Shown: in pieces, positions 1 to 37,419 of the stretch
How positions within the stretch are numbered: position 1 is the first letter of the stretch
Layout: every line of letters begins with the position of its first letter
Assembly (NCBI GenBank): GCA_017478085.1
Contig: JAFVEE010000025.1
Coordinates: 1-37,419 of the forward strand
DNA length: 37,419 nt
Source of the DNA: Prevotella sp.
GTDB lineage: Bacteria; Bacteroidota; Bacteroidia; Bacteroidales; Bacteroidaceae
Direction: 5' to 3'
The notes under the pieces: generated by a model
Databases searched by the model: none
Seen by the model: only the letters and a program-made list of their open reading frames with translations
Told to the model about the DNA's origin: nothing
Position numbers and translations under genes: made by a program

Positions 1-778
1 GGCCTTTACTATAACCAGTCCGCTCGATGCCGCGCTCCCAGTAGACGGCATCCCAGTAGCGCTCGTATTCGTACAGTTCTTTCTCGGTGTAGGCCGACTT
101 CTCCAGTATGCCAAGGGCCTTGTTGGTCTCAGGAACTTCCAAAAGTTCTGCGGGGGCCTCTGCGGTGCTCTTGTTAATCTCCGTGAGGAAGCGCAGCCAC
201 AACACGGCCATCTTCTTCGCCACGATTGTCTGGGGTTTGAATTTCGGAAGTTCGACGAATACGAAGCGCAGTCCCTCTATACGGCGGTCGGTATGGGCCA
301 CGTTGACGATGGCGTAGTCGTGGTAGAACTCGTCGGGGCCGGACTGGAAGCCCGTGTCGTTAATCAGGTTCAAGGAATATACCGGCTGCAGCAGGCTGTA
401 GTCCTCGCCGTCTTTCAGCTGCTTGATGACTGCCTTCGACGCATTGAGGATGACACGCTGCTTAAACTCGTTGTTCCAGTTCTTGCGTCCTGTTAGTAGC
501 AAGCCGACAAGGTCGGAGCGCATCTGCATCTCGACGATGAAATGCCGGCCACCAGTCTCACGGCAGCGCACGTCGACAACCGAATTCTTCTTCCCTGGGT
601 TCTCTGGCACCATCTCCGGGGTGAGGTACTCCACATGCTCTATCTGCTTGCCCTCGTCGAGGGGCAGCAGCGCGTTGAGCAGGCTCATCACCAGGTCTTC
701 GTTCTCGCCGAACACCTTCTTGAAGGTCAGGTCGGCCTTCGGGTCAAGATATTTTCCTTCCATAACTGTCTTTGCCAT
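1..778 (-). CDS. Rpn family PD-(D/E)XK nuclease / transposase-like protein, 5' part (runs off the left edge)
   Basis: The frame is open from an ATG at 778 to the window edge (259 codons). The N-terminus contains KYLDPKADLTFKKVFGE, a hallmark of the Rpn/PDDEXK_2 (transposase_31-like) family, followed by NSVVDVRC and FIVEMQM, which carry the acidic residues of the PD-(D/E)XK core, then FKQRVILNASKA and LLQPVYSLNLIND, also typical. Family members are magnesium-dependent DNA endonucleases linked to RecA-independent recombination and usually occur in many copies in Bacteroidales. Between EMQM and FKQRV lie about 12 extra residues relative to relatives I remember, and they coincide with a small perfect hairpin (504-516). 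ATG 778 is preferred to ATG 763 because a good promoter lies just upstream. The C-terminus is outside the window, so integrity cannot be judged. Confidence 0.85.
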   Translation of the reverse strand, partial: MAKTVMEGKYLDPKADLTFKKVFGENEDLVMSLLNALLPLDEGKQIEHVEYLTPEMVPENPGKKNSVVDVRCRETGGRHFIVEMQMRSDLVGLLLTGRKNWNNEFKQRVILNASKAVIKQLKDGEDYSLLQPVYSLNLINDTGFQSGPDEFYHDYAIVNVAHTDRRIEGLRFVFVELPKFKPQTIVAKKMAVLWLRFLTEINKSTAEAPAELLEVPETNKALGILEKSAYTEKELYEYERYWDAVYWERGIERTGYSKG

Positions 779-790
779 CGTTACACGCCG

Positions 791-821
791 CAAAATTACA
801 AATTATTCCGCATACTGCAAA
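791..821 (-). promoter_or_regulatory. Bacteroidetes-type promoter of the Rpn gene
   Basis: Read on the minus strand, TTTG (821-818) is followed by a 19-bp spacer and TAATTTTG (798-791), an exact match to the Bacteroidetes -33/-7 consensus. The ATG lies 13 nt beyond the -7 box, so the leader is very short. Confidence 0.75.
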
Positions 822-917
822 CTTATTGCGAGAAAATCTTACGGCATCCGACCGCGTTTTTGTCATAATAGAAGAAATTTTTTTGCCCTCGGCGAAGCGT
901 ATATGCATTTTTTTGCT

Positions 918-925
918 TACCTTTG
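918..925 (+). promoter_or_regulatory. -7 box (TACCTTTG) of dnaX
   Basis: TACCTTTG lies 37 nt before the dnaX ATG. No TTTG is found at the ideal distance upstream, so only the -7 element is supported. Confidence 0.6.
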
Positions 926-962
926 CAAACAGATTGCGAAACAACCCGACAAAAACAGTAAT

Positions 963-2708
<1,746 letters not shown>

Positions 2709-2764
2709 TTGAGAGAATGAGAGATTGAGAAATTGAGAAATTGAGAAATTGAGAAATTGAGAAT
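2709..2764 (+). repeat. 8-bp tandem repeat filling the dnaX-ftsB gap
   Basis: Seven consecutive 8-bp units start on the base after the dnaX stop codon and end one base before the next ATG (2766). The first two are diverged (ttgagaga, atgagaga), the next four are exact ttgagaaa, and the last is ttgagaat. A change in copy number would alter the leader length of the downstream gene but not its coding frame. Confidence 0.9.
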
Positions 2765-2765
2765 T

Positions 2766-3119
2766 ATGAATAAGGTAAAGCAAGCATTCCTGTATGTGTG
2801 GCGACTTTGGTATGTGAAGTACGTCATCGTGTGTATCGTGGGACTACTCGTCGTGGGTATACTCGACGAGAACAGCGTATGGGCCCACCTGAACTACAAG
2901 CACCGCATCAGCCAGCTGGAAGACGAGATTGCACACTACGAGGCCATCAACGACCGCAACCAGAGCCAGATCAACCAGCTGAAGCACAACCCCAAGGCCA
3001 TCGAGAAGATAGCCCGCGAACGCTACTTTATGAAGACCGACGACGAGGACATCTTCGTGCTGAGCGACGACGAGCAGCTGCCTGCACCACAAGCCACGAG
3101 CCATGAGACAGCTGAGTAG
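2766..3119 (+). CDS. FtsB/DivIC-like septum formation initiator
   Basis: A 117-aa bitopic membrane protein with a short cytoplasmic N-terminus, one transmembrane segment at about residues 17-33 (YVKYVIVCIVGLLVVGIL), then a coiled coil (about 44-75, ISQLEDEIAHYEAIN) and the motif KIARERYFMKTDDEDIFVL. That motif matches the conserved end of FtsB/DivIC proteins, which bridge FtsL and FtsQ in the divisome. The length is normal for the family. An in-frame TTG at 2757 inside the repeat could add three residues, but ATG 2766 is the natural start. The 3' end overlaps the next gene by 17 nt, implying translational coupling. Confidence 0.88.
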   Translation: MNKVKQAFLYVWRLWYVKYVIVCIVGLLVVGILDENSVWAHLNYKHRISQLEDEIAHYEAINDRNQSQINQLKHNPKAIEKIARERYFMKTDDEDIFVLSDDEQLPAPQATSHETAE

Positions 3120-3504
3120 GACACAAAGCGCCATCTTCATCATAGGGGCCGTGCTCATGGTGGTGGGGGCAGGCGTGAGCCTCACCGACTGGGCCGGTGC
3201 GCCCTACGTGTTCAGCATTGGCGCCCTGGGCTTCGCCTCGATGCAGATGCTGCAGCGCTACGAGGGGCAGAACGTGACCATTCGCCGCCTGCGCCGCATC
3301 ATGCTGCTCAGCGATGTGCTCTTCCTGCTGTCGGGCGCACTGATGTTTGCATCACAGGGCAACTCACTGGGCATTAGCCACATTGACTACCTGCAATACG
3401 TCTACCGAAAATGGGTGGTCACGCTGCTCATCGCTGCCATCATTCAGCTCTACGTGGTGCACCGACTGGACTACGAGCTGGGCAAAGAGGCAAAAAAACG
3501 CTAA
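3103..3504 (+). CDS. Small four-helix membrane protein, function unknown
   Basis: 133 aa with four hydrophobic segments at about residues 9-27, 33-50, 65-83 and 103-121, and a basic tail (GKEAKKR). I do not recognise a named domain. It resembles the small conserved integral membrane proteins often annotated as hypothetical in Bacteroidales. It overlaps the FtsB-like gene by 17 nt and is followed at once by a strong terminator, so it is the last gene of the dnaX transcript. A link to division or the envelope is suggested only by position. Confidence 0.75.
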   Translation: MRQLSRTQSAIFIIGAVLMVVGAGVSLTDWAGAPYVFSIGALGFASMQMLQRYEGQNVTIRRLRRIMLLSDVLFLLSGALMFASQGNSLGISHIDYLQYVYRKWVVTLLIAAIIQLYVVHRLDYELGKEAKKR

Positions 3505-3507
3505 AAG

Positions 3508-3543
3508 TTTGCGCAATTCATTTAAATTGCGCAAATTTTTTTT
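3508..3543 (+). terminator. Intrinsic terminator after the dnaX-ftsB-membrane protein run
   Basis: A perfect 11-bp stem (TTTGCGCAATT at 3508-3518 with its complement at 3525-3535), a 6-nt loop and a following run of eight T. It begins four bases after the stop codon. Confidence 0.9.
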
Positions 3544-3563
3544 CATACTTCAATATATCGTCG

Positions 3564-3571
3564 TACTTTTG
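3564..3571 (+). promoter_or_regulatory. -7 box (TACTTTTG) for the DUF4369-pyrC run
   Basis: TACTTTTG lies 14 nt before the first possible start. At the -33 position the sequence is tttc, one mismatch from TTTG, just after the upstream terminator. Confidence 0.6.
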
Positions 3572-3585
3572 CAAGCAACAAATCA

Positions 3586-4356
3586 ATGTCTATGAACAGA
3601 ATACTCTACTTTCTTGCCGTGCTTGCAGCATTTACCTCGTGCGCTGAATCCTACAACATTCAGGGAGCCTCGTCGGTGAGCTCGCTCGACGGCAGCAAAC
3701 TCTACCTGAAGGCCATCAAAGACCAGAAGCCGCAGAACATCGACTCGTGCGAGGTGGTTCACGGCAAGTTCAAGTTCGCAGGACTGCTCGACACGGTGAT
3801 GATGGTCAATCTGTTTATGGACGACCGTTCCCTTATGATGCCCATTGTGCTGGAGACGGGCGACATCAGCGTGCGCATAGACGACGCGCAGCGCAAGGTG
3901 AGCGGCACCCCGCTGAACGACCTGCTCTACGACTTCATTGACCAGCACAACCAGCTGGACAACCGCATGAACGAGCTGGGCCACCGCGAGAGCCAGATGC
4001 TGCTCGACGGCATCAGCGAGGACGAGATCAACGAGCAGCTGTCGGTCGAGGCAATGCGCATAGCCGAAGAGGAGGACAGCCTGGTGACCAACTTCATCGT
4101 CGACAACTTCGACAACGTGCTGGGCCCCGGGGTGTTCATGATGATCACGGCAGGATTCCAGTACCCCGTGCTCACCCCGCAGATAGAGCACATCATGAGC
4201 AAGGCCACCGACACCTTCAAGAACGACCCCTATGTCAGGGAGTACTACCGCACGGCCAACGAGATTCAGGCCCATATGCAGGGCATGGACGAGCCCGCCA
4301 TACCCTCGGAGCCCAGCGACTCTACCATTCAGAACATACTTAACGGCAAGGAATGA
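3586..4356 (+). CDS. DUF4369-type lipoprotein
   Basis: 256 aa with a lipoprotein signal: a hydrophobic stretch (ILYFLAVLAAF) ending in FTSC, with the lipidated Cys at residue 19 (17 if the second ATG at 3592 is used). The segment after it (LDGSKLYLKAIKDQKPQNIDSCEVVHGKF...) has the beta-rich pattern of the DUF4369 domain found before thioredoxin-like domains in Bacteroidetes. Here no CxxC thioredoxin domain follows. The rest is helical and Glu/Asp-rich, with NFIVDNFDNVLGPGVF typical of such proteins. Expected location is the periplasmic or outer leaflet. The last four bases overlap the pyrC start (ATGA). Confidence 0.85.
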   Translation: MSMNRILYFLAVLAAFTSCAESYNIQGASSVSSLDGSKLYLKAIKDQKPQNIDSCEVVHGKFKFAGLLDTVMMVNLFMDDRSLMMPIVLETGDISVRIDDAQRKVSGTPLNDLLYDFIDQHNQLDNRMNELGHRESQMLLDGISEDEINEQLSVEAMRIAEEEDSLVTNFIVDNFDNVLGPGVFMMITAGFQYPVLTPQIEHIMSKATDTFKNDPYVREYYRTANEIQAHMQGMDEPAIPSEPSDSTIQNILNGKE

Positions 4357-5687
4357 GAACACTCATTACTGGTGGAACCATCGTCAACGAGGGACAGACG
4401 TTCCCCGCCGATATCGTGATAGAAGACGAGCAGATCGTAAGCCTCACCCCCAACCCCTCACCCAAGGTGGAGGTCGGGGGTGAGTCCGTCATCGATGCCA
4501 CGGGCTGCTACGTGCTGCCAGGCATCATCGACGACCACGTGCACTTCCGCGAGCCGGGCCTCACCGAGAAGGCCGACATGGAAAGCGAGAGCCGTGCCGC
4601 TGCGGCTGGCGGCGTGACCAGCTACTTCGACATGCCCAACTGCGTGCCGCAGACCACCACCCTCGAGGCACTGGAGGACAAGTTCAGCCGTGCCGCACAG
4701 AGCAGCCACGTGAACTACTCGTTCTTCTTCGGAGCCACCAACAGCAATGCCGACCTCTTCTCCCGGCTCGACCCGCACCGCATTCCGGGCATCAAGCTTT
4801 TTATGGGCTCGTCGACAGGCAATATGCTGGTAGACCGCGACGAGGCGCTCGACCGCATCTTTGCCACCGCTCCCCTACCCCTCATGGCCCACTGCGAGGA
4901 CACGGCCATCATCAACCGCAACATGGCCCACTTCAAGGACGTGCTGCACACCGACGATCCCGACGTGCGGCTGCACCCCCTGATACGCAGCACGGAGGCC
5001 TGCTACGCATCGACCGCGAAGGCCATCGAGCTGGCCATCAGGCACCAGGCCCGCCTGCACATTGCCCACATCTCGACCCAGGAAGAGCTGGGGCTCATAC
5101 CCGCCAACTGCCCGCACAGCATCACAGCCGAGGCCACCGTGGGCCACCTGTATTTCTCCCTGAGCGACTACGAGCGGCTGGGGGCCAGAATCAAGGTGAA
5201 CCCCGCCATCAAGAGCTTCAACGACTGCCAGGCACTGCGCGACGGGCTGAACGACGGGCGCATCACGGTCGTCGGCACCGACCACGCCCCCCATCTGCTC
5301 TCGCAGAAACAGGGCGGGGCAGCCAAGGCCACCAGCGGTATGCCTATGATTCAGTTCTCGCTCGTCACCATGCTCGAACTGGTCGACGAGGGGGTGCTCA
5401 GCCTTGAGCGGCTCGTTGAGCTCATGGCCCACAACCCGGCCCGCCTGTTCGAGGTGCGCCGTCGCGGCTTCCTGCGCCCCGGCTATCAGGCCGACATCGT
5501 CATCGTGCGCCCCAACACGCCGTGGACGGTCGGCCCCGAGTGCATAGAGAGCAAGTGCGGCTGGAGCCCTATGGAGGGCCACACCTACCAGTGGCGGGTG
5601 GAGAAGACGCTCTGCAACGGCCACCTTATATATAATAATGGTGTAGTGACGCGCGACTACATCGGTCAGCCCATCGAGTTCCGATGA
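4353..5687 (+). CDS. pyrC: Dihydroorotase
   Basis: 444 aa. Catalyses reversible cyclisation of N-carbamoyl-aspartate to dihydroorotate in de novo pyrimidine synthesis. Metal ligands are visible: the HxH of DHVHFREPG (H62, H64), the carbamylated lysine in GIKLFMGSSTG (K148), H180 in AHCED, H239 in IAHIS and the catalytic Asp in GTDHAPH (D310). The length and the DHVHFREPG form fit type I (PyrC/AllB-like) enzymes. Residues 31-43 (LTPNPSPKVEVGG) are encoded by a palindromic repeat inserted in frame between two N-terminal beta strands, a surface-loop position. The start overlaps the upstream stop (ATGA) and the stop overlaps the next start in the same way, so three genes are translationally coupled. 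Confidence 0.95.
   Translation: MRTLITGGTIVNEGQTFPADIVIEDEQIVSLTPNPSPKVEVGGESVIDATGCYVLPGIIDDHVHFREPGLTEKADMESESRAAAAGGVTSYFDMPNCVPQTTTLEALEDKFSRAAQSSHVNYSFFFGATNSNADLFSRLDPHRIPGIKLFMGSSTGNMLVDRDEALDRIFATAPLPLMAHCEDTAIINRNMAHFKDVLHTDDPDVRLHPLIRSTEACYASTAKAIELAIRHQARLHIAHISTQEELGLIPANCPHSITAEATVGHLYFSLSDYERLGARIKVNPAIKSFNDCQALRDGLNDGRITVVGTDHAPHLLSQKQGGAAKATSGMPMIQFSLVTMLELVDEGVLSLERLVELMAHNPARLFEVRRRGFLRPGYQADIVIVRPNTPWTVGPECIESKCGWSPMEGHTYQWRVEKTLCNGHLIYNNGVVTRDYIGQPIEFR
4443..4484 (+). repeat. Palindromic REP-like element inserted in pyrC
   Basis: The arms CTCACCCCCAACC (4443-4455) and GGTCGGGGGTGAG (4472-4484) pair with one mismatch, and pairing continues partly inward. The encoded peptide LTPNPSP is one I recall from mobile palindromic elements inserted in frame in many bacterial genes. 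Confidence 0.8.
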
Positions 5688-6571
5688 TCCTGCACTACGA
5701 AATCACCGACCTGGAGCCTTACATCAACTGGCCCTACTTCTACTTCGCCTGGCAGCTGAAGCAGAAGGAGGAGCAACAACGCATCAGGCAAGAGGCCGAG
5801 AGTTTTCTGCACTCCCTTCAGTCACGCTACAAGGCCCACGCCCTGTTCCGGCTCTTCGATGCCTGCAGCGATGGCGACGACATCGTGGTCTACGATGAAG
5901 AGGCAAGAGGTGAGTGGTCAGAGGTAAGAGGTGAGAGAATCCCCTGCCTGCGCCAGCAGGAGTCTGGCAGCGAGTTCCTGTGCCTGGCCGACTTCATCAC
6001 CCCCAAGAGCTCCCCTCTTACCTCTCCCCTCTCACCTCTCCCCTCTCACCACTCACCACTCCCCTCTCCCCTCTCACCACTCACCTCCAGAATCGGCCTC
6101 TTCGCCACCAGTACCGACATTGGCATGGAGACCGACTTCGGCCACGACCCCTACCAGAAGATGATGGCCCAGCTGCTGGCCGACCGCCTGGCCGAGGCTG
6201 CCGCCGAAGTGATGCACCAGGAGGTGCGCCGCCACTACTGGGGCTACGCCCAGGACGAGCAGCTGTCCGTAAGCGAGCTGCACCAGGAGCGGTTCCAGGG
6301 CATACGCCCCGCCGTGGGCTATCCCTCGCTGCCCGATGCCAGTCTGAACTTCGTCATCGACCACCTCATCGACATGAAGCAGATAGGCATACGCCTCACC
6401 GAGAGCGGGGCCATGCGGCCCCATGCCAGCGTGTCGGGCCTGATGATGGCCCACCCCAAAGCCCACTACTTCAGCATTGGCAAGATAGGCCACGACCAGC
6501 TGTGCGACTATGCCCGCCGCCGAGGCCTGCCCATCGAGATCACCCGCAAATTCCTTTCCGCAAACCTATGA
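5684..6571 (+). CDS. Stand-alone cobalamin-dependent methionine synthase activation (AdoMet-binding) domain protein
   Basis: 295 aa. The C-terminal half matches the MetH reactivation domain: a segment like FATSTDIGMETDFG, then QLLADRLAEAAAE, the AdoMet-binding motif RPAVGYPSLPDASL (E. coli form RPAPGYPACPDH), LTESGAMRP, and YFSIGKIGHDQ. The domain reductively methylates oxidised cob(II)alamin in MetH. As a separate protein it should dock to a MetH core encoded elsewhere, as described for TM0269 of Thermotoga. Residues about 75-85 and 110-135 are low-complexity and come from complementary GAGGTGAG-type repeats; the second is almost only Ser/Pro/Leu/His. The flanking protein aligns without them, so they look like insertions. 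ATGA overlaps occur at both ends. Confidence 0.85.
   Translation: MILHYEITDLEPYINWPYFYFAWQLKQKEEQQRIRQEAESFLHSLQSRYKAHALFRLFDACSDGDDIVVYDEEARGEWSEVRGERIPCLRQQESGSEFLCLADFITPKSSPLTSPLSPLPSHHSPLPSPLSPLTSRIGLFATSTDIGMETDFGHDPYQKMMAQLLADRLAEAAAEVMHQEVRRHYWGYAQDEQLSVSELHQERFQGIRPAVGYPSLPDASLNFVIDHLIDMKQIGIRLTESGAMRPHASVSGLMMAHPKAHYFSIGKIGHDQLCDYARRRGLPIEITRKFLSANL
5905..6088 (+). repeat. Complementary low-complexity repeat pair inside the MetH-activation gene
   Basis: A purine-rich array (5905-5938, units like agaggtgag) and a much longer pyrimidine-rich array (6011-6088, units like ctcacctctcccct) are near reverse complements, separated by about 70 bp of ordinary coding sequence. Both remain in frame. 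They could form a large hairpin in the mRNA. Confidence 0.85.
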
Positions 6572-7719
6572 TAGCAAGAATCATCATCGTCATTGTGAGC
6601 ATCATCCTGCTCAGCAGCATCTACTTCGACTATAGCTTCCTGCGCCCCAGCAGGTACCGCTGGGTGCTGCGACTGCTCTGGCTCCTGCCTGCCGCCGCCA
6701 TCTACGCCACGGCAGACCAGGCCCGCCAGCGCGACTACTTCCCCGACGACATAGAGCAGCTGTATCGCTACCTCGACCTGCTGTTCCTTCTCATCATTCC
6801 CTTCGTGCTGTTCTGCCTCTGCTCGTTCGTGGGCAGGCTCTGCAAGCGGCGCAAGGCGGGCAATGCCGTGGGCATCGCCCTGGCCCTGATGGGCGCGGCG
6901 GGCTATGTCTATGGCAAGGAGGTGGGCTTCCACAAGGTCGAGGTGAACCACGTAGAGATAGCCTTCAGCGACCTGCCGCCCGCCTTCGACGGCTACCGCA
7001 TCGTGCAGTTCAGCGACCTGCACGTGGGTACCTACACCGGCAGCCGGGAGGCGATTCTGCAGCGGGCCGTCGACAGCATCAACGCCCAGCAGGCCGACCT
7101 CATCGTCTTCACCGGCGACCTACAGAACAAGCAGCCCGGCGAGCTGGAGCCGCACACCAGACTGCTATCCACGCTCAAGGCCCGTGACGGCATCTACTCG
7201 GTGCTGGGCAACCACGACTACTCCATGTACATCGACACCGACGACGACCCCACCCTGGCCTACACCAACCTGGAGCGCCTGTGCGAGCTACAGGAGAAGA
7301 TGGGGTGGCACGTGCTGATGAACTACCACCGGTACATTCACCGGGGGCAGGACAGCATCGTGATAGCAGGCATGGAGAACGACGGCGAGGGCCGCTTCCC
7401 CCAGAAGGGCGAGATTCAGCGCACGCTCTGGAGCGTCAGCCGCGATCAGTTCATCGTCATGCTCGAGCACGACCCCACGGCCTGGCGGCGCAAAATTCTG
7501 CCGCAGTGCCACGCCCAGCTCACGCTGAGCGGCCACACCCACGGCGGGCAGCTCTCGCTGCTGGGCTTCTCGCCCGCCGCCTTCCGCTATAAGGAGTACG
7601 ACGGGCTCTACCAGATGGGCCCCCGCGCCCTCTACGTAAGCCGGGGCGTGGGCGGCGTGCTGCCCTTCCGCCTTGGGGCCACCGGCGAAATCGTGGTCAT
7701 CACCCTTCGCAAGAAATAA
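6568..7719 (+). CDS. Membrane-anchored metallophosphoesterase (YkuE/YaeI type)
   Basis: 383 aa. The N-terminal ~115 residues hold several hydrophobic helices (MIARIIIVIVSIILLSS..., a central LLFLLIIPFVLFCL, then AVGIALALMGAAG). The calcineurin-like catalytic domain follows: DLHVG with D150 and H152, TGDLQN, GNHDYS at 214-219 and GHTHGG at 322-327. These give the full set of dinuclear metal ligands. Relatives include YkuE and YaeI (UDP-2,3-diacylglucosamine hydrolase-like), so a lipid or cell-wall phosphoester is a plausible substrate. The frame is open upstream into the previous gene, but ATG 6568 overlaps that gene's TGA and gives the natural membrane start. It is part of the pyrC run. Confidence 0.9.
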   Translation: MIARIIIVIVSIILLSSIYFDYSFLRPSRYRWVLRLLWLLPAAAIYATADQARQRDYFPDDIEQLYRYLDLLFLLIIPFVLFCLCSFVGRLCKRRKAGNAVGIALALMGAAGYVYGKEVGFHKVEVNHVEIAFSDLPPAFDGYRIVQFSDLHVGTYTGSREAILQRAVDSINAQQADLIVFTGDLQNKQPGELEPHTRLLSTLKARDGIYSVLGNHDYSMYIDTDDDPTLAYTNLERLCELQEKMGWHVLMNYHRYIHRGQDSIVIAGMENDGEGRFPQKGEIQRTLWSVSRDQFIVMLEHDPTAWRRKILPQCHAQLTLSGHTHGGQLSLLGFSPAAFRYKEYDGLYQMGPRALYVSRGVGGVLPFRLGATGEIVVITLRKK

Positions 7720-7731
7720 TCTCGTACCGCT

Positions 7732-8490
7732 ATGAAATACCTGTACCGCATCTATCAACTGGTGGTGGCACTGCCCTTAGGCATCCTCACGACCATCCTC
7801 ACCGCCATTACGGTGGCCATAGGCTGCACCATAGGCAACGGCCACTACTGGGGCTATGCCCCCGGCCGCTGGTGGGCCCGCATCATCCTGTGGCTGCTGC
7901 TCATCCCCGTCAAGGTCGAGGGGCGCGAGCATCTGGAGAAAGACCAGAGCTACGTGTTCGTGGCCAACCATCAGGGGGCCTTCGACATCTTCCTGATCTA
8001 CGGCCACCTGAACCGTAACTTCAAGTGGATGATGAAGTACCAGCTGCGCCGCATTCCCTTCGTGGGCTATGCCTGCGAGAAGTCGCACCAGATCTTCGTC
8101 GACAAGCGTGGCCCGCGTAAGATCAAGGCCACCTACGACGCAGCCCGCCAGACGCTGCAGGGCGGCACCAGTCTGACCGTGTTTCCCGAGGGAGCCCGCA
8201 CCTTCACCGGCCACATGGCCCACTTCCGCAAGGGAGCCTTCGCCCTGGCCGACGAGCTGCAGCTGCCCGTGGTGCCGCTCACCATCAATGGTTCGTTCGA
8301 CGTTATGCCCCGCATGCGCGACGGCCACTTCGCCAACTGGCATCCGCTCTCGCTCACCATCCACCAGCCCATCTATCCTGTAGGCCAGGGCCCTGAGAAC
8401 GTCGAGGCCACCATGCACCAGGCCTACGACTCGGTGATGTCGGCCCTCGCGCCCGAATATCAGGGCTTCGTGGAGAATCCCGACCAGTAA
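7732..8490 (+). CDS. 1-acyl-sn-glycerol-3-phosphate acyltransferase (PlsC-like)
   Basis: 252 aa. Transfers an acyl chain to lysophosphatidate or a related lysolipid. The HX4D catalytic motif is in NHQGAFD (H80, D85), and the substrate-binding FPEGAR motif is at 151-156, then FRKGAF and VVPLTINGS as in PlsC. Two hydrophobic segments in the first ~65 residues anchor it to the inner membrane. It starts 12 nt after the metallophosphoesterase, so it is likely the last gene of this operon. In Bacteroidales several paralogs exist, some acting on ornithine or glycine lipids, so the exact acceptor is open. Confidence 0.9.
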   Translation: MKYLYRIYQLVVALPLGILTTILTAITVAIGCTIGNGHYWGYAPGRWWARIILWLLLIPVKVEGREHLEKDQSYVFVANHQGAFDIFLIYGHLNRNFKWMMKYQLRRIPFVGYACEKSHQIFVDKRGPRKIKATYDAARQTLQGGTSLTVFPEGARTFTGHMAHFRKGAFALADELQLPVVPLTINGSFDVMPRMRDGHFANWHPLSLTIHQPIYPVGQGPENVEATMHQAYDSVMSALAPEYQGFVENPDQ

Positions 8491-8548
8491 GGGCGCGCAT
8501 CGGGAAGCATTTTCAAAAGGAACCTTCTTTTATTTCACAAATAATTTG

Positions 8549-8556
8549 TACCTTTG
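8549..8556 (+). promoter_or_regulatory. -7 box (TACCTTTG) of the methyltransferase-antiporter pair
   Basis: TACCTTTG lies 38 nt before ATG 8595, in an AT-rich patch (tttcacaaataatttg). No TTTG is seen at the ideal -33 position. Confidence 0.6.
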
Positions 8557-8594
8557 CATCCAAGTTGCCACAAGACGGCAACCGCACAACACGA

Positions 8595-9977
8595 ATGGGC
8601 AAGCAGACAACGGGCCAGAACTCAACTACTGAAACGGCAGAAGCCAGACAATGGCTTCCGGCGCAAGCGCCTGTGCTCTGCGAAAAGCCAGAACGTCGCT
8701 GCGGCAGTCCGGACGCTAAGGCCCCCGTTCACTGGCTGATAGAGGCCGACAACCTGCCCGCACTGATGGCGCTGGCACAGACACATGGAGGAAAGGTCGA
8801 CGTCATCTACATAGACCCGCCCTACAATACCGGCCATAAGGACCTGGCCTACAACGACACCTTCGCCCGTGCCACCGGCACCGACGGGCACGCTGCCTGG
8901 CTGTCGTTCATGCGCGAGCGACTCATCATCGCCCGGCAACTGCTCTCTGAACGGGGCGTCATCTTCATCAGCATAGACCAGCACGAGCTGGCCAGGCTGA
9001 ACCTGCTGTGCAACGACCTCTTCGGCGAGCAGAACTGCCTGGGCATCATCACCCTCATCAACAATATGAAAGGGCGTTCCGACGACGCCCACTTCGCCAC
9101 CTGCAACGAGTTTATGCTGGTCTATGCCCTGCATCCCGACCGGGTGGAGATGACCCCGACGGCCATCGACGAGGAGGAGATGGAGAACGACTACAAGCTG
9201 GCCGACGAGCTGAGCAGCTACAAGACCGTGGGACTGCGCAAGACGGGCAAGAACTGGCGGCGCGAAGACCGTAAGGGCATGTACTACCCGGTGCTGCAGC
9301 GGGGTGGCGAGTTCTTCAGCATCAGCGACGAGGAATACAACCGCATCTACGACAAACCGTCCGACACGATCGACGATGACTACGTAGCCACCCTGTGTCA
9401 GCAGTACCGCCAACAGGGGTTCACGGTGCACCTGCCCATCGACGGCAACGGCGAGAAAGGGCGGTGGCGCTGGGGCTTCTACAACAGCTTCCGCAAGTAC
9501 TACAAGACCGAGCTGTGCGTCAACACCGAGGGCACGCTCTGCACCAAGATGCGCAACAGGCTGGAAGACGGCTCCATACGCGGCAAGCTGGCCAAGACCG
9601 TGTGGTACAAGGCAGAATACGACACGGGCGTGGCAGGCAAGGCCCTGACCCGCATGTTCGGCCACAAGGTGTTCGGGCACCCCAAGGCGGTGACGCATAT
9701 CAAGGACGTGCTTTCCCTGTTCGGCCGCGACATCACCGTGCTCGACTTCTTTGCCGGATCGGGCACCACGATGCACGCCACGATGCTGCTGAACGCCGAG
9801 GACGGCGGCACCCGCCGCTGCATACTGGTGACCAACAACGAGAACGGCATCTGCCACAACGTGACCTATCCCCGCTGCCGCATGGTGATTGAGGGCTACG
9901 ACCTGCCCGGCGGCAAGCACGTAGACGGGCTGACGAACAACGCCCTGCAATATTTCATTACAAAAACTACCGACTAA
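8595..9977 (+). CDS. Orphan beta-class site-specific DNA adenine-N6 methyltransferase (type III Mod-like)
   Basis: 460 aa from ATG 8595 (a TTG ten codons earlier lies too close to the promoter). The catalytic motif IV DPPYNTG (74-80) precedes the AdoMet-binding motif I FAGSGTT (386-392), the order that defines beta-class enzymes such as type III Mod subunits. ISIDQHELARL after motif IV and VTNNENGICHNVTYPR after motif I are also Mod-like. The region between (about 150-340) should hold target recognition. At 460 aa it is shorter than a typical type III Mod (about 600). No restriction (Res) gene is present on either side. The downstream neighbour is a cation/proton antiporter beginning only 2 nt after the stop, so the two are very probably co-translated. 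An epigenetic rather than defensive role is inferred. Confidence 0.87.
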   Translation: MGKQTTGQNSTTETAEARQWLPAQAPVLCEKPERRCGSPDAKAPVHWLIEADNLPALMALAQTHGGKVDVIYIDPPYNTGHKDLAYNDTFARATGTDGHAAWLSFMRERLIIARQLLSERGVIFISIDQHELARLNLLCNDLFGEQNCLGIITLINNMKGRSDDAHFATCNEFMLVYALHPDRVEMTPTAIDEEEMENDYKLADELSSYKTVGLRKTGKNWRREDRKGMYYPVLQRGGEFFSISDEEYNRIYDKPSDTIDDDYVATLCQQYRQQGFTVHLPIDGNGEKGRWRWGFYNSFRKYYKTELCVNTEGTLCTKMRNRLEDGSIRGKLAKTVWYKAEYDTGVAGKALTRMFGHKVFGHPKAVTHIKDVLSLFGRDITVLDFFAGSGTTMHATMLLNAEDGGTRRCILVTNNENGICHNVTYPRCRMVIEGYDLPGGKHVDGLTNNALQYFITKTTD

Positions 9978-9979
9978 CT

Positions 9980-12106
9980 ATGACTTTCTTCTCATCATAC
10001 CTGCCCATCGACGACCCTGCACTCATCTTCTTCGTGGTGCTGCTCATCGTGCTCTTTGCACCTATCATCATGAGCAAGCTGCGCATTCCCCACATCATAG
10101 GCATGGTGCTGGCGGGCGTGCTCATCGGGCCCCACGCCCTGCATGTGCTGGAGCGCGACAGCTCGTTCGAGATCTTCGGCCACGTGGGCCTGTTCTACAT
10201 TATGTTCCTGGCCGGTCTTGAGATGGACATGGAGAGCGTGAAGAAGAACTCGCGGCAATTCGTGATCTTCGGACTGCTCACCTGCTTCGTGCCCTTGGTG
10301 CTCACCTACCTCATGTCAGTATCCATACTGGGCTACAGCGGCAGGGCATCGTTCCTGTTAGGATGCATTATGGCGTCAAACACGCTCATCGCCTACCCCA
10401 TCGTGGGCCGCTACGGCCTGCAGCGCAACTCCAGCGTCATGCTCAGCGTGGGCTCGTCGATGATCTCGCTCTTCCTGGCCCTGGTCATGATAGCGGGCCT
10501 GTCGGGCTCATTCAGCGAAGACAGCGGCGTGCTGTTCTGGCTGCTCTTCGCGCTGAAGTTCGCCCTGTTCTGTGCAGGCAGCATCTTCATCATACCCCGC
10601 CTCACGCGCTACTTCCTGCGCCGCTACAGCGATGCGGTCATGCAGTACATCTTCGTCATGGCCATCATGTTCCTCAGTGCCGCACTGAGCGAGCTCATCG
10701 GGCTGGAGGGTATCTTCGGAGCCTTCTTCTCGGGCCTGATTATGAACAGGTACATACCCCACGTGTCGCCCCTGATGAACCGCATCGAGTTCATCGGCAA
10801 CGCGCTCTTCATTCCCTACTTCCTCATTGGTGTGGGCATGCTCATCAACCTGCGCACCATCGTCGACGAGCCCGACATGATCTGGGTGGTGCTGCTCATC
10901 GCCTTCTTCGGCACCTTCGGCAAGGCCGTGGCCGCCTATCTGTCGAGCCTCCTCTTCCGCCTGCCCAAGGCCGAGGGGCACATGATGTTCGGCCTCACCT
11001 CGGCCCACGCTGCCGGTGCCATCGCCATGGTGATGGTGGGCATGAAGCTGGAGGTGGCCCCCGGCGTGATGCTGGTGAACGACCAGATGCTGAACGGCGT
11101 GATCATGATGATTCTCGTGACGTGTATCATCTCGACCCTCATGACGCAGAAGGCCGCCAAAGAGATCATCTTCCGCGAGAAGACACATCTGGAAATCAGG
11201 AAGCCCGATGCCGACGACGAGAAGATCCTGGTGTGCGTGAAATATCCCGACATAGCCCCGCAGCTGCTCAACCTGGCCGTGCTGATGCGCAACCAGCGGC
11301 TGAACCGCGGCGTGGTGGCGCTCAACGTGGTCTACGACGATCAGGACAGCAATAAGGGGCGCGAGCAGGGCCTGCGCCTTCTGGAGCAGCTACAGCAACA
11401 GGCCAGCGCTTCGGAGGTGATGCTACAGACGCAGGTGCGCCTGGCCACCAATATAGCCAACGGCATCAAGCACGCCTTCCGCGAGTTTGCCTGTTCCGAG
11501 ATTGTGATGGGCATGCACGTGCATACCGAGGTGACGCAGAAGTTCTGGGGCGAGTTCATTCAGAGCCTCTACAACGGTCTGAACCGCCAGATTGTACTCA
11601 CCCGCTTCGAGCAGCCGCTCGCCACACTGCGCCGCATTCAGGTGGCCGTGCCGTCGAGGGCCGAGTTCGAACCTGGCTTCCACCGCTGGTTAGAGCGCCT
11701 GTGCCGCTTTGCGGGCGAGCTGGACTGCCGCATACAGTTCCACGGCCGCCAGGAGTCGCTCGTGCTCATAAACGAGTACATCCAGAACATGCACCCCAGC
11801 GTGCGGGGCGAATACACCCCGATGGCCCACTGGAACGAGCTGCCCCAGCTGGCGCAGGGCATAGGCAAGGACCATCTGTTTGTGGTGGTCACGGCCCGTA
11901 AGGGCACCATCAGCTACAAGAATGCCCTCGACCGTCTGCCCGACGAGCTCACGAAATACTTCTCGGGCACCAACCTGATGATCATCTTCCCCGACCAGTA
12001 TGGCAACCAGAAGGAAGATGCCATGAGCTTCACCGAGGCCCAGCACCAGGAGGAGAACAGCATCTACGATACCCTCCTACGCTGGTTCCACAAAACAAAA
12101 GAATAG
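9980..12106 (+). CDS. CPA2-family cation/proton antiporter with C-terminal USP-like domain
   Basis: 708 aa. The first ~390 residues contain about 12 hydrophobic segments with the family pattern LRIPHIIGMVLAGVLIGPHAL near the N-terminus, LFYIMFLAGLEMD (the conserved membrane acidic region), and a late segment with HAAGAIAMVMVG. The remaining ~300 residues are cytoplasmic and begin with KILVCVKYPDIAPQLLNLAVLM, resembling a universal-stress-protein fold. Such proteins exchange Na+ or K+ for protons at the inner membrane. It sits 2 nt behind the orphan methyltransferase, an unusual coupling. Confidence 0.9.
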   Translation: MTFFSSYLPIDDPALIFFVVLLIVLFAPIIMSKLRIPHIIGMVLAGVLIGPHALHVLERDSSFEIFGHVGLFYIMFLAGLEMDMESVKKNSRQFVIFGLLTCFVPLVLTYLMSVSILGYSGRASFLLGCIMASNTLIAYPIVGRYGLQRNSSVMLSVGSSMISLFLALVMIAGLSGSFSEDSGVLFWLLFALKFALFCAGSIFIIPRLTRYFLRRYSDAVMQYIFVMAIMFLSAALSELIGLEGIFGAFFSGLIMNRYIPHVSPLMNRIEFIGNALFIPYFLIGVGMLINLRTIVDEPDMIWVVLLIAFFGTFGKAVAAYLSSLLFRLPKAEGHMMFGLTSAHAAGAIAMVMVGMKLEVAPGVMLVNDQMLNGVIMMILVTCIISTLMTQKAAKEIIFREKTHLEIRKPDADDEKILVCVKYPDIAPQLLNLAVLMRNQRLNRGVVALNVVYDDQDSNKGREQGLRLLEQLQQQASASEVMLQTQVRLATNIANGIKHAFREFACSEIVMGMHVHTEVTQKFWGEFIQSLYNGLNRQIVLTRFEQPLATLRRIQVAVPSRAEFEPGFHRWLERLCRFAGELDCRIQFHGRQESLVLINEYIQNMHPSVRGEYTPMAHWNELPQLAQGIGKDHLFVVVTARKGTISYKNALDRLPDELTKYFSGTNLMIIFPDQYGNQKEDAMSFTEAQHQEENSIYDTLLRWFHKTKE

Positions 12107-12110
12107 TAAG

Positions 12111-12190
12111 TAATAGTCCCCAAAAGTCCCAATTAGTCCCAACCAGTCCCAAAAAGTCCCAACCAGTCCCCCAAAAACTCCCAAAAACTC
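12111..12190 (+). repeat. 10-bp tandem repeat filling the antiporter-lolD gap
   Basis: Eight units with an exact 10-bp period: six end in agtccc (ending at 12120, 12130, 12140, 12150, 12160 and 12170) with variable first four bases, followed by two copies of ccaaaaactc. The array begins 5 nt after the antiporter stop and ends 4 nt before the lolD ATG. It fills the whole gap, and no promoter box is visible in it. Confidence 0.9.
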
Positions 12191-12194
12191 CCCC

Positions 12195-12863
12195 ATGATC
12201 CAAACCACCCAAATCACCAAGAGCTTCGGCTCGCTCCAAGTGCTCAAGGGCATCGACCTGAGCATCAGCAAGGGCGAAGTGGTTAGCATCGTCGGCCCCA
12301 GCGGTGCCGGCAAGACCACCCTGCTCCAAATCATTGGCACCCTCGACCGCCCCGACACAGGCACCGTCTGCGTCGACGGCATCGACACCACCACCCTGTC
12401 GCAGAAACAGCTCAGCGACTTCCGCAACAAGCACCTGGCCTTCGTGTTCCAGTTCCACCAGCTGCTGCCCGAGTTCACGGCCATCGAGAACATCATGATT
12501 CCCGCCTACATAGCAGGCCGCCCCAACAGGGAGGCCAAGGCCCGTGCCGAAGAGCTGCTGCAGTTCATGGGACTGAGCGACCGCGCCCAGCACAAGCCCG
12601 CCGAGCTGAGTGGCGGCGAGAAGCAGCGCGTGGCCGTGGCCCGTGCACTGGTAAACAACCCCGCCGTCATCCTGGCCGACGAGCCCAGCGGCTCGCTCGA
12701 CTCGAAGAACAAGCAGGAGCTGCACCAGCTGTTCTTCGACCTGCGCGACAAGTTCGGACAGACCTTCGTCATCGTGACCCACGACGAGCAGCTGGCCACC
12801 CTCACCGACCGCACCATCCACATGCGCGACGGTCTTCTGGAAGAAAGGGGGGAGTCATGCTGA
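12195..12863 (+). CDS. lolD: ABC transporter ATP-binding protein, LolD-like
   Basis: 222 aa. Walker A GPSGAGKT (34-41), Q-loop in [14 protein letters not shown], signature [15 protein letters not shown], Walker [13 protein letters not shown] and switch histidine in VTHDEQL. The [10 protein letters not shown] sequence and overall length match LolD, the ATPase of the LolCDE complex that extracts lipoproteins from the inner membrane. The MacB and FtsE families are close, so LolD is the best but not the only reading. No permease gene is adjacent; in Bacteroidales lolCE is often unlinked. The start lies right after the 10-bp repeat array. The 3' end overlaps the next gene by 7 nt. Confidence 0.88.
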
Positions 12864-13696
12864 CACTTGGCGACTACAACACCCTGAAGATTGTGAAGCG
12901 CGTCGACTTCGGCCTCTACCTCGACGGGGGCGACGAAGGCGAGGTGCTCATACCCAAGCGCTACGTCACCCCGCAGATGCAGATAGGCGACGAAGTGCAA
13001 GTATTCATCTACCTGGACCAGGACGAGCGCATCATTGCCACCACCGAGACCCCACTGGCCAAGGTGGGCGAGTTCGCGTGGCTCGAAGTGGCCTGGACCA
13101 ACCAGTACGGGGCCTTCCTGAAATGGGGGCTGATGAAAGACCTCTTCTGCCCCTTCCGCGAGCAGAAGCAGCGCATGGAGCAGGGCCGCCACTACATTGT
13201 CTACGTGAAGGAAGACGAGGAGAGCCACCGCCTCATGGCCACCGCCAAGGTCGAGAAGTACCTGGCCACCATCCCACCCTCGTCGCTACCCTACAGGCAC
13301 GGCGACACCTGCCAGTGCCTGGTGTGGCAGAAGACCGACCTGGGCTTCAAGGTCATCATCGACCATAAGTACCAGGGCCAGATCTACGACAACCAGATCT
13401 TCCAGCCGTTGCACTCCGGCGACCGTCTCACCGCCTACGTAGACCACGTGCGCCAGGACGGCAAGATCGACCTCACCCTGCAGCCCACAGGCCGCCAGCA
13501 CACACTCGACTTTGCCGAGGTGCTCTTGCGCTACCTCTACGAGAACGACGGCCACTGCGAGCTGAGCGACAAGAGCCCTGCCGAGCTCATTGCCGACCGC
13601 TTCAAGGTGTCGAAGAAGGCCTACAAGCGGGCCATCGGCGACCTCTACCGCCGCCGCCTCATCACCATCAGCGACGATGGCATCCATTTAGTGTAA
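12857..13696 (+). CDS. CvfB-like S1 RNA-binding protein
   Basis: 279 aa. Starts with a short S1-like barrel ([28 protein letters not shown]), then a second S1-like unit ([21 protein letters not shown]) and a third ([24 protein letters not shown]). It ends in a winged-helix-like domain ([34 protein letters not shown]). This order matches the CvfB/YitL family, which binds RNA and affects virulence factor expression in Staphylococcus. In Bacteroidales its role is unknown. It overlaps lolD by 7 nt. A 22-bp repeat array begins 39 bp after the stop. Confidence 0.88.
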
Positions 13697-13735
13697 CCCC
13701 ATCTTTTCATTCACCATTCCCCCCCCAAGCATAAG

Positions 13736-13845
13736 AACGGAGCCCTCGTTGCAATCTAACGGAGGCTCCGTTCCATCACAACGGAGCCTCCATTCCATCA
13801 CAACGAAGCCTCCGTTGCTTCCTAATGCGGGCTCCATTATATTTA
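13736..13845. repeat. Array of five 22-bp units with palindromic core (copy 1)
   Basis: Five contiguous 22-bp units start at 13736, 13758, 13780, 13802 and 13824. Each is a 15-bp near-palindrome around AACGGAGSCTCCGTT plus a 7-bp variable spacer (for example gcaatct, ccatcac, ccatcac). Because the core is self-complementary, adjacent cores can pair as a 15-bp stem with a 7-nt loop. It lies between the cvfB-like gene and the promoter of the AT-rich cassette. The fifth unit is the most diverged. The flanking bases 13697-13735 hold only a C8 run. Confidence 0.92.
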
Positions 13846-13916
13846 TACATTTTCGGGCATCTTTCTCAAAGAAAAAACATATTTCTGGTACTCTGCCACT
13901 TTTTAATATGAACATT

Positions 13917-13948
13917 TTTGGTGGTTCGCTGATTTCTTCGTACCTTTG
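13917..13948 (+). promoter_or_regulatory. Promoter of the HipA-like kinase cassette
   Basis: TTTG (13917-13920), a 20-bp spacer and TACCTTTG (13941-13948) match the Bacteroidetes consensus. The ATG at 13963 leaves a leader of only about 8 nt. The purine stretch aaaaagg directly before it could serve as a weak ribosome site. Confidence 0.75.
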
Positions 13949-13962
13949 CCCCCGCAAAAAGG

Positions 13963-14772
13963 ATGCTTATGAATATTGCGACGATATACAGTGCAAAGAG
14001 AATTGAACGACAATTCCACACGGGCGAGGAGCCTGTGTTGGTAATGTGTTCTGACCTTAACACCTATGTTTGCAAGTATATGCGTTCTTCTGCAACAGCC
14101 TATAAACTGGCTTGTGAGCTCATTGGCGCAAGGATGGCTATGGCTTGGAGATTAGCGACTCCCGATATTGCTTTGGTAAAAATTCAACCTTCGCATTGGG
14201 AGGGATTACATCAGTCGCATAGCCTTTCTTCTCCTTCTATTGGTAGCAAATGGCTGGATGGCGTTGTAGACATTACTCCCTCAACATACGCAGAGGTTCC
14301 CGCGAACAAGGAAATTCTCTACCAGCTGATGCGCATTGCCCTGTATGATTTCTGGGTAGCCAATGAAGACCGTAATGCGAACAATGCGAACCTGATGTAT
14401 GATGTGATTCGTGGCCAATTGGTCTCGATAGATTACGGTTGCATTTTCAATACAGCAACTTTCGATTATCCACTTTCTCAACTGACGTCAACCGATACTA
14501 TATTATGGTCGGACTTCTTTCTGCATCTTGCTAAGAGCCAAGAGAATAACAGTATTCGTGCGTTGGCTGATCGACTGAAATATGAATATGAAAAGGTGCT
14601 GAATCAATGCCGTTTGTTGATAGGTCAGGTATTGGCAGACATCCCAAGCGAATGGAATGTGCCTCAAGATAGGGTCAAGGAAAAACTGAATCAGTTGTTT
14701 GATGAGCATTGGACAACTGGGGTGTGGAATAACTTTTCAGAATGTCTTAACGAAAATATCAGTCATGAATAA
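13963..14772 (+). CDS. HipA-like minimal protein kinase (HipA_2 type)
   Basis: 269 aa, far shorter than classical HipA (about 440). N-lobe: VLVMCSDLNTYVCKYMR, where K38 should be the ATP-binding lysine, then a helix with E52 (ACELIGARMAMAW). C-lobe: NEDRNANNANLM with catalytic D136 and N141/N143, followed by SIDYG whose D157 is the metal-binding Asp. This layout matches HipA-like kinase domains. ATG 13969 is an alternative start. The DNA is visibly AT-richer than its neighbours, with A/T-ending codons, pointing to transfer. The gene overlaps the next by 8 nt. No HipB-like antitoxin or helix-turn-helix protein is present. By analogy it may phosphorylate a translation-related protein, but the target is unknown. 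Confidence 0.78.
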   Translation: MLMNIATIYSAKRIERQFHTGEEPVLVMCSDLNTYVCKYMRSSATAYKLACELIGARMAMAWRLATPDIALVKIQPSHWEGLHQSHSLSSPSIGSKWLDGVVDITPSTYAEVPANKEILYQLMRIALYDFWVANEDRNANNANLMYDVIRGQLVSIDYGCIFNTATFDYPLSQLTSTDTILWSDFFLHLAKSQENNSIRALADRLKYEYEKVLNQCRLLIGQVLADIPSEWNVPQDRVKEKLNQLFDEHWTTGVWNNFSECLNENISHE

Positions 14773-15160
14773 TCTGAAATATAGTATCATTTATGCTGTC
14801 ATACGGCCTGAGATTGCCGAACGCATCAGTGTGGGGCTGATATTTGTTGATGGCGATAGGGTGGATGTGCGTTACTCTCAACAGAAGTTGGATGCCTTGC
14901 GAGGATTATTCCCTAAAAAGGAATATGAGTTCGTTTCGCGTGTGGTCAGTGCTATGCCTACAAACGGCAGTGTCAGTTCTGTCGAGGCCATCAATTACCT
15001 TACCCGCTATTCCAATAACCTTATTGCCGTTTCTCCTCTGCAAAGCATTGATATTGCCCCAACAGAACAGAGCAAAGACCGTTTATATGCCAACTATGTA
15101 TTCAACACAAATAAAACTATAGTAGACGAACAAGATGAAGACAGAACAACAACAGGATAA
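14765..15160 (+). CDS. DUF3037-like partner of the HipA-like kinase
   Basis: 131 aa, starting at ATG 14765 inside the end of the kinase gene (8-nt overlap). The frame extends upstream, but this start gives the motif MNNLKYSIIYAVIRPEIAER followed by SVGLIFVDGDRVDVRY. It resembles the start of DUF3037 proteins (Tyr-rich strand, then a Gly/Val-hydrophobic strand). I recall DUF3037 genes lying next to HipA-like kinases in other bacteria. The tail (TIVDEQDEDRTTTG) is hydrophilic and overlaps the LeuA-like gene by 26 nt. Codon use matches the kinase gene. Function is unknown: candidates are an adaptor, substrate or neutralising partner of the kinase. Confidence 0.68.
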   Translation: MNNLKYSIIYAVIRPEIAERISVGLIFVDGDRVDVRYSQQKLDALRGLFPKKEYEFVSRVVSAMPTNGSVSSVEAINYLTRYSNNLIAVSPLQSIDIAPTEQSKDRLYANYVFNTNKTIVDEQDEDRTTTG

Positions 15161-16697
15161 GAGGCAACAGCGGCTGTCACCTTTTATTGAGATTATGGAC
15201 TCTACACTCCGCGACGGCGAACAGACCAGCGGGGTGAGCTTCCTGCCACACGAGAAGCTGATGATTGCACGCATGCTGCTGCGCGACCTGAACGTAGACC
15301 GCATAGAGGTGGCTTCGGCTCGCGTGAGCGAGGGCGAGAAAGAGGCGGTGAAGATGATATGCCGTTATGCCCGACAGATAGACTGCCTGGAAAGGGTGGA
15401 GGTGCTGGGCTTCGTTGACGGCCACACGTCGGTAGACTGGATCAAGGATGCCGGGGCCGTGACGCTGAACCTGCTGGCCAAGGGCTCGCTGAAGCACTGT
15501 CAGGAACAACTGAAGAAGACTCCCGAACAACATATTGCCGACATCAAGGCCGTGGTGAGCTACGCTACCGGTCAGAGCATCGGCGTGAACCTGTACTTGG
15601 AAGACTGGTCGAGCGGCATGAAGGACTCGTCTGAATATGTCTACCAGCTGATGGACGCGCTCGTCGACACGCCCATTCGCCGCTATATGTTGCCCGACAC
15701 GCTGGGCATTATGAACCCGCTGCAGGTCATCGAGTACTTCCGTAAGATGAACAAGCGCTACCCCGACGTACACTTCGACTTCCACGCCCACAACGACTAC
15801 GACCTGGCCGTGAGCAACTCGCTGGCCGCTGCCCTCAGCGGCGTGCGGGGCCTGCACGTCACGGTGAACGGCCTGGGCGAGCGCTGCGGCAATGCTCCGC
15901 TGAGCAGCGTGCAAGTGATTCTGAAGGACCAGTTCAACGCGCGTACCAATATTGTAGAGAACAAGCTCAACGACGTCAGCCGCCTGGTGGAGAGCTACAG
16001 CGGCATAGCCATCGCGCCCAACCAGCCCATCATCGGCGACAACGTGTTTACCCAGGTGGCGGGCGTGCATGCCGACGGCGACCAGAAAGGCGGGCTCTAC
16101 CACAATGCGCTGATGCCCGAACGCTTTGGCCGTCGCCGTGAGTATGCGATGGGAAAGACCAGCGGTCGCGCCAACATTGCCCGCAATCTGCAGGAGCTGG
16201 GACTGGAGCTGACGCCCGAGCAGACACAGCGCGTCACGAAGCGCATCACCGAGCTGGGCGACCGCAAGGAGGTGGTGACACAGGACGACCTGCCCTTCAT
16301 CGTGAGCGATGTGCTGAAGCACGACGTGGATGAGGACAAAGTGAAGCTCGTAAGCTACCAAGTATCACTGGCTTACGGTCTGAAGCCTCTTGCAAATGTG
16401 AAAGTTGAGATCAATGGCTACCAGTACGAGGGCCACTCGTCGGGCGACGGTCAGTATGACGCCTTCGTGAAGGCCCTGCGCAAGATCTATCGCGAGTATC
16501 TGGACCGCACCTTCCCCTTGCTCGAGAACTATGCCGTGACCATCCCCCCCGGCGGTCGCACCGATGCCCTGGTGCAGACGGTCATCACCTGGCGCAAGGA
16601 CGACGGCCGCCTGCTGCGCACCCGTGGCCTGGATGCCGACCAGACCGAGGCCGCCATCAAGGCCACGATAAAAATGCTGAACATTATTGAAAAATAA
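15135..16697 (+). CDS. 2-isopropylmalate synthase paralog with regulatory domain
   Basis: 520 aa. The catalytic TIM barrel has MDSTLRDGEQTSGVSF near residues 21-36, where LeuA has DTTLRDGEQ, the metal-binding HAHND motif, and VNGLGERCGNAPLSS. A linker follows, then a LeuA-type C-terminal allosteric domain ending in DGRLLRTRGLDADQTEAAIKATIKMLN. Enzymes of this family condense acetyl-CoA with a 2-oxoacid. In Bacteroides a similar paralog sits just before leuB, after leuA, leuC and leuD; here those three are absent and the HipA-like cassette is directly upstream. The start overlaps the cassette by 26 nt, and the first ~17 residues (MKTEQQQDKRQQ...) look unusual for the family. The substrate (2-oxoisovalerate or pyruvate/citramalate type) is undecided. 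Confidence 0.87.
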   Translation: MKTEQQQDKRQQRLSPFIEIMDSTLRDGEQTSGVSFLPHEKLMIARMLLRDLNVDRIEVASARVSEGEKEAVKMICRYARQIDCLERVEVLGFVDGHTSVDWIKDAGAVTLNLLAKGSLKHCQEQLKKTPEQHIADIKAVVSYATGQSIGVNLYLEDWSSGMKDSSEYVYQLMDALVDTPIRRYMLPDTLGIMNPLQVIEYFRKMNKRYPDVHFDFHAHNDYDLAVSNSLAAALSGVRGLHVTVNGLGERCGNAPLSSVQVILKDQFNARTNIVENKLNDVSRLVESYSGIAIAPNQPIIGDNVFTQVAGVHADGDQKGGLYHNALMPERFGRRREYAMGKTSGRANIARNLQELGLELTPEQTQRVTKRITELGDRKEVVTQDDLPFIVSDVLKHDVDEDKVKLVSYQVSLAYGLKPLANVKVEINGYQYEGHSSGDGQYDAFVKALRKIYREYLDRTFPLLENYAVTIPPGGRTDALVQTVITWRKDDGRLLRTRGLDADQTEAAIKATIKMLNIIEK

Positions 16698-16709
16698 AAA
16701 CTAAACAAC

Positions 16710-17771
16710 ATGAAACTGAAGATTGCCGTTCTCCCCGGCGACGGAATAGGTCCGGAGATTATGAAGCAGGGCGTGGCCGTGCTCGATGCCATTGCCCAGA
16801 AGTTCAACCACGAGTTTGCGTATGAGGAAGCCATCGTAGGTGCCCATGCCATCGACGAGGTGGGCGACCCCTACCCCGAGGCTACCCACGAGGTGTGCAT
16901 GCGTGCCGATGCCGTGCTGTTTGCCGCCGTGGGCTCGCTCAAGTACGACAACGACCCCACCTCGAAGGTTCGCCCCGAGCAGGGTCTGCTGGCCATGCGC
17001 AAGAAGCTGGGCCTGTTTGCCAACGTGCGCCCCGTGGCCACGTTCGACTGCCTGCTGCACAAGTCGCCCCTGAAGGACGAGCTGCTGCGGGGTGCCGACT
17101 TCGTGGTCATACGCGAGCTGACGGGTGGCATGTACTTCGGCGAGAAGTATCAGGACAACGACAAGGCCTACGACACCGACGTCTACACCCGTCCTGAGAT
17201 TGAGCGCATTCTGAAGGTGGCCTTCGAGATGGCGCAGAAACGCCGCAAGCACCTCACCGTGGTCGACAAGGCCAACGTGCTGGCCAGCAGCCGGTTGTGG
17301 CGACAGATTGCCAAGGAGATGGAGCCGCAGTATCCCGATGTTGAGACCGACTATATGTTCATTGACAACGCTTCGATGCGCGTGCTCACCGAGCCCCGCT
17401 TCTTCGACGTGATTGTGACCGAGAACACCTTCGGCGACATTCTGACCGACGAGACCTCGTGCATCACCGGCTCCATGGGCCTGCAGCCTTCGTCGTCGCT
17501 GGGCCTGCACACGCCGCTCTTCGAGCCTGTGCACGGCTCGTGGCCCCAGGCCGCAGGGCAGAACCTGGCCAACCCCCTGGCCCAGATTCTTTCTGCCGCC
17601 ATGCTGCTGGAGCACTTCGGGCTCAGCGCCGAGGGTGCCCTCATCCGTGAGGCCGTCGATGCCTCGCTGGCAGCCAATGTGCGCACGCCGGAGATTCAGG
17701 TCGAGGGCGGCGAGAAGTATGGCACGAAGGAGGTGGGCCAGTGGATTGTGGACTATATTCAGCGTGCATGA
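16710..17771 (+). CDS. leuB: 3-isopropylmalate dehydrogenase
   Basis: 353 aa. Oxidatively decarboxylates 3-isopropylmalate to 2-oxoisocaproate in leucine synthesis. Visible signatures are [11 protein letters not shown] at the N-terminus, [33 protein letters not shown] with the catalytic Tyr, VDKANVL with the catalytic Lys, [10 protein letters not shown] with the metal-binding Asp residues, and [18 protein letters not shown]. The gene follows the LeuA paralog by 12 nt and overlaps the next gene's ATG (ATGA). LeuA proper and LeuCD must be encoded elsewhere if leucine synthesis is complete. Confidence 0.96.
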
Positions 17772-18436
17772 GAAACAGCATAACAGCACTCTTGCTAATG
17801 ATTTCGATGGCCACTGCTGCCCAGACGAGGCAGCAGTGGCTCGACTCGCTGTCGGTACTGAACGACAGCATCCGCCTCTTTCCCCGCAACACCGACCTGC
17901 GGCTCAGGAAGGCTGCCGCCAATATTGAACTGGAGCAGTGGGATTATGCCGTCGAGGAGTATGGCCGCGTGCTGCAGCTGGAGCCCAACAACCTGGCCGC
18001 CCTGTACTATAGGGCCTACGCCAACAACTCGCTGCGCCACTACGACCTGGCCAAGAACGATTACGAGACCTTCCTCTCGATCGTTCCCAAGCACTTCGAG
18101 GCACAGCTGGGCCTGGCCATGGTGAAGCGCAAGCTGGGCCGGCAGCTCGACACCCTCGACGAGCTGAACCGCCTGGTGCAGCTGTTTCCCGACTCGGCCC
18201 TGGCATACGCCGCCCGTGCCGGCTACGAGACCGAGCTCAAGCAGTATGACGTGGCCCTCTTCGACTGGGACGAGGCCCTGCGCCTACAGCCCCTCAACCC
18301 CGACTTCGTCGTCTCGAAGGCCGACATCCTGCTCACGCTTCGCCGCAACGACGAGGCCTGGGCCGTGCTGAGCGATGCCATACAGCAGGGCATTCCCCGC
18401 TCGGTGCTGAAGCCCTGGATAGACCGCTGCAAGTAG
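17768..18436 (+). CDS. Secreted tetratricopeptide repeat protein
   Basis: 222 aa from ATG 17768. It has a signal peptide ([18 protein letters not shown]), followed by four to five TPR-like helical pairs (for example [57 protein letters not shown]). It is probably periplasmic, acting as a protein-protein scaffold. The start overlaps the leuB stop, giving translational coupling, but no functional link to leucine synthesis is evident. Specific partners cannot be told from the sequence. Confidence 0.85.
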
Positions 18437-18500
18437 CACAGCAATTGCTAAGGTACGAAAAAAGATGTGAACGAAGAACAGCGAATTATGATTTATTTTG

Positions 18501-18508
18501 TACCTTTG
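18501..18508 (+). promoter_or_regulatory. -7 box (TACCTTTG) of rlmD
   Basis: TACCTTTG lies 19 nt before ATG 18528 in an AT-rich stretch. No clear TTTG at -33. Confidence 0.6.
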
Positions 18509-18527
18509 CACCCAAATTTCGAATAAT

Positions 18528-19982
18528 ATGGGAAGAAAGAACAAGCCATTGCCCCTTTTAGAGGGCGTGACGATAGAGGCCGTAGCAGCCGAGGGCAAGT
18601 GTCTGCTGCACTGGAACGATATGGTGGTTTTTGTGCCCTGGTGCGTGCCGGGCGATGTGTGCGACGTGCAGATTCGCCGCAAGAAGCACTCGTTTGCCGA
18701 GGGCGAGGTAGTGCGCTTCATTGAGTATAGTAAGGTACGCGCTACGCCGTTCTGCCAGCACTTCGGCGTGTGCGGCGGCTGCAAGTGGCAGAACCTGCCC
18801 TACGAAGAGCAGCTCCGGGCCAAGCAGCAGCAGGTCTTCGACCAGTTGCACCGCATTGGCAAGATAGAGCTGCCCGAGTTTCGCCCCATCCTGGGCTCGG
18901 TGAAGACGCAGGAATACCGCAACAAGCTGGACTTTGGATGCGCCAACAAGCGCTACCTGACGAAGGAGCAGTTTGCAAGGGAAGAAGCAAACTCTACACT
19001 CTCACCCCAGCACACTTCACTCAAGGACCATCCCGCCATCGGCTTCCACATCACAGGTGCCTTCGACAAGATTCTGCCCATAGAGAAGTGCTGGCTTATG
19101 GACGACCTGCACAACCAGATACGCAACGAGGTGCTCGACTATGCACTGCAGCACGGCCTCTCGTTCTTCGACCTGAGGGCCCAGGTGGGTCTGCTGCGCG
19201 ATGTGATCATACGCAACTCGGCCAGTGGCGAGTGGCTGGTCATCGTGCAGTTCCACTACGACGAGACGGGCGGCGAGCAAGAGGCCCTGGGCCTGTTGCA
19301 GCACCTGGCCGACACGTTCCCGCAGATCACCTCGCTGATGTATCTTGACAACCAGAAGTGCAACGACACCATTGGCGACCAGGACATTTTGCTCTTCAAG
19401 GGCCGCGACCACATCTTCGAGCTGATGGAAGACCTGCGCTTCAAGGTGGGACCCAAGTCGTTCTATCAGACGAATACCGAACAGGCTTATCATCTCTACC
19501 AAGTGGCCCGAGACTTTGCCGGGCTTACTGGCCAGGAGCTGGTCTACGACCTCTATACCGGCACGGGCACCATAGCCAACTTCGTGGCCCGCCGGGCCCG
19601 AAAGGTTATCGGCATTGAATACGTGCCCGAGGCCATCGAAGACGCCAAGGTGAACAGCGAGATCAACGGCATAGGCAACACTCTGTTCTATGCCGGCGAC
19701 ATGAAAGACATACTGACCGACGACTTCATTGCCGAGCACGGACGGCCCGACGTAATCATAACCGACCCGCCCCGCGCAGGCATGCATCCCGACGTGGTGA
19801 AGACCATCCTGAGGGCTGCGCCGCAGCGCATTGTCTACGTGAGCTGCAATCCCGCCACCCAGGCCCGCGACCTGCAATTGCTCGACGAGGCCTACCGCGT
19901 GGCCGAGGTGCAACCGGTAGACATGTTCCCCCACACGCCCCACGTAGAGAATGTGGTGCTGCTCAGTGCAAAAAAGTGCTAA
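18528..19982 (+). CDS. rlmD: 23S rRNA (uracil-5-)-methyltransferase, RlmD/TrmA family
   Basis: 484 aa. Methylates a uridine C5 in 23S rRNA (U1939 in E. coli RlmD). An N-terminal TRAM-like barrel precedes the iron-sulfur cysteines C76, C82 and C85 (CQHFGVCGGCKW), with C188 as likely fourth ligand. The AdoMet site VYDLYTGTGTIANF, DPPRAGMHPDV and the catalytic Cys C440 in YVSCNP follow. The family holds several close paralogs (RlmCD, TrmA), so the exact target base is inferred. ATG 18528 is chosen because the -7 box precedes it. A Ser/Thr-rich loop at about residues 151-165 (ANSTLSPQHTSLKDH) looks like an extra insertion. Confidence 0.88.
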   Translation: MGRKNKPLPLLEGVTIEAVAAEGKCLLHWNDMVVFVPWCVPGDVCDVQIRRKKHSFAEGEVVRFIEYSKVRATPFCQHFGVCGGCKWQNLPYEEQLRAKQQQVFDQLHRIGKIELPEFRPILGSVKTQEYRNKLDFGCANKRYLTKEQFAREEANSTLSPQHTSLKDHPAIGFHITGAFDKILPIEKCWLMDDLHNQIRNEVLDYALQHGLSFFDLRAQVGLLRDVIIRNSASGEWLVIVQFHYDETGGEQEALGLLQHLADTFPQITSLMYLDNQKCNDTIGDQDILLFKGRDHIFELMEDLRFKVGPKSFYQTNTEQAYHLYQVARDFAGLTGQELVYDLYTGTGTIANFVARRARKVIGIEYVPEAIEDAKVNSEINGIGNTLFYAGDMKDILTDDFIAEHGRPDVIITDPPRAGMHPDVVKTILRAAPQRIVYVSCNPATQARDLQLLDEAYRVAEVQPVDMFPHTPHVENVVLLSAKKC

Positions 19983-20009
19983 ACGTGAGTGTTTTTCAAG
20001 GGAATTGTG

Positions 20010-20017
20010 TAAATTTG
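20010..20017 (+). promoter_or_regulatory. -7 box (TAAATTTG) of the PPi-PFK gene
   Basis: TAAATTTG lies 43 nt before the ATG; the leader is AT-rich (agtaattatcaacttc). A run of T but no exact TTTG occurs near -33. Confidence 0.55.
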
Positions 20018-20060
20018 CATCGTGAAAGTAATTATCAACTTCAATATCAACTAAAAGATT

Positions 20061-21695
20061 ATGGAAAAAAGCGCATTGCAGATGGCAAGGGCTGCCTATC
20101 AGCCGAAGCTGCCCGTGGCACTTCAGGGTGCCGTGAAGGTGGTGGAAGGTGCAGCCACAGAGAGTGTTGACAATCAGGAAGAAATCAAGAAGCTCTTCCC
20201 CAATACCTACGGAATGCCCCTCGTAGAGTTTGCTCCCGGCGAGGAGAAGGCACACGAGCCCATGAACGTGGGCATCATCCTGAGCGGTGGCCAGGCTCCT
20301 GGCGGCCACAACGTGATTACCGGTCTCTTCGACACCGTGAAGAAGCTGAACCCCGAGAACCGCCTCTTTGGCTTCATCCTGGGCCCCGGCGGTCTGGTTG
20401 ACCACAACTATATGGAACTGACGAAGGAAATCATCGACGAGTATCGCAACACCGGTGGCTTCGACATGATTGGCTCGGGCCGCACCAAGCTGGAGAAGGT
20501 CGAGCAGTTCGAGAAAGGTCTGGAGATCATTCGCGAGCTGGGCATCAAGGCCATCGTCATCATCGGCGGCGACGACTCTAACACCAATGCCTGCGTGCTG
20601 GCCGAGTACTATGCCGCCAAGCAGTATGGCGTGCAGGTGATCGGCTGCCCCAAGACCATCGACGGCGACCTGAAGAACTCGCAGATCGAGACCTCGTTCG
20701 GCTTCGACACCGCTTGCAAGACCTATTCAGAGCTTATCGGTAACATTGAGCGCGACTGCAACTCGGCACGCAAGTACTGGCACTTCATCAAGGTGATGGG
20801 CCGTTCGGCCTCGCACATCGCCCTGGAGTGCGCCCTGCAGACGCAGCCCAACATCTGCCTCGTGAGCGAAGAGATCGAGGCCAAGCAGATGAGCCTCAAC
20901 GATATTGTTGACTATATTGCACAGACCGTGGCCGTCCGCGCTGCCGACGGCAACAACTTCGGTACGGTCATCATTCCCGAGGGTGTCATCGAGTTCATTC
21001 CCGCCATCAAGAAGCTCATTGCCCAGCTGAACGATGTGCTGGCTCTGCCCGAGGCCAAGGAGATTAGCCGCGACGAGCAGGTAGACTTTGCCAAGAGCCA
21101 CCTGACCGAGGAGAACCTGGCCGTGTTCAACTCGCTGCCCGTGGGTGTGGCCCGCCAGCTGGCCCTCGACCGCGATCCTCACGGCAATGTGCAGGTGAGC
21201 CTCATCGAGACCGAGAAGCTGCTGTCTACGATGGTGGCCCAGAAGCTCGAGAAGATGAAGAAGGAAGGCACGTTCAAGGGCAAGTTCGCCACGCAGCACC
21301 ACTTCTTCGGCTATGAGGGCCGCTGCGCTGCTCCCTCTAACTTCGATGCCGACTATTGCTATGCCCTGGGTTCGAGCGCTGCCCAGCTCATTGCCGCCGG
21401 CAAGACTGGCTATATGGCCATCGTGAAGAACACCACCGCTCCCGCTGCCGAGTGGAAGGCCGGTGGCGTGCCCATCACGATGATGATGAACATGGAGCGC
21501 CGCAACGGCGAGATGAAGCCCGTGATACGCAAGGCTCTTGTCGAGCTCGACGGTGCCCCCTTCAAGTGCTTCGCCGCCCAGCGCGACCGTTGGGCTCGCG
21601 AAACGGCCTACGTCTATCCCGGCCCCATCCAGTACTGGGGACCCACTGAGGTGTGCGACCAGCCTACCAAGACGCTGGCACTGGAACAGGCATAA
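20061..21695 (+). CDS. pfp: Diphosphate-dependent fructose-6-phosphate 1-phosphotransferase
   Basis: 544 aa, the long PFK form common in Bacteroidetes. Converts fructose-6-phosphate plus PPi to fructose-1,6-bisphosphate and Pi, reversibly, in glycolysis and gluconeogenesis. [11 protein letters not shown] and [10 protein letters not shown] bind the donor. The GGDD motif with D172 and the Lys of PKTIDGD (K198) are the two positions that mark PPi rather than ATP use. [14 protein letters not shown] follows. The 3' end shares its last base with the GH25 start (TAATG), so the two are coupled. Confidence 0.95.
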
Positions 21696-22606
21696 TGACA
21701 AAGAAACGCGTAGTAGTACGCCGTAAAGGCATATCCACAACTTCGGGACGCAGCGGCTCTCCAGTGCGCCACAAGCGTCCCGGAGTTGTGGTACGCTTAT
21801 TGCAGAAGCTGCCCCGCTGGGCCTATTGGCTTGGCGCGCTTCTGGTGGTAGGAGGCTACGTGTGGTTTTTCTATTATTTCTTCGTATCGCCCTACGGCTT
21901 CCGCTGGCGTGCCCTCTATGGCGATCTGACGAATCCCGACGGCTACGAGATTCACGGCATCGACATTTCTCACTATCAGGGCGACATCGACTGGGAAGTG
22001 CTGCGCAATCAGGGCATGATCGACAAGTGCCCCGTGCGCTTCGTCATGATCAAGGCCACCGAAGGCACCGACCGCATCGACCCCAAGTTCAGCTCAAACT
22101 TCCAGCAGTCGCTCGAATATGGCTTCACTCGCGGTGCCTACCATTTCTATAGCGTGCACTCGAAGGCCGAAGACCAGGCCCACTTCTTCATTCAGAACGT
22201 CGACTTGCAGAAGGGCGACCTGCCGCCTGTGCTCGACGTGGAGCACAAGCCCAAGAACCAGAGCGACGACGACTTCAGGCAGAGCGTGCTGCAATGGCTC
22301 GACATTGTTGAGCAGCACTACAAGGTGAAGCCCATCATCTATACTTACTACAAATTCAAAATGCAGTACCTCTCTGACGAGGTGTTCGACCAGTACCCCT
22401 ACTGGATAGCCCACTACTACGTTGACAGTGTGGAGTATCAAGGCCCGTGGAAGTTCTGGCAGCACACCGACGTAGGCCGGCTGCCGGGCATTAAGGGCTA
22501 TGTAGACCTGAACATCTACAATGGCTCTTACTACGATTTGCGCCAGCTCACCATTGGCAGCCGCGAAACCATTGGCGTTGAAGCCTATAGGGAGGAGGAG
22601 GAATAA
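21695..22606 (+). CDS. Membrane-anchored GH25 family muramidase (lysozyme)
   Basis: 303 aa from ATG 21695. A very basic N-terminus (KKRVVVRRKG...) and one transmembrane segment (about 50-70, WAYWLGALLVVGGYVWFFYYF) are followed by a GH25 barrel. Its motifs are GIDISHYQGDIDW with the first catalytic-site Asp, FVMIKATEG, GAYHFYSV, PPVLDVEH with the DxE pair, IIYTYYKF, and YPYWIAHYYV. GH25 enzymes cleave the MurNAc-GlcNAc bond of peptidoglycan. The topology places the catalytic domain in the periplasm, suggesting wall remodelling rather than phage lysis. It is coupled to the PPi-PFK gene, with no obvious functional reason. Confidence 0.9.
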   Translation: MTKKRVVVRRKGISTTSGRSGSPVRHKRPGVVVRLLQKLPRWAYWLGALLVVGGYVWFFYYFFVSPYGFRWRALYGDLTNPDGYEIHGIDISHYQGDIDWEVLRNQGMIDKCPVRFVMIKATEGTDRIDPKFSSNFQQSLEYGFTRGAYHFYSVHSKAEDQAHFFIQNVDLQKGDLPPVLDVEHKPKNQSDDDFRQSVLQWLDIVEQHYKVKPIIYTYYKFKMQYLSDEVFDQYPYWIAHYYVDSVEYQGPWKFWQHTDVGRLPGIKGYVDLNIYNGSYYDLRQLTIGSRETIGVEAYREEEE

Positions 22607-22730
22607 GAGGACATCTGCCTTTTCTGCTGTTTTGTGTTCGCAAACAACCAATAGATTGATTTGTGTCAAGAATATCTTACAATTTGGCAATATATCCTAA
22701 TTATCAGATACTTATGTAATTTAATTGTTG

Positions 22731-22738
22731 TAATTTTG
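22731..22738 (+). promoter_or_regulatory. -7 box (TAATTTTG) of the winged-helix gene
   Basis: TAATTTTG lies 49 nt before ATG 22788. The 22607-22730 stretch upstream is AT-rich and holds no gene. Confidence 0.6.
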
Positions 22739-22787
22739 TCCGCGATTTGAAACATCAAAATCAAAAGTATTAATATTTTAAAGCATT

Positions 22788-23090
22788 ATGGCAGAAAAGA
22801 AAACAACGAAGAAGGCTACTGAGGTAAAGGAAACAGCAGCTAAGAAATCAACCACCACGACCAAGAAGGCTGCCGTGAAGGCAGTTGCAGTAGCCATCAA
22901 CGCCGAGAACATTGGTTTTAAGGCAGGAGATGTTTATCAGGCACTGGCAGCAGCTGAGAAGGCTCTCTCGGTAAGCGAGATTGCCAAGGCAGCTAAGATT
23001 TCTGAGGAGGAGACGCTGCTTGGACTGGGCTGGCTCTTCAAGGAGGGTAAGCTCTTGAGCGCAGAGGACAACAAGGTTGTTCTGGCATAA
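22788..23090 (+). CDS. Histone-tail-like winged-helix protein
   Basis: 100 aa. Residues 1-35 are a Lys/Ala/Thr-rich tail (AEKKTTKKATEVKETAAKK...), like the tails of histone H1-type bacterial proteins. Residues 36-100 form a compact winged-helix fold (GDVYQALAAAEKALSVSEIAKAAKISEEETLLGLGWLFKEGKL...) of the type named winged helix-turn-helix, formerly DUF2582. Such proteins are probably nucleoid-associated or regulatory; no specific target is known to me. The gene is monocistronic, with its own -7 box and a strong hairpin after it. The rather AT-balanced coding sequence suggests high expression. Confidence 0.82.
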   Translation: MAEKKTTKKATEVKETAAKKSTTTTKKAAVKAVAVAINAENIGFKAGDVYQALAAAEKALSVSEIAKAAKISEEETLLGLGWLFKEGKLLSAEDNKVVLA

Positions 23091-23125
23091 GGAGAAAAAT
23101 CTTTCAAGAAATTGATTATTTGTAG

Positions 23126-23183
23126 TGAGTAATTATGATTAGGCCTGCAGCAAGGTGCAAGTTAATCATAATTACTCATTTTT
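23126..23183 (+). terminator. Long hairpin with T tract after the winged-helix gene
   Basis: A perfect 16-bp inverted repeat (tgagtaattatgatta at 23126-23141 and its complement at 23163-23178) with a 21-nt loop, followed by five T. AT-rich stem. A terminator is the simplest reading. It also lies within the leader of the next gene, so an attenuator is possible. Confidence 0.7.
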
Positions 23184-23208
23184 ATGATTTGCCTGAGGGC
23201 TTGGAGCG

Positions 23209-23565
23209 TTGACTTACGATCAGCAAATATTAGACATTCTACTCGAAGTGGGCGAGCGTGGCATCAGCGTAGGAGCGCTGGCCAAGCACGTCTACAACCA
23301 GAACTGCACTTTCTTCTTCCAGCCCGACTTTCAGGAAGTGCGCCAGTACGTTCAGCAGTATCTGCTTCAGGGCAGCAAGTCGGCCCAGTCGCTCATTGAG
23401 AGCACGGGCAAGCGCGGTTACTACCGGCTGAACACGCAGGGCTCGGCCGATGCCCGCCAGCTCATGCTGCACTTCCAGGAAGAATCGGCAGCCCCGTCAG
23501 CACTAAATGAAAACGAGAAGCCGCAGCAGGACTTCTCGCTCAGTTTGTTTGGCGACGATTTTTAA
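23209..23565 (+). CDS. Small winged-helix-like protein, TTG start
   Basis: 118 aa. The N-terminus (YDQQILDILLEVGERGISVGALAKHVYNQN) reads as a winged-helix domain, followed by VRQYVQQYLLQGSKSAQSLIESTGKRGYYRLN (likely the wing), and an acidic tail (DFSLSLFGDDF). An in-frame TGA at 23194-23196 and the absence of any ATG before the conserved N-terminal sequence make TTG 23209 the only good start. The resemblance to a conserved small protein of Bacteroidales is from memory. Probably DNA binding; the target is unknown. The gene ends 7 bp before the convergent glycosyltransferase gene. Confidence 0.72.
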   Translation: MTYDQQILDILLEVGERGISVGALAKHVYNQNCTFFFQPDFQEVRQYVQQYLLQGSKSAQSLIESTGKRGYYRLNTQGSADARQLMLHFQEESAAPSALNENEKPQQDFSLSLFGDDF

Positions 23566-23572
23566 ATCTGCG

Positions 23573-24706
23573 TCAGCCTTTTTTGCGGGTTTGATACACC
23601 TCTTTATAAAGTTCCAGCAGCTGTTCGGCTGTTTTGCGCCACGAGAACAGCTTGGCTCGCTCCAGTCCCACCTCCCTTTGCCGCTGGCGGAAAGCCTCGT
23701 CGGTCTCTAATTGCAACAGTTTTTCGGCAATCTCCTCACTGCTCTCAGGATTCACCAAGATAGCATTGGGGCCGCCTATCTCTGGCATCGACGACGTGTT
23801 GCTCGTCACCACCGGTGTGCCGCAGGCCATAGCCTCGAGCAGTGGTATGCCAAAACTTTCGCGAAGCGATGTATAGAGGAAGGCAAACGCCGCATTGTAG
23901 ATGTAGGGCAGGTCGGCATTAGGAATGTAGCCCGGCATTGCGATATGCTCGCGAATGTGCTCAATGTTGTTGCGGCTGATAATGTCGTCCAAGTACTGCC
24001 GGTCCAGGTCGGCCATCAGCAGGGGGCGCTTCACTTCCGACCGCTCCAGATAGCGGGCGTAGGCCACCAGCGTGCGCTCGGTGTTCTTCTTAGGGTCGGT
24101 GTTGCCCAGGAAGAACAGGAACCCCTTTTGCGGCATATACTTCTGGTAGATGTTCTGCGGGTCGTCCTGCGGGCGGATCCACTCGTTGTAGCCGTTATAG
24201 ATCATAGCCATACGGCTCTGGGGAATGTCCAGCTTGCTGATGATGTTGTGCAGCTCGAAGTCGCTCACAGTAATGATGCGGCGGCACTTCGGCAGGATGC
24301 GGGGCACCACCAACCGGCGGTACAGCCATCCCAGGTTCTGGTAGAGCGAACGGTTGCGCTTGTCGCGTGGCTCCAGGAAGATAATGTCGTGCAGCGTCAG
24401 CACCAACGGAATGTTGCACCTGATGGGGGCCGTATTGCTGGTGCAGTGCAGCAGGTCTACCTTCAGCTCGCGGGCTGCCCGTGGCAGGGCCACCTGCTCC
24501 CAGTAGGGATACGACGGAGCCTTCACCTCAATCACATGAACGTTGCGCGAATCGGTCACACAGCGGTCGGGCCCCGGCTTCACAAACACGAAATACTCGT
24601 TCTGCTGATCCAGCTCTTGCAGTTGCAGCACCTCCTGTAGCACCACATAGTCCATGCCGTGCTTGTTGTTGCGGAAGATGCGCTGGGCTTCAATACCTAT
24701 TTTCAT
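23573..24706 (-). CDS. GT4-family glycosyltransferase
   Basis: 377 aa from ATG 24706. The frame is open upstream into the acyltransferase gene, but MKIGIEAQRIFRNNKHG is the normal GT4 N-terminus. The GT-B fold signs are a glycine-rich N-terminal loop, LTLHDIIFLEP, ITVSDFELHNI, NGYNEWIRP, FLFFLGNTDPKKN, and the EX7E donor-binding motif in ESFGIPLLEAMACGTPVV. Likely adds a sugar from a nucleotide donor to a membrane-linked acceptor at the cytoplasmic face. It is the second gene of the leftward arm, 5 nt behind the acyltransferase, and shares the palindromic promoter with it. Confidence 0.9.
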   Translation of the reverse strand: MKIGIEAQRIFRNNKHGMDYVVLQEVLQLQELDQQNEYFVFVKPGPDRCVTDSRNVHVIEVKAPSYPYWEQVALPRAARELKVDLLHCTSNTAPIRCNIPLVLTLHDIIFLEPRDKRNRSLYQNLGWLYRRLVVPRILPKCRRIITVSDFELHNIISKLDIPQSRMAMIYNGYNEWIRPQDDPQNIYQKYMPQKGFLFFLGNTDPKKNTERTLVAYARYLERSEVKRPLLMADLDRQYLDDIISRNNIEHIREHIAMPGYIPNADLPYIYNAAFAFLYTSLRESFGIPLLEAMACGTPVVTSNTSSMPEIGGPNAILVNPESSEEIAEKLLQLETDEAFRQRQREVGLERAKLFSWRKTAEQLLELYKEVYQTRKKG

Positions 24707-24711
24707 ATAAG

Positions 24712-25308
24712 CTAAGACTTTAGATGTTTGATGACTTTTGCCGGGACTCCGCCCACCACGGTGTAATCGGGCACGTCTTTCGTGACCACCGCGCCTGCCG
24801 CCACCACTGCGTGCCTGCCAATGCTCACGCCCGGCAGCACCACAGCATTGGCTCCTATCCACACATCGTCGGCTATGCTGACAGGATTTGTCGTCACCCC
24901 CTGCTCGTCGATGCGCAGTTGCAAGTGACCGAAATTATGGTTCAGGGCCGTCACAGTGATGCCCTGCGCCAGGTTCACGTGGTTGCCAATGGTCACGGGG
25001 CCAATGATGGTGTTGTGCAGTCCTATGCGCGTATGGTCCCCAATGAGCACGTCGCCCACGGCATTGTTGATGCACGAGAACGACTCCACCACGCTGCTCC
25101 GCCCCAGCGAGAAACGGCGGTAAGGCGGGGTGTCCATACGCACCGATGCATAAATCTTCGAGCCCCTGCCACGGTGCTGGTAGAGCGGTGCCACCAGCCT
25201 CACGTACCATCGGGGGCGCGTCTCGGTGGGGCTCATAATCAGCCAGTCCATCAGCCTTTTCAGCCGTGGGCTCTGCTTCAGCTTCTCGCGTAGTGCGTCC
25301 TTGTTCAT
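24712..25308 (-). CDS. Hexapeptide-repeat acyltransferase (LbH, WbbJ/CysE-like)
   Basis: 198 aa. The left-handed beta-helix repeats are evident ([61 protein letters not shown]), and LNHNFGH supplies the catalytic His. The N-terminal part is helical and basic. Such proteins form trimers and transfer acetyl or other acyl groups from CoA to sugars. In this locus it likely decorates the glycan. A start further upstream (TTG 25335) would lie inside the -7 box, so ATG 25308 is used. Confidence 0.9.
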
Positions 25309-25331
25309 CGTTTTCTGCTTCTTTTTTGATG

Positions 25332-25444
25332 GCAAAGATAAGAAAAAAAAGCGAATAGGCCAAAAAAGAGTGCCTTATTTCAATGGTACCTGTGAAATAA
25401 GTTGTTCTTTTTTGGCCTGTTCGCTTTTTTTTCTGTATCTTTGC
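25332..25444. promoter_or_regulatory. Near-symmetric palindrome with two divergent promoters
   Basis: Left arm 25332-25382 and right arm 25393-25444 are reverse complements with 46 of 51 positions matching and one extra base on the right. The 10-bp centre contains GGTACC. Each arm carries a promoter: leftward TTTG (25364-25361), 20-bp spacer, TATCTTTG (25340-25333); rightward TTTG (25411-25414), 21-bp spacer, TATCTTTG (25436-25443). Even the spacer sequences (ggcct-ttcg, then eight T) are the same. The two halves of the glycan locus are therefore driven by near-identical promoters, and any dyad-binding regulator could act on both. Confidence 0.88.
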
Positions 25445-25466
25445 ACCGTGCTAACCACAATGGAGT

Positions 25467-26627
25467 ATGGAATTGAACGAACATAAATTCATCATTATTG
25501 GTAGTGATCACACCAATACGCTGGGCCAGATGCGTTGTCTGGGAGAGCATGGCATCAAGCCCATTGTGGTCATTACCGAAAAGCAGCCTTATTTAATCAC
25601 CAAAAGCAAATATCTGGGCGAACTGCATCAGGTGGGCAGCATTGCCGAGGCTCCCCGCTATGTGGCCGAGCATTGGGGCAATGAGCCTGTCAAGCCTTTC
25701 CTCTATACCGACCGCGACGATTTCATGTGTGCCATCGACGACTGTTATGATCTCTTATACGGCCGGTTCTACTTTTGGAATGCGGGTGAGAAAGGGCGCA
25801 TCCGCAAGCTTATCAACAAAGAGGAACAGATGGCCCTGGCCCGTGAGTGTGGCCTGAACGTCATTCCCACCGAGCGAGTCAGGCGCGGCGAGCTGCCCAA
25901 GACGCTCGACTATCCCATTTTCACGAAGGCCACCAACTCGCTGAATCCTTTTTGGAAAGCAAATGCTTTTGTTTGCAACAACGAGGCAGAACTACTGAAT
26001 GCCTACCAGCACATGGGTATTGACGAGGTGCTTCTTCAACGCTATATCAAGAAAAGAGACGAAGCTCCTATTCAAGGCTTAAGCATTGATGGCGGACGCG
26101 TGGTAAAGCTCTTTGCACGAAAGACATCAAAGCGCTTTGCTGCCAATGGCTTTGGTGTGTACAGCATGATTGAGCGTTTTGACGATGCCGAATTAGAATC
26201 CAAGGTTGCAGCTTTTGTCAAGTCTATAGGCTTTACTGGCATCTTTGAAATAGAATTTATCGAGGACGAACGTGGCATTATGTATTTTCTGGAAATCAAC
26301 TTCCGATGCACCATGTCTATTCATGCATACGCAGAATACGGTGTCAACATTCCCTATTTGTTCGCCCGGGCTACGCTTGAAGGTGCCATCCCGTTTGAGG
26401 AGATTCACTATTCGCCCAAGAAAGACTACCACATGATGATAGAACTGGAGGACCTGAAAGAATCCGTGGTTCATGGCAACACCTCCCTGTGGCAGTGGCT
26501 TGGCGACTTCCGCCGCGCCGACTCTTACCTCTACATCGACAAGAACGATATGGGACCCTTCTGGGCTTTGCTGCGCCGCAAGGCCGGCAATGCCGTGCGA
26601 GGGGCTCTTGGAATGAAAAAACGCTGA
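25467..26627 (+). CDS. ATP-grasp ligase of the glycan locus
   Basis: 386 aa. An N-terminal pre-ATP-grasp domain (FIIIGSDHTNTLGQMRCLGEHGIKPIVV) is followed by the ATP-binding lid region (KTLDYPIFTKATNSLN, EVLLQRYI) and metal-binding residues in GIFEIEFIEDERGIMYFLEINFR, where E and N of EINFR are expected ligands. Family members join a carboxylate to an amine or thiol with ATP. In polysaccharide loci they are proposed to attach amino acids to sugars; the substrate here is unknown. The central part (about 25930-26390) is AT-richer than the ends, suggesting a mosaic gene. It is the first gene of the rightward arm, downstream of the palindromic promoter. Confidence 0.85.
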   Translation: MELNEHKFIIIGSDHTNTLGQMRCLGEHGIKPIVVITEKQPYLITKSKYLGELHQVGSIAEAPRYVAEHWGNEPVKPFLYTDRDDFMCAIDDCYDLLYGRFYFWNAGEKGRIRKLINKEEQMALARECGLNVIPTERVRRGELPKTLDYPIFTKATNSLNPFWKANAFVCNNEAELLNAYQHMGIDEVLLQRYIKKRDEAPIQGLSIDGGRVVKLFARKTSKRFAANGFGVYSMIERFDDAELESKVAAFVKSIGFTGIFEIEFIEDERGIMYFLEINFRCTMSIHAYAEYGVNIPYLFARATLEGAIPFEEIHYSPKKDYHMMIELEDLKESVVHGNTSLWQWLGDFRRADSYLYIDKNDMGPFWALLRRKAGNAVRGALGMKKR

Positions 26628-26635
26628 GCCCACTT

Positions 26636-27787
26636 ATGAAAATAGCTTATATCTACTCTGCATTCATCAACATTGGCGGGGCCGACAAGATTATTATCGG
26701 CAAGGCCAACTATATGGCCCAGCAGTGGGGCTACGATGTCTATTTGATTACCGATTCCCAGAACGACATCGAGCCCTTCTTCCCCCTGTCTGAGAAGGTT
26801 CATCTGACAGACCTGGGCATCAACTTCTTCCAGCAGTACCAATACGGACCGCTGAAGCGCCTCTGGGTCTACCTGAAGCTGATGCGACGATACCGCCAGG
26901 GCCTGACGGACATTCTGTCAAAGATACGACCCGACGTGGTGGTATCCACCTTCGGTCGCGATGCCAAGTTCGTTGACCTATACAAGAAATATGCCCGTGC
27001 CGTCATTGCCGAGGTACACACCACCAAGAGCAATCTTCGCGCCCTACCCAACCTGCGGCTGAAAGGAGGTGTCTACAAGTTGCTGGCCGCCTACATCGAG
27101 CACCAGCTGAACGCTTCAGCCCGGCGCTTCGACGATGTGGTGGTGCTCAACAACCTGGAGCAAGACCTTTGGAAGCCGGTGCGCCAGGTCACGGTCATCA
27201 ACAATGCCGTGCAGTATTATCCTGAAGCCGAGAACCCTCTTTCAGCAAAAAGCGTCATCTACGTGGGGCGGGCAGAATACGAGAAAGCCCCGGACCGGCT
27301 CATAGAGATATGGCGACTGGTGGCCCAGCGCCATCCCGACTGGACGCTCCGCATGTTCTGCACGGGTGCCATGCTCGATGAGCTGAAGGCCAAGGTCAGT
27401 GAGTACGATTTGCAGCAGCAGGTGCTCTTCATGCCGCCCACCAAGGATATGGAGCGTGAGTACATGACGAGCAGCCTGTGCGTGCTGACCTCGCGCTTCG
27501 AAGGCTTCCCCGTTGTCTTGCAGGAAGCTATGGGGTGCGGTCTGCCATGCGTCTCGTTCAACTGCCCCAGCGGTCCGCGCTATCTCATCACCGACCAGGA
27601 GGACGGCTACCTCGTAGAGAACGGCAACACAGAGGCGTTTGCCCAGACCGTGTGCCAGCTCATTGAGAATGAATCGCTACGCCGCCAGCTGGGCCGCAAG
27701 GCCAAGCAGAACATAGCCCGCTACTCGAAAGAGAAGATTATGGGCCAGTGGCGCAATTTGTTTGAAAACTTAACACGTAACTCATAG
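26636..27787 (+). CDS. GT4-family glycosyltransferase
   Basis: 383 aa from ATG 26636. Starts MKIAYIYSAFINIGGADK, with the GG loop of GT-B enzymes that bind the acceptor. VVVSTFGRDAKFVDLY, VINNAVQYYPEAE, VIYVGRAEYEKAPDRL and the donor motif EGFPVVLQEAMGCGLP with EX7E follow, then SGPRYLITDQEDGYLVENG. It is probably a retaining glycosyltransferase using a nucleotide sugar. It lies 8 nt after the ATP-grasp gene, and its stop is immediately followed by the next ATG, so the arm is a tight operon. Confidence 0.92.
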   Translation: MKIAYIYSAFINIGGADKIIIGKANYMAQQWGYDVYLITDSQNDIEPFFPLSEKVHLTDLGINFFQQYQYGPLKRLWVYLKLMRRYRQGLTDILSKIRPDVVVSTFGRDAKFVDLYKKYARAVIAEVHTTKSNLRALPNLRLKGGVYKLLAAYIEHQLNASARRFDDVVVLNNLEQDLWKPVRQVTVINNAVQYYPEAENPLSAKSVIYVGRAEYEKAPDRLIEIWRLVAQRHPDWTLRMFCTGAMLDELKAKVSEYDLQQQVLFMPPTKDMEREYMTSSLCVLTSRFEGFPVVLQEAMGCGLPCVSFNCPSGPRYLITDQEDGYLVENGNTEAFAQTVCQLIENESLRRQLGRKAKQNIARYSKEKIMGQWRNLFENLTRNS

Positions 27788-28735
27788 ATGCTAAACAGGT
27801 TATTCAGAAAGGAAGGAGCCTTTGCCGTAGCCCTGTTTGCCAACGACCGGCTTACGCTCGATGCCCTCGACGAGGAGCATCTGGTCTATAAACTCGACAT
27901 CAAGGAGTTGTGGCGACCCAAGCCCGTGCTGTATCAGGCCGACTCGTTCCTCTTTGTGAAGGGCGACGAGCTCTTCCTCTTCTACGAGCTGCAGCACTGG
28001 GACGATCCGGGTGTGATAGCCATGGTGAAGACGCGCGACCTGCGCACCTGGTCGCAGCCGGTTGTCGTACTGAAGCAGCCCTTCCATCTGTCCTTTCCCT
28101 ACGTCTTCGAAGACGGTGGACAGGTCTTTATGGTGCCCGAATCGCAGGAGAGCGATGCCATACACCTATTCCGTGCCGACAACGACGAGCTCACGTCGTT
28201 CTCGCTGGTGCGCACGCTGCTGCATCAGGAGCGGGCCAATGGCATTCATTACAACTACGACGACAGCCACATATATAAGAAAGGTGGAACGTACTACCTC
28301 TTCACCTCCTATCAGCGCGACTGGATGTACTACCAGGAACTGTACACGTCTGACGACCTGCTTTCGGGCCAGTTCCGCCGCCACCCGGCTTCGCCCATCT
28401 GCGTGAGCAATGAGTTCGGGCGCAATGGCGGCTCGCTCATCGACTTCGACGGGCGACTGCTGCGCGTCACTCAGGATTGCCACGCCGACTATGGCGACAA
28501 CGTGTCGCTCATGGAAGTGACCCGGCTCGACGAACTGTCGTACGAGGAGCACCTCTTCAAGCGGAACGTCCTGCCCCGCAACAGCATCTTTACCGACGGC
28601 GGCCACCAGCTGAACATAGCGCGGTTCTGCGGAAAGTACGTCTACGCTACCGACTACAAGCAGAACCGGTGGGCCTGGTACCGACTATGGATAGCCTTAC
28701 TAACGAAACTAAAACTGCACGAGCATAAAGGATGA
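27788..28735 (+). CDS. Five-bladed beta-propeller protein (GH43-like fold, GINT1 N-domain-like)
   Basis: 315 aa. Repeated blade motifs such as VLYQADSFLFVKGDELFLFYEL, FPYVFEDGGQVFMVPESQE, DDSHIYKKGGTYYLFTSY and GGSLIDFDGRLLRVTQD are typical of glycosidase-like propellers of the GH32/43/62 group. They also recall the N-terminal domain of plant glucosamine inositolphosphorylceramide transferase (GINT1), a domain that occurs in bacterial glycan loci. No signal peptide is seen, so it is cytoplasmic, unlike normal GH43 enzymes. It begins the base after the upstream stop and overlaps the next start by 4 nt. The role (sugar transfer, binding or processing) is not known. Confidence 0.72.
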   Translation: MLNRLFRKEGAFAVALFANDRLTLDALDEEHLVYKLDIKELWRPKPVLYQADSFLFVKGDELFLFYELQHWDDPGVIAMVKTRDLRTWSQPVVVLKQPFHLSFPYVFEDGGQVFMVPESQESDAIHLFRADNDELTSFSLVRTLLHQERANGIHYNYDDSHIYKKGGTYYLFTSYQRDWMYYQELYTSDDLLSGQFRRHPASPICVSNEFGRNGGSLIDFDGRLLRVTQDCHADYGDNVSLMEVTRLDELSYEEHLFKRNVLPRNSIFTDGGHQLNIARFCGKYVYATDYKQNRWAWYRLWIALLTKLKLHEHKG

Positions 28736-29877
28736 AGATATTGTTTTTGGTCTATCACGGATTCTCCGACGTGAGCGGAATCAGTAAGAAGATACACTAT
28801 CAGGTGAAAGGACTTGAGCAGAACGGTCACGACGTACACCTGTGCTACTACGACCGTGGCACCAACGGCCACTGGCAGCGACTGGTCAGTCACAATGGGC
28901 AGGTGGCGGTGCTCACCGACTTTGGCAGCGGCAAGCTGGCGGGGCTTCGGCAGCGCACGAGCTATGGCTCGGTGGCCAGCTACTGCGCCCGACAGTCCAT
29001 CCAGATGGTCTATGCCCGCTGCTTCCAGAATGCCAATCCCTTTCTCATCCGCTTCTTCCGCAAGCTAAAGTCCATGGGAGTGAAAAGCGTGATGGAGATT
29101 CCCACCTACCCCTACGACCAGGAGTTTCAGGGATTCTCGCGCACCGAGCGATTGCAGCTGCACATAGACCAGCAGTACCGCGACCGCCTGGCCCGGCAGC
29201 TTCAGGCCATCGTGACCTTTACCAACGAGCAGCTGATCTTCGGGCAGCGCACCATCAACATCAGCAATGGGGTCGACCTGGACAGCATTCCCCTTCATCA
29301 GAAGGTCGACACCTCACAGGAGCTTCACCTCATAGGCGTGGCCGAGGTTCACTTCTGGCATGGCTACGACCGCTTGATAGCCGGCCTGGGCGAGTACTAC
29401 CGCAAGGGGCACACGCCCAAGCAGGTCTACTTCCACATCGTGGGCGGCGTGTGGAAGTCTGAGATGTACGACGACGAGCATGCTCCCGGCTTCCACGAGC
29501 TCATCGAGAAGTATGGCCTGCAGGACAAGGTCATCTTCCACGGCCAGCTCTTTGGCGAAGCCCTCAACTCCGTGTTCCGGCAGTCCAGCTTCGCCGTGGG
29601 CAGCCTGGCGCGACATCGCAGCGGCATCAGCGACATCAAGACGCTGAAGAACCGCGAATACGCCACCCGTGGCCTGCCCTTCATCTATTCCGAGAACGAC
29701 AGCGACTTCGACCATCAGCCATACGTGCTGAAGGCTCCTGCCGACGAGTCGCCCGTAGACATAGCCCAGATAGTTGCGTTTGAAGAGCAGCTCACGATGA
29801 AGCCACAGGAGATACGCCACACCGTGGAGCACCTCTCGTGGAAGATGCAGATGCAGAAAGTGGTCGAAAGTCTTTAA
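28732..29877 (+). CDS. GT4-like glycosyltransferase with atypical donor motif
   Basis: 381 aa. Starts MKILFLVYHGFSDVSGISKK, a GT-B N-terminus with the acceptor loop. VYARCFQNANPFLIRFFRKL, VTFTNEQLIFGQRTINISNGVDL and LIGVAEVHFWHGYDRL match GT4-like enzymes. In place of the EX7E motif there is GISDIKTLKNREYATRGLP, a variant seen in a subgroup with an EYxxRGxP element. It may still be active, with a different donor. The ATGA overlap with the propeller gene suggests their products work together. Confidence 0.85.
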   Translation: MKILFLVYHGFSDVSGISKKIHYQVKGLEQNGHDVHLCYYDRGTNGHWQRLVSHNGQVAVLTDFGSGKLAGLRQRTSYGSVASYCARQSIQMVYARCFQNANPFLIRFFRKLKSMGVKSVMEIPTYPYDQEFQGFSRTERLQLHIDQQYRDRLARQLQAIVTFTNEQLIFGQRTINISNGVDLDSIPLHQKVDTSQELHLIGVAEVHFWHGYDRLIAGLGEYYRKGHTPKQVYFHIVGGVWKSEMYDDEHAPGFHELIEKYGLQDKVIFHGQLFGEALNSVFRQSSFAVGSLARHRSGISDIKTLKNREYATRGLPFIYSENDSDFDHQPYVLKAPADESPVDIAQIVAFEEQLTMKPQEIRHTVEHLSWKMQMQKVVESL

Positions 29878-29889
29878 CTGTGTAAAGAA

Positions 29890-31038
29890 ATGAAAGTAGT
29901 ATTCCTTCATCACGCCAATGTGTACAGGGCAGGAATCGAGCGGATGCTTGCTGTCAAGTCAACGATGTTGGCCGAGCAAATGGGGTGGGATGTGATCATG
30001 CTTACCTACGAGCAGAACGGGGCGTCGTTTCCCTATCCGCTTTCGCCGAAGGTCAAGTGCGTCGACCTGAACGTTCACTTCTACGATGCATTCAAAGTGC
30101 CCCACCCTATGCGCTATTTCCGCAAGCTCGCCCTGCGCCGCCAGCTGGGCAGGGCGCTGCGCACCTTTCTTCGCGAGCAGCAGCCCGACGTGGTCATTTG
30201 TACCGACAAGGATGCCAACGAGCTGAATGCGCTTTCCTGGGCCCACACCACCGAGAAGCTCGTCATCGAGGCCCACACGGGCATGATTGACCATGAGATG
30301 CAGGTGCTGCGCACGGAATCGCTCGTGAGGAAGCTGTCTGCACGCAAGGATATGGCCCGGCTGAAGAAGGCGGTCTCTCAGTTCGATGCCCTGGTGGCTC
30401 TAACGCCCGACGATGCACGTTGCTGGTCGCCACTGGTCAGCACGGTGGTCATACCCAACTTCCTTCCCGGCGGGCCCTGCCCCGTGGCCGACCTCTCGGT
30501 CGAGAAGAAGCGCATCATTGTTGTGGGACGCCTGGACTACCAGAAGGGACAGGACCTGCTGCTGAAAGCCTGGCAACAGGTGGAGGCTCGCCACCCGGAA
30601 TGGCATCTCGAACTCTTTGGCGACGGCGCCGATAGCGACCAGCAGGAACTCCATGCGCTCATGTCGGCCTTCCACCTCAGGAACGCCGCCATCCATCCGT
30701 CTACGCCCGACATCACTGCCCAGTACGTGCAAAGCGACTTTCTGGTGTGCTCCTCGCGCTGGGAGTCGTTCGGTCTGATCATCATCGAGGCTATGGCATG
30801 CGGTCTTCCCGTTGTTTCGTTCAATTGCGACAACGGCCCCCGCAACATCATTGCCGAGGGACAGAACGGACTCTTGGTAAGGAATGGCGATGTCGACGAC
30901 ATGGCCGCAAAAATCTGTCAGCTTATTGAACACTCGGAGCAACGCCGCCAGTTAGGCGCAAACGCCCGCCAAAGCGTGGCCCGCTTTGGCCAGAAGGTAG
31001 TCTTTGGGCAGTACATCAGTTTCCTGCAGCATCTTTAA
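29890..31038 (+). CDS. GT4-family glycosyltransferase
   Basis: 382 aa. Starts MKVVFLHHANVYRAGIERM, with the GT-B fold motifs VIPNFLPGG, IIVVGRLDYQKGQDLLLKAW, LELFGDGAD and the EX7E motif ESFGLIIIEAMACGLPVV, then NGPRNIIAEGQNGLLV. It resembles the 26636 enzyme in architecture, suggesting an ancestral duplication or a shared donor. It starts 12 nt after the previous gene and is the last gene of the rightward arm. It faces the TRIC gene with 24 bp between stops and no clear terminator. Confidence 0.92.
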   Translation: MKVVFLHHANVYRAGIERMLAVKSTMLAEQMGWDVIMLTYEQNGASFPYPLSPKVKCVDLNVHFYDAFKVPHPMRYFRKLALRRQLGRALRTFLREQQPDVVICTDKDANELNALSWAHTTEKLVIEAHTGMIDHEMQVLRTESLVRKLSARKDMARLKKAVSQFDALVALTPDDARCWSPLVSTVVIPNFLPGGPCPVADLSVEKKRIIVVGRLDYQKGQDLLLKAWQQVEARHPEWHLELFGDGADSDQQELHALMSAFHLRNAAIHPSTPDITAQYVQSDFLVCSSRWESFGLIIIEAMACGLPVVSFNCDNGPRNIIAEGQNGLLVRNGDVDDMAAKICQLIEHSEQRRQLGANARQSVARFGQKVVFGQYISFLQHL

Positions 31039-31062
31039 TCCAGGCCTGCCATCGCCTCGTGC

Positions 31063-31680
31063 CTAAGCCTCGCTCTTCAGAATAGGAAGGGAGATGTGGT
31101 AGCGCACGGCAAGGAAACGAATGAGGCAGGTGGTCAGGAAACTCACAATGGCCGTGAACTCGACGGGCAGCCCCAGGCTCATACCGCCCCAGTAGGCCAG
31201 GCCGCCAAGAACGCAGGCCATGGCATAAATCTCTCGGTGAAAGATCACGGGCTCGTTGTTGAGCAGCACATCGCGAATGACGCCGCCCGCCGAGCCTGTA
31301 ATGCATCCCATGATGATAGCCACCCAGAAGGGCTGACCGAAAGCGAGGCTCTTCTGTATGCCAGCTATGGTGAAGAGGGCCAGGCCCAGCGTATCGAACA
31401 CGAACCAGGCGTTCTTCAGCGGCTCCATCCACCGGCCGAAGAAAGCCACGGTGAGCAGGGCCACGGCGGTGCATATCATATAGATGGGCGTGGTCATCCA
31501 GAAAGGAGTGGTGCCCAGCATCACGTCGCGTATGGTGCCGCCGCCAATGGCCACGGCTATGCCGCATACGTAGCCGCCGAACCAGTCGAACTGCTTGGCA
31601 GCGGCGTGGCGTATGCCCGAGATAGCAAAGGCAAAGGTGCCCAGCATCTCAATGATCAGAATGATAATGTCCTGGTTCAT
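31063..31680 (-). CDS. TRIC family ion channel (UPF0126)
   Basis: 205 aa from ATG 31680, which overlaps the rarA stop (ATGA). Seven hydrophobic segments hold the duplicated signature GGGTIRDVMLG (first half) and GSAGGVIRDVLLNNEPVIF (second half), as in bacterial TRIC-type channels, which form trimeric monovalent cation channels in the inner membrane. FAFAISGIRHAAAKQFDWFG at the start and YWGGMSLGLP near the end are also conserved. It is co-transcribed with rarA, an association seen in other Bacteroidetes to my recollection. Confidence 0.9.
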   Translation of the reverse strand: MNQDIIILIIEMLGTFAFAISGIRHAAAKQFDWFGGYVCGIAVAIGGGTIRDVMLGTTPFWMTTPIYMICTAVALLTVAFFGRWMEPLKNAWFVFDTLGLALFTIAGIQKSLAFGQPFWVAIIMGCITGSAGGVIRDVLLNNEPVIFHREIYAMACVLGGLAYWGGMSLGLPVEFTAIVSFLTTCLIRFLAVRYHISLPILKSEA

Positions 31681-32957
31681 GGCTGATGGTCTTCGTAGCG
31701 TTCTCCCCAGTAGTTCACCATGCGCTGGTACAGCTTCTCCTCGGCGGGGTTGTGCTGCCCGTGCCACAGGCGTTCGTTTACAAGCGCATCGGGCAGGTAC
31801 TGCTGGGGGGTGAAGTGGCCGGGGTAGTCGTGGGGATACAGGTAGCCGTCGTGGTAGCCCAGCTCCTTCATCAGCTGCGTGGGGGCGTTGCGCAGGGGCA
31901 GCGGCACGGGCTGGTTGCCCGTCTGTCGCACCAGCTGCAAGGCGGCATCGATGCCCAGGTAGGCCGAGTTGCTCTTGGGGCTGGTGGCCAGGTAGACCAC
32001 GGCCTCGGCCAGGGCGATGCGTGCCTCAGGCCAGCCTATCTTCATCACCGTGTCGAAGGCGGCATTGGCCAGCAGCAGGGCGTTGGGGTTGGCCAGGCCA
32101 ACGTCTTCGCTGGCCGAGATGACCAGCCGGCGGGCTATGAACTGCGGGTCTTCGCCGCCCTCTATCATGCGGGCCATCCAGTAGAGCGCGGCATCGGGGT
32201 CGCTGCCGCGTATGCTCTTGATGAAGGCCGAAATAATGTCGTAGTGCATCTCGCCCTGCTTGTCGTAGGCCAGCGGGTTCTGTTGCAGGCGGGCAGCCAC
32301 CAGCTCGTCGGTTATCACCACGTCGCCCTGGCCTTCGGCCTCTACCACCAGCTCCAGTATGTTCAGCAGCTTGCGGGCATCGCCGCCGCTGTAGCGCAGC
32401 AGGGCGCCCGTCTCTTGCAGGTCTATGTGCCGCTCCTTCAGCACCACGTCGGTGGTCAGGGCGCGGTGCAGCAGCTGCAGCAGGTCGTCTTTCTCGAGCG
32501 ACTTGAGCACGTAGAGCTGACAGCGCGACAGCAGGGGGCGAATGACCTCGAACGAGGGGTTCTCGGTGGTGGCGCCTATCAGGGTCACGATGCCCTTCTC
32601 CACGGCACCCAGCAGCGAGTCTTGCTGCGACTTAGAGAAGCGGTGAATCTCGTCAATGAACAAGATGGGCGATGCCTCGTTGAAGAAGCGGCCCTTCTGG
32701 GCCTTCTCGATCACCTCGCGCACGTCCTTCACGCCGCTGGTCACGGCGCTCAGCGTGTAGAAGGGTGTCTCCAGCCGGTGGGCTATGATCTGTGCCAGGG
32801 TGGTCTTGCCCACGCCCGGCGGGCCCCAGAGTATGAACGACGAGATGCGCCCGGAGTCTATCATCTGCCGCAGCACCGCCCCCTGGCCCACCAGGTGGCG
32901 CTGGCCTATGTAGTCGTCGAGCGTCCGCGGACGCAGTCTCTCTGCCAATGGTTCCAT
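31677..32957 (-). CDS. rarA: Replication-associated recombination AAA+ ATPase (RarA/MgsA)
   Basis: 426 aa. Acts at stalled replication forks. MEPLAERLRPRTLDDYIGQ at the start matches the family, then Walker A GPPGVGKT (45-52), Walker B LFIDEIHRF, sensor ATTENPSFE and SRCQ. The C-terminal part has IISAFIKSIRGSDPDAALYWMARM and the MgsA motif YPHDYPGHFTPQQYLP. The frame is open for 60 codons upstream, but those residues are hydrophobic junk and contain the promoter, so ATG 32957 is used. The 3' end overlaps the TRIC gene. Confidence 0.95.
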   Translation of the reverse strand: MEPLAERLRPRTLDDYIGQRHLVGQGAVLRQMIDSGRISSFILWGPPGVGKTTLAQIIAHRLETPFYTLSAVTSGVKDVREVIEKAQKGRFFNEASPILFIDEIHRFSKSQQDSLLGAVEKGIVTLIGATTENPSFEVIRPLLSRCQLYVLKSLEKDDLLQLLHRALTTDVVLKERHIDLQETGALLRYSGGDARKLLNILELVVEAEGQGDVVITDELVAARLQQNPLAYDKQGEMHYDIISAFIKSIRGSDPDAALYWMARMIEGGEDPQFIARRLVISASEDVGLANPNALLLANAAFDTVMKIGWPEARIALAEAVVYLATSPKSNSAYLGIDAALQLVRQTGNQPVPLPLRNAPTQLMKELGYHDGYLYPHDYPGHFTPQQYLPDALVNERLWHGQHNPAEEKLYQRMVNYWGERYEDHQP

Positions 32958-32990
32958 TGTGCTTTTTCCTTTCTTACCTATTTCTATGTG

Positions 32991-32998
32991 CAAAGTTA
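32991..32998 (-). promoter_or_regulatory. -7 box (TAACTTTG) of rarA
   Basis: On the minus strand TAACTTTG lies 33 nt before the rarA ATG. The position expected for TTTG has tttc. Confidence 0.6.
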
Positions 32999-33061
32999 AG
33001 CAAAAAGAGCGACCTACGAAAAAAATATGGCTAAAAACTTGGGAATAAGAAATAAAGTATT

Positions 33062-33069
33062 TACTTTTG
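33062..33069 (+). promoter_or_regulatory. -7 box (TACTTTTG) of the acidic-tail protein gene
   Basis: TACTTTTG lies 27 nt before ATG 33097, divergent from the rarA promoter with about 60 bp between the -7 boxes. Confidence 0.6.
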
Positions 33070-33096
33070 CAGCCGAAAACAACAAAAAGAATCATC

Positions 33097-33906
33097 ATGG
33101 AGCAACAAAACGCTAAGAAAGCACTCACGCTGAAGACACTCACCAAGAGCAGCGTGTGGGACGTTCAGGAGAACGACATCTTCCGCCTGTGGGAGGGTGC
33201 CGACAAGGATGCCGAGGTGAAGGACAACGTGCGACACTACGTTGACATCATCAGGTCGGCATTCATGGTCGAAGAGATAACCAGCGACTCGTCGCTGCTC
33301 AAGTCGAAGTATGAGAAGCAGGGATATAAGGTAGGACAGGTGCGGCTGGACGAGGACAAGAAGATAACCTGGGCCATCAAGAAGCGCCCCATCATGCGGG
33401 TGACCGACCTGACCTACGAGAACATACGCCACATCTCGGCCGCAAAGCTCATCGAGGTGCTCGACCGCAACTTCGGCGGTGGCTGGGACTCGCTGTCACA
33501 GAGCATCAAGGACATCATCGAGAGCGGGTTCGACATCTCGACCACCACGCTGCCCAAAGACCGCCTGCACACGAAGGGCGGCATGTACGAGAAGAAGGTA
33601 GACGACGGCTTCGAGGTGCTGGAAGTGCCCAAGGGCACGTGGGTTGAGGCCATCTTCGCCAAGGTGAAGCCCGAGGCCGAGAAGCCCCGCATGAAGTTCA
33701 ACGTGATGCGCGACGACGAGGATCTGGACGACGATGAGGATGTAGAAATTGAGGACAACTACAACAAGCCCGACGAGGATGACATCGAGATAGAGGGCCC
33801 CAACGACGACGAGATTACCGAGGACAACTACTCTACGATGATGGATCTGGGCAGCGACGACCCCGACGAAGAGGCCGCCAACCTGGCCGATTACGGTGAG
33901 GAATAG
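33097..33906 (+). CDS. Unknown protein with acidic C-terminal tail
   Basis: 269 aa, no domain that I recognise. Residues 1-120 are basic/helical with a possible wHTH-like part (LTKSSVWDVQENDIFRLWEGADK, KITWAIKKRPIMRVTDLTYENIRH). Residues 121-190 include AAKLIEVLDRNFGGGWDSLSQSIKDIIESGFDISTT and YEKKVDDGFEVLEVPKGTWVEAIFAK. The last ~55 residues are very rich in Asp/Glu (EDLDDDEDVEIEDNYN...), resembling DNA-mimic or RNA polymerase delta-like tails. It is divergent from rarA and followed by the second 22-bp array. Probably a Bacteroidales-specific cytosolic protein; function unknown. Confidence 0.78.
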   Translation: MEQQNAKKALTLKTLTKSSVWDVQENDIFRLWEGADKDAEVKDNVRHYVDIIRSAFMVEEITSDSSLLKSKYEKQGYKVGQVRLDEDKKITWAIKKRPIMRVTDLTYENIRHISAAKLIEVLDRNFGGGWDSLSQSIKDIIESGFDISTTTLPKDRLHTKGGMYEKKVDDGFEVLEVPKGTWVEAIFAKVKPEAEKPRMKFNVMRDDEDLDDDEDVEIEDNYNKPDEDDIEIEGPNDDEITEDNYSTMMDLGSDDPDEEAANLADYGEE

Positions 33907-33942
33907 CCCACGCGTCGCCCACCCCATTCTTACTATAATCAC

Positions 33943-34052
33943 AACGAAGGCTCCGTTACAATTCAACGGAGCCTTCGCTGTTTTGTAACGGAGCCTTCAT
34001 TGCGTTGTAACGGAGCCTTCGCTGAGTCACAACGGAGCCTCCGTTATGATAA
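33943..34052. repeat. Array of five 22-bp units with palindromic core (copy 2)
   Basis: Units start at 33943, 33965, 33987, 34009 and 34031, each 22 bp, core near AACGGAGCCTYCGTT plus 7-bp spacer (acaattc, gttttgt, gcgttgt, gagtcac, atgataa). Number, period and total length (110 bp) equal those of the array at 13736, but the spacers differ. It lies between convergent genes, 36 bp after the acidic-tail gene and 2 bp before the transporter stop, so a bidirectional terminator is plausible. Confidence 0.92.
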
Positions 34053-34054
34053 GA

Positions 34055-35560
34055 CTAAATGACATGCATTGTGCCCATCAGGTAGAGCAGGGCATAGCCC
34101 AGCACCATGGAGAGGATGCCTACGATGATGCCCACCTTCGACATATCGCTCTGCTCGACCAGGTTGGTAGAGTAAGCCAGGGCATTGGGAGGCGTCGACA
34201 CGGGCAGGATCATAGCACTCGAAGCGGCAATGGCCACGCCGATGAGCACTGTGGGCGTGCCGCCGATGGGAGCCAGCTTGTCGCCCATGGCCGAGCAGAC
34301 CAGTGCCAGGATGGGCATGAGCAGGGCAGCCGTGGCCGAGTTGGAGATGAAGTTGCTGAGCAAGTAGCAGATAATGCCCGAGATGAGCAGGATGACCAGC
34401 GGCGAGAAGTCGCCGAAGGGAATGCTCTCGACGGCCAGCGCTGCCAGACCCGACTGGTTCAGACCATAGCCCAGGGCAAAGCCACCGGCCACCATCCAGA
34501 TGACCGACCAGTTGATCTCCTCCAGGTCGTTCTTGTCGATGATGCCCGTCAAGGCAAACACCACGAAGGGTATGAGCGCCACGGTATAGGAGTTGATGCC
34601 CGTCCACTTCTCGCAGATCCAGAGTGCCACGGTCACGAAGAACGTCACGATGACGATGTAGGTCTGGGTGTTCTTCTTCATACCACCCTCAATCTTCAGC
34701 TCGACCGTCTTCTGCGTGAAGGGGAACATCCACTTCAGCAGCCACCAACTGAAAAGCAGCAGCACTGCCACCAGGGGCACCATAAACATCATCCACTCGC
34801 CGAAGCCCAGGTTCAGGTTCAGGCCCTCAGGATCGTTCAGGTACTTAATGGCAATGGCATTGGGAGGCGTGCCGATGGGGGTGCCCATACCGCCCAGGTT
34901 GGCTGCCACGGGAATGGAGAGCGCCAGCGCGATGCGGCCCTTGCCCTCGGGAGGCAGCTGCTTGAACACGGGGGTGAGGAAGGTGAGCATCATGGCAGCC
35001 GTGGCTGTGTTAGACACGAACATCGAGAACAGGCCGGTGATGAGCAGGAAGCCCAGCAGCACATTGTCGCTCTTAGTGCCGAAGGGCTTCAGCAGCACCT
35101 TGGCCAACTGGGCATCGAGGCCCGTCTTCGTAGCGGCGATGGCCAGAATGAAGCCACCAATGAAGAGCATGATCACAGGGTCGGCGAAGCAGGCCATCAC
35201 ACCTTTATAGGGCAGCAGCTCGCCCACCTCGTCGGGGTTGCACATAAAGGCGATGCCACTGGTAGAGGTGAAGAGCAGCATCAGTCCCATAATGGCCACC
35301 GACGTGGCCCAGGACGAAATGATGTGGAGCACCCACATAAGCGTAGCAAACACGAAGATGGCGATGATGCGCTGCTGAACGACCGTCAGCCCCTCGATGC
35401 CGAAAGCTGAAGTGGGCAGATTCCAAACTACCAGGGTGAGAAGAACCACTAAGAGGGCCTCGAAGCCACGCACAAAGATTTTGTCGGGGTGGAACCGCTT
35501 GTCGTGACGCACTTTGTGGTACGCCTGGACCAAGTGGTATCCGTTGTAAAGTTTAAACAT
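34055..35560 (-). CDS. DASS/SLC13 family sodium:anion symporter
   Basis: 501 aa. About 11-12 hydrophobic segments. The two inverted repeats each carry a substrate/Na+ motif: SNTATAAMML in the first half with GTPIGTPPNAIA, and SNSATAALLM in the second with STPPNALAYS. These are the SNT and TPP signatures of the DASS/SLC13 group, which takes up dicarboxylates, citrate or sulfate with sodium. The ligand cannot be fixed from sequence; succinate/malate or sulfate are likely in this phylum. The N-terminus (FKLYNGYHLVQAYHKVRHD) is cytoplasmic. The gene is monocistronic and its stop lies against a 22-bp repeat array. Confidence 0.9.
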   Translation of the reverse strand: MFKLYNGYHLVQAYHKVRHDKRFHPDKIFVRGFEALLVVLLTLVVWNLPTSAFGIEGLTVVQQRIIAIFVFATLMWVLHIISSWATSVAIMGLMLLFTSTSGIAFMCNPDEVGELLPYKGVMACFADPVIMLFIGGFILAIAATKTGLDAQLAKVLLKPFGTKSDNVLLGFLLITGLFSMFVSNTATAAMMLTFLTPVFKQLPPEGKGRIALALSIPVAANLGGMGTPIGTPPNAIAIKYLNDPEGLNLNLGFGEWMMFMVPLVAVLLLFSWWLLKWMFPFTQKTVELKIEGGMKKNTQTYIVIVTFFVTVALWICEKWTGINSYTVALIPFVVFALTGIIDKNDLEEINWSVIWMVAGGFALGYGLNQSGLAALAVESIPFGDFSPLVILLISGIICYLLSNFISNSATAALLMPILALVCSAMGDKLAPIGGTPTVLIGVAIAASSAMILPVSTPPNALAYSTNLVEQSDMSKVGIIVGILSMVLGYALLYLMGTMHVI

Positions 35561-35612
35561 AAAAGTAACTAATTATTAATTGTAATATTGATACTCTTCC
35601 GCTTTCGGGGCG

Positions 35613-35620
35613 CAAAGTTA
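35613..35620 (-). promoter_or_regulatory. -7 box (TAACTTTG) of the DASS transporter
   Basis: On the minus strand TAACTTTG lies 52 nt before the ATG. The intergenic region 35561-35763 holds this box and the tRNA promoter, and no gene. Confidence 0.6.
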
Positions 35621-35681
35621 CTACTATTTTCCCACATTTCGTGCACCTTTTGCAAGTTTTTTCAAAAAAAACGGCCAAAAA

Positions 35682-35713
35682 TTTGCGAGTATCAAAAAAA
35701 GTATGTACCTTTG
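35682..35713 (+). promoter_or_regulatory. Promoter of the tRNA operon
   Basis: TTTG (35682-35685), 20-bp spacer, TACCTTTG (35706-35713): a full Bacteroidetes consensus promoter, 50 bp before the tRNA-Ser gene. Confidence 0.8.
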
Positions 35714-35763
35714 CACCGCATTTGAGAGAAAGTGCTTTTCGGTAGCAGAAAATGCAACGCCGA

Positions 35764-35850
35764 GGAAGTTTGGGTGAGTGGCTGAAACCAGTAGTTTGCT
35801 AAACTGCCGTACGGGTGACTGTACCGGGGGTTCGAATCCCCCAGCTTCCG
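35764..35850 (+). tRNA. tRNA-Ser(GCU)
   Basis: 87 nt to the discriminator base. Acceptor GGAAGTT pairs with AGCTTCC, the anticodon stem GTAGT/ACTGC encloses the loop TTGCTAA with anticodon GCT, a long variable arm is present as in class II tRNAs, and the T arm has GGGGGTTCGAATCCCCC. It reads AGC/AGU codons. CCA is not encoded. Confidence 0.93.
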
Positions 35851-35886
35851 CAAACGTGGTCGGGTGAGTCTTCGACTCTACCAGCT

Positions 35887-35958
35887 GGTCGGTTCATCTA
35901 ACGGTTAGGATACAAGATTCTCAATCTTGGCATAAGGGTTCGATTCCCTTACCGACTA
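35887..35958 (+). tRNA. tRNA-Glu(CUC), copy 1
   Basis: 72 nt. Acceptor GGTCGGT/ACCGACT with a G-U first pair, anticodon stem CAAGA/TCTTG around the loop TTCTCAA gives anticodon CTC, T arm AAGGGTTCGATTCCCTT. The 36-bp spacer before it folds into a small hairpin (GAGTC-TTC-GACTC). It is identical to the next copy. Confidence 0.92.
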
Positions 35959-35994
35959 CGATTCGCCCCACACAACTCTTAAAAGACACTAACT

Positions 35995-36066
35995 GGTCGG
36001 TTCATCTAACGGTTAGGATACAAGATTCTCAATCTTGGCATAAGGGTTCGATTCCCTTACCGACTA
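35995..36066 (+). tRNA. tRNA-Glu(CUC), copy 2
   Basis: Exact duplicate of the tRNA-Glu 108 bp upstream; identity extends a few bases beyond the gene on each side (from ctggtcgg to actacga). The same transcript very likely carries all three tRNAs. A terminator follows after 11 bp. Confidence 0.92.
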
Positions 36067-36077
36067 CGAAACAACGA

Positions 36078-36100
36078 AGTCCCATTTGAGGGGCTTTTTT
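36078..36100 (+). terminator. Intrinsic terminator of the tRNA operon
   Basis: Stem AGTCCC (36078-36083) with GGGGCT (36090-36095, one G-U pair), 6-nt loop, then a T run. Confidence 0.85.
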
Positions 36101-36122
36101 CGTATATAGACGTAACAACTGA

Positions 36123-36908
36123 ATGCAGAACCAATTTTCGAGAACTAGACTGCTGCTGGGCCGCAAGGCTATGGAAACGCTGGCGCAGAGCCGTGTGGCG
36201 GTGTTCGGCGTGGGCGGCGTGGGCGGCTATACCGTGGAGGTGCTGGCGCGAAGCGGCGTGGGCGCACTCGACCTGATAGACGACGACCGCGTGTGCATGA
36301 CCAACATCAACCGCCAGATCTACGCGCTGCTTTCCACCATCGGCAAATACAAGGTCGACGTGGCCGAAGCGCGCATCCACGACATCAACCGCAAGTGCAC
36401 GGTGACGAAGTACCAGCAGTTCTACCTGCCGGAGAATGCCGACACAATAGACCTCACGCAGTTCAACTACGTGGTGGACTGCATCGACACGGTGTCGGCC
36501 AAGCTGGAGCTGATACGCCGCTGCCACCGCCTGGGAGTCCCCATCATTTCCTCAATGGGAGCCGCTAACAAGCTGGATGCCACGGCCTTTCGTGTGGCCG
36601 ACATCGAGAAGACACAGATGGACCCGCTGGCCAAAGTTATCCGCAAGAAGCTGCGCAAGGAGGGCATACGCGGACTGAAGGTGGTGTATAGCGAAGAAGA
36701 GCCGCTGGAGCCCTTCGACGATGCCGAGATTTCGTGCCGCTTCCACTGCATCTGCCCCAACAAAGACATGCGCAAATGCACCGACCGGCGCAACATTCCG
36801 GCCTCGAACGCCTTCGTGCCCGCGGCCGCAGGACTGATTATCGGCGGCGAGGTGGTGAAGGATTTGGTGAACCGCGCCGGCACGATGCGCATCCCCCCCG
36901 AAGAGTGA
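36123..36908 (+). CDS. tcdA: tRNA threonylcarbamoyladenosine dehydratase
   Basis: 261 aa. ATP-dependent E1-like enzyme that cyclises t6A37 to ct6A in ANN-decoding tRNAs. The N-terminus FSRTRLLLGRKAMETL and nucleotide-binding GVGGVGGY (29-36) lead to RSGVGALDLIDDDRVCMTNINRQI, the typical adenylation-domain sequence, then YVVDCIDTVSAKL, ISSMGAANK and CTDRRNIPASNAFVPAAAG. Several Cys in CRFHCICPNKDMRKC may bind metal. The length fits TcdA (about 260-270) rather than MoeB/ThiF. Its promoter is not obvious; the gene lies 22 bp after the tRNA terminator. Confidence 0.92.
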   Translation: MQNQFSRTRLLLGRKAMETLAQSRVAVFGVGGVGGYTVEVLARSGVGALDLIDDDRVCMTNINRQIYALLSTIGKYKVDVAEARIHDINRKCTVTKYQQFYLPENADTIDLTQFNYVVDCIDTVSAKLELIRRCHRLGVPIISSMGAANKLDATAFRVADIEKTQMDPLAKVIRKKLRKEGIRGLKVVYSEEEPLEPFDDAEISCRFHCICPNKDMRKCTDRRNIPASNAFVPAAAGLIIGGEVVKDLVNRAGTMRIPPEE

Positions 36909-36922
36909 AGCGCAAAAAAAGT

Positions 36923-36963
36923 ATAAATTCTTCTGGTTCTCTATGTGAATCAGAAGAATTTAT
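36923..36963 (+). promoter_or_regulatory. Inverted repeat between tcdA and pgk
   Basis: Perfect 13-bp arms (36923-36935, ATAAATTCTTCTG; 36951-36963) with a 15-nt loop, ending 2 bp before the pgk -7 box, so the right arm occupies the promoter spacer. It could be a terminator for tcdA (no long T run follows) or an operator of pgk. Confidence 0.65.
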
Positions 36964-36965
36964 TG

Positions 36966-36973
36966 TAATTTTG
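36966..36973 (+). promoter_or_regulatory. -7 box (TAATTTTG) of pgk
   Basis: TAATTTTG lies 37 nt before the pgk ATG with an AT-rich leader. No TTTG at -33; that position falls in the loop of the inverted repeat. Confidence 0.65.
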
Positions 36974-37010
36974 CGTGCGAAATTCCACATTATTAATATA
37001 ATAAACAATT

Positions 37011-37419
37011 ATGACTATCAACGAAATGAACTTTGCCGGTAAGAAGGCAATCGTGCGCGTAGACTTCAACGTGCCCCTGGACGAGAATGGTAAGATTACT
37101 GACGACACCCGCATTCGCGGTGCACTGCCCACACTGAAGAAGATCCTGGCCGACGGCGGCGCAGTGATCATTATGAGCCACATGGGCAAGCCCAAGGGCA
37201 AGGTGAACCCCAAGCTGTCGCTGGGCCAGATTCGCGAGGCCGTTGAGAAGGCCCTGGGCGTGCCCGTGGCATTTGCCCCCGACTGCGCCAAGGCTGCCGA
37301 CGCTGCCAAGGCCCTGAAGATGGGCGAGGCCCTGCTCTTAGAGAACCTGCGCTTCTATCCCGAGGAGGAAGGCAAGCCCGTAGGCGTAGAAAAGGGTACT
37401 CCCGAATACGACGAAGCCA
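37011..37419 (+). CDS. pgk: Phosphoglycerate kinase, 5' part (runs off the right edge)
   Basis: 136 codons are visible. Transfers phosphate from 1,3-bisphosphoglycerate to ADP in glycolysis. N-terminal sequence [25 protein letters not shown] holds the substrate-binding RVDFNVP motif, then [12 protein letters not shown] with the binding His/Gly, [14 protein letters not shown], and [13 protein letters not shown]. The GC-rich, strongly biased codons suggest high expression. The C-terminal nucleotide domain lies outside the window. Confidence 0.97.

What the first reader, a model, noticed from the sequence alone, without database searches (positions are those of the whole stretch)
13846..15160. 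Compact HipA-like kinase + DUF3037-like cassette, AT-rich, with its own promoter: candidate undescribed toxin-antitoxin or defence module
Two overlapping genes (8 nt) follow one consensus promoter. The first is a 269-aa kinase that keeps catalytic K38, D136, N141 and D157 but lacks about 170 residues of classical HipA. The second is a 131-aa DUF3037-like protein. There is no HipB. The DNA is visibly AT-richer than both sides. Known HipBA and HipBST systems do not have this layout. That the pair acts as a toxin with a non-DNA-binding partner is inference.
Basis: partly seen in the sequence, partly recalled or inferred. Interest (0 to 1): 0.72.

Follow-up and report, generated by a model that had tools for sequence, protein, structure and literature searches.

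The report
Short-partner HipA-kinase/DUF3037 toxin-antitoxin cassette
The window carries a small, foreign-looking pair of genes, a HipA-like kinase and a DUF3037 protein, that belongs with a recently described phage-defence toxin-antitoxin family, but in a trimmed form of gut Bacteroidales whose partner protein lacks the second domain.

Summary
The pair is real: a HipA_2 kinase (13969-14772) and a DUF3037-like protein (14765-15160), 8-nt overlap, behind a Bacteroidetes promoter, in the most AT-rich stretch of its length in the window. Kinase plus DUF3037 is already known as PADLOC PDC-M66 and DS-6/HipAD. In tested relatives the kinase is needed for defence and deleting DUF3037 is toxic (PMC12548924, PMC13092281). 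New is a variant: in 66 of 66 gut-Bacteroidales relatives whose contig continues, the partner is one domain (median ORF 117 aa) instead of about 280 aa, and the kinases form one clade among long-partner kinases. Homology among 13 close copies ends near the coding ends. Six of 61 copies have 31-136-bp direct repeats close on both sides, against 8 of 5641 control blocks. In seven loci the kinase is lost or broken while the partner stays open; the reverse was not seen, though gene length alone makes this weak. No structure could be predicted. Neutralisation, target and phage defence of this variant are inferred.

The parts
13917..13948 (+). Bacteroidetes-type promoter, TTTG-N20-TACCTTTG
   Evidence: pattern search, 5 in window vs 0.07 expected; 48 of 66 relatives have TAnnTTTG within 90 bp of the kinase ATG, 4.0 expected by mononucleotide shuffle. 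That this is the Bacteroidetes consensus is recalled
13969..14772 (+). HipA_2-family Ser/Thr kinase, 267 aa (ORF open from 13963, 269 aa); probable toxin/effector
   Evidence: Pfam PF20613 78.2 bits, cut-off 27; PADLOC PDC-M66A 42 bits; K36, D134, N139, D155 in 48 of 48; toxin role inferred from relatives (PMC12548924)
14765..15160 (+). DUF3037-only partner, 131 aa; probable antitoxin/regulator. The last 16 or so residues lie beyond the family profile and run into the leuA start
   Evidence: Pfam PF11236 16.9 bits, below cut-off 22.6; profile match to the N-terminal part of long DUF3037 partners 99.6%; profile covers 14765-15109
13736..13838 (.). array of 22-bp-period palindromic repeats between the CvfB-like gene and the promoter; not shown to belong to the module
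   Evidence: the repeat finder D2/I1; 13 motif matches in window vs 0.47 expected, a second array at 33943-34045
15135..16697 (+). downstream host gene leuA (2-isopropylmalate synthase), whose start lies inside the partner ORF; context only
   Evidence: Pfam HMGL-like + LeuA_dimer; the ORF listing

Best explanation
A horizontally acquired two-gene toxin-antitoxin unit. The HipA_2 kinase is a growth-arresting effector. The overlapping DUF3037 gene makes a domain that binds the kinase and holds it inactive, and phage infection releases it (abortive infection). It is a single-domain-partner variant of the HipAD / PDC-M66 / DS-6 type. The C-terminal half of the partner, taken in relatives as DNA-binding, is absent, so the operon is probably not regulated by its own partner and relies on a plain promoter. 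Shown here: homology, catalytic residues, constant pairing in the clade, purifying selection, foreign composition and unrelated flanks, absence of the second domain. Shown by others for relatives: toxicity without DUF3037, kinase-dependent defence. Inferred: neutralisation by this short partner, the trigger, the kinase's target, and defence in this host.
For: Kinase family and active site; A1 against an E. coli prophage HipA-family kinase 97.4%. Partner homology to long HipAD-type partners. Partner directly downstream in 66 of 66 short-clade loci whose contig continues, 67 loci in all, and in all 13 strong kinase genomes among 399 family genomes. NG86 dN/dS 0.095-0.208 for the kinase (5 of 18 pairs with finite dS, none with the window) and 0.021-0.101 for the partner (9 of 18, four with the window). 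Short-partner kinase clade 100*. Seven loci keep an open partner with a deleted or broken kinase, none the reverse. Published tests on relatives.
Against: No experiment on this clade was found. DUF3037 matches Pfam only below the cut-off, and hhalign of the short partners with the single E. coli prophage partner is weak (2.8%). The kinase-loss polarity is weak once gene length is allowed for (0.70^7, about 0.08, my arithmetic), and three of the seven are frameshifts/stops in draft genomes. No defence family recurs among the neighbours. The partner is MORE conserved than the kinase, which I recall as unusual for an antitoxin. Structure prediction never ran.
Confidence: 0.7

Rival explanations
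1. A stand-alone selfish or addiction toxin-antitoxin unit, kept by post-segregational killing or drift, with no anti-phage role in these hosts.
For: No defence family recurs in more than 2 of 93 neighbours; patchy, 12 of 398 same-genus genomes, the window's own included; repeated kinase loss with the partner kept; no relative in three viral-contig scans.
Against: Relatives defend against phage in E. coli (PMC12548924, PMC13092281); the DefensePredictor abstract says that systems outside defence islands escape co-localisation searches.
Confidence: 0.2
2. Not a toxin-antitoxin pair: a regulatory kinase with an activating or substrate-presenting DUF3037 subunit, in host signalling.
For: Partner more conserved than kinase; constant pairing; copies close before host genes such as lepA and leuA.
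Against: Deletion of DUF3037 in the Retron-Sda1 operon was toxic; kinase-less loci keep the partner; patchy distribution and foreign GC.
Confidence: 0.08
3. The short partner is a decayed, non-functional remnant of a long HipAD partner.
For: Its C-terminal half is absent; the window copy has an unshared tail that runs into leuA.
Against: Short in 66 of 66 clade loci; dN/dS 0.02-0.10; 19 invariant columns in 21 sequences.
Confidence: 0.02

Closest known systems
DS-6 / HipAD (E. coli; PMC13092281, passages read; Brenes and Laub 2025 seen only as a reference line)
   Same: HipA-related kinase plus a DUF3037 protein, two genes, no HipB-like partner; kinase activity needed for defence in DS-6
   Different: DS-6B is reported with DUF3037 plus DUF1829 and a predicted DNA contact; the window partner is one DUF3037 domain of 131 aa. 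An E. coli prophage pair fetched here has a 275-aa partner, in which Pfam found DUF3037 but no DUF1829 at E 0.05; that it is DS-6 itself is not shown
PADLOC PDC-M66
   Same: kinase matches PDC-M66A
   Different: PDC-M66B model is 281 positions; no match for five short partners. It also missed four long Bacteroidota partners (L021, L023, L135, L008), so divergence as well as length causes the miss
HipA/DUF3037 unit of Retron-Sda1 (PMC12548924, section 10 read)
   Same: same two families; stand-alone defence; DUF3037 deletion toxic
   Different: sits in a retron operon; its DUF3037 C-terminus is said to resemble a retron DNA-binding protein (the figure legend says PRTase effector), a part absent here
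127-aa DUF3037 class of other Bacteroidales (14 loci among L009-L026)
   Same: HipA_2 kinase plus single-domain DUF3037, overlapping genes
   Different: separate kinase clade (99*); strong Pfam DUF3037 match in the two scanned (144 and 152 bits); function not examined
HipBA and HipBST
   Same: HipA-type kinase; HipT kinases are also short (PMC8262856, passages)
   Different: no HipB gene seen; no sequence match of DUF3037 profile A5 to K-12 HipA

Membership tests
HipAD / DS-6 / PDC-M66 | HipA_2 kinase with intact catalytic residues | tested here: met
HipAD / DS-6 / PDC-M66 | DUF3037 gene directly downstream, coupled | tested here: met
   8-nt overlap; sub-threshold Pfam match but profile homology 99.6% to long partners and 92.9% to DUF3037 set A5
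HipAD / DS-6 / PDC-M66 | second, C-terminal partner domain (PDC-M66B 281 positions; DUF1829 reported in DS-6B) | tested here: not met
   131 aa, covers only the first domain of long partners; no PDC-M66B match. Hence filed as a variant, not a plain member
HipAD / DS-6 / PDC-M66 | partner neutralises kinase; kinase-dependent phage defence | not testable with these tools
   known for relatives only
HipBA | adjacent HipB helix-turn-helix antitoxin | tested here: not met
   upstream gene CvfB-like, downstream partner DUF3037-like; two small ORFs over the repeat array not scanned
HipBST | HipS partner resembling HipA N-subdomain 1 | tested here: inconclusive
   no sequence match of A5 to K-12 HipA; HipS itself not compared; fold comparison could not be run

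The most novel reading that the evidence does not exclude
In gut Bacteroidales a HipAD-type defence kinase has become a minimal 1.2-kb, two-gene mobile unit without a recognisable integrase. It enters at the 5' ends or leaders of host genes, duplicating tens to over a hundred base pairs of the target, so that the host gene keeps a start and the cassette gains a promoter. Its partner works as an antitoxin without any DNA-binding domain. The way of movement would be undescribed.
Probability: 0.25. Interest if true: 0.62.

Novelty: new variant of a known kind. Interest (0 to 1): 0.4.

Why it matters
It would be a minimal natural form of a newly described kinase-based defence system: one DUF3037 domain should suffice to hold the kinase. 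That makes the division of labour in long partners (neutralise versus bind DNA or sense phage) directly testable. PADLOC's partner model missed the five short partners tested and Pfam scores the window's partner below its cut-off, so defence inventories of rumen and gut Bacteroidales probably under-count it. The flanking duplications raise the question of how small toxin-antitoxin units move without an integrase.

Tried and rejected
Phage or plasmid carriage: three viral-contig scans found no relative; phage records gave one distant match, plasmids five. HipA-family kinases of 'Gratiaviridae' gut phages (PMC8008677, passages) were not compared. Integron-like array: considered; the ORFs of eight loci (L068, L073, L079, L083, L087, L102, L125, L143) showed me no integrase by eye, no scan was made, not pursued; repeats of L143 and L102 remain unexplained. 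Defence island: of 74 PADLOC families that hit the 93 neighbours at E 1e-10 the 25 listed have at most 2 members each; which neighbours these are is not given; the many PD-T4-6 rows probably mean generic Ser/Thr kinases, as Pfam also lists Pkinase in 2. Simple empty site in the window: rejected, because in 11 of 12 same-genus loci inspected a leuD-like gene directly precedes leuA (the 12th, L149, showed leuC only), while in this genome leuD lies at a contig end without leuA, and in two relatives CvfB faces a gene that I read as asnS (leuC, leuD and asnS named by eye); the window junction is a rearrangement or an assembly fault. DUF3037 as a HipS homologue: no sequence support, fold not tested. 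Solved structures: only weak matches for the kinase (E 0.034 and above, HipT at 0.5) and none meaningful for the partner. Predicted structures: the queue was full at all 20 calls, one for the kinase alignment A3 (48) and 19 for the partner alignment A4 (49, 54, 62, 68, 74, 82, 89, 95, 102, 108, 111, 115, 119, 127, 129, 133, 135, 137, 140).

Rows dropped: from the tree, 14 of 79 named-genome loci (near copies, truncated kinases), L033-L036, and the unnamed genus/family loci L003 and L040-L062; the tree label 'none_seen' of L031 is probably wrong, since a 313-aa ORF overlaps the kinase end just outside my filter. From the neighbour list, 8 loci (near copies, contig end), neighbours outside 100-700 aa, and 4 of 97 listed neighbours (repeat lepA copies) were not scanned. 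From the repeat test, loci with under 200 bp of either flank or a long partner. At the laxer score 35 the repeat test gives 6 of 61 against 17 of 5641.

Full report
What is there. The window is a whole contig (C34) of a 3.13-Mb draft genome, 76.6% complete. Its closest named relatives of the module come from Prevotella and other gut/rumen Bacteroidales genomes, nearly all metagenome-assembled. The kinase ORF runs 13963-14772, with the conserved start at 13969; the partner runs 14765-15160. A Bacteroidetes-type promoter lies at 13917-13948. The stretch 13846-15160 has GC 0.427 against a mean of 0.580, lower than all 670 other blocks tested. Both families are under purifying selection: NG86 dN/dS is 0.095-0.208 for the kinase (5 of 18 pairs with finite dS) and 0.021-0.101 for the partner (9 of 18). 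The other pairs are saturated at synonymous sites, among them all 12 that hold the window kinase, where pN is 0.18-0.22 against pS 0.75-0.84.

Families. The kinase scores 78.2 bits for HipA_2 (cut-off 27) and 42 bits for PADLOC PDC-M66A. K36, D134, N139 and D155 are present in 48 of 48 aligned kinases. The partner scores only 16.9 bits for DUF3037 (cut-off 22.6); 28 of 51 members of the partner alignment match DUF3037 at E 0.05 or better. Profile comparison settles the relation: the short partners align with the first 138 positions of about 280-residue partners at 99.6% (E 5e-25) and with a DUF3037 set at 92.9% (E 4e-7). The long partners align with that set, which holds the E. coli prophage protein, along nearly their whole length. 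Against the single E. coli partner the short profile scores weakly (2.8%); the kinase profile against the E. coli kinase scores 97.4%.

Partner classes. HipA_2 kinases of the order and family come with (a) short partners of the window's kind, (b) partners of 274-309 aa, (c) 127-aa DUF3037 proteins, mostly with a 23-nt overlap. Some distant HipA_2 matches show no DUF3037-like neighbour (L020, L032, and the weak L034-L036). Of 79 named-genome loci, 67 carry window-type kinases. In 66 the partner profile finds the next gene (ORF 113-187 aa, median 117; longer ORFs begin inside the kinase gene), and the 67th (L124) ends at a contig edge. The kinase tree of 92 rows puts the window-type kinases (55 rows labelled short, plus L128, whose partner is also short) on one branch with 100* support, among long-partner Bacteroidota kinases; class (c) is a separate 99* branch (quick search, SH-aLRT only, several long branches). 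Loss of the second domain is the simpler reading, but the tree cannot give direction. L063 (131-aa partner, beside L028 with 285 aa) may be a second short case; not followed.

Known or not. The pair as such is described. PMC12548924 (passages and section 10 read): DUF3037 is strongly associated with HipA-like proteins and PADLOC calls the pair PDC-M66; in the Retron-Sda1 operon deletion of the kinase eliminated defence against Bas51 and deletion of DUF3037 was toxic. PMC13092281 (passages and the first of three parts of the reference list read): DS-6, renamed HipAD, a HipA-related kinase plus a DUF3037/DUF1829 protein, lost defence when a catalytic residue was mutated; AlphaFold3 predicted kinase-partner and, more weakly, partner-DNA contacts. 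The HipA-family survey PMC8262856 (outline and passages read) has no occurrence of DUF3037 in its main text. Searches for DUF3037, HipA_2, HipAD, PDC-M66, HipA with DUF3037, and Prevotella with HipA in the held library listed no paper that I recognised as treating a DUF3037-only variant; subscription papers are mostly not held. In E. coli, 283 of 5426 genomes match at least 80% (341 any part) of a Klebsiella-phage stretch that holds such a pair; the one opened is in a lambda-like prophage and has a 275-aa partner.

What differs. The window partner stops after the first domain. PADLOC's 281-position PDC-M66B model missed all five short partners scanned and hits the E. coli partner, L028 and L009; but it also missed the four long Bacteroidota partners L008, L021, L023 and L135, so the miss is not due to length alone. 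The sequence upstream of the pair is not conserved between 13 close copies, although 48 of 66 relatives have a TAnnTTTG box. Both facts fit an operon not regulated by its own partner; this is inference.

Which gene is the poison. In seven loci the kinase is deleted, truncated or frameshifted while the partner is open: G1051 and G1012 (kinase gene gone, partner now behind a promoter), G032 (internal deletion), G769/L123 (first 100 residues missing), and G973/L127, L118 and L133 (frameshifts or stops). In one (G920) the kinase is gone and the partner has a stop. Among short-clade loci an intact kinase with a broken or missing partner was not seen where the contig continued. This fits kinase = toxin, partner = antitoxin, but allowing for gene length the chance is about 0.08, and frameshifts in drafts can be errors. 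Of 399 family genomes 15 have a kinase match, 13 of them strong (the others are G1018, with a distant kinase and its own 131-aa DUF3037, and a fragment in G708); all 13 are among the 16 with the partner (apparently the same draw of genomes).

How it moves. Similarity between the 13 close copies ends within about 45 bp of the coding ends, with unrelated flanks, except for the pair L070/L077 (up to 2.5 kb of flank compared, 300 bp upstream of L076). In 6 of 61 copies direct repeats of 31-136 bp flank the unit within 300 bp, against 8 of 5641 same-sized control blocks of the same loci, those from 4 loci (at a laxer score 6 against 17). In L083 the upstream repeat is the first bases of lepA, whose intact start follows the cassette; four other lepA-side copies do not show it. 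In G368 39 bp of a glycosyltransferase 5' end are repeated exactly, and in G375 the same place holds a different gene. In 18 of 56 loci a same-strand gene starts within 60 bp after the partner; in 6 of 51 one ends within 60 bp before the kinase. No integrase was recognised by eye in eight loci, nor among the 25 listed of 91 Pfam families of the neighbours. The window copy shows no such repeat; its leuA side is a rearrangement or assembly fault. The mechanism of movement is open.

Verdict. A real, mobile toxin-antitoxin unit of a recently described defence family, in a distinct short-partner form not found in print in these searches. The function of this form is inferred from relatives.

Noticed in passing
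window 13736-13838 and 33943-34045: Two arrays of 22-bp-period palindromic repeats (AACGGAGSCTCC core; 13 matches against 0.47 expected), one just before the cassette, one between two other genes.
   Followed up: partly
window 15135-17771; G000 contig C54:54091-54678: leuA-leuB are separated from leuD: in 11 of 12 same-genus loci inspected a leuD-like gene directly precedes leuA; here leuD is at a contig end beside an unrelated gene. Rearrangement or chimeric assembly.
   Followed up: partly
window 8565-9974: N6/N4 DNA methylase (Pfam 87.5 bits); the neighbouring ORFs were not scanned for a restriction gene.
   Followed up: no
window 12105-12192: 10-bp-period tandem repeat (AGTCCCAANN) just before the ABC-transporter-like gene at 12195.
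   Followed up: no
L228 1108-2226 (G375): A 372-aa ATPase-like gene (named by eye) occupies the place between two glycosyltransferase genes where G368 carries the kinase/DUF3037 cassette: possible exchange site.
   Followed up: partly
L102 3644-3837/6480-6672 and 4657-4818/7742-7903; L143 4707-4776 and further copies: Long repeats, partly palindromic, spaced along the flanks of two relatives; possibly attC-like in L143, not tested.
   Followed up: no
L063 (G1018) 836-1228: A second short (131 aa) DUF3037 partner in a different kinase clade, near L028 with 285 aa.
   Followed up: no
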